From contig NZ_PJMS01000001.1 of assembly GCF_002846555.1 (NCBI RefSeq), positions 4,634,501-4,698,500 of the forward strand: a stretch of DNA of 64,000 nucleotides, in the 5' to 3' direction. Within the stretch, counting starts at the first letter, position 1. Each line of letters begins with the position of its first letter. The notes beneath the pieces are model-generated. The model was not told the origin of the DNA. It worked only from the letters and a program-made list of their open reading frames with translations, and searched no databases. The DNA is from Aquimarina sp. MAR_2010_214. GTDB taxonomy: Bacteria; Bacteroidota; Bacteroidia; Flavobacteriales; Flavobacteriaceae. Of the stretch, positions 1 through 64,000 are shown in pieces. A program made the translations under genes and the position numbers.

Positions 1-174
1 TGTGAACTTAAGATCTATTTCTCCTATCAAATCAGGATGTTGTTTATGAATCAATACACCTGCATTTGTTGTGCTATAGACAAAATCCAGCTTTACTTCT
101 GGGTGATGAACTAACAGCCTTAACAGTTCTCCAGCTGTATATCCTGATCCTCCTATTATTCCTACTTGTATCAT
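1..174 (-). CDS. argC: N-acetyl-gamma-glutamyl-phosphate reductase, N-terminal part (truncated by window edge)
   Basis: Reads MIQVGIIGGSGYTAGELLRL at the N terminus, the glycine-rich NADP-binding loop typical of ArgC, followed by a helix and the LVHHPEVKL segment. ArgC reduces N-acyl-glutamyl phosphate to the semialdehyde in arginine synthesis, in the cytoplasm. Only the first 58 codons are inside the window. Its ATG overlaps the argG stop codon as ATGA, so the two are translationally coupled in the order GNAT-argG-argC. Bacteroidota may use N-succinyl rather than N-acetyl intermediates, so the acyl group is not decided by this sequence. Confidence 0.88.
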   Translation of the reverse strand, partial: MIQVGIIGGSGYTAGELLRLLVHHPEVKLDFVYSTTNAGVLIHKQHPDLIGEIDLKFT

Positions 175-1361
175 GATTCACTTGGGTTTACATTATGATA
201 TATCTTATTGGCATTACCATAGATTTTTATAAAACCTTTAGCATCATCAGATGTCCAGAAATTATTCATCTCCCCATACTGCCCAAAATCAGATTTCATC
301 ATATCAAAATCTGATTCGATTCCTTCTAGGGTAAAATGATAAGGTTTCAATTTCACTTTTACCTCTCCTGTTACTGATTTTTGAGAGTCTTCCATAAACA
401 CTTCAATATTTCTCATTACAGGATCCAGGTAATTCCCTTCATGTAACAACATACCGTACCAGTTGGCTAATTGTTCTTTCCAATACTGCTGCCACTTAGT
501 TAAAACATGCTTCTCTAAAAGATGGTGAGCTTTAATGATTATCATTGGTGCTGCCGCTTCAAATCCTACTCTTCCTTTAATCCCAATAATTGTATCTCCG
601 ACATGGGTATCCCTGCCAATAGCAAAAGCACTGGCTAGTTCTTCCAATTTTTGGATGTTATTCACTGGGATATCCATCACTCCATCTAACCCTACGAGTT
701 CTCCTTTTTCGAAATTTAATGTGATTGTTTCTTCTTTTTCTTTTTGAAGTTGACTAGGGTATGCTGTTTCTGGTAATGCGTTTTGTGAAGTGAGTGTTTC
801 TTTTCCTCCTACACTAGTTCCCCAAATACCTTTATTGATAGAATACTGTGCTTTTTCCCAACTATAGTGAACACCATGTTTTTCTAAATATTCTACTTCT
901 GCCTGACGAGATAGTTTTAAATCTCTAATCGGTGTAATAATTTCGATCTCTGGAGCTAATGTTTGGAAAATCACATCAAATCTTATCTGATCATTTCCTG
1001 CCCCAGTACTACCATGAGCAATATACTTTGCTCCTACTTTTTTGGCATATTTAATAACCTCTATAGCCTGAAAAATTCGTTCGGCACTTACTGAAAGTGG
1101 ATACGTATTATTTTTTAATACATTACCATAAATCAAATACTTAATCGCTTTTTCATAAAACTCGTTTAGAATAGTTTTATTTACATGAGATGAGCTTCCC
1201 AACTCATATGCTCTTTTTTCTGTCTCCTTTAGTTCTTTTTCAGAAAAACCACCTGTGTTTACCAAAATGGTATGTACAGCCAAGTTTTTTTCATGAATTA
1301 GATATTTTACGCAATATGAGGTATCCAGTCCCCCGCTATATGCTAATACTACTTTTTCCAT
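171..1361 (-). CDS. argG: Argininosuccinate synthase
   Basis: A 396-residue protein of normal family length. The N terminus carries the AYSGGLDTS P-loop (residues 7-15) of the N-type ATP pyrophosphatases, and later blocks such as AHGSTGAGNDQIRFD and the SINKGIWGTSVGGKE region match argininosuccinate synthase. It joins citrulline and aspartate with ATP to give argininosuccinate, the penultimate step of arginine synthesis. The start overlaps the end of the upstream acetyltransferase gene by 13 bp and its stop overlaps argC, giving a tightly packed operon. No defect is visible. Confidence 0.95.
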   Translation of the reverse strand: MEKVVLAYSGGLDTSYCVKYLIHEKNLAVHTILVNTGGFSEKELKETEKRAYELGSSSHVNKTILNEFYEKAIKYLIYGNVLKNNTYPLSVSAERIFQAIEVIKYAKKVGAKYIAHGSTGAGNDQIRFDVIFQTLAPEIEIITPIRDLKLSRQAEVEYLEKHGVHYSWEKAQYSINKGIWGTSVGGKETLTSQNALPETAYPSQLQKEKEETITLNFEKGELVGLDGVMDIPVNNIQKLEELASAFAIGRDTHVGDTIIGIKGRVGFEAAAPMIIIKAHHLLEKHVLTKWQQYWKEQLANWYGMLLHEGNYLDPVMRNIEVFMEDSQKSVTGEVKVKLKPYHFTLEGIESDFDMMKSDFGQYGEMNNFWTSDDAKGFIKIYGNANKIYHNVNPSES

Positions 1362-1990
1362 AACAACAATTGTTTATTGCTTGCAAGCATCGTTTGTTTA
1401 ATGTTTTTTAATCTTTTTAGTACCTTTTTATCGTACCATTTTTCTTTTTTCTTTACTTTCTGCAAAGGGTCATATAGCATACCGGTACACAAACACATTT
1501 TATGTTCTTTAGATGTTAGAATATCATAATTTGTACATGTTTTACACCCTGCCCAAAACTTAGGATCATTTGTTAATTCTGAAAACGTAACGGGTTTATA
1601 TCCTAAATCAGAATTGATTTTCATTACAGCCAGTCCTGTTGTGATGCCAAATACTTTAGCCATTGGAAATTTTTTCAAAGAATAATTGAATGTGAATTCT
1701 TTGATTTTTTTTGCCAGGCCTTGATTTCTAAAATCGGGATGTACTATTAGACCAGAATGTGCTACATGTTTTTCATTACCCCAGATTTCGATATAACAGA
1801 ATCCTGCAAATTGATTGCCTGACATAGCAATAATTGCATTTCTATTCTGAATCTTAGTTTGTATATATTCTGGGGTACGTTTAGCAATACCGGTTCCTCT
1901 TACTTTGGCAGAGTCGGATATCACCTCGCATATTTCTTTTGCATAGCGAAAATGATTTTTGTTGGCGATTATTATTTTTACCTTTTCCAT
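1349..1990 (-). CDS. GNAT-family N-acetyltransferase of the arginine operon
   Basis: A 213-residue GNAT protein. The core runs from about residue 5 to 130, with the acyl-CoA binding segment HPDFRNQGLAKKIKEF near residues 84-99 (the R/Q-x-x-G-x-A/G motif). The C-terminal part has a Cys-rich segment (GCKTCTNYD, then MCLCTGM) and a basic tail. It is the first gene of the GNAT-argG-argC operon. No ArgA or ArgJ is seen nearby, so it may be the glutamate N-acyltransferase that opens the pathway; that role is inferred from context and is not shown by a motif. The four cysteines could bind a metal. A perfect inverted repeat lies upstream. Confidence 0.8.
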   Translation of the reverse strand: MEKVKIIIANKNHFRYAKEICEVISDSAKVRGTGIAKRTPEYIQTKIQNRNAIIAMSGNQFAGFCYIEIWGNEKHVAHSGLIVHPDFRNQGLAKKIKEFTFNYSLKKFPMAKVFGITTGLAVMKINSDLGYKPVTFSELTNDPKFWAGCKTCTNYDILTSKEHKMCLCTGMLYDPLQKVKKKEKWYDKKVLKRLKNIKQTMLASNKQLLLWKK

Positions 1991-2019
1991 AAACGAATTC
2001 CGCTTATTAAAGAAGCTTC

Positions 2020-2180
2020 ATATCATTTACACTTTGAATTCACCATAATAAAATGGTCTTTTTAGTTTCTACTTCATCATAAAAACAAACCGTAGCTAAT
2101 GCTATGCTTAATTTTTCTTTTTCGCATAAACAAAAAATAGTTGATTTTGCTTTATAGCGAATTCAAAGTGTAAATGATAT
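2020..2180. repeat. Perfect 22-bp inverted repeat with 117-bp spacer upstream of the arginine operon
   Basis: The arms are 2020-2041 and 2159-2180 and are exact reverse complements over 22 bp (the right arm begins GAATTCAAAGTG). Weaker complementarity continues about 7 bp inward. The inner arm starts 30 bp upstream of the acetyltransferase ATG. There is no obvious target-site duplication and no ORF inside. It could be a long-range hairpin in the leader RNA, a pair of regulator sites, or a small non-autonomous element. Confidence 0.8.
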
Positions 2181-2344
2181 TACTATTAAAATTAGTGTTG
2201 ATTTTTCTGAATCCAAGCTGATGTGCGAATCATATCTCGCTATTTGGCGTGATAAGAATTACTACCAAATACTTTAAATATGTTGTTTGAACAACAAAAT
2301 TTAAAAATTCAGTTTTTCTAAAAATGGATTCGATGTCTCTAGGG

Positions 2345-2365
2345 GAAGTAGGACGCACCTACTTC
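2345..2365. other. Hairpin in GC-rich patch
   Basis: GAAGTAGG (2345-2352) and CCTACTTC (2358-2365) pair perfectly around a 5-nt loop. It opens a GC-rich stretch that stands out from the AT-rich surroundings. No T-run follows on either strand, so it is not an intrinsic terminator. Confidence 0.55.
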
Positions 2366-2878
2366 AAAAGAATATTAGACCCCCAAGGGGCGACGAAAGC
2401 GGCGTGCTGGAATAGTTGTATTTCCTAAACTGTTCAAATATTGAACTTTACTCTCTGTAGATATGTAATTTGCCGTTTTCATAATAGTAACTCTAAATCG
2501 TCGGCCGTAGCCCCTTTCGTTAACTAGATGATACAATATTACATAAAAAATTAATACTCGGACACATAAACTGCAAAATCCAGTAAATTTTTAAGGTTTT
2601 TTTAAAATTATGCTACTTTTATTATTAATATGAAACTTTAGAAATACATAAATGGCTTAAATTTTTAATTCTTACCCAGGGACTGTTCTCTTAAGTCTAA
2701 TAAAAAACAACATCTTTACTATCTGAAAGTATATTAAGAATATACTTCTTTATACTGAAGTTCTAAATTATTTATAAAAATAAATGAGGCTGTTAGAAAA
2801 ATAAAGTTTCAATGTCAAACTGACAATTATGTCTTAGATTTCCCTTTTCAGCCCCATTATACTATTTAAGCAACTTAT

Positions 2879-3598
2879 TTAAAAGTTTAGCCTACCGACA
2901 TCATTACCATTACAGTAGTAATCCCATCCACTACTCGTACTATTATCTAACCAAACATTTGGAGTTGATATAATTCTAGAATATCCGCTTGAAGAAATTG
3001 ATTGAATAGATGAATATACTTGTGCATAAAAATGCGTTACAAACCATCCATCTTTACCTTGTAAAGCAAGACAGGCTCGATCTACTTCTACCCAACTTAC
3101 AGCTTGACCCGGGTATGCAGTCCTTAGGATATAAAAATCCCAATCTCCTTTTTCTCTGTCATCACCAGGGTTATTCAAATCCTTCCAACCTGCATTTAAG
3201 TTGCCTTTGTTTGTTTTAAACTGGACTCTGACCCGTACTTTTGCATCGGTATCATTATTGGTTTGAGTACCTGTATGAGTTACTATTCTATAAAACCATT
3301 CTGTACTAACTCCTTTGTTCTTTTTTTTGTATTCTTTCATAAATACCCCTGCGTCTTTAGCAAATCTCGCATTAACTTCTTTCTCAGTTAAATCGCCCCT
3401 ATATTTCATATGAAAAATAGGTTTTTCATCACTTAGGTTCTCTAATTTAGAGTCACTATTTTCCGTTAGACTTTTAAATCCTTCTTCTTGTTCTATAACT
3501 GGAGTTTCAACATTTAGTTCAGATTTTTCACATGACCCAATACATAATGCTAAACCTATTAGCACTAAATACATTTTTAAATTGTTTAAGGTTTTCAT
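2879..3598 (-). CDS. Putative lipoprotein with PLAT/LH2-like C-terminal domain
   Basis: A 239-residue protein. Residues 1-23 form a lipoprotein signal peptide ending CIGSC (lipobox, Cys23), so it should be anchored in a membrane after export. Residues 24-95 are a charged linker. From about residue 100 the sequence (WFYRIVTHTGTQTNNDTDAK, then REKGDWDFYIL and a segment ending GWFVTHFYAQV) resembles the PLAT/LH2 beta-sandwich found in lipid-associated proteins; this match is by eye only. No catalytic residues are evident. It stands alone, with long gaps on both sides. A TAGTTTTG promoter-like -7 element lies 65 bp upstream. Confidence 0.65.
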   Translation of the reverse strand: MKTLNNLKMYLVLIGLALCIGSCEKSELNVETPVIEQEEGFKSLTENSDSKLENLSDEKPIFHMKYRGDLTEKEVNARFAKDAGVFMKEYKKKNKGVSTEWFYRIVTHTGTQTNNDTDAKVRVRVQFKTNKGNLNAGWKDLNNPGDDREKGDWDFYILRTAYPGQAVSWVEVDRACLALQGKDGWFVTHFYAQVYSSIQSISSSGYSRIISTPNVWLDNSTSSGWDYYCNGNDVGRLNF

Positions 3599-3662
3599 AA
3601 TTAATAGTTTTAAAAGTTTTTGTTTTAATGATTATGCTTTTTCCGGAAATACATATCGTGAA

Positions 3663-3670
3663 CAAAACTA
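3663..3670 (-). promoter_or_regulatory. Possible -7 element (TAGTTTTG) for the PLAT-like lipoprotein gene
   Basis: TAGTTTTG on the minus strand fits the Bacteroidota TAnnTTTG consensus, 65 bp upstream of the ATG. The best upstream TTG is only 16 bp away, a little short of the usual spacing, so support is modest. Confidence 0.35.
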
Positions 3671-3809
3671 TTAAGAATGTGATGATCAATCATTAGGCAA
3701 AAAACGGTTTATTAAAGGGGGGTATAGCTATTTATAATGTAGTTGTTTATTGTTTCTTGTTATGGTAATCCCATAAAATTTAACATTCTAAATATTAGGT
3801 TACTAACAA

Positions 3810-3839
3810 AAAAAGACGATCTGAGAAGATCGTCTTTTT
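3810..3839 (-). terminator. Intrinsic terminator after the outer-membrane protein gene
   Basis: A 13-bp perfect stem (3810-3822 with 3827-3839) around a 4-nt GAGA loop, with A/T tracts at both ends. It sits 25 bp beyond the stop of the 3865-4431 gene. Since the stem ends in T-runs on both strands it may work in either direction. Confidence 0.85.
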
Positions 3840-3864
3840 AAATTTTTATTTTTGAGCTGTTATT

Positions 3865-4431
3865 TTACTTTCCTCCAAAAGTAAACAAAAGCCCTACATT
3901 AAATGAAAAATCACTTACTGTATTCTTTTCATCACCTTCTCCTATTTTTCCTGCATTTAAATAAGCGGCATTAATATTCAATATTCCATATTTAAAACCT
4001 AAAGATGGACGAACAACAAAATTCGTCTCAGTATCAAAACCTCCCAGTGCATTACCATCTCCTAAAGCATAGTTCGCCTGACTAACCGATGCCAATCCCA
4101 TACCAAAACCAACATATGGTCTAAAGCCATCATCATTTAAAAAATATCTGCCATTTGCTATAAAAGAACTTATAAAAACATTGCCTATCTCATAGCCAAT
4201 ATTATTTAAGTCTTCGCCTAATAAAAGATCACCTTGATAAAGAAGAGAAACATCAATATTTTCTGTTATTCCATATCCTAGTTCAAGATAGCCAGAAAAA
4301 CCTCCATCTGTGATATCAGCGACATCACCAGAAGGAACAGCATAACCAACACCAAAACCAAATTTAACTTGAGCATGTGTAGCGGTTAGACCTAATAATG
4401 CAACTGCAGTAAAAAGTAAAATTTTTTTCAT
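3865..4431 (-). CDS. Outer-membrane beta-barrel protein (OmpA/porin-like, PorT-type fold)
   Basis: 188 residues. The signal peptide MKKILLFTAVALLGLTATHA is followed by Gln, a common cleavage context in this phylum. The rest alternates hydrophobic and polar residues in about eight strands (for example VKFGFGVGYAVP, GYLELGYGI, RPYVGFGMGLA, FNVGLLFTFGGK) and ends in the aromatic/basic-like GGK strand. This pattern fits a small outer-membrane beta-barrel of the outer_membrane_beta-barrel family; no substrate can be assigned. It is monocistronic, with its own terminator at 3810-3839. Confidence 0.75.
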   Translation of the reverse strand: MKKILLFTAVALLGLTATHAQVKFGFGVGYAVPSGDVADITDGGFSGYLELGYGITENIDVSLLYQGDLLLGEDLNNIGYEIGNVFISSFIANGRYFLNDDGFRPYVGFGMGLASVSQANYALGDGNALGGFDTETNFVVRPSLGFKYGILNINAAYLNAGKIGEGDEKNTVSDFSFNVGLLFTFGGK

Positions 4432-4612
4432 AATAGATTTAGTTTTTATCGTTTAAGTGTGTAAATATATCGACAAAGTGCTAAATATTATATTTTTTTG
4501 TTAAAAAAAATATAAAAAACACCATAACCTATTGAATACAAACCTGTTGAGATCCATAAAAAAAACTTTATAATAAAGTAGGTAGATTAAACAGAATACT
4601 ACTTCTATCAAA

Positions 4613-5878
4613 TCATATCAAAAACTGAAACAGATCAGGTTTATCATTTAGATAATCCCCAAAGAAATTAAGGGCCTTCATTCTGGACACCAAAGGCTCA
4701 AGATCTTTCTTATCTTTTAATTCAATCCCAACTACTGCCGGGCCATTTTCTCTACTTGATTTTTTTGAATATTCGAAATGAGTGATATCATCATTCGGCC
4801 CTAGTACTTCTCCAACAAATTGTTTTAATGCTCCTGCTCTCTGCGGGAAACGAACTATGAAATAATGTTTTAGGTCTGCATATAACAATGCTCTTTCTTT
4901 AATTTCTGCAGTACGGGTAATATCATTATTACTACCACTCACAATGCAAACTACATTTTTACCTTTGATTTTATCTTTATAAAATTCTAGAGCAGCCAAG
5001 GTTAGCGCACCTGCGGGTTCTACCACAATAGCATCTCTATTATATAAATCTAAAATAGTCTGGCACACCAATCCCTCTGGAACAGTATACATATCAGACA
5101 GGTAATCTTTACAAATATCAAAATTAAGATCTCCTACTTTCTGAACTGCTGCACCATCAATAAATTTATCAATATTAAAAATCTCTGTATTCTTATTATT
5201 CTGGATAGATGATAACATAGAAGGTGCTCCTTCTGGTTCAATACCAATAATTTTTGTTTTTGGGGACAAGGCTTTCATTGCTCCACATAATCCTGAAGCC
5301 AATCCTCCTCCTCCAATAGCAACAAAAATATAATCAATAGGTACATCTGTTTGTTTAAAAATTTCGAGCCCTATTGTTCCTTGGCCTTCTATAGTTTTTG
5401 GATCTTCGAAAGGGTGAACAAACGTCTTTCCTTCAGAAGTACAGGTTGCCATTGCTGCTTTATACGAATCATCAAATGTATCGCCTTCCAAAACAATCTT
5501 TACATAATCACCTCCAAACATTTTTGTTTGTGCTATCTTTTGTTTTGGTGTTACCGAAGGCATATAAACTGTACCTTCTATTCCCAAATGATGGCAAGCA
5601 AATGCTACTCCTTGTGCATGATTTCCTGCACTGGCACAAACAACTCCTTTTGCTAATTCTTCTTTGGTAAGTGAACTTATTTTATTAAAAGCACCTCTAA
5701 TTTTATAGGAACGAACACGCTGAAGATCTTCTCGTTTCAATAAAATATTAGCATCATATCTGCGAGAATACCGAATACTATTCATAAGAGGAGTAACCAT
5801 AGCCACTTCTTTTATTGTTGAAGCTGCCTTCTGGATATCCTCTAATTCAGGAAAATATGTCGTGGTTATGGTACTCAT
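4613..5878 (-). CDS. ilvA: Threonine dehydratase (threonine deaminase), biosynthetic
   Basis: 421 residues. The PLP-dependent fold type II domain covers about residues 20-330: SYKIRGAFNK contains the PLP lysine, ASAGNHAQGVAF the Asn loop, and AIGGGGLASGL the phosphate-binding glycine loop. Residues about 335-421 form a single ACT-like regulatory domain (YFIVRFPQRAGALKQFVGEV), as in the shorter Firmicutes/Bacteroidota type; E. coli IlvA has two. It converts threonine to 2-oxobutanoate, the entry to isoleucine. It is the last gene of the ilvDBNCA operon, 139 bp after ilvC, and so should be under the same leader attenuation. Confidence 0.93.
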   Translation of the reverse strand: MSTITTTYFPELEDIQKAASTIKEVAMVTPLMNSIRYSRRYDANILLKREDLQRVRSYKIRGAFNKISSLTKEELAKGVVCASAGNHAQGVAFACHHLGIEGTVYMPSVTPKQKIAQTKMFGGDYVKIVLEGDTFDDSYKAAMATCTSEGKTFVHPFEDPKTIEGQGTIGLEIFKQTDVPIDYIFVAIGGGGLASGLCGAMKALSPKTKIIGIEPEGAPSMLSSIQNNKNTEIFNIDKFIDGAAVQKVGDLNFDICKDYLSDMYTVPEGLVCQTILDLYNRDAIVVEPAGALTLAALEFYKDKIKGKNVVCIVSGSNNDITRTAEIKERALLYADLKHYFIVRFPQRAGALKQFVGEVLGPNDDITHFEYSKKSSRENGPAVVGIELKDKKDLEPLVSRMKALNFFGDYLNDKPDLFQFLI

Positions 5879-6017
5879 AATTTAAGTTTACGCTCTTTTT
5901 TTATATTATACCGATTTCAAAGTTAAACCGGTATATTTTTGCTGGCTCAGACCCATCAAAGATTACACAATACACATCTCAAAACTTCAACAGATCTGGC
6001 CTACAAAATTTAATATA

Positions 6018-7493
6018 TTATACTATCGGTTTCATTGCTGTCATCGATGCTCTTAAGCGAGCTCCAACAACTTCTATAGGATGATTTCTTAATTTTTCAT
6101 TCACTTCTATCAATTTAGCATTATCCACTCCCTTATCTTTTCCTTCATCGTATGCTTTTCCGATAACATCGGTATCTATTTTTTTCATAAAATCTGCTAG
6201 TAAAGGCTTACATGCATGATCAAATAAATAACAACCATATTCTGCAGTATCAGAGATCACTCGATTCATCTCAAACAATTTCTTACGTGCAATCGTATTA
6301 GCTATAAGCGGAGTTTCATGCAACGATTCATAATATGCTGATTCTTCAATGATTCCAGAATCTGTCATCGCCTCAAAAGCTAGTTCAACTCCTGCTCTTA
6401 CCATAGCTACCATTAATACTCCATTATCATAGAATTCTTGTTCAGAAATTTCCACATCTCCTGCCGGAGTTTTCTCGAATGCGGTCTCCCCTGTTGCTGC
6501 CCTCCAGGATAATAAGTTTTTATCATCATTTGCCCAGTCTTCCATCATCGTTTTTGAAAAATGCCCTTGCATAATGTCATCCATATGTTTACGAAATAAC
6601 GGACGCATGATTTCCTTTAATTCTTCAGAAAGTTCAAATGCTTTTATTTTTGATCGGTTTGATAATCGATCCATCATATTTGTGATTCCGCCATACTTCA
6701 TTCCCTCAGTAATAGTTTCCCAACCATATTGAATTAGTTTTGAAGCATATCCTGGATCTATTCCTTTTTCTATCATTTTGTCAAAACATAAAATAGATCC
6801 GGTTTGCAGTAATCCACATAGAATCGTCTGTTCCCCCATAAGATCAGATTTTACTTCAGCTACAAAAGAAGATTCTAACACTCCTGCTCGATGTCCCCCT
6901 GTTCCTGCTGCATATGCTTTTGCCTGAACCAAACCATGCCCTTGAGGATCATTTTCTGGATGTACCGCTATTAATGTCGGTACTCCAAACCCTCTTTTAT
7001 ATTCTTCTCTCACTTCTGATCCGGGGCATTTTGGAGCTACCATGATCACTGTAAGATCATCTCTCACTTCCATACCTTCTTCTACAATATTAAACCCATG
7101 TGAGTATGACAACGTTGCTCCTTTTTTCATTAATGGCATTACTGTATTTACCACTTGAGTATGTTGTTTATCTGGTGTCAGGTTAATAACAACATCAGCA
7201 TTAGGAATCAATTCTTCATAAGTCCCTACATTGAATCCGTTATCAGATGCATTTTTGAAAGATTGTCTTTTTTCTTTGATTGCTGCTTCACGAAGTGCAT
7301 ACGAAATATCCAAACCAGAGTCTCTCATATTTAACCCTTGGTTAAGTCCCTGGGCTCCACACCCAACGATAACCATTTTTTTCCCTTTTAGTGGATCTAC
7401 TCCTGCCGTAAACTCTTCGGCATCCATAAATCTACATTTTCCTAGTTGTGTTAGTTGATCTCTTAATGATAGCGTATTAAAGTAATTTGCCAT
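6018..7493 (-). CDS. ilvC: Ketol-acid reductoisomerase (NADP+), class II long form
   Basis: 491 residues, the length of the long class II enzyme of E. coli and plants; the short class I form is about 330. The Rossmann glycine motif [12 protein letters not shown] is near residue 44-55, followed by the KARI domains, the second of which is duplicated in the long form. Conserved metal-binding acidic segments such as [11 protein letters not shown] are present. It isomerises and reduces acetolactate or acetohydroxybutyrate to the dihydroxy acids, using NADPH and Mg2+. It lies between ilvN and ilvA in the operon, preceded by a 192-bp gap holding an inverted-repeat element. Confidence 0.94.
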
Positions 7494-7573
7494 TTCTTTC
7501 TTAATTTGTTGTGATTTCCGTTAGGAAATTTGATTTAATTTTATTTTTAGTTGTTTTGATTTTTATGGTGTAT

Positions 7574-7592
7574 CCCTGAACCAAATTCAGGG
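7574..7592. other. Hairpin CCCTGAA-CCAAA-TTCAGGG between ilvN and ilvC
   Basis: A 7-bp perfect stem with 5-nt loop just beside the larger imperfect inverted repeat at 7595-7685. No T-run follows on the minus strand, so it is more likely an RNA-processing or stability structure, or part of the repeat element, than a terminator. Confidence 0.5.
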
Positions 7593-7594
7593 TC

Positions 7595-7685
7595 GGGCTA
7601 TTCGTTATATCTTTTTGGTTATCATCCTAAGTTATATACTGATTTTATCGAAGGATTCAACCAAAAAGGATACCACTGCTATCCC
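7595..7685. repeat. Imperfect long inverted repeat (intergenic repeat element) abutting the ilvN stop codon
   Basis: The left arm GGGCTATTCGTTATATC followed by TTTTTGGTT matches the reverse complement of the right arm (GGGATAGCAGTGGTATCC followed by TTTTTGGTT). A second inner pair sits near ATCATCCT and AGGATTCAA. The total length is about 91 bp and it fills most of the ilvN-ilvC gap. I believe similar GGGCTAT...GGGATAG palindromes recur in flavobacterial intergenic regions, but this is from memory and could not be checked here. Confidence 0.6.
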
Positions 7686-8219
7686 TTACACGGTTTCCAT
7701 TCCAAAATTTTCTAATATATTAGAAATATGCATCTTTTCTTTTGTTATTGAAATCCTACCCGAACGCACAAATTGCATTAAACCATAAGGTTCTAATTGA
7801 TCATACAATGCTTCAACATCTCTGCGTCGTCCTGTTTTTTCTAATACAAAAAATTCTGGAGTTACAGTAACGATATTAGCATTACTGTCTTTTATTACAT
7901 TCTGGATTTTACGTTCTTCAAATAATAATTTTGAAGCAATCTTAAACAAAGCCGTTTCCTGGTAAATCGTCTCATCGTCTTTATGATAAAAAGCTTTAAT
8001 CACTTCTATCTGCTTTTCTATCTGTCCGATAATCTTTTTCACCTGTTCTTCGGTTATACATGCCACGATAGTAAAACGAAATACATCTTTAATCTCGGAT
8101 ACCGAAGCAGTAAAGCTTTCAAGGTTGATATGACGTCTTAAAAATATTGCCGAAATCCTGTTCAACAATCCTATATTATTTTCGGTATACACCGATATGG
8201 TATAATTTTCTTTTTTCAT
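7686..8219 (-). CDS. ilvN: Acetolactate synthase small (regulatory) subunit
   Basis: 177 residues. The N-terminal ACT domain (residues 5-80) has the pattern YTISVYTENNIGLLNRISAI, typical of valine-binding IlvN/IlvH. A C-terminal ALS small-subunit domain follows (residues about 90-170, VTPEFFVLEKTGRRRDVEAL). It binds and activates IlvB and gives feedback inhibition by valine. It lies 58 bp downstream of ilvB, in the usual order. Confidence 0.92.
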   Translation of the reverse strand: MKKENYTISVYTENNIGLLNRISAIFLRRHINLESFTASVSEIKDVFRFTIVACITEEQVKKIIGQIEKQIEVIKAFYHKDDETIYQETALFKIASKLLFEERKIQNVIKDSNANIVTVTPEFFVLEKTGRRRDVEALYDQLEPYGLMQFVRSGRISITKEKMHISNILENFGMETV

Positions 8220-8277
8220 TATTAATGCATTGTATCATTTTATAAATCCAGCATATACTGGAACAGTAAAAACCCTA

Positions 8278-10011
8278 TTATTCTAATCTTACATCTGAAA
8301 CTGATGCCCCTGTAGGAATCATCGGAAACACATTATTTTCTTTCTCTACACATACTTCTAAAAAATATGATTCTGTTGAAGCTATCATCTCTGTAATGGC
8401 TTTTTGTAAATGCTCTCTTTTGGTAACTCTGGTAGATTTAATATGATATCCTTCTGCTATTTTTACAAAATCTGGATTTACCATCTCTGTAGAAGCATAT
8501 CGTTTATCAAAAAATAGTTGTTGCCATTGACGTACCATTCCTAGAAAACTATTATTTAAGACAACAACCTTTACAGGTACTTTGGTCTGAAAAATTGTAC
8601 CCAACTCCTGTATTGTCATCTGGTAGCCACCATCTCCAATAATCGCTACTACTTCTCTATCTGGAGCTCCCATTTTTGCACCAATCGCTGCAGGTAATGC
8701 AAATCCCATTGTTCCTAAACCTCCTGAAGTAATATTACTCTTAGATTTAGTAAACTCGGCATATCGACAGGCCATCATTTGATGTTGTCCTACATCAGAT
8801 ACAATCACTGCATCTCCTTTGGTTTCTTCATTAATTCCTCTAAGTACTTCACCCATAGACAAGCCTTCACTACTAGGATACAACTCTTCTTTGATTACTT
8901 TATCATACTCAATTGTATCATAATCTTTATATTGTTGTACCCATGAATCATGAGACTTTGATTCTACCATCGGAAGTATCTGTGATAATGTATTCTTAAC
9001 ATTACCCATTACTGCAATATCAGCTTTCACATTTTTATTTACCTCTGCAGGATCAATCTCAAAATGTATAACTTTTGCTTGTTTGGCATAGGTTTCTAAA
9101 TTGCCAGTCACTCTATCATCAAAACGCATTCCGATTGCCAATAACAAATCACATTCATTCGTTAGTTTATTAGGACCATAATTACCATGCATACCTACCA
9201 TCCCTACATTAAGGAGGTGTTTTGTTGGCAATGCAGAAAGCCCCAAAATGGTCCATGCTGATGGGATTCCTGATTTCTCTATAAAGTTTTTCAACTCTTC
9301 TTCTGCTTCTCCAAGGATTACTCCCTGACCAAATACAATCATTGGTTTTTTTGCCTCATTGATCAGTTTAGCTGCTTCTTCAAGGCTTTTTGGATCTGTT
9401 TCTGGTACTGGCTTATAACTACGTACACCTTTACATTTTTCATATGTAAAATCTAACTCGCCAAACTGCGCGTCTTTTGTAATATCAATTAATACAGGAC
9501 CTGGTCGACCAGAGCGAGCAACATAAAAAGCTTTTGCTAATACCGCAGGAATATCTTCGGCTTTGGTAATCTGATGGTTCCATTTGGTGATTGGAGTAGA
9601 GATCCCTATGATATCGGTTTCCTGAAATGCATCTGACCCCAGTAAGTGAGATCCTACCTGACCAGTAATACACACCATAGGTGTAGAATCTATTTGTGCA
9701 TCTGCAATTCCGGTCACAAAATTAGTTGCTCCGGGTCCCGAAGTAGCAATTGCCACTCCAACTTTACCACTCGCCCTTGCATATCCCTGTGCCGCATGGG
9801 TTGCTCCTTGTTCGTGCCTGGTTAATACATGATGCAATTGATCTTGGAATTTATATAACTCATCATAGACCGGCATTATGGCTCCACCGGGATATCCATA
9901 AATTAAATCTACTCCTTCTTCCAATAAACATCGAATCACCGCCTCTGCTCCTGTCATACTCACTGTTGATGTTTTGGTTTCTTTTTTTAACGTTTGCGTT
10001 TGTGTTTCCAT
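8278..10011 (-). CDS. ilvB: Acetolactate synthase large (catalytic) subunit
   Basis: 577 residues. It has the three domains of TPP-dependent acetohydroxyacid synthases: an N-terminal Pyr domain with YGYPGGAIMPVYDEL and the catalytic-Glu segment TRHEQGATHAAQGYA; the central FAD-binding-type domain; and a C-terminal PP domain with the metal/TPP motif GDGGYQMTIQELGT, ending in NNSFLGMVRQWQ. It condenses pyruvate with pyruvate or 2-oxobutanoate, the shared step of valine, leucine and isoleucine synthesis. The N terminus has a 17-residue Thr/Lys-rich extension. It is separated from ilvD by 172 bp. Confidence 0.94.
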   Translation of the reverse strand: METQTQTLKKETKTSTVSMTGAEAVIRCLLEEGVDLIYGYPGGAIMPVYDELYKFQDQLHHVLTRHEQGATHAAQGYARASGKVGVAIATSGPGATNFVTGIADAQIDSTPMVCITGQVGSHLLGSDAFQETDIIGISTPITKWNHQITKAEDIPAVLAKAFYVARSGRPGPVLIDITKDAQFGELDFTYEKCKGVRSYKPVPETDPKSLEEAAKLINEAKKPMIVFGQGVILGEAEEELKNFIEKSGIPSAWTILGLSALPTKHLLNVGMVGMHGNYGPNKLTNECDLLLAIGMRFDDRVTGNLETYAKQAKVIHFEIDPAEVNKNVKADIAVMGNVKNTLSQILPMVESKSHDSWVQQYKDYDTIEYDKVIKEELYPSSEGLSMGEVLRGINEETKGDAVIVSDVGQHQMMACRYAEFTKSKSNITSGGLGTMGFALPAAIGAKMGAPDREVVAIIGDGGYQMTIQELGTIFQTKVPVKVVVLNNSFLGMVRQWQQLFFDKRYASTEMVNPDFVKIAEGYHIKSTRVTKREHLQKAITEMIASTESYFLEVCVEKENNVFPMIPTGASVSDVRLE

Positions 10012-10183
10012 ACACTCCTATTTTAGAGGCTAGACTTTTAGAAACTAGAGTCTAGACTTTTTTAGTTCTGGTCTACGCCAGATAACATTTTATTAATTCT
10101 CAGCATTACATGCTGTTTTTTTATTTTCGGCCTTCATTAGAATGACAATTCATTCGAAACCAATGCTATACATTGGAGTATTT

Positions 10184-11860
10184 TTAGAACTCATCAGTTA
10201 CACATCCCTCTGATGCAGAGGATACTGTATGCGCATATTTGTACAATACTCCTTTATTAAATTTTAATGCTGGTTGTACCCAAGAAGCTCTTCTTTTTTC
10301 AATTTCAGCAGTATCAATAGCCACTGTGATTGAGTTTGTCTCTGCATCAATAGTAATGATATCTCCATCTTTTACTAAAGCGATCAGGCCTCCTTCTTGT
10401 GCTTCGGGGGTAATATGTCCAACAACAAAACCATGCGTTCCTCCCGAAAATCTTCCATCTGTAATTAAGGCTACATCTTTACCCAAACCAGCTCCCATAA
10501 TCGCAGCGGTAGGCTTCAACATTTCTGGCATTCCCGGTCCTCCTTTTGGACCTTCGTATCGTATGACGACCACATCGCCTTTTTCTACTTTTCCATCTCT
10601 GATTCCATCATTAGCATCATATTCTCCATCAAAAACTTTGGCTTTTCCTTGAAACCGCAATCCTTCTTTACCTGTAATTTTTGCAACACATCCATCTTCA
10701 GCGAGATTACCAAACATGATTCTAAGGTGTCCTGTTGGTTTAATTGGATTCTCTATTGGCTTGATAACATCCTGCCCTTCTGCAAGATCAGGAACATCTA
10801 ATAAGTTTTCTGCAATTGTTTTTCCGGTAACGGTTAAGCAATCTCCATGTAGTAAACCTTTCTTTAAAAGATATTTTAACACGGCTGGAATTCCTCCAAC
10901 TTCATGCACATCTTCCATAAGGTATTTCCCACTTGGCTTAAGATCTGCCAAAAACGGAGTTTCATCACTAATTCTCTGAAAATCTGCTAATGTAAAATCT
11001 ACATCAGCAGCCCTGGCAATTGCCAAGAAGTGCAACACTGCATTCGTAGAACCACCAAGTATGGTTACTAAGCGTATTGCATTTTCGAGTGATTTCCTGG
11101 TTACTATATCTTTGGGTTTGATATCTTTTTCTAGTAGTATTCGCATGGCACGACCAGCCTGGATACTTTCTTCTTCTTTATTTTTACTTATTGCAGGATT
11201 CGAAGAATTATACGGTAAAGACATTCCTAACGCTTCAATTGCAGAGGCCATTGTATTTGCGGTATACATGCCTCCACAAGCTCCTGCGCCCGGGCATGCT
11301 TTCTCTATAACACTTTTGTACTCTGTTTGTGTTATTGTTCCTGCTACTTTTTCTCCCCAGGCTTCAAAAGCAGAAACTACATCCAGTTTTTTACCTTCAT
11401 GACGTCCAGATGCTATGGTTCCTCCGTAAACTAAAATCGAAGGGCGGTCTAATCTTAGCATTGCCATTAATGCACCCGGCATATTTTTATCACAGCCAAC
11501 AACGGTTACCATTCCATCATAAGACATTGCCTGTACTACCGTCTCCATAGAATCTGCAATTACATCACGAGATGGTAATGAAAAACGCATTCCTGGTGTT
11601 CCCATAGAGATCCCATCACTTACTCCGATAGTATTAAATATAAGTCCAACGACATCCTCTTCTAGAGTTCCTTGCTTTACCAATTTAGCAAGATCATTAA
11701 GGTGCATGTTACAAGGGTTCCCTTCATAACCTGTACTGGCAATTCCAACCAGTGGTTTATTAAAATCTTCATCAGTTAAACCAATTGCATGAAGCATGGC
11801 TTGTGCGGCTGGTTGTGTGTCATCTTGAGTGACTTGTTTACTATATTTATTGATGCTCAT
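10184..11860 (-). CDS. ilvD: Dihydroxy-acid dehydratase
   Basis: 558 residues, the normal length for the IlvD/Edd family. Fe-S cluster and substrate motifs are visible: [12 protein letters not shown] (with the cluster Cys), [19 protein letters not shown], and [15 protein letters not shown] near the C terminus. It dehydrates the 2,3-dihydroxy acids to 2-oxo acids, the third common step of branched-chain synthesis. It is the first structural gene of ilvDBNCA, with a leader of roughly 560 nt upstream that carries two tandem attenuators. Confidence 0.95.
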
Positions 11861-11901
11861 TTCGTTATTTAAATGTCAGTTTTTACGAATTATTTAAAAT
11901 T

Positions 11902-12027
11902 TTAACTTTTATATTGTGATATCTGTATCAGATTAAATAAACCACAGTATAAAATTATTTTGTTACAGCTAAACACATATACATTATTCAATACCCTTAC
12001 AATATCCAATAGTAGATTTACGAGCAT
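11902..12027 (-). other. Leu/Val-rich short ORF in the ilv leader (possible third leader peptide, weak)
   Basis: A 41-codon ORF between the second terminator and ilvD. Its first 18 residues, MLVNLLLDIVRVLNNVYV, contain 11 branched-chain residues (5 Leu, 5 Val, 1 Ile). No intrinsic terminator follows, only weak pairing near the ilvD side, so an attenuation role is speculative. It may be chance in AT-rich DNA. Confidence 0.25.
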
Positions 12028-12110
12028 TATTACCTGATTTACAATAACTTATATTTTGAAAATTTACAATCACTATTTGATAATTTTATTTGAGTATTCA
12101 TTATATATAT

Positions 12111-12141
12111 AAAAAAACTCCCTTCATTTTCTGAAGGGAGT
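12111..12141 (-). terminator. Attenuator terminator 2 (proximal) of the ilv operon
   Basis: On the minus strand ACTCCCTTCA and TGAAGGGAGT form a 10-bp perfect stem (12132-12141 with 12117-12126) around a 5-nt loop, and seven T follow (12111-12117). It lies 25 nt past the antiterminator strand next to the leader-2 stop codon and 250 nt before ilvD. The TCCCTTCA part of its 5' arm can pair instead with TGAAGGGA at 12167-12174. Confidence 0.9.
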
Positions 12142-12166
12142 CTGTATTTATTTTTATACAATAATG

Positions 12167-12174
12167 TCCCTTCA
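12167..12174 (-). promoter_or_regulatory. Antiterminator strand of attenuator 2 (TGAAGGGA)
   Basis: TGAAGGGA directly follows the leader-2 stop codon (12175-12177). It is perfectly complementary over 8 nt to TCCCTTCA in the 5' arm of the downstream terminator. A ribosome finishing the leader would cover it and allow termination; a ribosome stalled on the Ile/Val codons would leave it free to block the terminator. The mechanism is inferred by analogy with classical attenuators. Confidence 0.8.
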
Positions 12175-12237
12175 TCATGGTGAAATAATCACAATAATGA
12201 CAATGACATCACTAATTATATTGCTAAATATTCTCAT
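12175..12237 (-). CDS. ilv leader peptide 2 (Ile/Val-rich)
   Basis: A 20-codon ORF, MRIFSNIISDVIVIIVIISP, with 8 isoleucine and 3 valine codons, 7 of the Ile/Val codons within residues 11-18. It is followed at once by an antiterminator strand and an intrinsic terminator. This is the layout of leader peptides controlling branched-chain operons such as E. coli ilvGMEDA. Its end (codons GTG ATT ATT TCA C) is the same as in leader 1, so the two probably arose by duplication. It likely has no function apart from sensing charged tRNA-Ile and tRNA-Val. Confidence 0.85.
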   Translation of the reverse strand: MRIFSNIISDVIVIIVIISP

Positions 12238-12287
12238 TTCTACTTTTTAGAATTAATTTTAGATTCTAATCTTAATACCTTTTATAC

Positions 12288-12322
12288 AAAAAAAAATCCC
12301 TTTACTCAAGTAAAGGGATTTT
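12288..12322 (-). terminator. Attenuator terminator 1 (distal) of the ilv operon
   Basis: On the minus strand AAAATCCCTTTAC and GTAAAGGGATTTT pair (12310-12322 with 12293-12305) around a 4-nt loop, and the T-tract runs to nine T at 12288-12296. It follows leader 1 by about 30 nt and precedes the start of leader 2 by about 50 nt. The ATCCCTT part can pair alternatively with AAGGGAT at 12346-12352. Confidence 0.9.
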
Positions 12323-12345
12323 AATATCATATATAGTATTAATAT

Positions 12346-12352
12346 ATCCCTT
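12346..12352 (-). promoter_or_regulatory. Antiterminator strand of attenuator 1 (AAGGGAT)
   Basis: AAGGGAT overlaps the last two bases of the leader-1 TAA stop codon and is complementary to ATCCCTT in the 5' arm of terminator 1. The geometry is the same as in attenuator 2. Leader 1 also holds a GAAGTGA-TTATT-TCACTTC hairpin inside its last codons, a candidate pause structure. Confidence 0.75.
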
Positions 12353-12416
12353 ATCGAAGTGAAATAATCACTTCAATACTAATGACTGTATTAATATTTA
12401 TGTTTCTAGTATTCAT
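12351..12416 (-). CDS. ilv leader peptide 1 (Ile/Val-rich)
   Basis: A 21-codon ORF starting MNTRNININ and ending VIISLR, with 6 Ile, 2 Val and 1 Leu codons concentrated in the second half. The ATG lies about 5 nt after the predicted transcription start, so the mRNA would be nearly leaderless. Stop codon, antiterminator strand and terminator 1 follow in order. It is clearly related to leader 2 at its 3' end (GTGATTATTTCAC). It is not a protein-coding gene in the usual sense; its role is ribosome-stalling control of ilvDBNCA. Confidence 0.83.
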   Translation of the reverse strand: MNTRNININTVISIEVIISLR

Positions 12417-12425
12417 TTATGTGTT

Positions 12426-12458
12426 CAAATATAGGAAAATATTTTTGTGAAATACAAA
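12426..12458 (-). promoter_or_regulatory. Promoter of the ilvDBNCA operon (TTTG-N21-TATATTTG)
   Basis: The minus strand has a -33 TTTG at 12455-12458 and a -7 TATATTTG at 12426-12433, separated by 21 nt, a full match to the Bacteroidota TTG/TAnnTTTG consensus. The predicted start is near 12420, just before the leader-1 ATG, which fits the attenuator layout. Confidence 0.7.
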
Positions 12459-12659
12459 TACTAAATTATTTTTTTATAATGAACTCTTCTTGCTTTTTTT
12501 GATTCAACCTAAAAAAGATGGCTATCTTCAAAGCATTTTTAGAAAAAATCAAAAAATCTATTTGTGAAGATTTAGTTTAAAAACAAGACCCTTCATCAAC
12601 AATTAAAGGCCTTATTTTTTCAAATCCCGAGTTTTGACTACTTAGGATTTAGCTTTATA

Positions 12660-15600
12660 CTAAAACTTAATAAGCCTTAAGGTTTCTGTATGTTTATTAG
12701 CTTGTATTTTTACAAAATAATTTCCAGATGATTTTATTTTATCTCCTAATAGTATTGTACCTGGATTTTTGCTATACTCTTCATTGATCAATTCTTTTCC
12801 TAATAAATTATATACGGTTATTGTAAATGTATCGCTTTCTAATCTTGATACATCTATGGTAACGGTTTCTTCAAATGGATTAGGGTATATACTAACCCTA
12901 TTTTCTGAGGTTCTCTCTTTTTGCCTAGTTGGTCTTTTTGTAAGTAAACCTTGATCTGCTGTAGTATTATATGCATAATCTTTAATAATGTATGACAATC
13001 CATCATTAGCTACTGTAGCATAAAACCATCCATAATGTGTGTTTCCTCCTATTTTAAATGTAAATCCTATATAACCAGATTTACCTCTCCAATCTGTGTA
13101 CGAAGATGAACTTACCATAAAACTATTAGAATTGGCTACAAAATTACTAGCTGCACCAACCTCTACTCCTTCTTCAATAAACGTAGCGTTACTAGTTGTT
13201 CCTTCACAAACAACATTTTTTCCATAATTCACTAATCGAAGTGAATTATTAGTGAACCACGCTCCAAAACCATTATCATCACCAACTTCTATTCTAAAGA
13301 AATTCCAGGTACTTGAAGAGTTTGTTGTTTCATCACTCATATCCACATAAACCACAGTTCCATTAGTAGCACAAGGACTGCAAGATCCTCCGCAGTCTAC
13401 ACCTGTCTCGTTTCCATTTTGTATACCATCTGTGCATGTAGGGCTTGTAGACCCTCCTACTGTTACAGTATAATCTTCAACCTCTCCAAGATAAGTATCA
13501 GTACCGCAAGGTGTTATTTTTGCTTCAGACCCATATCCTGCTCGTACTCTCATACGTAATGAAGTCCCAGAAACTGCACTTGCCGGTGGAGTAATAGTAC
13601 TTGTATATGGACCTGCAGCAAATCGAGAGTATACCTTTTCGCCCGAATCGGTAAAATCTCCATTATTATTCCAGTCAATCCATACGCCTACCGCATTATA
13701 TGTCCAGGTATTATTATTCATGGTTATCGTTAATGCAGTTGCTTGCCCGTTAGTAAGATTTGTAGACTGATTTGTAAAATCATTATATGCAGCATTTGTG
13801 GAACTATTATTTATAGATCCTAAGCTAACATTGGTAATGTGTAAGGTAGCATTTTGAGTGGTCGAAGCTGCACAGTAGGTTACATTTGTATTACAAGGGT
13901 TACAATCAGGCCCACCACAATCTACACCAGTTTCATTACCATTCTGAATGCCATCGTTGCATGTTGGGTCTACTGTACAAGGGTCACAATCAGGCCCACC
14001 ACAATCAACTCCGGTTTCATTACCGTTCTGAATACCATCATTACAGGTTGGATTGGAACTTCCACCTTTAATAAATAGAAAATAATCTTCTACTTCATCA
14101 CCATTAGTTCTTGCTGTTCCACAAGGCTCAGGGGCAGTATGTATTTTATAACGTACTCTTAATCTGGTCGCGCCACTTTTTGCGGTATGAGGAACTACAA
14201 CAGTTGTTGTTACACCACCGGCACCATTGGTTGTTAATAAAACTTCTTCACCTGCATCTTCAAAATCTCCATCTTTATTCCAATCAATCCAAGCTCCAAA
14301 ATAATTAGGATCCCAGAAATCGATTCCTGGATTAATGGTTAAAGCAACAGACTCGCCTTTAGTAATGTTGGTTCCCAGGTTCGTAAAATCAGAATACGCA
14401 CCATTTTCACTTTTATTATTGATAGCACCAAAGATAACTTCGTCTATATAATTATTCCCTTGATAACCCGCAGCACAATAATTTGTAGGCATAGGATCCA
14501 AATTTCCATTGGTAATACTAAAATTAGCATTTGTAATATCAAAAAAGATATTATTCGTACCTCTTACCATAATTCTATTTACACCTCCTTCATTGTCTGG
14601 TATTATAATTTGTTGAGAACCATCGTTAGGTACCGCAGAAGCCAATGTTATTGGGTATGTGTTTCCACCATCTGTAGATAATAAAATATCTACTGTAGCT
14701 GCATTTACCCCATTTCCTGTGGTTCCTGCTACATTCCAGGTTACTGTTTGCGTAGAACCTACTGGCGCATCAAATCTAGTGTTTTGAGAAGTGATCATAA
14801 AAGGACCGGCATTTCCACTTACCGTAATAACTGCATCCTTAGAATCGGTATTACCTCCTCCCGGATGATTATCTCTTACGGTAAATCTAAAATTCATCAT
14901 TCTGGAAACAGAAGGTGTTACCTCCCATTCTGAAGAAGCATTTCCAGCCTTTATGGTAGAAAGGTCAGGCATATATCTCTTTGGAGATGTTGTAGGTGGT
15001 TGATAACGGAATAAAGGACCGTTAGTTGACGTTGCACGAGGAGGCATAGGAGCTATTTCCTTATCCATTTGGTTCCAGCTATACGTTAGTTGATCGGCTG
15101 AATTAGCATCAGTAGCAGACCCTTCTAATATAAATGGAGTAGATCTTGGAATCGTATAATTACCTCCTACACTAGCTGCTGGCGCACTATTACCTATTGA
15201 TTTTGTTGTACCGCAACCTGCTGTACTTACAATATGATTCCACATTTCATCTATTTGTTTCGCATGAAAAAATAGATATTGCGTATTTGCTGTATTAGGA
15301 GCACAACCTGTATATGCCATGATCGTATTACCCCCTCCTGGTTCAACGGCACCTTCGTCCAAACGATTACCTCCACATGAGTTGTTAAACGAATGGTTAG
15401 CACCGAATTGATGACCTATTTCATGAACGAATGTGACAAAGAAATAATCATTGACAGATGTGAAAGGATGTGCACCAGTAGCTCCTTCAGCTTTTTTACT
15501 ATCAACACATACAGCTCTTAAAGCTCCACGTCCAGTCCCATCTGAATCCAAAACATGACCAATATCATAGTTAGCGTTACCAATTTTAGCATCAAGAATA

Positions 15601-16481
15601 GCTTGAACCTCATTTACTGATGCTGAAGTATTACCATGCGTAAAACCGTCAGTTACTGGGTCAAGAAAAATGGAATTGTCCATATTAGGTACTAACTCAA
15701 ACGTAGTTCCAAGATCTCGTTCGTAAATCGCATTCACTCTTGTTATGAGTACATTCAACTCGGCAAGTACTGCGGCTTTCCTTTGTTGAGTTGAACCATT
15801 TGTAACGTTTGCCTTATCAGTATAAATTTTAGACAACTCTCCCGTTACTGCTATAGCCATTCGGTAGACTCTAACACGACCATCATTAGCATCTTTTCTT
15901 GCTTTGTTTGATTTTTCAGCTTGCTTTGTACTTTTTTCTAAAAAAGGTCTGACTGCGTGATCAATTGCTTGACAGTTAATTGATGCTGATCCCTCCGTTT
16001 TTGAAGTAACCACATACGTTTTACTATTACTAGTAGAAGGTTTGATATTCGTTATTGTAGCATCAGGCTTCATAATCATAGCCCTAAAGTTATTATACCC
16101 CAAACTAAAATGGACTACTCCACCTTCTCCACTAACAGATGTAGCGACATAAGATTTAATGTCTGGAAACTTCTTAGCTAAATCCGGATGTAAAACACTT
16201 GATTCCTTTACGCGGTATTCTTTAAATTCTCCACGTTCGGTAGGAAGTGTGATAATGACATTTGATTGGCCAAATGAATTGAATCTTTGAGGACAATGAG
16301 ATAAAACTTCCTTCAATTTTTCAACACTAAGGTGGTAAGTGTTTTGGTTTGAAATCTTCTTAGTTGAAGAAATGTTTTTGTTTTCAATAGGGCTACTATT
16401 TTTTTTCCAAAAATTTTTGGTTTGTGAAAATCCAAATTGGAAAACAAATAAGCCTACAAATAAGACAAGTTGATTTTTCAT
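12660..16481 (-). CDS. Secreted reprolysin-like metalloprotease with GEVED domains and T9SS sorting domain
   Basis: 1273 residues. The signal peptide is residues 1-19 (cleavage before QTK) and a propeptide runs to about 200. A metzincin catalytic domain spans about 205-420, with HEIGHQFGANH giving zinc ligands H353, H357 and H363 and catalytic E354, and a downstream Met-turn NTIMAYTG. Ig/PKD-like regions follow, then two GEVED domains (about 655-790 and 860-1015, each ending GDEVEDY or GEVEDY). Three Cys-rich repeats (CNDGIQNGNETGVDCGG type) separate them. A lamin-tail-like region and a type A T9SS C-terminal sorting domain (VSIYPNPFEETVTI) end the protein. It should be exported by Sec, crossed over the outer membrane by T9SS and act outside the cell. 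It is monocistronic. Confidence 0.9.
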   Translation of the reverse strand: MKNQLVLFVGLFVFQFGFSQTKNFWKKNSSPIENKNISSTKKISNQNTYHLSVEKLKEVLSHCPQRFNSFGQSNVIITLPTERGEFKEYRVKESSVLHPDLAKKFPDIKSYVATSVSGEGGVVHFSLGYNNFRAMIMKPDATITNIKPSTSNSKTYVVTSKTEGSASINCQAIDHAVRPFLEKSTKQAEKSNKARKDANDGRVRVYRMAIAVTGELSKIYTDKANVTNGSTQQRKAAVLAELNVLITRVNAIYERDLGTTFELVPNMDNSIFLDPVTDGFTHGNTSASVNEVQAILDAKIGNANYDIGHVLDSDGTGRGALRAVCVDSKKAEGATGAHPFTSVNDYFFVTFVHEIGHQFGANHSFNNSCGGNRLDEGAVEPGGGNTIMAYTGCAPNTANTQYLFFHAKQIDEMWNHIVSTAGCGTTKSIGNSAPAASVGGNYTIPRSTPFILEGSATDANSADQLTYSWNQMDKEIAPMPPRATSTNGPLFRYQPPTTSPKRYMPDLSTIKAGNASSEWEVTPSVSRMMNFRFTVRDNHPGGGNTDSKDAVITVSGNAGPFMITSQNTRFDAPVGSTQTVTWNVAGTTGNGVNAATVDILLSTDGGNTYPITLASAVPNDGSQQIIIPDNEGGVNRIMVRGTNNIFFDITNANFSITNGNLDPMPTNYCAAGYQGNNYIDEVIFGAINNKSENGAYSDFTNLGTNITKGESVALTINPGIDFWDPNYFGAWIDWNKDGDFEDAGEEVLLTTNGAGGVTTTVVVPHTAKSGATRLRVRYKIHTAPEPCGTARTNGDEVEDYFLFIKGGSSNPTCNDGIQNGNETGVDCGGPDCDPCTVDPTCNDGIQNGNETGVDCGGPDCNPCNTNVTYCAASTTQNATLHITNVSLGSINNSSTNAAYNDFTNQSTNLTNGQATALTITMNNNTWTYNAVGVWIDWNNNGDFTDSGEKVYSRFAAGPYTSTITPPASAVSGTSLRMRVRAGYGSEAKITPCGTDTYLGEVEDYTVTVGGSTSPTCTDGIQNGNETGVDCGGSCSPCATNGTVVYVDMSDETTNSSSTWNFFRIEVGDDNGFGAWFTNNSLRLVNYGKNVVCEGTTSNATFIEEGVEVGAASNFVANSNSFMVSSSSYTDWRGKSGYIGFTFKIGGNTHYGWFYATVANDGLSYIIKDYAYNTTADQGLLTKRPTRQKERTSENRVSIYPNPFEETVTIDVSRLESDTFTITVYNLLGKELINEEYSKNPGTILLGDKIKSSGNYFVKIQANKHTETLRLIKF

Positions 16482-16824
16482 GATTTAATTTTTAATAGTT
16501 AATGAAGTTGTTGATAAATGGGAATCAACACCTTTTGCAGAAGCAAGCAATGAATTGGAAAACTCATTGTAACTTTTAGCAACAATACTTTCGTTGAATA
16601 GCGCACATACTGTCATTCTTTTTTTGAATACATCCTAAGGTGTATTCTTTACTAGTGATTTTTGTATATTCATAACTTAAGTTTAATGGTGATTAAAAAA
16701 ATTGAAGAATTTACACACCCCCTCTTGATTTGATTTCAGAGGGATTGTATTAGATTAAAACCACTCGTTATGTTCTACACCTTACTGCTAAGGTCAAAAA
16801 TAAATAGTCTATTTCAATTAAAGA
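16482..16824. other. Intergenic region upstream of the metalloprotease
   Basis: About 340 bp. A short hairpin CCCTCT...AGAGGG is visible near 16723-16746. No promoter fitting the full consensus and no gene were found. The region sits between the protease start and the sorting-domain remnant of the collapsed gene. Confidence 0.4.
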
Positions 16825-17147
16825 TTATTCGACTATAACTCTTACCGAATTTGTTCGTTTTCCTAACTTAACAGTTACCAAATACAATCCTGCACTTAAT
16901 TGATTTGCATTAAACTGAACAGTTTTGGTTTGCTCTGCTGCTTTGCCGGGGTTCTGTTTTTTAATAAGGTTTGTTTTTGAAGTATTTTTTCAAATTCTTT
17001 AGCTTTTTCAAAAGCCTCCGGGTTATCTTCGTAGTATTCTTGCTGAGTTTCCTCGAATGAGCAACTCTTTTCTTTTTGGTGTTGACCCATAATTGGCCAA
17101 ATTATCAACCCCATTAGGATCGATAAAAACGTGTTTGTAGTTTTCAT
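16825..17147 (-). pseudogene. Collapsed T9SS-secreted protein gene: signal peptide and propeptide start joined out of frame to a sorting domain
   Basis: From the ATG at 17147 the reading frame gives MKTTNTFLSILMGLIIWPIM (signal peptide), then an acidic segment with CSFEETQQEYYEDNPEAFEK, resembling the start of secreted metalloproteases. It then becomes non-native and stops at 16896. In the next frame the DNA from about 16990 to 16825 reads on into KAAEQTKTVQFNANQLSAG, LYLVTVKLGKRTNSVRVIVE and stop, an unmistakable type A T9SS C-terminal domain end. The middle of the gene is missing and the ends are frame-shifted, so this is a large internal deletion. The family of the lost middle is unknown. 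Confidence 0.75.
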
Positions 17148-17788
17148 TAGATAGTTAAGTTTTGTGTTAGTGCACAAAATTAACTCTATTCTAAGTCCCT
17201 GAAATATACTATACTAGCAACACTTAATACTATTTTACCCAGAGTATCATTTTTATAATAATTTAACACTTAAAACATGATAACAACCAATAAAAATCAT
17301 GATTTAAAACATATTTACTATTTAAAATGTTAATTTATTTGACAATTACCGAAAAAACAACGAGCAATACTCAGGAAGGCAGATTATTTTCTTACAAAAA
17401 CCCTTACATTGAAATCAGGTATACACTAGGATGGGTTTAACTTGCTATTTTGAATGCGCTTTACAAGTACATGACAAAAATTCACACAATATAGAGATGA
17501 GTTGATATGTCATTCCGTTGAATAACGGAATCCACATTATTAATAGCACTATGCCAAAATGGATTCCAGCCTACATTGGAATGACAAAAAAATAACGAAC
17601 ACACATATAATTCACTAAAAACAAACAACTTATACTGTGGTATAGATTTTTCATAATGTAATTAGATACACTTTGCAGGCTTTTCAAAACAAAGACACCC
17701 TCTTCTCCACAAATGGATCCCACTCTATAGTGGGATTGGTTCAGCCAACCATTTTGAATGTGCTTTACACCCTTTTCAAAACAGGGTT
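17148..17788. other. Intergenic region with repeats upstream of the pseudogene
   Basis: About 640 bp with no supported gene. It carries a REPIN-like double hairpin at 17508-17586, an 8-bp hairpin ATCCCACT-CTAT-AGTGGGAT near 17714-17733, and two copies of a short phrase around TTTTGAATGnGCTTTACA (near 17450 and 17753). The 73-codon ORF across 17571-17792 is composed of these repeats and is not credible. Confidence 0.55.
17508..17586. repeat. REPIN-like element: two hairpins in inverted orientation (GTCATTCC ... GGAATGAC)
   Basis: The outer ends GTCATTCC (17509-17516) and GGAATGAC (17578-17585) are inverted repeats. Inside are GGAATCCA and TGGATTCC, also inverted, so each half can fold alone and both halves can pair. 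A diverged copy lies at 18668-18748. Confidence 0.65.
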
Positions 17789-18439
17789 TCACTCAATCTT
17801 GAAAAGCTTATTTTTCATACAATAAATCACTAAGCCTACTCTAGTTTTTACTTCTAACTTTTTAAACACCGTTTCTCTATAATTCTCTATTGTTTTAGGG
17901 CTTAACCCCATTTCTCCAGCGATACCTCTATAGGTAAGTTCTGAGCATGCAAATTTTAAAAATACTCGTTCTTTATCTGTTAATTTCTCCTGTAGGTTTT
18001 TACTACCTCCAGCTTCTTCAGAATTACGTAGTGCTGTTTCAATCTTACCCGAATAATAGAACCCTTGTTCTATGACCATCTTCATAGCAAACTCAAAATT
18101 TTCGGGATGTATATCTTTCAGTAAATATCCTTTGGCTCCTGCTCTAAGCATTCTAATAATGGTTTCTTCATCATCTTCCATTGTTAATGCCAGTACTTTT
18201 TGATCTGGTCGATTTTCTTTAAGCCATTGCATCGTTTGCACACCATCCATCACAGGCATTTTTACATCCAAAAGAATAAGATCTGGTGTCTTTCTTTTAT
18301 GTAAGTAGTATTGAGTGAGCTCTTTTCCATTTTTTAGAATTGCTAAAACCTCATACTTCTCAAGTTTAGATATTAAACTTTCTAGTGATTGTGCAAATAA
18401 AAGATGATCATCGACAATAACTATAGTCTTTTTCTTCAT
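17789..18439 (-). CDS. NarL/FixJ-family response regulator
   Basis: 216 residues. The receiver domain (residues 4-125) has the acidic pair D10-D11, phospho-acceptor D58 in LILLDVKMP, the switch Thr in LALTMEDD and the Lys of GYLLKDIHP. The LuxR-type helix-turn-helix at about 150-210 reads LTDKERVFLKFACSELTYRG, then IAGEMGLSPKTIENYRETVF. It is a DNA-binding transcription factor controlled by phosphorylation. The likely partner is the histidine kinase at 18863-19633, 423 bp upstream on the same strand, with a repeat element between. The target genes are unknown; a GGGGTATTTACCCC palindrome upstream of the kinase operon is a possible site. Confidence 0.9.
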   Translation of the reverse strand: MKKKTIVIVDDHLLFAQSLESLISKLEKYEVLAILKNGKELTQYYLHKRKTPDLILLDVKMPVMDGVQTMQWLKENRPDQKVLALTMEDDEETIIRMLRAGAKGYLLKDIHPENFEFAMKMVIEQGFYYSGKIETALRNSEEAGGSKNLQEKLTDKERVFLKFACSELTYRGIAGEMGLSPKTIENYRETVFKKLEVKTRVGLVIYCMKNKLFKIE

Positions 18440-18862
18440 CTGTTTTTTTTTATTGTTTATTAATTTCAGATAGAATTCGCCATACTTATATTTTGGATGG
18501 TTAATATCGGTTAAGAACAGCTCGCTTTATCTGGATTATTTGTGTACTTATATTATTTAATTACCTATTTTTCAAACATTTAATGCTTACATTAAAGAAT
18601 TATTCGTTTTAATGCAAATTTATAAAGTACATAACAAAAAACAGTATATTTTAGAAATAAGTTGGCTTGTCATTACATTGAAGAACAGAATCCACTATTT
18701 AGAGTACTATCTAAAATGAATCCAATCCTGTTATCCTAAGGGATGACAGGTTGCACGGACGACAAAAACAATAAAGAAAACAGATATACTTAAAACAATA
18801 ATTTAAATCAATATTCGCTTTTTGCCTTTTCCAGAAGTAAATGTATTAAATCAATCTTTAAG
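18440..18862. other. Intergenic gap between histidine kinase and response regulator
   Basis: 423 bp, AT-rich, with a diverged REPIN-like element at 18668-18748. No ORF of note. The gap may hold a separate promoter for the regulator, but none fits the consensus well. Confidence 0.45.
18668..18748. repeat. Diverged REPIN-like element between kinase and regulator genes
   Basis: The ends TGTCAT (18668-18673) and ATGACA (18743-18748) are inverted, with inner AATCCA and ATGAATCC segments in the same order as in the 17508-17586 element. It is less perfect, consistent with an older copy. Confidence 0.5.
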
Positions 18863-19633
18863 TTATATAGGATATGATAAGGTAAGTAAAACTCCTTTTC
18901 CTGGTGAAGATTTATAATCTAGTTTTGCATTTACCAAAGATGCACGGCTTTTCATGTTTAATAAACCAGAATTTGCCTGAACTGATTTTGGATCAAAACC
19001 AACACCATCATCCTGAACTCTAATATTAAGCGCTTCTGAAGTATACTCTAAGGCTACTTCCAGGTTTGAAGCTTCTGCATGTTTTATGGTATTAGAGAAA
19101 AATTCCTGAATGATACGATATAGGATAATCTCATCTTTAGGATCAACATATACTTCTTCTCCTTTTACCGTTAGTGAAGGCGTTAAAAAATTGAGTTTTT
19201 CAAAACGCTTAAGTTCCACATTAATAGACTTTTCTAATCCTACATTTTGAATCACCTCATGATTTAAGGTTTTGGATAAGGTTCGTATTTCTTGTAGACT
19301 GTCCCCTACTAATTTCCTAACATCTTGCAGTGATTCTGATGTTTTATCATCTATAGTAGCCCCCATGATATTTATTTGCATCACCGCAGTCGATAGCAAT
19401 TGCCCGATATTATCATGCAGCTCCCAACTTACATTTTTAAGTGCCTGTTCCTTGATCTCTATACGAGACTTAAAGATCTCATCCTCAAAACGCTGTTCTG
19501 CTTTTAGTTTATCAAGAAGTAGTTTGTTTTTTCGGCGTTGAAAAGCCACAAAAAATATAATACCAAATACTATAAAAAATAAAATAATAATGGTAAAATA
19601 AATAATTAATAAGATTTGTTCTTTCGCGAGCAT
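18863..19633 (-). CDS. Sensor histidine kinase (NarX/HisKA_3 type)
   Basis: About 256 residues from the ATG at 19633 (MLAKEQILLI); a longer reading from 19657 is possible but less likely. One TM helix (about residues 5-32) is followed by a coiled linker. The HisKA_3 dimerisation helix has the phospho-accepting His in WELHDNIGQLLSTAV. The HATPase domain has the N-box EFFSNTIKHA, G1 DDGVGFDP and a C-terminal GLLNMKSRA motif. It has no sensor domain of its own, so sensing may lie in the overlapping upstream membrane protein. Its start lies inside that gene, indicating translational coupling. The output is probably the regulator at 17789-18439. Confidence 0.88.
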   Translation of the reverse strand: MLAKEQILLIIYFTIIILFFIVFGIIFFVAFQRRKNKLLLDKLKAEQRFEDEIFKSRIEIKEQALKNVSWELHDNIGQLLSTAVMQINIMGATIDDKTSESLQDVRKLVGDSLQEIRTLSKTLNHEVIQNVGLEKSINVELKRFEKLNFLTPSLTVKGEEVYVDPKDEIILYRIIQEFFSNTIKHAEASNLEVALEYTSEALNIRVQDDGVGFDPKSVQANSGLLNMKSRASLVNAKLDYKSSPGKGVLLTLSYPI

Positions 19634-20301
19634 AAAACAAGGCCAATAGTAAAGCAAGTATACATAAAAATAATAGCGCTATATAATATTATTTGACGAA
19701 TTTCTACAAAATAAGAACTAATTGAATTCTTGTAGTAGCTTGAATATATAAAAAGAGGAGTAACACATAAATGAAATACCGAAGCCCCTATCGCAACATA
19801 AAAGACTAAATCTTTGCTAAATTCTAGAATTTTTTCACTTCTTAGCATTTCAAAAAAATAAAAAAATACGCTTATTAATATTATGAAAGTACCTATAATC
19901 ATTAGAAATGAAGTATGCACCACAAAAAAGACATCGGTAAATAAAAAATCTAAAACGGAAGAGACGAAAAACAAAATTGCCAGTATACCTAGAATTTTGC
20001 GAAATTTATCACTCTTCAAATAACCTCTAAAATACAACACAAAAAATAATATACTTATTACAGTATAAGTATTGTATAGCCATGCGTTTTTAGCCAAAAA
20101 TGTGTCTTTCAAAAATGATAAATCCTCAAACTTAAGAATCAGTTTAGGTAAGTTCCCTACTATATCAACTATAAAACTTAAACATAAATAGTATACAAAA
20201 TACCGTGTTAATATATCAACACGGTATTTTATTATGCAAATTACACCGACAAGTGCAGCAATAAATTCAGCAACCTGAAAGCTTATCTCAAGAAATTTCA
20301 T
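19606..20301 (-). CDS. Multi-pass membrane protein of the kinase operon (putative sensor)
   Basis: 231 residues with about seven hydrophobic helices (for example FIAALVGVICIIKYRV, WLYNTYTVISILFFVLYF, FLMIIGTFIILISVFFYF, IILYSAIIFMYTCFTIGLVL) and short loops. I do not recognise a named family. Its ATG shares one base with the upstream stop codon (TAATG) and its end overlaps the kinase gene, so all three are co-translated. By position it is a candidate membrane sensor or partner for the kinase, which has only one TM helix. That role is inferred. Confidence 0.8.
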   Translation of the reverse strand: MKFLEISFQVAEFIAALVGVICIIKYRVDILTRYFVYYLCLSFIVDIVGNLPKLILKFEDLSFLKDTFLAKNAWLYNTYTVISILFFVLYFRGYLKSDKFRKILGILAILFFVSSVLDFLFTDVFFVVHTSFLMIIGTFIILISVFFYFFEMLRSEKILEFSKDLVFYVAIGASVFHLCVTPLFIYSSYYKNSISSYFVEIRQIILYSAIIFMYTCFTIGLVLCSRKNKSY

Positions 20302-20717
20302 TAATAAATAATTGGAGGATTTCCACTATTACCATGGTTATAAGGCTCAATATCATAATTATTAGGTGCACCATCACCGCCTTTACCCATTTCTCCTGCG
20401 GGTGCTCCTGTTGGTGATAAAAAGACAGTTGAATACCCCTTCTTGTTTTTACATTTAGACTCAGGATAAGCGCCAAAATAAATTCGAATCCCTGGATTAT
20501 CGATCCCTTGTTTTCTAGATTTCTTCTTTACATATTTAAGATATTTTTGTAATTCCTCAACACTCCAATGAAATTCTCGAGTATCTTCAAATCCAATACA
20601 CTTATCAATTTCTGGTGTTCTGGTGCAGCACCATACATGTTGAAGCTCTTTTGCTTCTTCTGGAGTTATACATTTTTCCGGTCTCTTTTTCTTTCTTTTA
20701 GGTAAACCTTTTCCCAT
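20301..20717 (-). CDS. Hypothetical small basic protein of the kinase operon
   Basis: 138 residues, no signal peptide or TM helix. The N terminus is strongly basic (MGKGLPKRKKKRPEK). Four cysteines lie in the middle (WCCTRTPEIDKC, then SKCKNKK). The C-terminal tail is Gly/Pro/Asn-rich (GKGGDGAPNNYDIEPYNHGN). It is the first gene of the three-gene operon and shares one base with the next start. I do not recognise it. The codon use looks like real coding sequence and the overlap supports it being a gene. Confidence 0.7.
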   Translation of the reverse strand: MGKGLPKRKKKRPEKCITPEEAKELQHVWCCTRTPEIDKCIGFEDTREFHWSVEELQKYLKYVKKKSRKQGIDNPGIRIYFGAYPESKCKNKKGYSTVFLSPTGAPAGEMGKGGDGAPNNYDIEPYNHGNSGNPPIIY

Positions 20718-20895
20718 AACGTTATATTATTTTTAGATTAAATTAGGTTAGATTGATGCTAATATATCCAAAAAACATACAGCAAAGCAAATACACCCTA
20801 CCATACATTCAAAAATCACACAACACTCAAACAGCATCAAACTCCTGTCTACCAATAAATTAAAGCACTTAAAAAAAATTCAAGAAATATTGCAA

Positions 20896-20935
20896 GGGGT
20901 ATTTACCCCCTGCTCCAAATAGGGTGTTTTCCCCC
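20896..20935. promoter_or_regulatory. Tandem operator-like palindromes upstream of the kinase operon
   Basis: GGGGTA-TT-TACCCC is a perfect palindrome at 20896-20909. A degenerate copy starts 25 bp later (20921-20935), about two and a half helical turns away. They lie 180-220 bp upstream of the first gene of the kinase operon. A dimeric NarL-type regulator could bind here; this is inference. Confidence 0.45.
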
Positions 20936-21053
20936 TGTTAGTACAACTCATTGTATATTTTTTCATTTTTTGATCCAAAATTAGTCAATTCGAGAAAGTA
21001 GATAAATTTTTATCCATTGAAAGGAAACAACGTAAGATAACCCGAAACCTTCA

Positions 21054-21233
21054 TGTCTGGTCGAGTGATTTTTCGCAATATCCTCTCGACTACGCTCGAG
21101 ATGACATGGAAAAAATTGCACTTCGACAAGCTCAGCAGAGCTATCGAAACCCAATTGTAGTAATAAGCTTTATTGCATCTCGATACAATTTTATCAACCG
21201 CTATTGCTATTGATAAAATCACTCGATGAGACG
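21054..21233. repeat. Inverted-repeat element copy A (TIR GTCT..TCGAGTGATTTT)
   Basis: The left end TGTCTGGTCGAGTGATTTT and the reverse complement of the right end (21215-21233) agree at 16 of 19 positions. The interior has the CTCGACTACGCTCGAG palindrome and a TTCGACAAGCT phrase. A related element (copy B) lies at 24928-25071, on the other side of the CHAT gene. Confidence 0.6.
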
Positions 21234-21342
21234 TAAGGATATATAAAGTCAACAAATTAGAGAATACATCAACGGTAGTACTTCTTTCTAACCCTTTCCT
21301 AAGTTTACCAAAAGACTCTGGGTGACAGACGTTGTACAATTA

Positions 21343-24300
21343 TCAAACATTTTTCTTTTTTCTCTGATACCAGAACACACCTATACAGAGTAATGTTAAT
21401 GCTCCTAGTCCTATAACCCAATACAACATTGTACTATCTTTAAAAGAAATCGGGGACGGATCTCCAACCAAATAGAACCCACCCCAATAAAAGGGATCTG
21501 TTCGATTAATATTTGCTGTATTGAGGTATTGTAGCTTAGCTTGCTGTAATGCTTTGGCTTTATGCATTCCCGCTTTGAGGTTCTTATAAAATAATTTCAT
21601 TAGCTCAGGGGTGGTTTGATCCGATATTTCCCAACTACTCAATAACAAACTTTTGGTTCCAGCATACTGAAAAGCATTACCTAGACTCATAATCCCCTCT
21701 CCCTTGGCTATTTTTCCTGATCCGGTATTACAGGCACTAAGCACAGTGAGCTCTGCAGGGATATTCATTGCAAACAATTCATGACTATACAGATAACTAT
21801 CTTCTATAGTATCGTTACCTTTGGTAAATAAAAGCTTAGAATTTTCGGGATGTTCATTATCTACATCACCATGCAATGCCAAATGCAGGATATTATATTG
21901 ACCGGCTTTTTTCTTAAAATTAGCCTCTATCGCTTGTGATCCGAAATAATATTGCCCGTCGATAATATCTGAGATGGCTTTGATCTCTTTACGGGTTCCC
22001 GGCAAATCATAATTAGCAGCTCTTAGTGCAGCCAGACTCATTGTTTTTGCACCTGCAATCTCACCATCAGAAAAAGAAAACGCAAGGCACTCTTGCCGTT
22101 TTTTAGATTGTAAACCACTTTGAAAAGGAGCAAATAACAGATTTGCAGAACTGGCATAACTTATAGCATATTCTTTAAGAAGGTATGACAATACCTTAGG
22201 ATCGTATGATACATCATCTCGAATCAATAATAATTCAAAATTAAGATGCCATAACGAACCATCAGGAACGATAATAAGTTGACCTCCCTTAATCTGATCT
22301 TTTATAGGGTTAATTAATTGATTGTACAACTTATAAGAAATCGTCTTAAAAAATATTGTATTTTTAGTAACAATAGCAGCCCTCAAATCTTCAATATTCT
22401 TGTTGAGATCTGGTGTGTGTAGTGTGGTTACTTGTATCACTTTTTTAGAAATCGTAAATGCATAGGTACTACTATCCGATACAAAAAACTCCAACAGTGT
22501 CGTATTCTCATTTAATTCCCCCTGGATACCAGCAACAGATATGATCTTGTTTTGATGTTTTAACTGGTAGTATTTCGGATAGTTTTTTTCTATAACCTGT
22601 GTTAGCGAATCTTGTTTTCTATCAAGATCAAATAGTTTATTTTCATAGGTTATGATTTTAGCTGTATCCTGAACCTCTTTGGATCGTTCTTTAATAACCT
22701 CTGAAATACAGAAAGAGCGTTCTGATTTTAGATGCTGTTCCTGATCGAGGATTGTTTTTGGCAAGCCCAAAAAACTCTTTACATTAGATTCTGCAAGTAA
22801 CTCTTTTAAGGTATTGGCTTTACTTTTTTCTGCATAATAAAAAGCTTGTTGCAACGACTCTTGCTTTTGATTAATTTGATGAAGTAGCAATTGCACTTGT
22901 ATAGCTCCTGCATATATTTTCTGAGCTTGCTTCGCAAAAGTGAGCTTATCCTGATAGGTATGCAATGATTCTCGTATATCCTGCATTAAATTATCTGCTT
23001 TTTGATAGACAACTATACTTTCCTTAAGGTCACTTGGATTATTATTAACATTAAATCGCTCTTGCAATACTCTGGCTTTACCATAAAAAGTGTTTAGCAG
23101 AATATTTAGATCCATATAACCTACTGAATTCAAACCACCTGCACCGCCACTTTTTTTATCAAGATTGGTGTTGGCAGCAATAGCTTTTTCATAATACTGT
23201 ATTGCTTTTTTGTGTTTTTTCGTTTGATGATACACCTCTGCGATCTGGTTATACGATTTTGCTGTTCTGGGATGATGATCACCATCGGTACGAAGTCTTA
23301 TGGTTATGCTTTTTTGTAGATACTCCAGAGCCATATCATATTTCTCTTGCTCTGTATAAAGGTTTGCAATTGTATTATAAATATCACTTACATAATAATT
23401 CATTTCTCCAAACAAACTTATCTGAATTCTTAAGGTTTTCAGATAATACATCAAAGCAATATCATATTCTTTTTTTAAAACATAAAGATCTCCCATATCA
23501 AAGTAGGAATGCGAAGTATCAGAATGGTATTCTCCTTGAGTATTTATTCGTATTGTTAGTGCTTTTTGATAGTAACTTAATGCTAACCCATATTCTTCCT
23601 TAGCTTTATAAGTGTTTGCTATATTATTATATGCACGTGCAACAGCTGAATGATTTCTCCCTAAAGAATGAATAAAATTAATAACTGCTTTTTTATAATA
23701 CAACAAAGCCTTTTCATACTCTCCTCTATATTGATACACACTACCAATATTATTATAATCAGCTCCAAGATAAGAGTGCTGTCTTGGATATACTTTCAAT
23801 TCAATTGTTAAAGATTTTTGATAGTATTCTAATGATTGATTGTACTTTCCTTTTTTAAAATTTATGTTACCTATCTCGGTATATATATTTGTTAGTCTAG
23901 CACGCGTTTTTCCTAATTTCTGAACAAGAATAGTTAAGGCTTTATTATCATACAACAAGGCTGCATCATGTTTTCCCAAAAGCCGATACACAGTCCCAAG
24001 GCTTTCATAACATAATGCAACATTAAGATGGGTCCTTCCAAAAACATCTACCATGATTGCTAACGCCTTTTCCTGATACTCTAACGCATCATCATATCTA
24101 TCGAAACGATCTAAAATATTCCCTATATGATTATAACAGAATGCTACTTCGGGGCTATTAGCTCCAAAAACAGGAGCTCTTATTTCTAAAGCTTTTTGGT
24201 AATTCTCTAAAGCTAGATTGTATTTTCCCAAATGGTAATAGGTCGTTCCTATATCTATATAACTATCCGCTATTTTTTGGTGTTTGTTACCAAAAGTATT

Positions 24301-24885
24301 TATTCTAATCGACAAGGCTTTTTCGTACTGTTCCATGGCCTGATCATATTGTGCTAATACATGATGAATGGTGCCAATATTATGATAACAGTCGGCCACA
24401 TGATGATCTTTATCTCCATAAGCATTCAACTGAATTGTTAAAGCTTTTTGATAATACTCCATCGCCTCTTCGTATTGATCCTGTTCCTTAAGAATATACC
24501 CAATACTATTGTAAGATTTGGCGACATCAGAGTGGTGATCGCCATACATTTTTAATCTAATATCTAATGCTTTTTTAGCATACACCATCGCTTGATCAAA
24601 ATTGTAATTGGCCTTGTAGGCTTCAGCAATTTTATCGTAGCAATCTACCACTCGTTGTTGAGCATTTGATTGCCTATATACCGTTAATGCTTTCTTGAAA
24701 TATACCAATGCACTATCCTGCTTTCTATCGGCTAACAACTCTTCTCCTTTCGAGAAATATTGAGAAGCAATGATGGTATCTTGTGTGGATTGTCCCTGGA
24801 TAGCATAACAAGAGATCAAACAAAGAATCAGGAATACAATTTTGACAGGAAATAGAAATTTTAAGGGGCTCATAAGGGTATTCAT
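21343..24885 (-). CDS. TPR-repeat CHAT-domain (caspase-like) protein, exported and membrane-anchored
   Basis: About 1180 residues from the ATG at 24885 (MNTLMSPLKFL); a start at 24921 would add 12. A signal peptide or N-terminal TM helix (VKIVFLILCLISCYAIQG) is followed by 13 tetratricopeptide repeats with a strict 42-residue period of the kinesin-light-chain type (Y..A...Y.KAL.I). A helical stretch leads to a C-terminal CHAT domain with catalytic-type His in LHLALHGD and Cys in LSACNTGSGK (near residue 1050), then WGGFYLVGDP. A TM helix (YWVIGLGALTLLCIGVFW) and basic tail RKKKNV end it. CHAT proteins are caspase-family peptidases, some used in bacterial immunity. Here it stands alone, flanked by repeats; the periplasmic location suggests a role other than cytosolic defence. 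Confidence 0.9.
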   Translation of the reverse strand: MNTLMSPLKFLFPVKIVFLILCLISCYAIQGQSTQDTIIASQYFSKGEELLADRKQDSALVYFKKALTVYRQSNAQQRVVDCYDKIAEAYKANYNFDQAMVYAKKALDIRLKMYGDHHSDVAKSYNSIGYILKEQDQYEEAMEYYQKALTIQLNAYGDKDHHVADCYHNIGTIHHVLAQYDQAMEQYEKALSIRINTFGNKHQKIADSYIDIGTTYYHLGKYNLALENYQKALEIRAPVFGANSPEVAFCYNHIGNILDRFDRYDDALEYQEKALAIMVDVFGRTHLNVALCYESLGTVYRLLGKHDAALLYDNKALTILVQKLGKTRARLTNIYTEIGNINFKKGKYNQSLEYYQKSLTIELKVYPRQHSYLGADYNNIGSVYQYRGEYEKALLYYKKAVINFIHSLGRNHSAVARAYNNIANTYKAKEEYGLALSYYQKALTIRINTQGEYHSDTSHSYFDMGDLYVLKKEYDIALMYYLKTLRIQISLFGEMNYYVSDIYNTIANLYTEQEKYDMALEYLQKSITIRLRTDGDHHPRTAKSYNQIAEVYHQTKKHKKAIQYYEKAIAANTNLDKKSGGAGGLNSVGYMDLNILLNTFYGKARVLQERFNVNNNPSDLKESIVVYQKADNLMQDIRESLHTYQDKLTFAKQAQKIYAGAIQVQLLLHQINQKQESLQQAFYYAEKSKANTLKELLAESNVKSFLGLPKTILDQEQHLKSERSFCISEVIKERSKEVQDTAKIITYENKLFDLDRKQDSLTQVIEKNYPKYYQLKHQNKIISVAGIQGELNENTTLLEFFVSDSSTYAFTISKKVIQVTTLHTPDLNKNIEDLRAAIVTKNTIFFKTISYKLYNQLINPIKDQIKGGQLIIVPDGSLWHLNFELLLIRDDVSYDPKVLSYLLKEYAISYASSANLLFAPFQSGLQSKKRQECLAFSFSDGEIAGAKTMSLAALRAANYDLPGTRKEIKAISDIIDGQYYFGSQAIEANFKKKAGQYNILHLALHGDVDNEHPENSKLLFTKGNDTIEDSYLYSHELFAMNIPAELTVLSACNTGSGKIAKGEGIMSLGNAFQYAGTKSLLLSSWEISDQTTPELMKLFYKNLKAGMHKAKALQQAKLQYLNTANINRTDPFYWGGFYLVGDPSPISFKDSTMLYWVIGLGALTLLCIGVFWYQRKKKNV

Positions 24886-25746
24886 GTTCAAGTCATTACA
24901 AAACAGAATTATATATAACATAATTCACGTCAGTCAAAGTGATTTTCGATAGAAATTTGTATTTCGACAAGCTTGTCCTGAGTTTACCGAAGGGCTCAAC
25001 AGAACTATCAAAAAACCTAATTTCGATACAATTTTTCTCCGTGTCACTATGAAAAATCACTCAATTTGACGGTTTTTTGAAATTAAACTCTTACATCGAA
25101 TCCAGATTACAAAGATCGCAAAAATGTTGTTTATGATAAACATCTATTCTAAACATTAAATCAACGAGTGTTAATAATTGTTCTTTGATAGATAATCGTG
25201 AAGTTGTAAATTCCGAACTAAGTCAGGAATCCATTTTGAAGTCCTGCTTTTCAATTTGATTTTACAACTACATCAAAATATCTTCTTTTTCTTTTTTTCA
25301 TTGCCAACCCTTCGACTCAGCTCAGGGTGACTAAACAAAAAACGCTAGTCCTAAGAAAGTTCAACTAAAAATATCGTTATCTTCACAAAATTAAATGAAA
25401 CATTTCTGCTAACCTTACCTTTATTAACTATCAATATCATATAGCACCATTTTAACCATTTCGATTCTGAAAAATTTAATTTTACGTTCCATTCACTTCA
25501 TTTTTTACGTTGAATTTTCTTAGGACATCAAAAAAACATGGAGGAAAAATTTAGACTGAAATAACAATTATACTTCAACAGGCCTGCCCAGAGTTTATCG
25601 AAGAGCTCAAACAATACCTTTTAACTAACCCAAAAGATATTTGAGTGTCACATTAAGCTTGTCGAAATGCAATTAAAACTGCCAATTTTGTTGGTCTTCG
25701 ACAGGCTTGTCCTTAGTTTACCGAAGGGCTCAGGGCAAGTATTAAC
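24886..25746. other. Repeat-rich intergenic region
   Basis: About 860 bp without a gene. It holds the inverted-repeat element copy B (24928-25071) and several fragments of the dispersed TTCGACAGGCTTGTCC...ACCGAAGGGCTCAG palindrome (near 24963-25000, 25305-25332, 25577-25612 and 25698-25738). No promoter for pxp genes is expected here since it lies at their 3' end. Confidence 0.55.
24928..25071. repeat. Inverted-repeat element copy B
   Basis: The left end (24928-24946) has GTCA, six variable bases, then GTGATTTT, and the reverse complement of the right end has the same pattern. The interior shares TTCGACAAGCT and TTTCGATACAATTTT phrases with copy A. The two copies bracket the CHAT gene. Confidence 0.55.
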
Positions 25747-26604
25747 TCAAAACTCAATTAGCTTAAAAGCACATTTTTCTTTCATTCGTTTTTGTGCAAT
25801 GTGGTTGATTGCAGTTTCGGTTAATTGTAAAATTCGTGGGTATCCTCCCGTAGTTTGACAATCTCTCATTAACACAATTAAATTTCCTGATGGAGTTAAT
25901 TGTATTGTACCTGGTAAAACAGGTGATGTTATAATCGAAGGCAAAGTGTTTGATATCTTCTCTTCTAACTGAATTGCCATTCTATTTATAGTGTTAGAAA
26001 TTGTGAAAATAGATTCTAATACTTTAGATTTTTGCTCCTCATTTAACATATCAAATTCGGGTCCTTTATACACCTCTAATGCATTTGAATTTTCTAAAAA
26101 TAAAGGTGGAGAAATTGTAGAAAAATGACCTTTATAATTAGCGCTACTTTGGTATGGAATTTTGTCATTCTTACCCAATCGAAATTGAGGTGTAATTGAT
26201 TTATAAAAAGACCTACTACGCAACACTTCTTTTGAAAGGAATCCATTTTTAATTCCTACATATCCATACATTCCTTTCTTACAAGAATTTAATTTAAGAA
26301 TATCATTTTTTAGGACTTTAATCTCACGGTACATTTCTATTTTTTGATCATTCAAAAAAGCATCGGTTTCGCCACCGGTCAAAACAATGGTTGTTGCTTC
26401 ACTGAATTTTAAAACAGGAGGCTGGATCGTCCATTCGATGCACGCATCATTTTTAGCATTACCCAATATTAAATTTGCAAATCCAAATGCCACTTGATCC
26501 ATTGCTCCACTTTTTGGAACTCCATATTTTGAAAAACCAAAACGCCCCTCATCCTGAATTGTAGTAAAAAGTCCAGGCTTAACTATTTCTACATCTGCAA
26601 TCAT
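25747..26604 (-). CDS. pxpC: 5-oxoprolinase subunit C (biotin-dependent carboxyltransferase-like, KipA family)
   Basis: 285 residues from the ATG at 26604; a TTG start at 26610 is possible, but the ATG makes the neat ATGA overlap with pxpB. The N terminus IVKPGLFTTIQDEGRFGFSK, then YGVPKSGAMDQVAF, is the family signature, and RMAIQLEE and DCQTTGGYPRILQL are typical later blocks. With PxpA and PxpB it forms the ATP-dependent 5-oxoprolinase that opens 5-oxoproline to glutamate. It was formerly named KipA, antagonist of KipI in Bacillus, but no kinase target is expected here. It is the last gene of the operon. Confidence 0.9.
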   Translation of the reverse strand: MIADVEIVKPGLFTTIQDEGRFGFSKYGVPKSGAMDQVAFGFANLILGNAKNDACIEWTIQPPVLKFSEATTIVLTGGETDAFLNDQKIEMYREIKVLKNDILKLNSCKKGMYGYVGIKNGFLSKEVLRSRSFYKSITPQFRLGKNDKIPYQSSANYKGHFSTISPPLFLENSNALEVYKGPEFDMLNEEQKSKVLESIFTISNTINRMAIQLEEKISNTLPSIITSPVLPGTIQLTPSGNLIVLMRDCQTTGGYPRILQLTETAINHIAQKRMKEKCAFKLIEF

Positions 26605-27326
26605 AAACAAACAAATTCTGGTATATAAGCACCCTCCAAAACTGAAGCACTTATATCGTTATATTTTTTTTCTTCTACCGATATAAACTGAATTTTATCT
26701 CCTGACGATATAAAACAACAATCTTCTATTTTGGGGTTAAAAAAATCCAGAGGACACATCCCAATTACATGCCATCCTCCTGGACTACTCATAGGATATA
26801 TCCCTGTCTGATTTCCACCAATTGCCACGGCACCTTTTTTCACATGTAAAGAGGGTGTCATTTTTCTAGCATTATGCAATTGATCATCAAGACCACCCAA
26901 ATACAAAAAGCCAGGTAAAAAGCCAATAAAATATGTAGTATACAATGGAGTAGTATGTAACCTAATTATTTCTTCTACAGTGAGAGATTTACTTTCTGCA
27001 AATGTTTTTAAATCCTGAGCGAGAGAAGTAGTGTAGCACACAGGGATTTTCCACAGTCTACTTTCAGGCCTTGTTTCATCAAACCCTTTAGAATATAATG
27101 ATTTTAGCATCAAAACCTCACTATAGAAATCCTCTATAGTAGACACATAATAAATTAATAACGAGTTATATGCAGGAATTACCTCAATAATTGGTTTATT
27201 ACAAGAAGAAAGTATGGATTTTTTAAAAGAAAGCAAGTTTTGAAGGATATTTTCTTCAATTTCTGAAGGCCATTCTATTAAAATTGCTCTTTCAGAATAT
27301 CTTTTATATTGTAATTTATATTTCAT
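26601..27326 (-). CDS. pxpB: 5-oxoprolinase subunit B (KipI family)
   Basis: 241 residues. The C-terminal half carries the conserved blocks FIGFLPGFLYLGGLDDQL, HVKKGAVAIGGNQTGIYPMS and SPGGWHVIG of the cyclophilin-like KipI/PxpB family. It works with PxpA and PxpC in ATP-dependent hydrolysis of 5-oxoproline. It sits 10 bp after pxpA and overlaps pxpC by 4 bp, the usual order. Confidence 0.92.
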   Translation of the reverse strand: MKYKLQYKRYSERAILIEWPSEIEENILQNLLSFKKSILSSCNKPIIEVIPAYNSLLIYYVSTIEDFYSEVLMLKSLYSKGFDETRPESRLWKIPVCYTTSLAQDLKTFAESKSLTVEEIIRLHTTPLYTTYFIGFLPGFLYLGGLDDQLHNARKMTPSLHVKKGAVAIGGNQTGIYPMSSPGGWHVIGMCPLDFFNPKIEDCCFISSGDKIQFISVEEKKYNDISASVLEGAYIPEFVCL

Positions 27327-27336
27327 GAGCTTCTCA

Positions 27337-28062
27337 TTATAATAAATTTAAATTCGAAAACTCTGTATACAAATACTTTAAAATCTGAACAGATTTTGGG
27401 TTATCTCCATGCACACAAATCGTATCAAAAAAAATCGGAACCTCTACTCCTTTTTTAGTTTTTACTTTCCCTTCAGAAACCATTCTTTTTACATGATCAA
27501 AAATTTCTTTTGGATCTGTAAGCAAGGCTTCTTTTTCTTTTCTTGAAACCAATGTCAAATCATCATTATAATTTCTATCTGCAAAAGCTTCGTGTCTGAC
27601 CTCAAAATCTCCTCCGGAAAGATACGATAATTTAGCATTTTTCAAAGTAACTATAGATAAACTTTTATCGATGTTTTTTACAGACTCAATAATTGCACGA
27701 GCAACTTCTTCATTTTTCACTGCTTCGTTATAAAGTGCCCCATGTGGTTTTACATGATGTAGTTTCCCTCCTGTTTTTTCGGTATAAGATTTTACCAATT
27801 GTATTTGTTCGGTTATTGTTTTTACTAAATCATCATATGTCATTTCAACTTTGGTTCTTCCAAAATTTTTGCGATCAGGGTATGATGGATGTGCGCCAAT
27901 TTTCACATTATGCTTCAGTGCTAATTCAATCGTTCTTTGGATTACTTCAGCATCTCCTGCATGGCTTCCACATGCAATATTACACCAAGAGATATAGGGC
28001 ATAATTTCGGTATCAAAACCTGCCTCTTCCCCCACATCTGCATTAAGAATAATTCTTTTCAT
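27337..28062 (-). CDS. pxpA: 5-oxoprolinase subunit A (LamB/YcsF family)
   Basis: 241 residues. The N-terminal LNADVGEEAGFD and ISWCNIACGSHAGD blocks, the HPSYPDRKNFGR segment and HHVKPHGALYN are hallmarks of the LamB/YcsF family. These carry the His/Asp residues of a TIM-barrel-like hydrolase site. It is the hydrolytic subunit of the PxpABC 5-oxoprolinase. It lies 26 bp after the NRAMP-like gene and 10 bp before pxpB, so the transporter-like protein and the enzyme are one transcription unit. Confidence 0.93.
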   Translation of the reverse strand: MKRIILNADVGEEAGFDTEIMPYISWCNIACGSHAGDAEVIQRTIELALKHNVKIGAHPSYPDRKNFGRTKVEMTYDDLVKTITEQIQLVKSYTEKTGGKLHHVKPHGALYNEAVKNEEVARAIIESVKNIDKSLSIVTLKNAKLSYLSGGDFEVRHEAFADRNYNDDLTLVSRKEKEALLTDPKEIFDHVKRMVSEGKVKTKKGVEVPIFFDTICVHGDNPKSVQILKYLYTEFSNLNLL

Positions 28063-28088
28063 ATTCCTACATTTACTATTGTAAATTC

Positions 28089-29294
28089 TTACACACTTTC
28101 AATTACTTTCCAAATACCTCTAAATCCTAAAAAGCAAGTAATGACAAGAATGAAAAAACCAATCAGATTTTGTTTCCATGAATTGGTATATTTTCCTAAT
28201 ATTTTTTGTTGGTTCATTACCCATAAAAGGAAGATTGCTATCACTGGTAAAAGGAGTCCATTTGCGATCTGTGCAAATCGAATAATCACTATTGATTTTA
28301 TACCCAGGGAAGAAAACAGAACTCCCAAAAAAAGGATAAACATCCATACCGCTCTAAAGGATTTACTTTTGAGTCCTTTTTGCCAACCCATACATCCTTT
28401 TACTACATAAGCTGCTGCAAGAGGTGCAGTAATTGCAGAAGTGATTCCGGCTGCAAATAACCCAATAGATAGTACATATTTTGCCATTGAACCAAAAACC
28501 GGTTCTAACCCTTTTGCCAGGTCGGCTGCATTATTCACTTCTGCTTCTTGTATAGCTGCTCCAGCAATAATAATTGCCATTGACACTAATCCACCCAGCA
28601 CTATTGCAACTACAGTATCCTTTTTTGCTTCTGGAAGGTCTTCGGTAGATTTCCACTTTTCACTAACAATAGATGCATGTAGAAAGAGATTGTATGGCAC
28701 TACTGTTGTCCCAATCAAACCAACAATGGTTAGTACATTATCACTAGAGAAGTTAGGAACAAACCCTCTAAAGATCATAGAAATGTCTGGTTTGGTCACT
28801 ATTGCTGTTACTATAAAAGCTACACTCATTAACAAAACCAGCACGATTAGACTTCGTTCTAAGACCTTATAATTACCTATGTATAATAATATAAAAGCAA
28901 TCACGCCAATCACAATACTCAAATAATTCTCTGAAATCCCAATTGATGATTCTAAGATTGTAGACAACCCGAGTACTCCCCCACTAATATTGCCGGCTTC
29001 GTATGCTGCATTTCCAATAAAAATTGCTGACAAGATTAATGTAATAAGAGCTCCTCTTACAATTTTGTTATCAAATTGAGATTTTAGCACTTCGCTTAAT
29101 CCCTTTTGGGTGACTACACCTAATCTTGCTGCCATTTCCTGTAAAACAACACAAGCTACAATAGATAACACCAATGCCCATAGTAATGAAAACCCAAACT
29201 GTACTCCTGCCAATGTACATACAGTTACTGTACCTGGACCAATAAAAGCTGCAGTCACCCATGTTCCTGGGCCTATATTAAAAAATTTCTTCAT
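28089..29294 (-). CDS. NRAMP-fold membrane transporter lacking the canonical metal ligands; candidate 5-oxoproline or organic-solute transporter
   Basis: 401 residues, about 11 TM helices, with overall NRAMP (SLC11) resemblance: GPGTWVTAAFIGPGT at the TM1 motif and VVPYNLFLHAS at the TM6 motif. In metal-transporting NRAMPs the TM1 motif is DPGN and TM6 is MPH. Here residues 19-22 are GPGT and 199-201 are VPY, so the Asp, Asn, Met and His that hold the metal are all replaced. The gene abuts the DUF2891 gene (no gap) and is followed by pxpABC, so it probably serves the same substrate. It would usually be annotated as a divalent metal transporter; that looks wrong for this member. The substrate is inferred, not shown. 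Confidence 0.85.
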   Translation of the reverse strand: MKKFFNIGPGTWVTAAFIGPGTVTVCTLAGVQFGFSLLWALVLSIVACVVLQEMAARLGVVTQKGLSEVLKSQFDNKIVRGALITLILSAIFIGNAAYEAGNISGGVLGLSTILESSIGISENYLSIVIGVIAFILLYIGNYKVLERSLIVLVLLMSVAFIVTAIVTKPDISMIFRGFVPNFSSDNVLTIVGLIGTTVVPYNLFLHASIVSEKWKSTEDLPEAKKDTVVAIVLGGLVSMAIIIAGAAIQEAEVNNAADLAKGLEPVFGSMAKYVLSIGLFAAGITSAITAPLAAAYVVKGCMGWQKGLKSKSFRAVWMFILFLGVLFSSLGIKSIVIIRFAQIANGLLLPVIAIFLLWVMNQQKILGKYTNSWKQNLIGFFILVITCFLGFRGIWKVIESV

Positions 29295-30425
29295 TTATTT
29301 TGTATTAACATCAAGTGTATAGATAGCAAATGATCCTAACCAATGCCCTCCTTCATAACTATCCCCAACCAGGTTAGGCAAAGAATAGTTCACATGTGTA
29401 TTTGCTACCGAAAAAAGATGTGCATACTCTTTATACTGTTTGGCAAGCCCATATAACACCCATGCTCTACTAAAATTAAGTCCATCTAAATGAACCAATT
29501 TTCCATCGGTACGATCAGACACTTCTCCTACATTAATGGTAAAGTTTTTGGCTTTAAGTTGAGGCATAAAAGTAGAAACCCAACTATCAAATTGTTCTTT
29601 GTTTAGTACTCTTCTCATTACATCCATTTCTTCAAAACAAGGAGAAAGAAAATCATAACCACTGGGCTCCCAACCAATAGGGCAACCTTGATCATTGGCA
29701 TAAAATTCTCTTGCTCTGGTTTCGATAAGGTCTTTTAGTTTTTGATCCTCTAAGGTATTTGCATAATCCCAGGCAAAGGATAATCCGAATGCAGTATTTG
29801 TATGCTCTCCTACTCTAATTGGGTATTTTAGTTTTGGAAGAAAATCAATATACCGTTGCACGATGAGTGCTGTTAGAGGTTGTAGGTTTTGTTCTAATTC
29901 TCTTGCTAACGGGTCATCCCAGGTATGTAGTTCTTCGGCCAGTTTGAGCAACCAGGCCCAACCGTATGTTCTCTCGTATGATTTGTTATGTTTTCCTTCA
30001 AAATATTTGATTTCTTCTTCAATATTCTTCTTAGACATATTTTGAAGTAATTTGGTTTTCGCTTCTTCCTTTTTTTCCAGATCGGGAAATGTTTTTAATA
30101 ATTTCACTAATGACCAATGCCCATGGACTGAAGAATGCCAGTCAAAACAACCATAGAAAGTAGGATGTAATACGTGAGGTTCTCCGATATTTTCTTTCCC
30201 TCCTAGCGTTTGTCCCAGTTTATTAGGGTATTCTACTTGCAAGCAAGCTAATGGTAATTCTACCAATGTATTGGCTTGCTCGAATGTGAGTTGTAAAGGT
30301 TGTTCTATCGGGTTCTCTTTTGGTTCTTCAGTTTTCACATCTTTAGAAGGTTGTTTTTGTGTATCAACATTGGTGTTACAACCTAACAGAACAAGTATAG
30401 AAATCAGAAAAAATATTCGGTACAT
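29295..30425 (-). CDS. DUF2891-family lipoprotein
   Basis: About 376 residues from the ATG at 30425; a start two codons earlier is possible. The lipoprotein signal MYRIFFLISILVLLGC has its lipobox Cys at about residue 16, followed by a Lys/Glu/Pro-rich linker. The DUF2891 body has HPTFYGCFDWHSSVHGHWSL, GWAWLLKLAEEL, VGEHTNTAFGLSFAWDYA and GGHWLGSFAIYTLD, with many His/Trp that suggest an alpha/alpha-barrel hydrolase-like pocket. The biochemical function is unknown. It is the first gene of the five-gene unit DUF2891-NRAMP-pxpA-pxpB-pxpC; its stop codon abuts the transporter start. It may process or capture an extracellular precursor of 5-oxoproline, which is inference. Confidence 0.85.
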   Translation of the reverse strand: MYRIFFLISILVLLGCNTNVDTQKQPSKDVKTEEPKENPIEQPLQLTFEQANTLVELPLACLQVEYPNKLGQTLGGKENIGEPHVLHPTFYGCFDWHSSVHGHWSLVKLLKTFPDLEKKEEAKTKLLQNMSKKNIEEEIKYFEGKHNKSYERTYGWAWLLKLAEELHTWDDPLARELEQNLQPLTALIVQRYIDFLPKLKYPIRVGEHTNTAFGLSFAWDYANTLEDQKLKDLIETRAREFYANDQGCPIGWEPSGYDFLSPCFEEMDVMRRVLNKEQFDSWVSTFMPQLKAKNFTINVGEVSDRTDGKLVHLDGLNFSRAWVLYGLAKQYKEYAHLFSVANTHVNYSLPNLVGDSYEGGHWLGSFAIYTLDVNTK

Positions 30426-30431
30426 AATCAA

Positions 30432-30860
30432 TATTTATAAGGTTAAAGTATCTACTTTCTTAAAAATATCAATTTCCGGAATTATGCGTATGCGATTGTT
30501 GATAAGAACAGGAAATAGTTTATAAATTTATCAATACATTATAGTTAGAACGAGTATCTATAGATTTTACAGACCATACAGTACTATTATTTCTAACTAT
30601 TCAGAAATAATAAGATCGTATGCATCCAGCATTTGTTTAATAGAAGCTTACCCTAAAAAGATGCTGGTATAGGGTTTCATCAACATCAATATAAGGCTCA
30701 AGTACTAACATATAAAAAACATAAAATCAGTTTTTACATTAAAAAAACAATAGGTAAAATTTATAAATCTTAAGCATACCTCGTTGCAAAAGACTTTGAT
30801 TATACTATATTTCAATCATTTTTATATATGTTTACTCCACATTTTAGCAATATAATTTAA
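30432..30860. other. Intergenic region between divergent transcription units
   Basis: About 430 bp with promoters expected for both sides, but no element fits the TTG/TAnnTTTG consensus convincingly. A 7-bp inverted repeat CCAGCAT (30626-30632) and ATGCTGG (30661-30667) is the only visible structure. Confidence 0.4.
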
Positions 30861-31655
30861 ATGAAAAAAAACAACCTTTTATCCTTAACTGTTTGCTTAC
30901 TTTTTTGTTTTAATTCTTTCTCTTTTGATAAGAGTACAAAAAAACTAAATAAGGCTTTGTATGAGTTTTTTTTAAACCTGGAATTGACAAAAAGAAATAA
31001 TGAAATATTAGGAATCTATGATTACATACCAAATTTAAAATCAAGAAAAAAAATTGAAACTATAGTGTTTGATGCCTGTCTCAATGGTAGTTTTCGAGAA
31101 AAGGTGTTATTTAATTATCAAAATAATATTTTATCGAAAATAGAATATAGAATAAAAAGAAGTGACGTTGATGATTATATAAATTTTAATTATAAATTGA
31201 GTTATATAGAAGAGAAGCTAAGTGGTGTGTATATTAAAAATAGGTTATTATATAAATTTAACTACAATTCTTTAGGCTCTTTAAAAGAAGTAAAGTATTT
31301 CTTAAAAAACAATATTGTTAAAGTCTACAATATAAAATATGATTATGAAAGATCAAAAATCAAATTTAGTTTAGATGTTATTAAAAACCTGAATGTTTAC
31401 TTTGACATCAACAAATCTAAAGACTTTTTAATTTGGGATAAAAATCACAATTTAAAAAAGTTTTCATTTGATATTTTTAGTTATGAGGATATTGAATATT
31501 CTAATTTGAATGATATAAAAAGTATTAAATATTCCACAATTTCAGATAAAAACAAACTATTTACATGGTCGTATATTAAGTTTGATGAAAGAAAAAATTG
31601 GACACAAAGAGAGTCAAAGGAATATAGAGTTAATAGAATAATTAATTATAAATAA
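30861..31655 (+). CDS. Hypothetical exported protein (AT-rich orphan)
   Basis: 264 residues with signal peptide MKKNNLLSLTVCLLFCFNSF. The remainder is rich in Lys, Asn, Tyr and Ile and alternates in short beta-like strands (for example KVYNIKYDYERSKIKFSLDV, LFTWSYIKFDERKNWTQRES), which recalls YD/RHS-like or TOM-like repeat proteins but matches no family I can name. Codon use is more AT-rich than in the neighbours. A second exported protein starts 1 bp after the stop codon, so the two are likely co-expressed. Confidence 0.7.
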   Translation: MKKNNLLSLTVCLLFCFNSFSFDKSTKKLNKALYEFFLNLELTKRNNEILGIYDYIPNLKSRKKIETIVFDACLNGSFREKVLFNYQNNILSKIEYRIKRSDVDDYINFNYKLSYIEEKLSGVYIKNRLLYKFNYNSLGSLKEVKYFLKNNIVKVYNIKYDYERSKIKFSLDVIKNLNVYFDINKSKDFLIWDKNHNLKKFSFDIFSYEDIEYSNLNDIKSIKYSTISDKNKLFTWSYIKFDERKNWTQRESKEYRVNRIINYK

Positions 31656-31656
31656 A

Positions 31657-32124
31657 ATGAAAGTAAGTGTCTTAAAATTAGTTTGCGGTATTATTTTTTT
31701 CTTTTCGATATCAAATATCTTAGCTCAAGAAGAAGGATATAATGAAAAATATCAATTAAAAAAGATAAACAATGAATTGAAGAAACATTATAACAGTAAG
31801 GATACCAAAAAATATTTTTACGAACTAATGTTAATAAAAAACGATACATTAAGAGTTAAAAAATTTAGTCATTTACCTACTACCTATAATATACATGTAT
31901 GGGATGAACTATATGTACCTATGAAAGAAATTGATATCAAGTCAATTAAATATAAAAAAGGTATTTTGATAAAAACTAAAGGTAATAAAAAGATTATTGG
32001 TGATTATTTAAATAAAAAATCTAGTGCAAAAAAGTACTATGGTTTTAAAGTTCATGTTTGGGGTACCAAAAATGAAGACAAAGAAGTAATGGAAATGATT
32101 AAAATATTATTCAAAAACCATTAA
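31657..32124 (+). CDS. Hypothetical exported protein, partner of the preceding gene
   Basis: 155 residues with a signal peptide ending at SNILAQ (cleavage before E/EEGYNEK). The body is basic (KKYFYELMLIKNDTLRVKKF, VKTKGNKKIIGDYL-like segments) with no recognised domain. It begins 1 bp after the upstream gene. A perfect 13-bp hairpin lies 41 bp downstream. Function unknown. Confidence 0.65.
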   Translation: MKVSVLKLVCGIIFFFSISNILAQEEGYNEKYQLKKINNELKKHYNSKDTKKYFYELMLIKNDTLRVKKFSHLPTTYNIHVWDELYVPMKEIDIKSIKYKKGILIKTKGNKKIIGDYLNKKSSAKKYYGFKVHVWGTKNEDKEVMEMIKILFKNH

Positions 32125-32165
32125 TCGAATATTGTAAATTATCAGGTACATTTTAGCCATTATTT

Positions 32166-32194
32166 GGCACTAAGACACGAAGTGTCTTAGTGCC
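32166..32194. terminator. Strong hairpin downstream of the exported-protein pair (possible terminator)
   Basis: GGCACTAAGACAC (32166-32178) and GTGTCTTAGTGCC (32182-32194) pair over 13 bp with a 3-nt GAA loop. Only three T follow, so it is an untypical intrinsic terminator and may instead be a palindromic repeat that protects the mRNA end. Confidence 0.4.
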
Positions 32195-32309
32195 TTTGGA
32201 AAGGTAAAAAAGCTTTTACTAAGGATATGAGACTCATCTATTGTTCGTTAAGACACATAGTTTACACAAATTAAAGATTAGGCTATCAGGTATTAAAACA
32301 CTTATTTTT

Positions 32310-33848
32310 TCATCCCAACCATCCATCACGATCCAGACTTCTATATTGTATTGCTTCAGAAATATGATAGCCCTGGATGGTTTCTGCGCCTTCAAGATCT
32401 GCAATAGTTCGGGATACTTTTAGAATTCGATCATATGCTCTAGCAGAAAGGTTTAGTCGTTCCATAGCGGTTTTTAGTAATTCTTTTGAAGCGGTATCCA
32501 AGGCACAATATTCCCGAATCTGTTTCACTCCCATCTGTGCATTGTAATGAATATTTTGTAACTCTGTGAATCTTTGAGTCTGTATATCTCGTGCTTTTAT
32601 CACTCGTTTTCTTATTTCAACACTAGATTCTCCTCGCCTTTCTTCACTAAGCTTATCAAAAGGTACGGGGGTAACTTCTATATGAATATCTATTCTGTCT
32701 AATAATGGGCCTGAAATTTTACTAAGGTAACGCTGCATCTCTGCTGGGGAAGAGGTTACAGGTGCATTTGGGTCATTAAAATATCCTCCTGGGCTTGGGT
32801 TCATACTGGCAACCAACATAAAACTGGATGGGTATGTCACGGTAAATTTTGCTCTAGAGATCGTTACCTCTCTATCCTCAAGAGGCTGGCGCATTACTTC
32901 AAGCACTTCTCTTTTAAATTCTGGTAATTCATCTAAGAACAATACTCCGTTATGAGATAGTGAAATTTCTCCTGGTTGCGGGTAACTTCCACCACCTACC
33001 AATGCCACATTAGATATCGTATGATGTGGACTACGAAAGGGACGTTGCGCCATTAATCCCACATGATCTTTAATACGCCCTACTACACTATGTATTTTTG
33101 TTGTTTCGAGAGCTTCTTGTAATGACATCGGTGGTAAAATACTGGGTAATCTTTTACTCAACATGGTTTTACCACTTCCTGGCGGGCCTACTAATATGAT
33201 ATTATGTCCTCCTGCAGCAGCAATCTCCATACATCGTTTTATACTTTCTTGCCCTTTTACATCTGCAAAATCAAACTCAGGGTTATCCAATGCTGTATAA
33301 AACTCTTCTCGCGTGTCTACTATTGTTCGTTCTAGCTCTCCTTTTTCATCAAAATAATCGATTACTTCTTTGATATTTTCTACTCCGTACACTTCCAGAT
33401 GGTCAACTATTGCTGCTTCTTTAGCATTTTGTTTTGGAAGTATAAACCCTTTAAATCCTTCTTCGCGTGCTTTGATTGCAATAGGCAAGGCTCCTTTAAT
33501 GGGTTGCAGACTTCCATCCAAGGATAATTCCCCCATAATTAAATACTCTGAAATATCGTTTCCTTTGATTTGTGAACTTGCAGCAAGAATCCCTAGCGCT
33601 AGAGTAAGATCATAGGCTGACCCTTCTTTTCTTAAATCTGCAGGCGCCATATTAATTGTAATTTTTTTGCCTGGCAATTTATACCCATTATTCTGTAAAG
33701 CAGCTGCTATACGATAACTACTTTCTCGTATTGCATTGTCTGGTAACCCTACGAGATGATACCCTATCCCTTTATCAATATTCACCTCGACTGTAATGGA
33801 TGTTGCTTCGACCCCAAAAACAGCACTCCCAAAAACTTTTGTTAGCAT
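32310..33848 (-). CDS. YifB-family Mg-chelatase-like AAA+ ATPase (ComM-like)
   Basis: 512 residues from the ATG at 33848 (MLTKVFGSAVFGVEATSITV), which fits the family's usual N terminus; an upstream start would add 8. The N-terminal ChlI/Lon-protease-like domain (to about 190) is followed by the AAA+ domain with Walker A GPPGSGKTMLSKRL and Walker B-type VLFLDELPEF, and a C-terminal Mg-chelatase C domain (RAYDRILKVSRTIADLEG). ComM in other bacteria is a helicase that aids branch migration during natural transformation. It is on the same strand as the aspartate kinase gene but 226 bp beyond it. Confidence 0.92.
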   Translation of the reverse strand: MLTKVFGSAVFGVEATSITVEVNIDKGIGYHLVGLPDNAIRESSYRIAAALQNNGYKLPGKKITINMAPADLRKEGSAYDLTLALGILAASSQIKGNDISEYLIMGELSLDGSLQPIKGALPIAIKAREEGFKGFILPKQNAKEAAIVDHLEVYGVENIKEVIDYFDEKGELERTIVDTREEFYTALDNPEFDFADVKGQESIKRCMEIAAAGGHNIILVGPPGSGKTMLSKRLPSILPPMSLQEALETTKIHSVVGRIKDHVGLMAQRPFRSPHHTISNVALVGGGSYPQPGEISLSHNGVLFLDELPEFKREVLEVMRQPLEDREVTISRAKFTVTYPSSFMLVASMNPSPGGYFNDPNAPVTSSPAEMQRYLSKISGPLLDRIDIHIEVTPVPFDKLSEERRGESSVEIRKRVIKARDIQTQRFTELQNIHYNAQMGVKQIREYCALDTASKELLKTAMERLNLSARAYDRILKVSRTIADLEGAETIQGYHISEAIQYRSLDRDGWLG

Positions 33849-34074
33849 ATGTTCTGTTTTATACACATGCAAACATAGGTAAGCCGAGTTTTAAAAAATG
33901 AAACTGAGATTTTGTATCAAAATACTTTAGATATATTTTTTAAGAAAAAACAACCTATTCATGATAAAAAAGTGAAAATTGAAAAGTAGGGCCTTTGCTT
34001 TATTAAGAGGTATGTTACTTATATTATCTAAGCTTACGCCCCACTTATTTATGTATAAACTACATAACAAACAA

Positions 34075-35409
34075 TTATACAACTGCTTCTAAAGGTGTTT
34101 GAAACAGTTTTTTATTTAAAAACTTTAGTGTTGGTATTTTATCTTTGGTATCTACCAAAATAGATATATTATTATTACTTCCTCCATAGGATACCATACG
34201 CACAGGAATGAAATTCAAAATTTCAAAAAGTTTATATGAATTTTTATCATTGATAACTGATTCTCCTACTATACATATAATGCTATGATCTTGCTCTACT
34301 GTTATTTCTGCGTATGCTTCAATTTCTTTTACAATTTCATCAAGGTTATTAGTATCGTCAATTGTTAATGATATAGCAATCTCTGAAGTTGTTATCATAT
34401 CAATTGAAGTATTGTAATTATCAAAGACTTCAAAAATTCTTCTTAGATACCCATGAGCCATCAACATTCGATTCGACTTGATCTTAATTGCTGTAATTCC
34501 ATCTTTTGCAGAAATTGCCTTTAATCCTTTTTGATAGGTTTTATTAGAGATTACGGTTCCTGGAGCTTCGGGATCAAATGTATTTTTAAGAAGTACCGGT
34601 ATATCTTTACCCACTACTGGAGAAACGGTTTGTGGATGAAGAATTTTAGCTCCGAAATATGCCAATTCTGCCGCTTCATTATAGGTTAGGTGAGAAATCG
34701 GATGTGTTTCTTCAACATATCTGGGATCATTATTATGTAACCCATCTATATCTGTCCATATTTGTACTTCGGAAGCATTTAATGCCGCTCCGATAATTGT
34801 AGCTGTATAGTCACTTCCTCCTCTTTTTAAATGACTAATTTGTCCTACCTCATCTCTACATACAAATCCTTGGGTAATATACAATGAAGACTCAATCCCA
34901 TTCTCTATTATTTTATGTAGTTTTTCGCTAACCTTATCTATGTTTGGATTTTCAACAGACTCTACACACATAAATTCCTTTGCATCTAATAAAACATTAG
35001 GTATTCCGACTGAACTTAGATAGCCTGAGAAAATATATGTTAAGAGCGTTTCTCCATAGGTAATAAGCTTAGAATTAATAACCTCTGAATATTCTTGACT
35101 AGAGATCTCGAACATTTCTGTAATCATTATAGACAAGCCATCTTTAAGAATATTTCTTGTTTCCTGATCTTCGATTAGCTCATCAATAACATCACTGTGT
35201 TTACTTTCTAATCGATGTAAATTTCTTGTAATAGCATCAACATCATTAAATTTCACATTTTCAACCAGACGAATTAACTGATCTGTAACACCAGACATTG
35301 CAGAACAAACGACAACTTTATTTTCTTGATCTGAAATCAAAATTTCCTTTACTATACCAAGATTCTCAACAGATCCTACAGAAGTTCCTCCAAATTTTAA
35401 AATTTTCAT
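34075..35409 (-). CDS. lysC: Aspartate kinase (monofunctional)
   Basis: 444 residues from the ATG at 35409 (MKILKFGGTSVG); a TTG one codon earlier is less likely. The amino-acid kinase domain begins with KFGGTSV and contains GFVCRDEVGQISHLKRGGSD, then WTDIDGL. Two C-terminal ACT domains (about 300-444, VIISKTYQ-type linker then ITAIKIKSN and ICIVGE) should bind lysine or threonine. It phosphorylates aspartate, the first step toward lysine, threonine and methionine. It is divergent from an ACT-like protein gene, with 111 bp between. Confidence 0.92.
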   Translation of the reverse strand: MKILKFGGTSVGSVENLGIVKEILISDQENKVVVCSAMSGVTDQLIRLVENVKFNDVDAITRNLHRLESKHSDVIDELIEDQETRNILKDGLSIMITEMFEISSQEYSEVINSKLITYGETLLTYIFSGYLSSVGIPNVLLDAKEFMCVESVENPNIDKVSEKLHKIIENGIESSLYITQGFVCRDEVGQISHLKRGGSDYTATIIGAALNASEVQIWTDIDGLHNNDPRYVEETHPISHLTYNEAAELAYFGAKILHPQTVSPVVGKDIPVLLKNTFDPEAPGTVISNKTYQKGLKAISAKDGITAIKIKSNRMLMAHGYLRRIFEVFDNYNTSIDMITTSEIAISLTIDDTNNLDEIVKEIEAYAEITVEQDHSIICIVGESVINDKNSYKLFEILNFIPVRMVSYGGSNNNISILVDTKDKIPTLKFLNKKLFQTPLEAVV

Positions 35410-35489
35410 CAATCTAGCTTTTACTGTTTTTTAACAGTGCATAGTTAATTAATAACTCACAAATAATAAATATTTTAAAAGAAAAAGCA

Positions 35490-35497
35490 TAAATTTG
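35490..35497 (+). promoter_or_regulatory. -7 promoter element TAAATTTG for the ACT-like gene
   Basis: TAAATTTG fits TAnnTTTG exactly and ends 23 bp before the ATG at 35521. No TTG is found at the usual distance upstream, so only the -7 half is supported. Confidence 0.4.
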
Positions 35498-35520
35498 TAC
35501 AGAATGTTAAATATATAACA

Positions 35521-36165
35521 ATGAAAACGATTACAGATTGTGTACACAATATATTAAGGCATCAGCCTTTTCTAGAGGATGCATTATCAAGGGATATTAT
35601 CAATTTTAGCTCATTAGCTGTTGATCTTTTACCAAAAGTGGAAAAAATCATGAAAAAACCTGTTAAACCAGGTTCTATTGTAATGGCATTGAGGCGTTAT
35701 CATCCTAGAAAAATAAAGCATATTGATAATTTAAGAAACCTTGGTGACATTGTAGTGCGATCAGGGATCACAGAATATACATTTCTAAATTCTAACAGTA
35801 TATTAACTAGCCAGAGTAATCTTTTAGAAAGTGTAAAAAACGAAACAAAAGCTTACTTCACCTATTCTAGCAATTTTCAAGAGAGTAATATATTAGTAAC
35901 TTCTTCACTTAAACCAACTGTTGAAAAACATTTCAAAAATGAAGTTTGTATTTCTGTGGCAGACAATTTATCCTCTATTTCTATTGCTTTACCAGAAGAT
36001 AACTCTAAAGTAATTGGTTTATATTTCTATATTTTCAAGTTACTATCTTATGAAGGTATTCCTGTTTTTGAGGTTATTTCCACTTCAAATTACTTCACTT
36101 TATTTTTAGAAAAAGAATATGTTAACAAAGCGTTTTTATTAATGAATGAGATTAAAGAAGATTAA
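35521..36165 (+). CDS. ACT-like regulatory protein next to aspartate kinase
   Basis: 214 residues. The N-terminal half (DCVHNILRHQPFLEDALSRD, INFSSLAVDLL, VKPGSIVMALRRY) looks like a small helical domain. The C-terminal half has two ACT-like beta-alpha-beta units (ISIALPEDNSKVIGLYFYIF, then VFEVISTSNYFTLFLEKEYV) with the typical last strand of ligand-binding ACT pairs. I do not recognise a named family. Its position back to back with lysC and the ACT-like fold suggest it senses an amino acid or modulates the kinase or its expression. That is inference. Confidence 0.75.
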   Translation: MKTITDCVHNILRHQPFLEDALSRDIINFSSLAVDLLPKVEKIMKKPVKPGSIVMALRRYHPRKIKHIDNLRNLGDIVVRSGITEYTFLNSNSILTSQSNLLESVKNETKAYFTYSSNFQESNILVTSSLKPTVEKHFKNEVCISVADNLSSISIALPEDNSKVIGLYFYIFKLLSYEGIPVFEVISTSNYFTLFLEKEYVNKAFLLMNEIKED

Positions 36166-36178
36166 CTTTATAATATAT

Positions 36179-36205
36179 AAAAACCCTGCATAAAGCAGGG
36201 TTTTT
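36179..36205. terminator. Bidirectional intrinsic terminator between convergent genes
   Basis: AAAAACCCTGC (36179-36189) and GCAGGGTTTTT (36195-36205) form an 11-bp stem with an ATAAA loop. It serves the plus-strand ACT-like gene (ends 36165) and the minus-strand M13 peptidase gene (ends 36228), both just outside it. Confidence 0.9.
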
Positions 36206-36227
36206 AATAAATTCTCTATATCATATT

Positions 36228-38297
36228 TTACCAAATATTCACTCGTTTTTCTGGTGCTAAATACATTTTATCTCCTTCTTTAATATCAAATGCTTCATAA
36301 AATGCAGGAACATTTAATAAAGGTTGTACAGCTCGTATTTTACCTGGAGAATGTGGATCTGTTTTTATTTGAGTTCTTAAAGCATCATCACGCACTAAAG
36401 TACGCCATACCGTAGCCCAAGACATAAAGAAACGTTGTTCTGCAGTAAATCCATCGATATCTTCTGGTCTACCATTTTCTGCTAAAAACTTCTGAAGTCC
36501 ATCATATGCTCCTAATACTCCTCCTAAATCTCCAATATTCTCACCTAATGTAAATTTACCATTTACAAATACACTATCTAGTACTTCTAAAGCACTATAC
36601 TGCTCTGCTAGTGCATCTCCTCTTTCTGTAAAAGCCTTAAGATCATCTTCTGTCCACCAGTTTTTAAGATTTCCATCTGCATCAAAACGAGCTCCAGAAT
36701 CATCAAAAGCATGAGATATTTCATGACCTATCACTGCTCCAATTCCTCCGTAATTAACCGCTTCATCTGCAGTGTAATTATAGAATGGAGGTTGAAGTAT
36801 TGCTGCAGGAAATACGATTTCATTATTAAGTGGATTAAAATATGCATTAACCGTTTGCGGCGACATCCCCCATTTTGTTTTATCAACTGGCTCTCCTATA
36901 TCCTCGTAGTTTTTATCTGTAGCCCACTTATTTACAGCTACCATATTTTCAAAATAAGTTTTATTTGCAGATACTTCCATTTTAGAATAATCCTCCCACT
37001 TATCTGGATAACCTATTTTAACTGTAAATTTATTTAGTTTTTCGATGGCTTTTGTTTTAGTTTCATCTCCCATCCAATCCAAATTCTGAATACGTGCTTT
37101 ATAAGCATCGATTACATTGGCGATCATTTTTTCTGCTTTTGCCTTAGCCTCTGGCGGAAATTTTTCATCTACATACAATTGTCCTAAAGCCTCTCCTACA
37201 GTACCATTAACTACTGCCAAAGCTCTCTCATCAGCAGGACGTTGTTCTTTCTGACCTCTTAGGTACTTACTGTAAAACTCCCAATTAATTTTTTCTATAT
37301 CTGTAGTTAATTGATTGGTCGCACTATTAAAAGTATCCCATCTTACCAAAGTTTTTAAATCTTCGATAGGTGTATTCTTTAAGAATCCATCTAATGCCTT
37401 AGTATAACGTAATTGAGCAATAATTATAGTATCAAACTTTTTGGTAACACCAAGATCACTGATCAATTTACTGAAATCAATAGCAGATAAGATCTTATCT
37501 GCTTCTGCTATTGTTCTAGGGTTATTATAGTTACGAGCATCTCTTCTTTCTACTTTATCTAATCTTGGCTCTGCCAATTTGGTTTCAAGCTCAAGAATTT
37601 TACTTGCTGAAGCAGTAGCATCAGATTCTGAGTCTCCCAATATTTGTAGCATTTTAACAATATGCTTTTTGTATTCCTCACGAATCTCTTTTGACTTATC
37701 ATCCTGATCTAAATAATAATCACGATCAGGTAACCCTAATCCGTTTGCTCCTAAATATACAGCATTCATTGCACTGTTATTTAGATCTGCTTGAATACCG
37801 ATACCCATAAATGGTGAAGAAACTGAAGGGTTTTTCGCCAGTACCGTTTGTAAATCGGTTAAATTTTTAATTGATGCAATATCATCAAATGCAGGCTGTA
37901 ATGGTTTTATACCAGCCTCGTTTCTTGCTATTGTATCTAGTTTTGTATCAAAAATAGCTAGTGCCTTTGCCTGATCTGTATCTGCACCATATTTTCCACT
38001 TTTTTTAGCTTTTGCTAAAATATCTAACACATCCTGATCTGTAGACTTACGCAGAACTCCAAATCCCCCCCAACTAGTACGATCATCAGGAATTTTTGTG
38101 TTTTTCATCCAACTCCCATTAACATAGTTATAGAAATCTTCTTTAGGACTCACATCTGTATCCATATTTTCTAGAGCTATCCCAGGAACCTTTTTTACTT
38201 CAGCCACAGCTTCACTTTCGCTATCACTATTCTTTGTTTCATTTTTACAACTTACAAAAGCGAGAACAAATGCTGCTAAAAAGTAAGCATTTTTCAT
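36228..38297 (-). CDS. M13 (neprilysin/PepO) family metallopeptidase, lipoprotein
   Basis: About 689 residues from the ATG at 38297 (MKNAYFLAAFVLAFVSC), which gives a clean lipoprotein signal; longer starts have a polar N terminus. After the lipobox and a Glu/Ser-rich linker comes the M13 N-terminal domain (DVSPKEDFYNYVNGSWMKN). The C-terminal catalytic domain has NAYFNPLNNEIVFPAAIL, the zinc motif HEISH (H525, E526, H529) and the third-ligand region GENIGDLGG. It is a zinc endopeptidase for oligopeptides, likely on the outer face of a membrane. It is monocistronic. Confidence 0.93.
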   Translation of the reverse strand: MKNAYFLAAFVLAFVSCKNETKNSDSESEAVAEVKKVPGIALENMDTDVSPKEDFYNYVNGSWMKNTKIPDDRTSWGGFGVLRKSTDQDVLDILAKAKKSGKYGADTDQAKALAIFDTKLDTIARNEAGIKPLQPAFDDIASIKNLTDLQTVLAKNPSVSSPFMGIGIQADLNNSAMNAVYLGANGLGLPDRDYYLDQDDKSKEIREEYKKHIVKMLQILGDSESDATASASKILELETKLAEPRLDKVERRDARNYNNPRTIAEADKILSAIDFSKLISDLGVTKKFDTIIIAQLRYTKALDGFLKNTPIEDLKTLVRWDTFNSATNQLTTDIEKINWEFYSKYLRGQKEQRPADERALAVVNGTVGEALGQLYVDEKFPPEAKAKAEKMIANVIDAYKARIQNLDWMGDETKTKAIEKLNKFTVKIGYPDKWEDYSKMEVSANKTYFENMVAVNKWATDKNYEDIGEPVDKTKWGMSPQTVNAYFNPLNNEIVFPAAILQPPFYNYTADEAVNYGGIGAVIGHEISHAFDDSGARFDADGNLKNWWTEDDLKAFTERGDALAEQYSALEVLDSVFVNGKFTLGENIGDLGGVLGAYDGLQKFLAENGRPEDIDGFTAEQRFFMSWATVWRTLVRDDALRTQIKTDPHSPGKIRAVQPLLNVPAFYEAFDIKEGDKMYLAPEKRVNIW

Positions 38298-38467
38298 TTT
38301 TATACTCATTCTGTTATTAAATTTAAGATTAGTTATTAGTATGTATGACGTTTGAACCATAGATTCGTTACGCATATCATGCATGTAATTTATATAAAAT
38401 GAAATGTGCTAGTAAATTTTAGCCTTAGTTTTAACGAAAAAATAAGATTTAATATAAATACTTATTA

Positions 38468-38923
38468 TTATTTTAATAAACGCGTATCAAAACAAAATGG
38501 TTCAATATCTAGAAGTTTTACCTTATCAAACTCTGGATGCATAGGGTTTACAAGAAGGTTTTTTTCTTTTGGGATTATAATACTGGGTACTTTAAGTCCT
38601 AGAAACTCTTCTTCAACGATCCATTGCATTGCAAAATTCTGAATCTCAATAGGCACAGGGATTTTATTCCAATCTTCTGGTATTTTTTCTATATCAATTG
38701 TGGTAATCAATGTATCAGGTACTTCTATTGTAGCAATCGACATATCATCTGGAAAATATGCTGCAGGTAAATGAGCAAGTACTTCGAGAGCCGAAAGGGC
38801 AGCTGTAGTACTAGTATACAATACAGCAACTCCTTTAGGGTTCCATCTTCCTCCTACTGTTTTTGCCCCTATTCCGGTAAGATCTTTTATGTATTTTTGT
38901 TTAGCTATTCGATATACTCGCAT
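38468..38923 (-). CDS. RES-domain toxin (NAD+-degrading) of a Xre-RES toxin-antitoxin pair
   Basis: 151 residues. The RES fold is recognisable from MRVYRIAKQKY at the N terminus and GGRWNPKGVAVLYTSTTAAL, with likely active residues R26, Y36 and E47. Known RES toxins deplete NAD+ by phosphorolysis and stop growth. The ATG shares one base with the antitoxin stop codon (TAATG), so it is translated after the antitoxin. The length is normal for the family and no damage is seen. Confidence 0.9.
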   Translation of the reverse strand: MRVYRIAKQKYIKDLTGIGAKTVGGRWNPKGVAVLYTSTTAALSALEVLAHLPAAYFPDDMSIATIEVPDTLITTIDIEKIPEDWNKIPVPIEIQNFAMQWIVEEEFLGLKVPSIIIPKEKNLLVNPMHPEFDKVKLLDIEPFCFDTRLLK

Positions 38924-39375
38924 TAGGCAAAAATTCCATGTTCTATTCTAACTAATTCTTCATTAAGTAACTGAAAACCAAACGTAGTATCTAATAATTC
39001 TTTTGGTTTTTTCATGGCTAACGCCACACTTGGATGTCCCATCCAATTTTTAAAACGAGAAAGGTCACCAAAAATATTTTCTCCTTTGGCATATAGTTTT
39101 GCCAATTGTAATACTCTAGCACTAGCTTCTGTTCCTAATTTTTTATTTAAATCATAACGCTGGATAGTACGTTCAGATATATGCAGTATTTGTGCCAATT
39201 CTTTAAGGTCATAACCAATAGTTTTAGCAAGATGTAACAATGCCTTTTTATCTATACCATTTCTTGATAGTTCAATAAAATCATACATGTTACGTAAAGG
39301 GATGTCTATATTAAGGTATCGTAATAAGCCTTTATTTTCAAAACTATCAAAATCTAATGGAGATACTGCGCTCAT
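38923..39375 (-). CDS. Xre/ParS-type antitoxin (MbcA-like toxin-binding domain)
   Basis: 150 residues. The N-terminal and central part (LLHLAKTIGYDLKELAQILH, ISERTIQRYDLNKKLG) is the Xre-like helix-turn-helix. The C-terminal antitoxin domain (ENIFGDLSRFKNWMGHPSVA, LLDTTFGFQLLNEEL) is the conserved DUF2384 region that binds the RES toxin. It neutralises the toxin and should repress its own operon. A possible operator with two ATGACAA boxes lies just upstream. Confidence 0.88.
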   Translation of the reverse strand: MSAVSPLDFDSFENKGLLRYLNIDIPLRNMYDFIELSRNGIDKKALLHLAKTIGYDLKELAQILHISERTIQRYDLNKKLGTEASARVLQLAKLYAKGENIFGDLSRFKNWMGHPSVALAMKKPKELLDTTFGFQLLNEELVRIEHGIFA

Positions 39376-39388
39376 GATTACATATTTT

Positions 39389-39421
39389 ATGACAAAAATA
39401 CAAAAAAAAATGACAACTGTC
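39389..39421 (-). promoter_or_regulatory. Promoter and candidate operator of the Xre-RES operon
   Basis: The -7 element TATTTTTG is at 39393-39400 (minus strand). Two direct ATGACAA boxes at 39389-39395 and 39410-39416 are 21 bp apart, two helical turns. The second lies within GACAACTGTC (39412-39421), an imperfect palindrome. Autorepression by the antitoxin is inferred. Confidence 0.45.
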
Positions 39422-41725
39422 CTAGTTTACTGTTAAAATTGAATCTAATTGTGGTTTTACCTTATTCAATCTTGCTTCCATAGACCGAACCGCTACAGTT
39501 GACAAGTATCTCCCCAGTGGTAAAACTGGTTTAATCATAAGAACTTCCTCTATATTTTCAGATTCTGAAGAAGAAAGAGGAATCATGGTTGGTTTTAACT
39601 TTATGATATACTTACTTCCTAGTTTTTTGATAATTTCCTGAGTGTGTCCATATCTTACATTCTGCAAAGTTGTTAAAGGGGCTTCGAATTGCGTTTGTGT
39701 TTTTATGATTTTACGCTCCTCACTATTAGCAACAATGATATGTTTAATATTGATTTTATCTTGTAATTCTGGGAAAGAATCATGTAATACATTTCTAAAA
39801 ACTTCTTCAACACCTTTAGACACTATACCTCCTACATTATCATAATACCCTGCATCTGCATATTGATCAGAATATTGTTTATCCGAAGCAGAAGATTTTT
39901 TCACTTCTCCCACTGGTGTTATATAAGGAAACCCTGCATTTATACGCATTGCTGTTGATAGCCCAATAGAGCTATCAGGGTAGTTTTTTTGTAAATTTTC
40001 TATAAAATCACGCATCCCTGTAAGTGGTCTTAGGTGAGTATATTTAACAGGACTTATCACATTATAGTTCCCTGTCTGTGTATGTGTAGTATTAATAAAC
40101 AAAAGTGGTGGAGTTATTCTCACTTTACTATTGGTGATATTATTATAAAAAGATAAAAATTCTTTCTGTAAAATATCTTCATCTGATTTTCTAGAAAAGT
40201 ATTTTTTGTAAGTATCACTCCATTGTTCTTCTAATAATTTGCCCCTATTTTTGAAACGAAACAAACTAGTTGTCTCTTTAAATAAATCTCTACCTAATAG
40301 TGAAAGTAATGAAACAGACAAATAATTTTCTTTATACACTGCACTTGCCTTATATTTCAAGGCCGGGTATCCATTAGTCGGCTTAGTTTTAAAATTAGCT
40401 TTTTTGTTACCAGACATTGCAAGTTGTGCTTCGGCAAAAAACATAGCATTACCCACACTTCCTCCTGATGCTCCTGTTAAGGATAATAAATTTTCCTCAA
40501 AATAATTTCCATTAGACTTCTCATATAAATAACTATGTACTAAAAAAGACCAAAGTCCAGCTCTGGACCCGCCTCCTTCTGATGAAACCAAAAAGACAGG
40601 AAACTTTCCTTCTCTTTTTTCTATGATATCAACTCTATCTTTTATCCATTGATACATATAATGTTCCATAACCGGTCTATCTACTCCCGAAGGTTTTATA
40701 GTAAGCTGATAGTGATCAGAACTTTCTGAAAAAAGTCTGGAAGAAAACAAACATAAAACAACAACTATAGAAAACAAAGGTAGTTTTAGCTTTTTACCAG
40801 AAAGAATTAACACAAAACTGATCATAAATAAACTTAATAATGATAATATCAAAATTGAAAGAGGATTTATTCTACTGGCCCATTCTGGAATAAAATTAAG
40901 TGCAAGAAAAGAAAACAATAATATAAAACCTGAAAAAAGGACAACTCCATAAAAGAGCTTTTGAGGAAATTCTTTTAAAAAACGATAGCTGTTAAACGAT
41001 AATGTAAAGAAAAATAAAGCCAGTGCGGAATTAGACAGAAAAAGATTCCCTAGATCTTTTTCTGTTTGAGTATTTAAAGTCCCCAGAGATATAATAAAAA
41101 TGATCAACCCGACCGACAATAGTACTATAAAAGCATTAGTTTTAGGAATCTTATTAATAAATTCCTGCATATGACTATATATAGTAGGTTCTAATAAAAG
41201 AAAGAGAAAAAAAATACAGTAGATAAGTGTATTTGTTGGTTCTAAAAAATTGGTGTAGATATTATCCAGTTCAAACAGCTTCATCGCATTAAGAATACTT
41301 AAAGCAGAAATAATTAATAATAAAAGTGCCAATATTCTTGGAAGTACTTTTCTCATATGTACTCTAACCTGATAATGATACCTAACCGATTTATTTCTAT
41401 CCTGAAATTTATAATGTTGATTAGGGATAAAGCCAATCAGATTAGAAAACGAGATATCCTTATAATTATAATAGTAGAAATACTTTGGTATATTCCAGAT
41501 CAAAAATGCTGAAACCATAAGTAAGAAAAAATATAAAGGTACTTCAAACAAAAAAGCATCTGCTTGATTAAGAATCAACAATAAATCTATAGTTTGCGGA
41601 AAATGCCATAAAGCGAAATATAAAGCCAAAATAAAGAAAAGGCTAATTAGGTTATTAGACAGCTCATTCAACAGTATTTTAAACCATATACTAAATTGTT
41701 GAAAAAACAACAACAGTTTTATCAT
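39422..41725 (-). CDS. Multi-pass membrane protein with C-terminal patatin-like phospholipase domain
   Basis: 767 residues. The first 340 residues contain about ten hydrophobic helices (for example LISLFFILALYFALWHF, LLALLLLIISALSILNAM-like, LSVGLIIFIISLG). The C-terminal domain (about 370-740) has the patatin pattern: the oxyanion-type glycine block SSEGGGSRAGLWS, nucleophile elbow GASGG (S420) and the Asp of DAGYYDN (D624). It is probably an integral-membrane lipid acyl hydrolase. Patatins with an N-terminal multi-helix region occur in Bacteroidota, but their substrate is unknown. It ends 47 bp from the antitoxin start, same strand. Confidence 0.87.
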   Translation of the reverse strand: MIKLLLFFQQFSIWFKILLNELSNNLISLFFILALYFALWHFPQTIDLLLILNQADAFLFEVPLYFFLLMVSAFLIWNIPKYFYYYNYKDISFSNLIGFIPNQHYKFQDRNKSVRYHYQVRVHMRKVLPRILALLLLIISALSILNAMKLFELDNIYTNFLEPTNTLIYCIFFLFLLLEPTIYSHMQEFINKIPKTNAFIVLLSVGLIIFIISLGTLNTQTEKDLGNLFLSNSALALFFFTLSFNSYRFLKEFPQKLFYGVVLFSGFILLFSFLALNFIPEWASRINPLSILILSLLSLFMISFVLILSGKKLKLPLFSIVVVLCLFSSRLFSESSDHYQLTIKPSGVDRPVMEHYMYQWIKDRVDIIEKREGKFPVFLVSSEGGGSRAGLWSFLVHSYLYEKSNGNYFEENLLSLTGASGGSVGNAMFFAEAQLAMSGNKKANFKTKPTNGYPALKYKASAVYKENYLSVSLLSLLGRDLFKETTSLFRFKNRGKLLEEQWSDTYKKYFSRKSDEDILQKEFLSFYNNITNSKVRITPPLLFINTTHTQTGNYNVISPVKYTHLRPLTGMRDFIENLQKNYPDSSIGLSTAMRINAGFPYITPVGEVKKSSASDKQYSDQYADAGYYDNVGGIVSKGVEEVFRNVLHDSFPELQDKINIKHIIVANSEERKIIKTQTQFEAPLTTLQNVRYGHTQEIIKKLGSKYIIKLKPTMIPLSSSESENIEEVLMIKPVLPLGRYLSTVAVRSMEARLNKVKPQLDSILTVN

Positions 41726-42086
41726 TTTTATAATAATTAGATTTTAAGAATAAGAATATAAATCTAATGAATAAAACGAATACTCATGACAAAATGTATT
41801 CTAAATTAATACTCACTAAATATCAAACCAATTAAAGTGTCTGTTTTCTAAAATTGTTAAAAAAAACCAAAAAAATAGTTTTTATTAAACTACCCGTAAT
41901 TAGAGGGGCGTGCATGGTTTTTGTATCTAAATCACAAATGAAAATCAATATTAAACTCAAAAAAGTTACATTTTTAATACAAAATATTGTATATTGTCGT
42001 TGATTTTATGTTTTACAACGATAAAAAATCATTTTAAGTAGGTATTTACTTACAAAATTTAAGTTCAACCCCAAAAACCAAACTTT
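41726..42086. other. Intergenic region between divergent genes
   Basis: About 360 bp, AT-rich. A small palindrome TACAA-AATA-TTGTA (41980-41993) and a TCGTTG...CAACGA pair (41998-42022) are visible. A GC-richer island GTAATTAGAGGGGCGTGCATGG at 41892-41913 is unexplained. No promoter matched well. Confidence 0.35.
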
Positions 42087-42620
42087 ATGAAAAAATTTCT
42101 ACCCTTATTAGCCTTGTTATTAACAAGCATAACATTTGCTAACACTAAAATTGATATTTCTTATAAATTAATGTCAGTTACTGAAAATACTGTAGTTGAT
42201 GGTTTGGACGAGAATTCTGAAGAAGGTGTTATTTTCATTACAGAAAGTTTACATCTTGAAGCTGGAGTACGTATTAAAGTAAGAAACGCTTGTCTAATAA
42301 TTCTTGGTGATTTAACAGGTAATGGTATTATTGATATCGATGATACAGCAACCGTAACATTAGAAGGAGAAGAGCAAGGACGAATCACTTTTATCAATAA
42401 TTTTTTGGCAGATGATACCTGTCAACAAACTACAGATCAAAAAACTTTTAAACATATAAAAGAAGTTCCCCAAGGCCTTAAATATAGTCTTTACAACATG
42501 TCTGGAAGATTATTAGACAAAGGAGAAGTTGATGATTATATTCAAAATTATATTGACCCAAAGACCTATTTAATCAAAATTGATGGATACAAATTAAAAA
42601 AGATAATTTTCAAAATGTGA
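42087..42620 (+). CDS. Small secreted protein with T9SS-like C-terminal domain
   Basis: 177 residues. The signal peptide MKKFLPLLALLLTSITFA precedes a short beta-rich body containing LGDLTGNGIIDIDDTATVTL, an EF/dockerin-like Asp/Asn-rich loop. The last 50 residues (LKYSLYNMSGRLLDKGEVDD, YIDPKTYLIKIDGYKLKKII) follow the pattern of a type A T9SS sorting domain. It should be secreted or surface-attached. The ligand or function is unknown. Its own terminator lies at 42644-42678. Confidence 0.7.
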   Translation: MKKFLPLLALLLTSITFANTKIDISYKLMSVTENTVVDGLDENSEEGVIFITESLHLEAGVRIKVRNACLIILGDLTGNGIIDIDDTATVTLEGEEQGRITFINNFLADDTCQQTTDQKTFKHIKEVPQGLKYSLYNMSGRLLDKGEVDDYIQNYIDPKTYLIKIDGYKLKKIIFKM

Positions 42621-42643
42621 TTTAATCATTAAAAGTAAGGTTT

Positions 42644-42678
42644 AAAATCCACGGCAATCCTCTGTCGTGGATTTTTTT
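42644..42678 (+). terminator. Intrinsic terminator after the small T9SS-like gene
   Basis: AAAATCCACG (42644-42653) and CGTGGATTTT (42666-42675) form a 10-bp stem with a 12-nt loop, followed by a run of seven T (42672-42678). Confidence 0.85.
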
Positions 42679-42719
42679 AAGAGCACTCTAAACCCTCTGT
42701 AATATAATCCTTTAAAATA

Positions 42720-42752
42720 TTGCTTAATATTTTCAAAAAAAAACTATATTTA
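42720..42752 (+). promoter_or_regulatory. Possible promoter of the hybrid kinase gene
   Basis: TTG at 42720-42722 and TATATTTA at 42745-42752, spaced 22 bp. The -7 element matches TAnnTTTG at 5 of the 6 fixed positions. The start codon lies 80 bp downstream. Confidence 0.35.
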
Positions 42753-42832
42753 GCAATTATCCTCTAAGTTTCTCCCTAGTACCGCCAGTTTTTTAATACT
42801 AAAGACGTAAGAGCTTAATCAAATTAATTACT

Positions 42833-44239
42833 ATGGCACGAATATCATGGTTCAAATCTGAAGCGGCTAGATATACATTTTATGGAATATCTTTTGGGTT
42901 TGCGTTCCCTATTCTAGCCACAAGTATTGATATTGCTAGACTTGACCTTGAATTCTCGTGGCAATCCATAATCTATGTACAAAGAAATTTCCCTATTCAT
43001 TATATTATAGATACAGCTCCCCTATTTTTAGGTCTATTTGCTATGTTTGGGGGTAGAAATCTAGATAAACTAAAAGAAAAAAATCAACAAATCTTAAAAA
43101 CATCAAAATTTAAACAAGAATTCCTTGCCAATATGAGTCATGAAATCAGAACTCCTATGGTTGGTGTCATAGGTATGATTGATTTACTTTTTAACACTAC
43201 AAAACTTAATGATCTTCAAAAAGAATATGTTACTACAATTCATCAATCCTCGCATAATTTATTAGAAATTCTAAATCAGATTTTGGATTTATCAAAAATG
43301 GAAGAAGGAAAATTTGATTTATCACCTACTCCTATTAATTTTAAAGAGCTAATTCATCAAAATGTAAATCTTTTTTTGGCCACTGCTACTGCTAAAAAAA
43401 TTAATCTGATTCCTAAATATTCTGAAAAATTACCTCAAAATATTATGGCAGACGGTAATCGCTTAACTCAAATTATTTCTAACCTTATTGGCAATGCTAT
43501 AAAATTTACTAATGGCGGAGAGGTACAAATACATACTTCAACAGTATCTAAAAAAAATGATCATTTAATCATTAAAGTAGAGGTCATCGATTCTGGTGTT
43601 GGTATTAGTAAAAAAGATCAGGAAACACTTTTTAATCGCTTCAGTCAATTTAACGAAGCATCAATTATAGCAGGTGAAGGAAGTGGGTTAGGGCTCTCTA
43701 TATGTAAAAAATTAGTAGATCTAATGGAAGGGAAACTTGGTGTAAAAAGTGAGCTTGGAAAAGGCAGTATTTTTTGGTTTACTTTTAAAACAAATACCTC
43801 CAACATACCAATACTAATTAAAGAAAATAAAACTCCTAAACATATAAAAAATCATCAATATAATTTACATGTATTGTTAGTAGAAGATTCTGAAACCAAT
43901 ATATTAGTATCACAACAAATTTTAAAGTATCTCGGTTGTACAGCAGATATAGCAAAAACTGGAAAACAAGCGTTCAACATGTTTAAAGAAGATAATTATG
44001 ATCTTATTTTAATGGACATTAATCTCCCAGAACTTAATGGTGTTCAAACTTGTAATCTAATTCGTGAAAAATATAAAAAAGTACCTCCAATAATTGCACT
44101 AACCTCTAATGCTTTACCTGGTGATGCAGAACGCTTTATTGCCAAAGGCTTGGATGATTATATCACCAAACCCTTCACTACAGAAATTTTAAACATTAAA
44201 CTCAAAGACTGGTTCGGAGATCATTACGAGTACCATTAA
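42833..44239 (+). CDS. Hybrid sensor histidine kinase with C-terminal receiver domain
   Basis: 468 residues. The N-terminal hydrophobic segments (residues about 12-35 and 55-75) are followed by a coiled linker. HisKA has phospho-accepting H103 in NMSHEIRTPM. HATPase has the N-box NLIGNAIKFTNGG, G1 DSGVGIS and G2 GEGSGLGLSI. The receiver domain (about 345-468) has the VEDSETN acidic cluster, the phospho-acceptor in LMDINLPELNG and the Lys of YITKPF. No DNA-binding domain is present, so it must signal onward through a phosphotransfer protein or act alone. No obvious sensor domain is seen beyond the membrane part. The partner is unknown. Confidence 0.9.
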   Translation: MARISWFKSEAARYTFYGISFGFAFPILATSIDIARLDLEFSWQSIIYVQRNFPIHYIIDTAPLFLGLFAMFGGRNLDKLKEKNQQILKTSKFKQEFLANMSHEIRTPMVGVIGMIDLLFNTTKLNDLQKEYVTTIHQSSHNLLEILNQILDLSKMEEGKFDLSPTPINFKELIHQNVNLFLATATAKKINLIPKYSEKLPQNIMADGNRLTQIISNLIGNAIKFTNGGEVQIHTSTVSKKNDHLIIKVEVIDSGVGISKKDQETLFNRFSQFNEASIIAGEGSGLGLSICKKLVDLMEGKLGVKSELGKGSIFWFTFKTNTSNIPILIKENKTPKHIKNHQYNLHVLLVEDSETNILVSQQILKYLGCTADIAKTGKQAFNMFKEDNYDLILMDINLPELNGVQTCNLIREKYKKVPPIIALTSNALPGDAERFIAKGLDDYITKPFTTEILNIKLKDWFGDHYEYH

Positions 44240-44377
44240 TAATATATAAAACAATCTGAAATTTAATAAAGCTACTGTTTTAACGTATTGACATCGAATT
44301 TCTTCGGGAAAATTTCTTACCTTGTAATGTAGGACTAAGCTCTTCAAAAAAGAATTTACAACCAAAAAAAACGAGCT

Positions 44378-45682
44378 ATGAATAAAAAGAGTATTTTTTT
44401 TCACAAAAGACATGCCACTTTTCTATTGTTTATTTTACTAACTATCTCATACTCTGGCTATATACAAGCATTCACTTATTTTCAGGATGATGCTCAAAAA
44501 AACACCAATTATAATGAGTATAAAGGATATATATTAGATAGTGAGACTAATCGCCCTCTGATATCAGCATCTATTGCAGTAAATGAAACTAATATCTCTA
44601 CAGTTACGAATGATGAAGGGAAATTTTCATTGAAAGTTCCTGAAAATATGGCTAATGGTAAAATAACAGCTTCTTACCTTGGATATAGAGACAAGGTAAT
44701 TATGCTATCAAAATTTAATGGTAAAGAATTAAAAATAAAACTTAATGTCTCTGTCACTGAATTATCAGAAGTAAATATTGATCCAAAAGATCCAAAAGCA
44801 CTTATAGAAGAAGTAATAAAGAGAAAAGGGAGTAATTATCTTAATGAAAACAGTATTATGACTGCTTTTTATCGAGAGACTATCAAAAAACGTAGAAGCT
44901 ATGTTTCACTTTCTGAGGCTGTAGTAGATGTTTACAAAAATCCTTATGAGTCTACAAAAACAGATATCATTAAGCTTTTTAAAGCTAGAAAAAGTGCCGA
45001 TTATAAAAAATTAGATACACTAACATTAAAATTACAAGGCGGACCTAACAGTACACTTTATATTGATGTAATGAAAAAACCTGAGATTCTTTTTACCCAA
45101 AATATGACGGATAATTATGATTTTAGTTTTGATAAGTCCACAAAAATTCATGATCAATATATTTATGTGTTGAATTTTAAACAACGTCCACACATAAAAG
45201 AACCTTTATACTATGGAAAATTGTATATCGATGCCGAAACATTAGCAATGACCAAAGCAGTCTTTAGTCTTAATATGGGTAATAAAGAAGAGGTTAGTAA
45301 AATGTTTGTTAGAAAAAAACCAAAAAAAGCAAAAGTATACCCCACTAAAGCATCATATACTATTGATTATCGTCAAAAGGATGGGAAATGGTATTATAGT
45401 TATGGACGTATTGATCTTGTTATAAAAATCAACTGGAAAAAGAAGTTATTTAATTCAACTTATAAACTAAATGTAGAAATGGCGGTGACCGATTGGAAAA
45501 AGAATATCAATAATGAAACTGTTAGGCCAAGAGACCGGTTAAAATCTTCTGTCGTAATAAGTGATGAAGCTTCTGGGTTTTCTGATCCTGTATTCTGGGG
45601 TGAATATAATGTTATAGAACCAGAAAAATCTATTGAATCAGCAATCAAAAAAATAAAAAGACAACTGCGGAAATTAAACTAA
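44378..45682 (+). CDS. Exported protein with N-terminal carboxypeptidase-regulatory-like domain
   Basis: 434 residues. The signal peptide region (about 1-35, HATFLLFILLTISYSGYIQA) is followed by a CarboxypepD_reg-like beta-sandwich (about 50-125, YKGYILDSETNRPLISASIA). The long C-terminal part of about 290 residues (AFYRETIKKRRSYVSLSEAV, IYVLNFKQRPHIKEPLYYGK, LYIDAETLAMTKAVF) is typical of a large Bacteroidota family of unknown function found with outer-membrane proteins. It is likely periplasmic or outer-membrane associated. A strong terminator follows at 45704. Confidence 0.82.
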   Translation: MNKKSIFFHKRHATFLLFILLTISYSGYIQAFTYFQDDAQKNTNYNEYKGYILDSETNRPLISASIAVNETNISTVTNDEGKFSLKVPENMANGKITASYLGYRDKVIMLSKFNGKELKIKLNVSVTELSEVNIDPKDPKALIEEVIKRKGSNYLNENSIMTAFYRETIKKRRSYVSLSEAVVDVYKNPYESTKTDIIKLFKARKSADYKKLDTLTLKLQGGPNSTLYIDVMKKPEILFTQNMTDNYDFSFDKSTKIHDQYIYVLNFKQRPHIKEPLYYGKLYIDAETLAMTKAVFSLNMGNKEEVSKMFVRKKPKKAKVYPTKASYTIDYRQKDGKWYYSYGRIDLVIKINWKKKLFNSTYKLNVEMAVTDWKKNINNETVRPRDRLKSSVVISDEASGFSDPVFWGEYNVIEPEKSIESAIKKIKRQLRKLN

Positions 45683-45703
45683 AAATAGAGCAATTTGCAA
45701 TCT

Positions 45704-45734
45704 AAAAAGAGTATGTTCGTCATACTCTTTTTTT
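45704..45734 (+). terminator. Intrinsic terminator after the carboxypeptidase-regulatory-like gene
   Basis: AAAAAGAGTATG (45704-45715) and CATACTCTTTTT (45721-45732) make a 12-bp stem with a TTCGT loop and a T-run. Confidence 0.9.
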
Positions 45735-45876
45735 TATTAAACTCATTTTATTAAATCCCAATATTACATAGAATTCACTCAACAATTTTATTATTTTTAC
45801 ACTTGGGAAAACAAAAAATTGCAACATTAGGCAATTTAAAGAAGTCAATTAAATAATATATCGTTAAAATTATCTA

Positions 45877-47331
45877 ATGAAAAAAATACAGTGCTTTGTA
45901 CTTTTTTGCACACTCACTTGTGTACTTTTTGCACAAAAACGCATGGATTCTCTTGCGGTAAGAGAAGATTTTAAAATTTTTGAAAATATCCTTAAAAAAG
46001 GACACCCGAGTTTGTATGAATATATTGATCAAGATTCTTTAGAAGATGTTTTTGAGACTACGAAAGAATCTTTGACTACAACAGATTCTGATATAAAATT
46101 ATATCAAAACATGCTAGATGTCACAGATAAAATTAAAGATGGACACCTTTTGTTTTTTGCTCCTAATACTATAAAAACAGATCAGTATTATTTTCCTTTG
46201 ATTCTTAAATTAGTCAATACAGAGTTTTATACAGATACCAAAGATTTTGATATCCCGATAGGTTCAAAAATTAATCGAATTAACGGGAAACAAGCATATG
46301 AAATTTTACATCATCTAAAAAAATACGTACCTAGTGATGGATATAATCTCACTCGAAAACACCGAGAAATAGAGTTAAAATTTGGATTATACTTTGCGTA
46401 TGAATATGGTATTGAAAAAAAATTTAGTATTGACTATACAGAACCCAACGGAGCAGAAAAAAATAAAATCTTACCTGCAGAATCTTTTGTAACCGTAAGA
46501 CTTAGAAATACTAAACGTAATTCTTATTTTGCTAAATATCATAAACAAGAAAATAGTTTTGACTACTTTGATGCATTTATTAATAATAAAACCCCTTTTG
46601 TATATTACAAAGAAGATTTAAATACAGCTGTTTTGGTTGTCAATTCATTTAAAGGAGATACAAGGATTTTTAAATCAAATCTGATAAAAATTTTCAAAGA
46701 AATTAATAAAAAGAAAATTAGTAATCTTGTTGTTGATGTTCGACAAAATGATGGAGGTTTTAGACCTAATGCAGTACAATTATTTTCATTCATAACTAAC
46801 AATGTATTTAAACAGATAACAAGTGAATATGTAGCTTCACTTACTGTTCCTGAGCGAAAACATGTCACCAGAACTTATCTTAGTGAAAAGCATTTTTTAA
46901 AAGATAAGTTTTACAACCATCCTATATACGATGGATGGAAACTGGTTTTTGATGATATGGAAGCCATTATGGTTCCTGATAAAGATAGGTTTAGAGGAAA
47001 TGTATATGTGCTTGCCGGAGGAACAACTTTTTCTACCGGATCTACCTTTGCTTTAAATGTTAAAAATGATTCAAATATTATTTTGGTAGGAGAAGAAACT
47101 GGTGGTGGATATCATTTTTCTAATGGAGAATTCCCGGTATATTATGAATTTCCTAATTCCAAAATAATAATGGTGATGTATATGGAAAAGGTCAATCATT
47201 ATGTAAAAGACAAAAACGTTCCTAAAGGATCTGGTGTACTCCCGGATAGGCAAACGATATTCTCTATTGATGATTTAATCTCTGGTAGAGATCCTGATCT
47301 GGATTATGTTTTAAAATTGATTAGTGGTTAG
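45877..47331 (+). CDS. S41-family (C-terminal processing-like) serine peptidase, exported
   Basis: 484 residues with signal peptide MKKIQCFVLFCTLTCVLFAQ. The catalytic half includes NLVVDVRQNDGGFRPNAVQL and the nucleophile region YVLAGGTTFSTGSTFAL, with the conserved GEETGG loop, as in S41 peptidases (Ctp/tricorn). A clear PDZ domain is not obvious, although a PDZ-like stretch PIGSKINRINGKQAYEILHH is present near residues 125-145. Its position suggests envelope protein turnover. It is convergent with the small ORF at 47338-47526, with 6 bp between. Confidence 0.85.
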   Translation: MKKIQCFVLFCTLTCVLFAQKRMDSLAVREDFKIFENILKKGHPSLYEYIDQDSLEDVFETTKESLTTTDSDIKLYQNMLDVTDKIKDGHLLFFAPNTIKTDQYYFPLILKLVNTEFYTDTKDFDIPIGSKINRINGKQAYEILHHLKKYVPSDGYNLTRKHREIELKFGLYFAYEYGIEKKFSIDYTEPNGAEKNKILPAESFVTVRLRNTKRNSYFAKYHKQENSFDYFDAFINNKTPFVYYKEDLNTAVLVVNSFKGDTRIFKSNLIKIFKEINKKKISNLVVDVRQNDGGFRPNAVQLFSFITNNVFKQITSEYVASLTVPERKHVTRTYLSEKHFLKDKFYNHPIYDGWKLVFDDMEAIMVPDKDRFRGNVYVLAGGTTFSTGSTFALNVKNDSNIILVGEETGGGYHFSNGEFPVYYEFPNSKIIMVMYMEKVNHYVKDKNVPKGSGVLPDRQTIFSIDDLISGRDPDLDYVLKLISG

Positions 47332-47337
47332 GTAAAA

Positions 47338-47526
47338 TCACCCAATATATGTATTTACACTAGTGACTAATTCACAGGAATTATGTAACATTTGCTTAAA
47401 TCTTAATGCAAGATGCTCATCATTAAATTTCATCGCTTCACTAATACTGCTAGATAGTATTAATTCGCCAATAAGATATTCAACAAAATAACTTTGATCA
47501 TCTGTTAAAAGTACATATTCTGTCAT
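47338..47526 (-). CDS. Small hypothetical protein
   Basis: 62 residues, no signal peptide or TM. The sequence MTEYVLLTDDQSYFVEYLIG, then ELILSSSISEAMKFNDEHLA is amphipathic and acidic, like small helical regulators, but I recognise no family. It is not an antisense shadow of a larger gene and is in an otherwise empty gap, which supports it being real. Confidence 0.45.
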   Translation of the reverse strand: MTEYVLLTDDQSYFVEYLIGELILSSSISEAMKFNDEHLALRFKQMLHNSCELVTSVNTYIG

Positions 47527-47797
47527 CTGATAGTTTATTTTCTGAACTATATTTTATGATGATATAGCCCATAAATTTCGTGAGTAAAAATAAGTTTAAA
47601 ACCTACTCAAATACGTAAAGGGATAGAATACTTTTACACAGAAGTATTAACAATTTTATCACACAGATAAATCATGAACAGTGCTATATCTTTTAATACT
47701 ACTTTAATACTTTAGTAATTTCGAAAATTCTAAATGGGATTTGGAATTACTTAAACAAATACTTTAAATTTGTTAATGCACTAAAAAACGATCCTAT

Positions 47798-48391
47798 ATG
47801 TCCATAGCTAAACTAGCAGAGGCTTACAAAAATATTGATAAAGCAAATGCAGAAGACCCTAATAAAGAAAAAATAAATAATGTATTTGTTTCTAAAGAAT
47901 TAATCTATGGTCAACGAATGACAGATACTATAGAAGATTTTGAACCAAATGCTTCTGAAGCTCTTAAACTTGCTGCTAGATCACAGCATATTTGCAGATG
48001 GGAAATTCCTCGTAAAAATTATGCAATGGATCGTATTGGTTATCTAAAATGGAGAGAAGAGTTAAAAAAGTTTCATGCATTAAAAGCTTCAGAAATTCTT
48101 AAAGAGGTTGGTTATGATACAGAAACGATTGACCGCGTATCTTTTTTGATTCAAAAGAAAAAATTAAAAAAAGATAACGACACACAAACTTTAGAAGATG
48201 TGATTTGCCTTGTTTTTCTTAGGTTTTACTATGAAAGTTTCCTAGTTAAACATACCGATCAAAAAGTAATTGATATTCTTCAAAAAACATGGCGTAAAAT
48301 GTCTGAAAAAGGCCATGAATCTGCACTACAGCTTTCTTATTCAGAAAGAGCATTAGACTTAATTAAACAAGCGTTGAGTAAAGATTCCTGA
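47798..48391 (+). CDS. DUF4202-family protein
   Basis: 197 residues, cytosolic. DUF4202 features are visible: AYKNIDKANAEDPN near the start, LAARSQHICRWEIPR (a His/Cys-containing helix) and YLKWREELKKFHA, then DVICLVFLRFYYESF. The alternation of conserved His/Asp/Glu suggests an HD-domain-like metal hydrolase fold. The biochemical role is unknown. It is convergent with the downstream kinase-like gene, with 11 bp between stop codons. Confidence 0.82.
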   Translation: MSIAKLAEAYKNIDKANAEDPNKEKINNVFVSKELIYGQRMTDTIEDFEPNASEALKLAARSQHICRWEIPRKNYAMDRIGYLKWREELKKFHALKASEILKEVGYDTETIDRVSFLIQKKKLKKDNDTQTLEDVICLVFLRFYYESFLVKHTDQKVIDILQKTWRKMSEKGHESALQLSYSERALDLIKQALSKDS

Positions 48392-48402
48392 CCTATATTA
48401 AA

Positions 48403-49269
48403 TTAAATTTTAGTTTTTTTTTTAATTACTTCATTGCGATAGTAATCAATAATTCCATCAATTGGTCTTCTTACGATATTACCAACCGTTAAGTGATATG
48501 GCCAGACTGCTGCTCTTATAATATCTTCACTAAAATGAGCTATCGAACCAATAAAATGTATAGGCACATGTTGTGATTCTGGGAAACACAATACTCTAGT
48601 CTCTATAAACTCTTGAATACCTTCGGTAATAATTTTATAAAAATAACCATTACGTTCACTAGTAAAAATAAACTCTGCAAAAGAAGCTAGATATGTATTA
48701 GGGTTTTCTCTTTTGTATAGATTTTCTTTAATTGAATCTGAAGAAAGGTCAAAACGTTTTTCAAATTCTGATGCTATTTCGGGAGGCATTCTTTTATAGT
48801 AATAATCGCGTATCAATTTTTTTCCAAAGTGGTTCCCACTAGCTTCATCCATAAGAATATACCCCAGAGAATCAACAGACATATGGATATCTTCTCCATC
48901 AAAATAACAACTATTAGACCCTGTTCCCAAAATACATATAATTCCAGGTTCTGTCGTAGCGGCATATACTGCTGCAACCATATCTTCTTTAACGACAATT
49001 TCTGCACCAACAAAAAAATCTTCAAAAATCTTTTTTAACATTACTGTTGGCTTTTTTGTACCGCATCCTGCTCCATAAAAATGAACAGTATCAATTTTAT
49101 CTCGATAAGAAGAAAGTTTGTCGTTTTTTCTAACTCTTTCTTCTAGGAGAGATTTTTCGAATACAGCAGGGTTTAACCCTTCTGTACGGGTTTTAAAAAC
49201 GATTTCTCCTACATCATCCAGAAGAATCCAATCGCATTTAGTAGAACCGCCATCGGCTAATAAAATCAT
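48403..49269 (-). CDS. BadF/BadG-type ATPase, likely N-acetylglucosamine kinase
   Basis: 288 residues. The actin-like ATPase phosphate-1 motif LADGGSTKCDWILLD is at the N terminus, the second phosphate motif GIICILGTGSNSCYFDG near residue 105, and the adenosine-type MDEASGNHFGKKLIRDYY segment follows. The family includes N-acetylglucosamine kinases and dehydratase activators; the small size and lack of a Cys-rich cluster favour the sugar kinase. Related genes occur with gapA and pfkA in Bacteroidota. The role in GlcNAc recycling or salvage is inferred. Confidence 0.85.
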   Translation of the reverse strand: MILLADGGSTKCDWILLDDVGEIVFKTRTEGLNPAVFEKSLLEERVRKNDKLSSYRDKIDTVHFYGAGCGTKKPTVMLKKIFEDFFVGAEIVVKEDMVAAVYAATTEPGIICILGTGSNSCYFDGEDIHMSVDSLGYILMDEASGNHFGKKLIRDYYYKRMPPEIASEFEKRFDLSSDSIKENLYKRENPNTYLASFAEFIFTSERNGYFYKIITEGIQEFIETRVLCFPESQHVPIHFIGSIAHFSEDIIRAAVWPYHLTVGNIVRRPIDGIIDYYRNEVIKKKTKI

Positions 49270-49345
49270 TTAAAATTTTGTTATATGGTTAGCAAAATAG
49301 GATACATAATATCATTCATCCTTTTGAATTTAATAGACTATCATC

Positions 49346-49387
49346 TTGAGCATAATCGAGAAATCAATATTTTTCGATTATGCTCAA
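49346..49387. repeat. 14-bp inverted repeat between gapA and the sugar kinase gene
   Basis: TTGAGCATAATCGA (49346-49359) and TCGATTATGCTCAA (49374-49387) are perfect reverse complements. This resembles the dispersed TCGA...GCTCAA palindromes of other gaps. It may also end transcripts from gapA. Confidence 0.6.
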
Positions 49388-49426
49388 TGTGACAGCTAGT
49401 AGTATACTTTTAAAAGTATCAGATAA

Positions 49427-50455
<1,029 letters not shown>

Positions 50456-50485
50456 TTATACTAACTGTGGTTATACTATTCAAAA

Positions 50486-51472
50486 TTATACAGAAGTGAT
50501 ATCTGCTACTTTTATTAATCCATCATGTTTATGAGGTCTTTTATCTAATGCATCCTTAAGAGGTACAATAGTAACAACCTTGTGAACAATTCCGATCATT
50601 ACTTCACTTTTACCATCTAATAGTGCTTCTACTGCTCCTACTCCTAGCTTACTGGCTAGTACCCGATCATAGCAGCTTGGTGGCCCGCCTCTTTGGATAT
50701 GCCCTAATACAGATACTCTTACTTCATAATCATTAAGATTTTCTTCAACATATTCTCCTAATTCAAAAATATTTTTACCAGATTTACCTCCTTCTGCTAC
50801 CACAATTATACTTGAGGTTTTTCCGGTTTTCTTACTTTTTCTTAAAGATTCTATAAGTCGCTCTATTCCCATATCTTCTTCGGGAATCAAAATTTCCTCT
50901 GCTCCTGCTCCAATTCCTGCATTTAAAGCTATATCTCCTGCATCACGCCCCATTACTTCGATTAAAAACAATCGATTATGAGAACTTGCAGTATCTCGAA
51001 TCTTATCAATTGCCTCTACTACTGTATTTAATGCCGTGTCGTACCCTATAGTATAATCTGTACCGTTAATATCATTATCGATAGTTCCCGGGATACCTAC
51101 TACCGGAAAGTTAAATTCTTCTGATAATTTCAAAGCTCCGGTAAAACTTCCATCACCACCTATTACAACAAGAGCGTCAATGCTATTTTTAATCAGGTTT
51201 TCATGTGCTTTCTGCCTACCTTCTATAGTTCTAAATTCTTTTGAACGGGCAGATTTAAGAAAGGTTCCTCCTTTGTTTATAACATTACGAACAGATCGTG
51301 CATTTAGTTCTTCTACTTCGTTATTAATAAGGCCTTCATATCCTTTATAAATACCATAACATTTTACCTCGTAATAACTACATGCTCTAACTACTGCACG
51401 GATTGCTGCATTCATTCCAGGAGCATCTCCTCCCGAAGTAAGTACGGCTATATTTTTAACTTTTTTTGTCAT
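50486..51472 (-). CDS. pfkA: 6-phosphofructokinase (ATP-dependent)
   Basis: 328 residues. ATP-binding GGDAPGMNAAIR is at residues 14-25, VVIGGDGSFTGA near 100, and the substrate/catalytic segment PGTIDNDINGTDYTIGYDTA near 128. SVLGHIQRGGPPSCYDR completes the active site. The Gly-Asp (rather than Gly-Gly) in GGDGS points to the ATP-dependent enzyme. It phosphorylates fructose-6-phosphate. It is the first gene of a pfkA-gapA pair, and an AAAACGTTTT palindrome lies 52 bp upstream. Confidence 0.95.
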   Translation of the reverse strand: MTKKVKNIAVLTSGGDAPGMNAAIRAVVRACSYYEVKCYGIYKGYEGLINNEVEELNARSVRNVINKGGTFLKSARSKEFRTIEGRQKAHENLIKNSIDALVVIGGDGSFTGALKLSEEFNFPVVGIPGTIDNDINGTDYTIGYDTALNTVVEAIDKIRDTASSHNRLFLIEVMGRDAGDIALNAGIGAGAEEILIPEEDMGIERLIESLRKSKKTGKTSSIIVVAEGGKSGKNIFELGEYVEENLNDYEVRVSVLGHIQRGGPPSCYDRVLASKLGVGAVEALLDGKSEVMIGIVHKVVTIVPLKDALDKRPHKHDGLIKVADITSV

Positions 51473-51523
51473 TAAGTCAAATCTATTGCTATTGGTAGTA
51501 ATAACCTAATTTGCCTAAAAACT

Positions 51524-51533
51524 AAAACGTTTT
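51524..51533. promoter_or_regulatory. LacI-type operator candidate AAAACGTTTT upstream of pfkA
   Basis: A perfect 10-bp palindrome with central CG, about 50 bp upstream of the pfkA ATG. It shares the AAACGTTT core with the palindrome upstream of susC (60992-61001). The short length allows chance occurrence. Confidence 0.4.
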
Positions 51534-51636
51534 CGGTTAATAAATTCAGCTTTTACTGACAAAAAATGCAATATTTTAACACATATTCATGCATTACGCT
51601 AAGAATAAATTAATGAACTTCAAATTGCAGATAAAT

Positions 51637-51667
51637 AAAAACGACTCGCAATAGCAAGTCGTTTTTT
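51637..51667 (-). terminator. Terminator after the maltose-locus GH13 lipoprotein gene
   Basis: AAAAACGACT (51637-51646) and AGTCGTTTTT (51657-51666) form a 10-bp stem. On the minus strand it follows the 51692-53080 gene by 25 nt and ends in T's. Confidence 0.82.
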
Positions 51668-51691
51668 GTATGTTAATATTACTGGTTTTGA

Positions 51692-53080
51692 CTATTCTAC
51701 AATCAAAACCAAGTATTGCCATGCAGCAAATTCATATGCTGTACCAGATGATGCCTCAATTGTTTCTCCTGAAAAGTAATCTGTAAACTTTCCTTCATAT
51801 GCCAATGTAAACTTTATGGGTTGCTTCGTCATATTTGCAATAAAGATCACTTTATGACCATCTTTTTCTCTTAAAAATGCTAATACACCAGTATCATTAG
51901 AAGTTTTAATACGAGTATATGAAGCTGCATTTTTACCACCATGCAATGCAGGGTTTGTATTTTTCAGCACCCCTAATTTCTCATATAAAGGGAAAAACCT
52001 GCCTTGTTTTTTTATAATCGTATCTTTTTCAAAAAACAAAAGACGTTTATCCATATCATATTCCTGTCCAGAATAAATCAAGGGCATACCAGGTGCAAGG
52101 TATGTAAGTACTGCAAGCATCTCTTTTGCTTCTCCCATTCTTTCTTCGACAGTACCATTCCAGGAGTTTTCATCATGATTTGATGTAAAATTCATTAAAA
52201 TATCATCTTTTGCATACATGGTATCTATCTGGGCCATTCTTTTATCCCATTCAACAACATTAGCTTTTCCTTGTGCAATATCATTCATTTTATGATGCGT
52301 ATCCCATCCATACCCCATATCAAAAGCATTTTCTAATAATTCTGGTTCCCAACCTTCGGCTAACATAAATACAGGTTTAATCTTCTTAAATTCTGCTACA
52401 GTTTTATCCCAAAAATCTACAGGAACCATCCCTGCCACATCACACCTAAAACCATCTACACCTTCTTCTTTTAACCAATACAACATATCATTTTTCATCT
52501 GTTCGCGCATCTCCTTATTGTCATAATTAAGATCTGCCACATCGGTCCAATCTGTACCTTCAGTATGTGTGATAGCACCATTTTTATCTTTGGTGTAATA
52601 TTCGGGATGTTCTTTTAACCAAATATGATCCCAACCTGTATGATTTGCTACCCAATCCAAAATCACATAGATTCCGTTATCATGAGCCATTTTTACTAAT
52701 GCTCTAAAGTCTTCGATAGTACCAAATTCCGGATTCACCTTTGTGTAATCAGATACTGCATAATAACTTCCTAATGATCCTTTACTTTTGGTTGTAGAGA
52801 TAGGATATATCGGCATTATCCATATTACTTTAACTCCCAATTTTTTAAGAACAGGGATATCTTTGGTAAATGCACTAAAGGTACCTTCTTCAGAATATTG
52901 ACGAATATTAGCTTCATAAATAACTGCGTTTTCCATCATGGCATCGTTAACCGGCGGAAGTCCTTCTTTTATTACTTCTTGGGCTTCGGTTTCCGTTTTA
53001 ACAGTAGTTTCTTCTTTTGTTGTCTTTCCGCAGGAAAATAGAATTCCAATTACAACAAGACTTAAGGTTATCTTTTTCAT
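51692..53080 (-). CDS. GH13 alpha-amylase-family lipoprotein (SusG-like)
   Basis: 462 residues. The lipoprotein signal MKKITLSLVVIGILFSC is followed by a Glu-rich linker and a GH13 TIM barrel. The catalytic triad can be located: D214 in DGFRCDVAG, E242 in MLAEGWEPE, and D303 in TSNHDENSW. The substrate is alpha-1,4-glucan or maltodextrin. A lipoprotein location fits cell-surface or periplasmic starch breakdown. It is the last gene of the unit MFS-pgmB-GH65-GH13-GH13 and has a terminator after it. It has a short B domain and no extra carbohydrate-binding module. Confidence 0.9.
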   Translation of the reverse strand: MKKITLSLVVIGILFSCGKTTKEETTVKTETEAQEVIKEGLPPVNDAMMENAVIYEANIRQYSEEGTFSAFTKDIPVLKKLGVKVIWIMPIYPISTTKSKGSLGSYYAVSDYTKVNPEFGTIEDFRALVKMAHDNGIYVILDWVANHTGWDHIWLKEHPEYYTKDKNGAITHTEGTDWTDVADLNYDNKEMREQMKNDMLYWLKEEGVDGFRCDVAGMVPVDFWDKTVAEFKKIKPVFMLAEGWEPELLENAFDMGYGWDTHHKMNDIAQGKANVVEWDKRMAQIDTMYAKDDILMNFTSNHDENSWNGTVEERMGEAKEMLAVLTYLAPGMPLIYSGQEYDMDKRLLFFEKDTIIKKQGRFFPLYEKLGVLKNTNPALHGGKNAASYTRIKTSNDTGVLAFLREKDGHKVIFIANMTKQPIKFTLAYEGKFTDYFSGETIEASSGTAYEFAAWQYLVLIVE

Positions 53081-53118
53081 TTTATTTAAATTTATAGATG
53101 GCTATTTGTGGTTATATT

Positions 53119-54975
53119 TTATTTTAACTCCAATATCATTGATGTTTTAGCAGATATGCTAAAATCCTCGGTGATGTCTATATTAGAATCAGTAATAATA
53201 TCGGTTCCGACACTATAGTTTTTTATACCTTCTTTGAATCGCGTAATATCTAACTGTTGGTCTTTTAAGCTATTATTAATAACTACCATAACGCTTTTCT
53301 CTTCATTATACCTGAAGTATACATATACATTATCAAAAGGAATGAATTGTAATAGTTTCCCAGTATGAATTACCTCTGCCTGCTGTCTCCATTTTAAGAC
53401 TTTTCTCGTAAAAGAGTAAAATGCTTCCTGATCATTGGTTCTTCCATTTTTGATTTCTGAAGACAAAAAGGCATTTTTTGTATCTCCCGGCCATCCACCA
53501 GGAAAATCTCTGCGAATATCACCATCTCCTTTTTTATCACGATTGCCCAACATACCTATTTCATCACCATAATAAATTTGAGGTATACCGCGAGTGGTAC
53601 ATATCAAAGTCATTACCATTTTATAGGTGTCAATATCTCCTTGATATATCTCATTAATACGATTCGTATCATGGTTTCCGGCAAATAATAGAATATTGTT
53701 GATGTCTGGGTATAGAAAATCATTTGTGAAGTTATCATATGCCCTGATCATTCCCTTATCCCAAGAATTTTCGTCTTCGTTAAATAGTACTGTAATAGCA
53801 TCATGAAGTGTAAAATCCATTACCGATGGTAAGTGAGAATTGTAGTTATCGATAGCTCCAATTTTACTATTTTTTTGCCAGTATGCTATCTGCGCCTGAT
53901 TGTGCATCCATACCTCTCCTACAATATTAAAATTAGGATATTCGTCCATAATCGCTTTGGTCCATTTGGCTATCCCTTCTTTATCATTATAAGAATAAGT
54001 ATCTACTCTAAAACCATCCAGATCAGCATATTCTATCCACCAAATTGCATTTTGGGTAATATACTTAAGAAATAAAGGGTTACTTTGGTTCATATCTGGC
54101 ATTGTAGTATCAAACCATCCGTTCATACATCCTTTACTATCTATTTGTGAAGCATTATCATCAAACTGGGTAGTCATACGATAATTACTACGTCTGAAAC
54201 CTTCTGGCCATTGGTGTATCCAATCTTTAGTTGGTAAATCTTTTATCATCCAATGCTTAGACCCCCAATGATTTGTTACATAATCCATAACCAGTTTCAT
54301 ATCCTGTTTATGCATTTCTGAAGCTAACCGTTTATAGTCTTCATTGGTTCCATATCGTGGATCTATTGTATACAAATCGCTTTGCGCATAGGTATGATAT
54401 GAATATGTTGGTTCATTATCCTCTAACAATGGAGTACTCCATAATGCTGTAACTCCTAGGTTTTTAAGATAATCCAAATGATCAATTATCCCCTGAATAT
54501 CACCTCCATGACGCCCTCCGGGATTAGAACGATCTGCTTTTTCTACCGTATCCTTATGAGAATCATTCTCGGGGTTACCGTTTGCGAACCGATCCGGCAT
54601 GATTAAATACATCACATCACTACTATCAAATCCTTTTCTTTCTGCAGAATTTTCTCTCCTGGGTTTAAATTGATAAGGTTGAGAAAATACTACACTACCA
54701 TTTTCTTTAAAATCAATTAAAACTGTACCTGCTTCGACCTCTTTAGTATCCAAGGTTATAAACAGGTAATTTGGGTTTTCTGTTTTTGTAATATCACTAA
54801 TCGTTATATCCTTACTCTCTACATTATATTTAGCAATATCTTTTCCGTAGCACAGTATCTGAAGTTCGTTATCATGCATAGCACTCCACCAAAATGGAGG
54901 TTCCATTTTTTCTACCTGAGCCTGGGCTAACATAATAAAACACCAGGATAACAGTATAATTAGTTTACTTTTCAT
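53119..54975 (-). CDS. GH13 cyclomaltodextrinase/neopullulanase-like amylase, exported
   Basis: 618 residues with a signal peptide ending MLAQA (cleavage before QVEK). An N-terminal beta-sandwich (about 20-125) is typical of neopullulanase/cyclomaltodextrinase. The barrel has D325 in DGFRVDTYSY, E354 in VGEVWMHN and D436 in GNHDTNR, with GNPENDSHKD for calcium or substrate. The C-terminal beta domain is present. It should hydrolyse maltodextrins, cyclodextrins or pullulan in the periplasm. It is 38 bp upstream of the next GH13 gene. Confidence 0.9.
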   Translation of the reverse strand: MKSKLIILLSWCFIMLAQAQVEKMEPPFWWSAMHDNELQILCYGKDIAKYNVESKDITISDITKTENPNYLFITLDTKEVEAGTVLIDFKENGSVVFSQPYQFKPRRENSAERKGFDSSDVMYLIMPDRFANGNPENDSHKDTVEKADRSNPGGRHGGDIQGIIDHLDYLKNLGVTALWSTPLLEDNEPTYSYHTYAQSDLYTIDPRYGTNEDYKRLASEMHKQDMKLVMDYVTNHWGSKHWMIKDLPTKDWIHQWPEGFRRSNYRMTTQFDDNASQIDSKGCMNGWFDTTMPDMNQSNPLFLKYITQNAIWWIEYADLDGFRVDTYSYNDKEGIAKWTKAIMDEYPNFNIVGEVWMHNQAQIAYWQKNSKIGAIDNYNSHLPSVMDFTLHDAITVLFNEDENSWDKGMIRAYDNFTNDFLYPDINNILLFAGNHDTNRINEIYQGDIDTYKMVMTLICTTRGIPQIYYGDEIGMLGNRDKKGDGDIRRDFPGGWPGDTKNAFLSSEIKNGRTNDQEAFYSFTRKVLKWRQQAEVIHTGKLLQFIPFDNVYVYFRYNEEKSVMVVINNSLKDQQLDITRFKEGIKNYSVGTDIITDSNIDITEDFSISAKTSMILELK

Positions 54976-55134
54976 TTTTTATATGCTTTATATTTATAAA
55001 AGGCATTACTATTTTTGGGCGGAGTCAAGAAATAAAATGTATCTATCTCAATACACTTCGACTCCGCCTTATACAAAAGATTGGGGCAAAAAATACTTTT
55101 ATTACAGTTTTGTATTATTCTAAGCAATAGTATA

Positions 55135-57441
55135 TCAAACAGTTATTAAACTGTTGGGAGAAATTCTTAACTCCTTATCATCTACATAAATTAATAATTC
55201 CTTAGTACCTTCAAGAGTAAACGATGTTCCTTCTTGAGATATCTTTACTTTAAGAATTTGATTTCTGAAATTTACATTGAAGGTATACCCTTTCCATTCT
55301 TTAGGAATTTTAGGAGAAAAAGAAAGTGTATCATTCTTAATTCTAAGTCCTCCGAATCCTTCGACAATACTCATCCAAGTACCTGCCATACTAGTGATAT
55401 GTAACCCTTCTTCAACTTCTTTATTATAATCATCCAGGTCTAGTCTTGAAGTTCTCAGGTAAAAAGTATACGCCTGATCCATTCTATCTAAAGTAGCTGC
55501 CTGAATACTATGAACACATGGTGAAAGTGAAGACTCATGTACTGTAAATGGTTCATAGAAATCAAAATGCCGTGTCAATTCTTCTTTGGTAAATTGATCC
55601 TCAAACATATAAAATCCCTGAAGCGTATCTGCTTGTTTTATATAAGGAGAACGCAATATTCGATCCCAACTCCACTTTTGATTAATTGGGCGTTGTGACG
55701 TATCCAAATTGTTCACTGTAATTAATTCTTTATCTAAGAATCCATCTTGTTGTAAGTATACCTGATGCTTTTCTGAATATGGAAAATACATCTTATCGGC
55801 CACTTCCAACATTGCGTTGATCTCCTCTTGACCTAAATTGGTCTTTTCTATAATCCTGTGATAGTCACCCGTATATTGGGCTTTTATTTTATCAATATTT
55901 TCTACACAATACTCGATACACCACTTTGCCAAATAGTTAGTGTACCAGTTATTATTAACATTATTTTCATATTCATTAGGACCTGTAACTCCAAGGATTA
56001 CATATTTATTTTTATTGGTAGAGAATGTCGCTCTTTGATGCCAGAAACGAGCTATCGCTATCATTACTTCTAGTCCTTTTTCTGTAACATAAGTATAATC
56101 ACCGGTGTACCTAACATAATTGTAGATTGCAAATATCATCGCACCATTACGATGTATTTCTTCAAAAGTAATCTCCCACTCATTATGACATTCTTCGCCA
56201 TTCATAGTTACCATAGGATATAACGCAGCTCCATTGGTAAAACCAAGTTTTTCTGCATTCTCTATAGCTTTTTCTAGATGATTATATCGATAGGTCAACA
56301 GATTACGTGCTACACCTTGATCTTTGGTAGCCATATAAAACGGAATACAATAAGCCTCAGTATCCCAATATGTACTTCCACCATATTTCTCACCCGTAAA
56401 TCCTTTAGGTCCAATATTCAATCTTGCATCTTTACCAAGGTATGTTTGATTAAGTTGAAAAATATTAAATCGGATTCCTTGTTGTGCTTTTACATCTCCC
56501 TCGATTACAATATCTGCCATTTCCCATATGTTGAACCATGCCTTTTTTTGTAAATCCAAAAGTGTATTAAATCCTGACTCTGAAGCTTGCTTAAGTATGG
56601 TTTTACTAACCTCTTGCAGATCTTCTTCTTTATGATTAAGAGATACTGTATATCCTCCAAACTTTGTGATACCTGCTGTTTCTCCTTTACGAACCTGAAT
56701 CGTATATTTTAAATGTATATATGTGCCATTAGCCTCTACTTTTGGGGATATATCTTTTTGTATACTATTAACAAAAATCTGATTTGACATTCCTGTACAC
56801 ACATGATAATCAGTCTTCATGGTTTTAGATAAGATATATGCAGAGTTTTCTTCGTGTGCCAAATTATAGGTATCCCAAAATTTATCGTCCCAATTGGTAT
56901 CTTCATTCGTAATTCCCGAATCCAGATACGGTATTAATGCTATAGTAGCTTCTTGATTTATGGGAGTTACTTCATACTTAATTGCGCCTACTTCATCCAG
57001 ATCCAGGCTTAGAAAACGTGTAGATGTAACAGATACTTCTATGTTATTGGGTAAAACAGCATGAAATGAACGTTGATACCAACCTTCTTTCATATTTAAT
57101 TCTCTTCTGAAATTGGTTACTGATTTACATGTATATAAATCCAGTTTCTCTCCTTCAACCTCTATATCGATACCGATCCAGTTTGGAGCATTCAGTACTT
57201 TGGCAAAATACTCTGGATATCCATTTTTCCACCAACCTACTCTGGTTTTATCAGGATAATACACTCCTGCAATATAGCTTCCCTGAAAAGTAGGACCAGT
57301 ATATGTTTCTTCAAAATTGGCGCGCTGCCCCATTGCTCCATTACCAATACTAAAAAGGCTTTCTGATGATTTAACTCGTTCTACATCAAACCCTTCTTCA
57401 ATAATTGACCAGTTATCTGGTTTTATATAATCCTGATTCAT
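55135..57441 (-). CDS. GH65 glycoside phosphorylase (maltose phosphorylase type)
   Basis: 768 residues, the family's usual length. The central block GEECHNEWEITFEEIHRNGA (near residues 410-430) carries the catalytic acid Glu of GH65. The N-terminal beta-sandwich has SLFSIGNGAMGQRANFEETY, and the barrel ends with SWDRILRSPYIKQADTLQGF. Followed by beta-phosphoglucomutase, it most likely cleaves maltose with phosphate to glucose and beta-glucose-1-phosphate. Trehalose or kojibiose specificity cannot be excluded by sequence alone. Confidence 0.9.
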   Translation of the reverse strand: MNQDYIKPDNWSIIEEGFDVERVKSSESLFSIGNGAMGQRANFEETYTGPTFQGSYIAGVYYPDKTRVGWWKNGYPEYFAKVLNAPNWIGIDIEVEGEKLDLYTCKSVTNFRRELNMKEGWYQRSFHAVLPNNIEVSVTSTRFLSLDLDEVGAIKYEVTPINQEATIALIPYLDSGITNEDTNWDDKFWDTYNLAHEENSAYILSKTMKTDYHVCTGMSNQIFVNSIQKDISPKVEANGTYIHLKYTIQVRKGETAGITKFGGYTVSLNHKEEDLQEVSKTILKQASESGFNTLLDLQKKAWFNIWEMADIVIEGDVKAQQGIRFNIFQLNQTYLGKDARLNIGPKGFTGEKYGGSTYWDTEAYCIPFYMATKDQGVARNLLTYRYNHLEKAIENAEKLGFTNGAALYPMVTMNGEECHNEWEITFEEIHRNGAMIFAIYNYVRYTGDYTYVTEKGLEVMIAIARFWHQRATFSTNKNKYVILGVTGPNEYENNVNNNWYTNYLAKWCIEYCVENIDKIKAQYTGDYHRIIEKTNLGQEEINAMLEVADKMYFPYSEKHQVYLQQDGFLDKELITVNNLDTSQRPINQKWSWDRILRSPYIKQADTLQGFYMFEDQFTKEELTRHFDFYEPFTVHESSLSPCVHSIQAATLDRMDQAYTFYLRTSRLDLDDYNKEVEEGLHITSMAGTWMSIVEGFGGLRIKNDTLSFSPKIPKEWKGYTFNVNFRNQILKVKISQEGTSFTLEGTKELLIYVDDKELRISPNSLITV

Positions 57442-57561
57442 CTATTCTTTTTTATTCGTTTTTAGTAATCAGACCTGTATTGATCTAGGTCTGTCTAAAA
57501 CATGCCATGAATTTTATCCCGTAATTTTTAGGATGAATTGCTTTGGCTTTCTATATTCTTA

Positions 57562-58224
57562 CTAAACTTTTTTGGCCGTGACCAATTGATTTATAAATTC
57601 TTCTTTTATTTCTGTGAAATCTTTAAAAATATAATCTGCTTCGTGTAGTACTTCTTGATTACCAATACCAATACTAATCATATTGGCAATATTTGCAGCC
57701 TTAATTCCGGCAACAGAATCTTCGAATACAATACAGTTTTCTGGGGAGATTCCTAGTGCTTTGGCTCCTAACAAAAATACTTCAGGATCTGGTTTAGCTT
57801 TAGAAACATTAGTCCCACCTACAATCGTATTAAACTTATCATAGAGTTGTACTTTTTCTAAAATCGCCCTAGCATTTTTACTTGCAGAGCCCAAAGCTAT
57901 TGCCTGTTTCTCTAAAATCAAATATTCTAAAATTCTGGGTACATCTGGTAAGATTTCACTAGCATTCATCTCAGAGATATAAGTAAGGTACTCTGTATTC
58001 TTTTCGAACATTAACTGACTAAATTTTTCTTCTGATATGGTTTTGTTTCCCCATTCCAGAATCTTTTCTAGTGATTGTACCCTACTCACTCCTTTAAGTT
58101 GTTCATTCTGTTCCTCAGAAAAAGAAATGCCAAGACTATCGGCTAGTTTTTGCCAGGCCTTAAAATGATATTTTGCAGTATCTACGATAACACCATCGAG
58201 ATCAAATATAAATGCTTTCTTCAT
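57562..58224 (-). CDS. pgmB: Beta-phosphoglucomutase
   Basis: 220 residues, HAD superfamily. Nucleophile D8 and acid/base D10 lie in FDLDGVIVDTAKYHFKAW. The cap domain has the LKGVSRVQSLEKIL block that marks beta-PGM among HAD proteins. Motif II is LGSASKNA, and Lys with PDPEVFLLGAKAL plus FEDSVAGIKAA form motifs III/IV. It turns beta-glucose-1-phosphate from the GH65 enzyme into glucose-6-phosphate. It shares one base with the MFS transporter stop codon. Confidence 0.94.
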   Translation of the reverse strand: MKKAFIFDLDGVIVDTAKYHFKAWQKLADSLGISFSEEQNEQLKGVSRVQSLEKILEWGNKTISEEKFSQLMFEKNTEYLTYISEMNASEILPDVPRILEYLILEKQAIALGSASKNARAILEKVQLYDKFNTIVGGTNVSKAKPDPEVFLLGAKALGISPENCIVFEDSVAGIKAANIANMISIGIGNQEVLHEADYIFKDFTEIKEEFINQLVTAKKV

Positions 58225-59606
58225 TACTCTATCTCGCTTTTTGGGTTATACGTTATAGCATCTTTATTAACAATCAATAAATTACATATTCCTGCAATGA
58301 TCAAACTTATTCCTGCTACCAACATTGCATTAATCGTTTCGCTTCCTATAAGTTTGTAAGTAAAATTAACTCCGCCTATAGCTGCGACAATTTGAGGAAT
58401 AACAATAAACATGTTAAATATCCCCATGATAACTCCCATTTTTTTAGGATCTACAGCACTTGATAGCATAGCATACGGCATCGATAAAATACTCCCCCAG
58501 GCAAAGCCTACCAAAGTAAAAGAAAGGAATAGCCATTCTGGTGAAGGGATAAAATACATTGATATAAAACCAAGACCTCCTAAAACAAGAGACACCAAGT
58601 GAACCCATTTTCTATTAATTCTTTTTCTCGAAGTATAAAAAGTTAATATTAAGGCAAAAGCCATAGAGGACAATCCATATGTCCCCATATATCGACCAAC
58701 TTCGTTAGATGATTTTTGAAATGCTGTATTCTCTTTTTCGAATGCTGCAACCGATTCTGGAATATCCATATTAAATGTGGACTCTATCGGTGCAGGAGTA
58801 TGAAACACATGTTCTGTTAATGCCGGATTTGCAAGACTCCACATGGTAAAAAAGGCAAACCAGCTAAAAAATTGGATTAGCCCTAGTTTTTTCATGGTTA
58901 GTGGCATACTTCCGATATTATTCAAAATATCAGGTATAAATTGGTTCTTTTTCTTCTTTTCTCGTTCAAATTCTTCCATATCTTCGGGAGGATATTCAGA
59001 AGTTGTAAAAACGGTGTACAGAATACTGGCAAGAAAAACAAAAGCCCCAATAGCAAAAGCTATTTTCACCGACATCGGGATCACGCCATTTGGAGCAGCA
59101 TCACTTACACCCATTTGAGAAATCATCCAAGGTAAATTACTAGCTACCCAGGTTCCAATACCTATGATAAGTGTTTGAGTAACAAATCCATATGATCGTT
59201 GAGATTCTGGTAATTTATCAGCTACCAAAGCTCTAAAGGGTTCCATAGAAATATTTATAGAAGCATCCAGAATCCATAAAAATCCTGCTGCTACCCATAA
59301 AACCGGGGAATGAGGCACCAAAAACAGCGCTATAGAACTTAGTACTGCTCCAATTAAAAAGTAAGGTCTACGTCGACCCCATCTTGGGCTCCAGGTACGA
59401 TCACTTAAGTATCCTATAATAGGTTGAACCAAAAGGCCTGTCAAAGGAGCTGCAATCCATAATAAAGGTATTGCGTCTTTTTCTGCGCCTAAGGTTTGGA
59501 AAATTCTAGACATAAATCCGCCTTGCAGTGCAAAACCGAATTGAATCCCTAGAAAACCGAAACTCATGTTCCAAATTTCCCAGAAACTTAATTTACGCTT
59601 GTTCAT
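58224..59606 (-). CDS. MFS sugar transporter (GPH/SLC45-like, maltose uptake)
   Basis: 460 residues from the ATG at 59606; a TTG one codon before is possible. It has 12 TM helices of the glycoside-pentoside-hexuronide/SLC45 type, with the loop-2 signature GYLSDRTWSPRWGRRRPYFL and SINISMEPFRALVADKLPES. A large charged loop (EEFEREKKKKN) separates the halves. It probably imports maltose or maltodextrin across the inner membrane. It is the first gene of MFS-pgmB-GH65-GH13-GH13. A TGATAAG...CTTATCA inverted repeat lies 25-46 bp upstream. Confidence 0.9.
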   Translation of the reverse strand: MNKRKLSFWEIWNMSFGFLGIQFGFALQGGFMSRIFQTLGAEKDAIPLLWIAAPLTGLLVQPIIGYLSDRTWSPRWGRRRPYFLIGAVLSSIALFLVPHSPVLWVAAGFLWILDASINISMEPFRALVADKLPESQRSYGFVTQTLIIGIGTWVASNLPWMISQMGVSDAAPNGVIPMSVKIAFAIGAFVFLASILYTVFTTSEYPPEDMEEFEREKKKKNQFIPDILNNIGSMPLTMKKLGLIQFFSWFAFFTMWSLANPALTEHVFHTPAPIESTFNMDIPESVAAFEKENTAFQKSSNEVGRYMGTYGLSSMAFALILTFYTSRKRINRKWVHLVSLVLGGLGFISMYFIPSPEWLFLSFTLVGFAWGSILSMPYAMLSSAVDPKKMGVIMGIFNMFIVIPQIVAAIGGVNFTYKLIGSETINAMLVAGISLIIAGICNLLIVNKDAITYNPKSEIE

Positions 59607-59630
59607 CAAGTAAATATTTAATTATTACTA

Positions 59631-59684
59631 TGATAAGCGAAACTACTTATCAAAACTTATTTTAGTAGAAAGTGAAAATATAAG
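59631..59684. promoter_or_regulatory. Regulatory region of the maltose MFS operon (inverted repeat and shared motif)
   Basis: TGATAAG (59631-59637) and CTTATCA (59646-59652) form an inverted repeat 25-46 bp upstream of the transporter start. AGAAAGTGAAAATATAAG (59667-59684) occurs again, exact over 18 nt, upstream of susC at 61062-61079. Both may be operator parts for the maltose locus. Confidence 0.45.
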
Positions 59685-59735
59685 TCTTGATCGAGGTCAA
59701 AGATATTATAATTTTTTAATTAAAATAGCCTCTCT

Positions 59736-60785
59736 TTATTTTTTTGTTGATTTTCTTTGAATCAGACTTGTATCAATAATAACTGTTCTATACTCCTCTG
59801 TTACAGCATCATCCCCTTCTAATTTATCGATAAGAAGTTTTGCTGCTCGTATCCCCATATCTTCTCCATGTTGGCTTATCGTAGTTAAACTTGGGATAAA
59901 ATGTTTAGAAAGAATACCATCTGTAAAACCAATAATAGCGATATCATCAGGAACTTTTTTGCCTTGTGCATCAAGAACTTTGGCTGCAGTAACTGCAAAT
60001 AATTCATTTACTGCAAAAACAGCATCTATATCTTTATCCTGTAGGAAGTCCGAAATTTCGGATTCACAATTATCTATATCCTCTATTTTAAGGATAAGCT
60101 CTTCTTTTTCAGGAATATCATAAGCTCTTAATGCTTTTAAGTACCCATTAGTTCTTAATTTACCTACACTTATATAATCTACCGTAGTAAGAATCGCTAT
60201 TTTCTTGCACCCAATAGAAAGCAGATGATTCGTAGCTGTTTGGGCTCCTTTGGCATCATCTATAATCACTTTATCGCATACAACCTCATCAATAATTCTA
60301 TCAAAAAGTACAACAGGCATCCCTTGGCTCATGGTCTCTTCTATATGATGATAATCTTTTTTGAGCTGTGTTTCTTTAGCAACAGATAGAATAAATCCAT
60401 CGGCACTCCCACTGGCCAGCATTTCTAAATTAATGACTTCTTTATCAAAAGAATTGTTTGAAGAACAAATGATTACATTGTATCCTTTTTCATTCGCTAC
60501 CTTCTCTACTCCACCAATTACTGTTGTAAAAAAGTGATGAACAATTTCTGGAATAATAATACCTATAGTCTTTGTTTTCCTATTCTTAAGGCTTAACGCT
60601 ATATTATTAGGCTTATAATTGTATAGCTTGGCAAAGGCTTTTACCTTTTGTCTCGTATCTAAACTTATCTCTGCACTATCTTTTAATGCTTTAGATACTG
60701 TAGAAATAGAAACATCCAGCTCTTTCGCTATCTGTTTTAATGTAACTTTTCTCTTCATCCTTTTCCTTTTTATTGTTTTCATCAT
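59736..60785 (-). CDS. LacI-family transcriptional regulator of the maltose locus
   Basis: About 349 residues; later starts at 60782 or 60758 (MKRKVTLKQIAKEL) would give a more usual N terminus. The helix-turn-helix is VTLKQIAKELDVSISTVSKA (residues about 13-32) with the hinge FAKLYNYKPNNIALSL. The periplasmic-binding-like ligand domain (IGIIIPEIVHHFFTTVIGGV onward) should bind a sugar. It lies between MFS and susC and is divergent from susC. A palindrome CGCAAACGTTTGAG, close to the MalR consensus CGCAAACGTTTGCG, is in the gap. It probably represses the locus without maltose. Confidence 0.92.
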   Translation of the reverse strand: MMKTIKRKRMKRKVTLKQIAKELDVSISTVSKALKDSAEISLDTRQKVKAFAKLYNYKPNNIALSLKNRKTKTIGIIIPEIVHHFFTTVIGGVEKVANEKGYNVIICSSNNSFDKEVINLEMLASGSADGFILSVAKETQLKKDYHHIEETMSQGMPVVLFDRIIDEVVCDKVIIDDAKGAQTATNHLLSIGCKKIAILTTVDYISVGKLRTNGYLKALRAYDIPEKEELILKIEDIDNCESEISDFLQDKDIDAVFAVNELFAVTAAKVLDAQGKKVPDDIAIIGFTDGILSKHFIPSLTTISQHGEDMGIRAAKLLIDKLEGDDAVTEEYRTVIIDTSLIQRKSTKK

Positions 60786-61110
60786 CAGATCTACCCGATG
60801 TAATTCCCTATGAAATGTACTACAAAAACATACTTAATTATCTTAAATCGATATGTATAGCCTTTTCATTATCCTTATCTTATAGGAGTCATCTGAACTT
60901 TTAATTAAAAACCAAATGTAAGCATCAAAATATGCCATATAACCAGAATTATACTTAAAATTCTGATAGAATTCTAAAAGTTTTCCACACGCAAACGTTT
61001 GAGTAAGGTTCGGACTACAAATTGACAGAAAATTAACACAAAATTTACATACTTTGGTTGCAGAAAGTGAAAATATAAGACGTAAAACAATCAAAAACTA
61101 ATTTAATTTT
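60786..61110. other. Divergent control region between lacI-type gene and susC
   Basis: 325 bp. Contains the CAAACGTTTG palindrome (60992-61001) and the 18-nt motif AGAAAGTGAAAATATAAG (61062-61079). A TTGACA-like box is at 61022-61027. The 83-codon ORF on the minus strand in this gap lacks support and contains the operator, so I reject it as a gene. Confidence 0.6.
60992..61001. promoter_or_regulatory. Operator candidate CAAACGTTTG for the LacI-family regulator
   Basis: A 10-bp perfect palindrome with central CG. In context (CGCAAACGTTTGAG) it matches 13 of 14 positions of the MalR operator consensus known from Streptococcus. It sits 110 bp upstream of the susC ATG and 200 bp from the regulator gene start. 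Confidence 0.6.
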
Positions 61111-64000
61111 ATGAAAACATTTACCAAAAGCGCATTGTTTTTATTATGGTTGATACCAATGAGCTTTTTTGCACAGTCAACTGTTAATGGGACAGTTACT
61201 GATGCTGGAAGTGGTCAGCCCATTCCTGGTGTAAATATCATTGTTAAAGGAACCACAAACGGAATAACCTCTGATTTTGATGGTAACTATACTATAAACA
61301 ATGTCAACAATGAGGATATTATCGTATTCTCTTATGTTGGATTTATACCTCAAGAAGTGGTATATAGTGGTCAGGCTACTATAGCTATCATATTAGAAGA
61401 AGATGCTGCAGAACTCGAGCAGGTAGTATTGATCGGTTATGGTGCGACCAGAAAAAAAGATCTAACTGGATCTGTTGCTTTGGTTACATCAGAGGATTTT
61501 AATACAGGGAACAATGTTACTCCCGAAAACCTATTTAATGGTAGAGTTGCCGGTGTATCCATTAACACTAACGGTGGTCCTGCCGCTAATTCTGAAATCA
61601 GAATCAGAGGTGGAGCATCATTAAACGCATCTAATGACCCATTAATTGTTGTAGATGGCTTACCTCTAAATGATCCAGGAGATTTAGCCAATGGTTCAAG
61701 ATCTATTCTTTCTTCAATTAACCCCAACGACATTGAGTCTTTTTCTATTCTTAAAGATGCATCGGCAGCTGCCATCTATGGTAACCGTGGTGCGAATGGT
61801 GTGATCATTATCACAACCAAAAAAGGGAAAAAGAACTTGCAAATCAGTTTAGATTCTAAAACTAGTGCCACTCGTATACATAAAACAGTAGATGTTTTTT
61901 CTGCAGATGAGTATAGAGCATTTATTGCAGAAAATTTCCCAACTCGTGTTGCTGATTTAGGTACTGCAAATACAGATTGGCAAGATGAAATTTATAGAAC
62001 GGCTTTTTCAACAGATCATAACCTATCGGTGAGTGGTTCTATTATGCAAGTCTTACCTACAAGAATTGCCATAGGAAGATCAGATCAGGAAGGGCTTAGA
62101 AAAACATCTAAGTTTGAAAGAACAACTACATCTCTTTCTTTGAATCCCCGATTATTTGATAATCACTTAAAAATAGATGTAAATGCTAACTTAAATTTTG
62201 AAAAAAACCGGTTTGCACCAGATGTAGAAGGAGCTGCTATTACTTTTGATCCAACTCAGCCAGTCCTTGACTCAAGTTCGCCTTACGGAGGTTTTTTTGA
62301 ATATCGAGATTCTAGTACTGGATTTGCCTCAAACAACGTTCAGAGAAATCCTCTGGCTCAACTATTACAAACAAAAGAGATCGCTAACGTAAGACGGTAT
62401 TTTGGTAATATAAAACTGGATTATCAATTACACTTCTTTCCTGATGTACGCGCTGTATTAAATTTAGGAATAGATGATAGCGAAACGGATAGGTTCCAGG
62501 AACGCTCTACCGAAAGTGCAACCGGTTTTAATGCAAACTTGGGTGAATTTTTAGGTTTTAAATCTGATACAGATCTATTAGTAAAAAACCGACTTCTAGA
62601 TGCTTACCTTAAGTATAACAAAACTTTTGGTCGATTAGATATCGAAGCTACAGGAGGATACTCATATCAAAAATTCGAATTAGATAAATATGAAACAGGA
62701 GATCAGCGTGATCCTGGTAATTTCCCAGAAAGAACTATTGATCCAGACGAAGTACTACTGGCATATTTCTTAAGAACCAACTTAAAATTTAATGACAAAT
62801 ACTTTTTAACTGCATCCATACGTAGAGATGGTACTTCACGATTCGCAGAAGATAACAGATGGGGATATTTTCCTTCGGCATCTTTTGGATGGCAAATAAG
62901 CGAAGAGAATTTTCTTAGAAATTCTTCTACGGTAAGTAATTTACGATTACGTTTGGGATATGGTATTACTGGTCAGCAAGATATTGATCAAGCCTACGCA
63001 TATCTGGAGCGATACAGAAGAAGTAGTCCTCTTACACAATATATCCTTGATGGTCAGGTCATCAATATTGTGCAACCACAATTTAGAAATGAAGATATCG
63101 AGTGGGAAAAAATAACCGAATACAATATCGGTATAGACTACGGTTTCTGGAACGATAGAATTAGTGGTTCAATCGATGTCTTTAGAAAAGAATCAGACGA
63201 TTTACTTTCTCAGGCACCGATCCCCGATGCTGCCAACTTCTCTAACCAGGGATTTCAGAACATAGGTAAGTTTATAACAGAAGGTATCGAGTTTTCTATT
63301 ACTGCCGATGTTATTAGAAATAGCAACCTAAAATGGAATGTAAGCTATAATGCAACATTCATAGATAGAGAAATAGAAAGCTTAGCATTTGGTCAAGACA
63401 TATTAACCACTGATATTGAAGGCGGTACAGGTAATACAATCCAGATACATAGACAAGGAGAAGCTCCTTTCTCATTCTTTACCTATGCACAAATTTATGA
63501 TACCAATGGCAAACCTATAGAAGGAGCATATGCCGATCTTAATGGTGATGGAGTCATTAATAATAATGACAGATATATTTCTGGCAAAGGTACTCCAGAC
63601 TTAATAATGGGGCTTCAATCCAGTTTAAACTATAAGAATTTTGATTTTAGTTTTAGTATGAGAGCTAATATTGGAGGGGAAGTATACAATAATGTAGCAT
63701 CAAAAAATGCGCAACGAGGCAATATATTTAGAACTGTATTTAATAATACGCCAGCATCAATTTTAGATACTAATTTTCAGAATACTCCAGATGTTATTCT
63801 TTCTGATTACTACGTAGAAGATGCTTCATTTCTAAGAATGGACAACATTACATTAGGATACACTCTTAAAGATCTTATGAAAGGTGTATCCAGTCTTCGA
63901 TTATGGGCTGGGATGCAGAACGCATTTATAATTACAGATTATTCCGGATTAGATCCTGAAATTCAAAATAATGGCGTAGATAAAACGATTTTCCCAAGAG
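61111..64000 (+). CDS. SusC/RagA-family TonB-linked outer-membrane receptor (3' end outside window)
   Basis: 963 codons are in the window and still open, near the usual length of about 1000. The signal peptide ends MSFFAQ. A CarboxypepD_reg-like domain (about 24-110, VNGTVTDAGSGQPIPGVNII) is followed by the plug domain with the SusC signature IRGGASLNASNDPLIVVDGL and AAIYGNRGANGVIIITTKKG. The rest is a long beta-barrel. It should import maltooligosaccharides through the outer membrane with TonB energy and a SusD partner. SusD-like and surface glucan-binding genes are expected just beyond 64000. It is divergent from the LacI regulator. Confidence 0.93.
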   Translation, partial: MKTFTKSALFLLWLIPMSFFAQSTVNGTVTDAGSGQPIPGVNIIVKGTTNGITSDFDGNYTINNVNNEDIIVFSYVGFIPQEVVYSGQATIAIILEEDAAELEQVVLIGYGATRKKDLTGSVALVTSEDFNTGNNVTPENLFNGRVAGVSINTNGGPAANSEIRIRGGASLNASNDPLIVVDGLPLNDPGDLANGSRSILSSINPNDIESFSILKDASAAAIYGNRGANGVIIITTKKGKKNLQISLDSKTSATRIHKTVDVFSADEYRAFIAENFPTRVADLGTANTDWQDEIYRTAFSTDHNLSVSGSIMQVLPTRIAIGRSDQEGLRKTSKFERTTTSLSLNPRLFDNHLKIDVNANLNFEKNRFAPDVEGAAITFDPTQPVLDSSSPYGGFFEYRDSSTGFASNNVQRNPLAQLLQTKEIANVRRYFGNIKLDYQLHFFPDVRAVLNLGIDDSETDRFQERSTESATGFNANLGEFLGFKSDTDLLVKNRLLDAYLKYNKTFGRLDIEATGGYSYQKFELDKYETGDQRDPGNFPERTIDPDEVLLAYFLRTNLKFNDKYFLTASIRRDGTSRFAEDNRWGYFPSASFGWQISEENFLRNSSTVSNLRLRLGYGITGQQDIDQAYAYLERYRRSSPLTQYILDGQVINIVQPQFRNEDIEWEKITEYNIGIDYGFWNDRISGSIDVFRKESDDLLSQAPIPDAANFSNQGFQNIGKFITEGIEFSITADVIRNSNLKWNVSYNATFIDREIESLAFGQDILTTDIEGGTGNTIQIHRQGEAPFSFFTYAQIYDTNGKPIEGAYADLNGDGVINNNDRYISGKGTPDLIMGLQSSLNYKNFDFSFSMRANIGGEVYNNVASKNAQRGNIFRTVFNNTPASILDTNFQNTPDVILSDYYVEDASFLRMDNITLGYTLKDLMKGVSSLRLWAGMQNAFIITDYSGLDPEIQNNGVDKTIFPR

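Follow-up and report, generated by a model that had tools for sequence, protein, structure and literature searches.

Two leader-peptide attenuators predicted in series upstream of the ilvD operon of Aquimarina

Leader-peptide (ribosome-mediated) attenuators control the ilv, leu, his and trp operons of enterobacteria, and the thrZ leader of Bacillus subtilis is a triple T-box. Leader-peptide attenuation of trp is described in a report that also presents the tandem attenuators of the Salmonella mgtCBR leader, which respond to ATP and proline in an additive manner (PMC3641672). Tandem T-boxes on branched-chain amino acid (BCAA) genes are described as enriched exclusively in Bacillota, and a digital, pseudo-cooperative response is expected by the authors (PMC12452182). 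Two macrolide attenuators of mefA/msrD have been called a double-lock against leak (PMC10314930), and a second terminator follows in tandem in the rimP-leader of several Gammaproteobacteria (PMC2965389). Closer to the organism considered here, strong clues of leader-peptide attenuation upstream of amino-acid operons were reported for Flavobacterium psychrophilum (PMC9723704). Among the matches listed from open-licence PMC titles, abstract starts and passages, none describes a same-signal pair of leader-peptide attenuators on a biosynthetic operon.

The DNA analysed here, referred to as the window, is a 64,000-nucleotide stretch of Aquimarina sp. MAR_2010_214 (contig NZ_PJMS01000001.1, positions 4,634,501 to 4,698,500). 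On its minus strand, at 12458-12111, two complete leader-peptide attenuators lie in tandem upstream of ilvD-B-N-C-A (Table 1). Each module displays the same order: a leader ORF, a hairpin over the leader end (P1), an antiterminator strand near the stop codon and a terminator, with folding energies of -14.2 kcal/mol for terminator 1 and -17.8 kcal/mol for terminator 2. The promoter, both leaders, the complementary strands and both terminators proposed in an initial annotation are all present. Its placement of the complementary strand at the leader stop codon needs a small correction for module 2, where the strand starts directly after the stop and contains a second TGA. The promoter is presumably of the Bacteroidota -33/-7 type, and the transcript is predicted to start a few bases upstream of the leader 1 ATG.

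Table 1. Elements of the two attenuator modules and the genes downstream, in window coordinates.
Feature	Position	Strand	Basis or detail
Promoter, TTTG-N21-TATATTTG	12426..12458	-	sequence; TTTG 12458-12455, TATATTTG 12433-12426
Leader ORF 1, MNTRNININTVISIEVIISLR then stop, 21 aa, 6 Ile + 2 Val	12351..12416	-	sequence; in-frame selection
Outer stem of module 1	12337..12396	-	MFE fold; 12396-12389 with 12344-12337, 12386-12384 with 12348-12346
Hairpin P1 of module 1, 11 bp, loop TTATT, covers leader 1 end and stop codon	12352..12378	-	covariation, fold
Antiterminator strand 1, AAGGGAT	12346..12352	-	complementary to ATCCCTT of terminator 1
Terminator 1, then T run (9 T in all)	12288..12321	-	stem 12321-12310 with 12305-12294
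Leader ORF 2, MRIFSNIISDVIVIIVIISP then stop, 20 aa, 8 Ile + 3 Val	12175..12237	-	sequence; in-frame selection
Outer stem of module 2, encloses P1 and antiterminator strand 2	12159..12214	-	12214-12205 with 12168-12159
Hairpin P1 of module 2, covers leader 2 end	12173..12199	-	12199-12189 with 12183-12173, one mismatch
Antiterminator strand 2, TGAAGGGA	12167..12174	-	complementary to TCCCTTCA of terminator 2
Terminator 2, then T run (7 T)	12111..12143	-	stem 12143-12132 with 12126-12115
ilvD, dihydroxy-acid dehydratase, first controlled gene	10184..11860	-	NCBIfam TIGR00110 above cut-off
ilvB, acetolactate synthase large subunit	8278..10011	-	TIGR00118 above cut-off
ilvN, acetolactate synthase small subunit	7686..8219	-	TIGR00119 above cut-off
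ilvC, ketol-acid reductoisomerase	6018..7493	-	NF003557 and TIGR00465 above cut-off
ilvA, threonine ammonia-lyase	4613..5878	-	NF006390 and TIGR02079 above cut-off

The tandem modules sit between ilvD and a gene at 12660-16481 encoding a protein with a T9SS tail. In several relatives the gene ending just upstream of the leader resembles, by eye, the LuxR-type response regulator encoded at 17789-18439; in the window the T9SS-tail protein gene intervenes between the two. On the other side, the approximately 250 bases from terminator 2 to ilvD (11861-12110) are conserved across Aquimarina, with TAGTGATTGTAAA, TTGGATATTGTAAG, AAATAATTTTA and a repeated ATTGTAA (36 of the 42 two-module genomes described below were aligned), and parts of this stretch persist in a locus of the set that is devoid of an attenuator (L025). 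It matches no Rfam family above cut-off and could be a further control element.

Modules were sought with a detector that requires three parts together: a terminator, an ATG ORF rich in Ile, Val or Leu that ends a short distance upstream of it, and a strand complementary to the terminator 5' arm. IlvD is present in 64/66 Aquimarina genomes, and 63 distinct upstream regions were examined. For one genome with an IlvD (G317) there is no upstream sequence. Two modules were found in 42 of these, one in 8 and none in 13 under relaxed rules (41, 9 and 13 under strict rules), figures that undercount the modules according to a by-eye reading of 520 bases at each single-module locus. Read in this way, a complete second leader and hairpin are still present in L217, where the T run is short, and a second leader can be seen in L148. 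Loci L031, L128, L131, L141 and L213 appear truly single. Since single-module loci of either type exist, loss of either module occurs, and the 13 regions without a module together with the 8 with one indicate that the doubling is dispensable. Nevertheless, the doubling appears to be a retained design rather than accidental, given that many relatives within the genus share the pair and some other genera have a different one. The motif TAnnTTTG lies within 32 nt of the leader 1 ATG in 26/42 two-module genomes, and TAnnTTT followed by A or C in a further 12/42, as compared to 1/42 and 4/42 before leader 2. With leader 1 thus preceded by a promoter motif in 38/42 genomes and leader 2 in 5/42, a single polymerase should encounter both terminators.

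Both leader peptides are rich in the amino acids made by the operon. Isoleucine and valine account for 8/21 residues in leader 1 of the window and 11/20 in leader 2, and the means over the 42 genomes are 6.14 Ile, 2.26 Val and 0.33 Leu per peptide for leader 1 and 7.24 Ile, 3.05 Val and 0.45 Leu for leader 2. Using single-base codon differences between leaders at least 75% identical (pairs that are not independent of each other), the N/S ratio of leader 1 was 0.49 of expectation in frame vs 2.24 and 0.76 in the shifted frames, and that of leader 2 was 0.38 vs 0.77 and 0.75, which indicates in-frame purifying selection on both. Valine is encoded by GTC or GTG in 192/223 leader codons of the 42 genomes vs 75/333 in eleven ORFs of the window, a preference that the hairpin, codon sensitivity or both may cause. 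Given the abundance of Ile and Val in the two leaders and their near lack of Leu, it is most likely that the same signal is read twice. The higher valine average of leader 2 would fit modules that sense different amino acids, the first mainly Ile and the second Ile plus Val, joined as an OR or AND gate. We regard this arrangement as unlikely, given that Ile and Val both occur within the productive window of each leader, ahead of its stop, and that the type A and type B leaders of other genera (defined below) display no Ile/Val split (6.44 and 4.68 Ile, 2.11 and 2.04 Val per peptide, respectively).

The RNA structure of both modules was assessed by comparative folding. RNAalifold recovered the leader-end hairpin in both modules, an additional 5-bp stem in module 1 (columns 12-16/44-48) and, in module 2, the outer stem around the hairpin and the antiterminator strand. 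The corresponding outer stem of module 1, which encloses P1 and antiterminator strand 1, is absent from the RNAalifold consensus of that module. In module 1, 94.1% of cells are paired and both-side changes occur in 13/24 pairs (shuffled mean 5.6), and in module 2 the values are 91.0% and 14/32 pairs (shuffled mean 8.1), with 0/500 shuffles as high in either case, in controls that ignore relatedness. When the partners of module 2 were slid by +1, 15 pairs still had both-side changes, in 36 cells vs 58 unslid, while the paired fraction fell to 43.4% and the covariation score from 0.290 to 0.061. For the outer stem of module 2 alone, the covariation score was matched by 2/500 shuffles and the count of doubly changed pairs by 313/500 (7 vs 4 when slid +1). 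From these alignments, the leader-end hairpins and the terminators covary in both modules. The P1 hairpins are also more stable than expected from random synonymous codons (mean z of -2.22 for module 1 and -2.51 for module 2 over 42 genomes), falling at or under 5% of the synonymous shuffles in 21/42 and 25/42 genomes, respectively. An enclosing stem is present in the MFE folds of 41/42 (module 1) and 39/42 (module 2) genomes vs 76% and 78% with shuffled spacers, which is a modest excess. The cognate antiterminator pairing exceeds that of permuted partners in module 1 (p of 0.0002) but not significantly in module 2 (p of 0.086), in permutations that likewise ignore relatedness. The two ilv attenuators in series that had been read from the window are therefore borne out by structure, coding selection, covariation and conservation across the genus.

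The effect of ribosome position was assessed by partition-function modelling of the transcript up to the terminator 3' arm, in which the ribosome masks 13 nt in front of the A site (a single value was used) and the readout is the pairing of the terminator 5' arm with any upstream base, not with the antiterminator strand alone. Over the 42 genomes, mean 5' arm pairing was 0.20 (module 1) and 0.27 (module 2) with the ribosome at the stop codon, and rose to 0.74-0.81 with the ribosome stalled 4-11 codons before it. The values in the model without a ribosome, 0.58 for module 1 and 0.61 for module 2, imply that the outer stem protects only in part. In the window itself, module 1 goes from 0.07 at the stop to 0.68 when stalled, and module 2 from 0.52 to 0.81, a contrast that is not clean.

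From this anatomy we infer the following course of stalling, pausing, termination and antitermination, which follows the logic of classical attenuation. With ample Ile and Val, the ribosome would arrive at the leader stop and cover the antiterminator strand, allowing the terminator to form and end transcription. A shortage of Ile-tRNA or Val-tRNA would make the ribosome stall at least 4 codons before the stop; this would break the outer stem, free the antiterminator strand to pair with the terminator 5' arm and let RNA polymerase read through. P1, adjoining the antiterminator strand, is probably a pause hairpin that holds the polymerase for the ribosome. Overall, we favour two ribosome-controlled attenuators in series on one transcript, both reading the charging of Ile and Val tRNAs, with a probability of about 0.85. 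Since the polymerase would pass module 1 and then module 2 before ilvD, the chances of passing would multiply, a read-through of p per module becoming p squared for both by simple arithmetic. The need to pass both modules would provide lower leak at plenty, a wider range and a steeper response; a multiplied response is what this layout would predict, and the steeper or two-threshold response suggested in the initial annotation is plausible.

The less clean fold contrast of module 2 in the window, together with the 8/63 Aquimarina regions in which a single module of either type can suffice, would fit a reading in which one module regulates alone and the other is a duplication leftover with weak activity. 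We consider this rather improbable, since both leaders are selected in frame, both terminators are strong and both hairpin sets covary over 42 genomes. It is less probable still that terminated leader RNAs or leader peptides act in trans and that attenuation is secondary: a trans role has been reported for the leader peptide peTrpL (PMC7298713), but conservation here follows a cis logic and nothing in this cis-directed analysis points to a trans target. Although AT-rich sequence readily yields enclosing stems, as the shuffled spacers demonstrate, a chance origin of the hairpins and ORFs in such intergenic DNA is scarcely credible against the pair in 42/63 regions and the shuffle controls that follow.

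The strict detector flagged no module in any of 660 dinucleotide-shuffled genus upstream regions and one module in 3/66 reverse complements. Over both strands of the 64-kb window it flagged 3 strict modules, two of which are the ilv pair. In an independent scan of 11861-12660, 3 terminator-like sites were found vs a shuffled mean of 0.1, and these correspond to terminators 1 and 2 and the plus-strand mirror of terminator 2. Folding of the leader region, as had been suggested, showed both modules to be far more stable than their shuffles (z of -5.7 for module 1 and -7.0 for module 2, with 0/200 shuffles as low). No Rfam family, leader families included, exceeded its gathering cut-off at 11861-12700, the best being Phe_leader with 28.5 bits vs a cut-off of 55, and the 22 cmscan matches to this region up to E 5 do not include a T-box.

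Loci outside the genus were chosen by highest IlvD similarity and not at random (28, of more matching genomes, plus 58 plus 56, giving 133 distinct regions after merging), so their counts are not family frequencies. Within 1000 bases, these 133 regions hold two modules in 12, one in 45 and none in 76 under relaxed rules, and 8, 42 and 83 under strict rules, the "none" class including one region of only 61 bases (L101). In the 78 loci with longer flanks, relaxed rules gave two modules in 16, one in 29 and none in 33. Because the loci scored "none" include three with an ilvE-like frame in between (L041, L046, L157) and one with an imperfect terminator (L151), the module counts outside the genus are lower bounds. 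Terminators were typed by their arm, with CTTCC or a near variant as A-type and CTGTATC or CTATATC as B-type. Fifteen of the 16 two-module loci (15/78 loci) carry an A-type followed by a B-type terminator, a set that excludes L197 for its doubtful first leader; in a separate reading of two-module loci L064 is doubtful too. Carriers of the A+B pair include Tenacibaculum (6), Bizionia (2), Gelidibacter, Gaetbulibacter, Kordia and one MAG. In 10 of the 15 the pair precedes a reading frame upstream of ilvD, all 10 pass the strict rules, and the frame looks like ilvE in the examples read by eye. The distance from the pair to ilvD downstream is roughly 1 kb or greater in L043, L055, L157, L160, L165, L169, L172, L182, L184 and L204. 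Given this distance and the ilvE-like frame, ilvE may have joined the operon at these loci.

On an IlvD tree of 127 rows, a quick tree with many weak forks, the two-module state is clustered but scattered, requiring 16 changes vs a shuffled mean of 40.8 (0/500 as low). The nearest neighbour of 82/84 Aquimarina modules is the module at the same position in another genome (53/84 with close relatives left out), and on this basis a recent duplication was rejected as the origin of the pair. Leaders 1 and 2 of Aquimarina have a similarity of 0.683 (shuffled baseline 0.511), whereas their similarities are 0.625 and 0.615 to type A and 0.551 and 0.549 to type B, in a comparison with 36 A and 25 B leaders taken within 1000 bases of ilvD by narrow arm patterns that leave out the Tenacibaculum-type A. 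The two Aquimarina modules are nearer to A and to each other, and the view that they simply match A and B, respectively, from other genera was rejected. The modules had been called clearly duplicated; leaders 1 and 2 are indeed closest to each other, but the duplication is old. The GTGATTATTTCAC common to both leader 3' ends, offered as a sign of it, is real and occurs also in 11/69 modules outside the genus, so that alone it proves no duplication. The simplest reading of these similarities is that an A-like module was duplicated long ago in Aquimarina and that the A+B pair elsewhere is separate, and homogenisation between modules is a possible source of their likeness. Since the Aquimarina modules are nearer to each other than to A or B, the doubling probably arose at least twice.

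The remark that classical operons use one such module agrees with other operons of the same genome. Upstream of hisG a single attenuator was detected, encoding MNNIFVHHHHSYIFAQAW with four His codons (L233, approximately 1184-1300), and a single His module was flagged in 10/11 hisG loci. Upstream of trpE there is apparently one attenuator, encoding MKTILTNNWWWSSQNENVVR with three Trp codons (L261, approximately 1290-1415), whose leader was read by eye since the detector rule required four Trp. Terminator-like sites were present in 1/20 HDH loci (L246), with no leader flagged there, and in 0/3 further stretches of the same genome searched for attenuators (HDH, leuA).

As a well-supported anatomy, the tandem ilv attenuators appear to be a variant of known attenuation. 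They share with the enterobacterial attenuators a leader ORF with control codons, alternative hairpins, a terminator and the cognate biosynthetic operon, and differ in having two full modules in series and nearly no Leu control codons. In addition, P1 in Aquimarina adjoins the antiterminator strand with an overlap of 1-2 bases, whereas the enterobacterial counterpart contains it. The mgtCBR leader likewise has two leader ORFs on one leader mRNA, as described, but it responds to two signals through stem-loops unlike intrinsic terminators, whereas each Aquimarina module has an intrinsic terminator and both leaders, having the same control codons, do not appear to serve different signals. The mefA/msrD system resembles the present one in its two leader-peptide attenuators and differs in its macrolide response and in the resistance genes described as its targets. 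The rimP-leader combines a potential antiterminator with two serial terminators, and the passages of its source name no leader peptide for it (PMC2965389). The F. psychrophilum study concerns the same family and amino-acid biosynthesis operons, although its main text contains neither 'ilv' nor 'isoleucine'; the present loci show predicted leader-peptide attenuation in a repeated layout in Flavobacteriaceae, for one member of which that study gave general clues (PMC9723704).

The nearest parallel is that of the tandem T-boxes, which, as described, also put a pair of full sensors, each with its terminator, in series on ilv genes and read tRNA charging. The difference is that T-boxes bind uncharged tRNA directly, whereas in Aquimarina a translating ribosome would read charging, and the phyla differ. 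We tentatively propose, at somewhat less than even odds, that serial same-signal leader-peptide attenuators are an established feature of BCAA operons in Flavobacteriaceae, having arisen on two or more occasions (as two A-like modules in Aquimarina and as the A+B pair in others) and acting as a multiplicative, near-digital gate. The relatives with zero, one and two modules would offer a natural set for testing the gain from a second attenuator in leak, range and steepness. If the proposal is true, the Flavobacteriaceae tandem attenuators would be the ribosome-read counterpart of the Bacillota tandem T-boxes on the same genes. The parallel with tandem T-boxes on the same pathway in another phylum suggests a common demand of branched-chain amino acid control.
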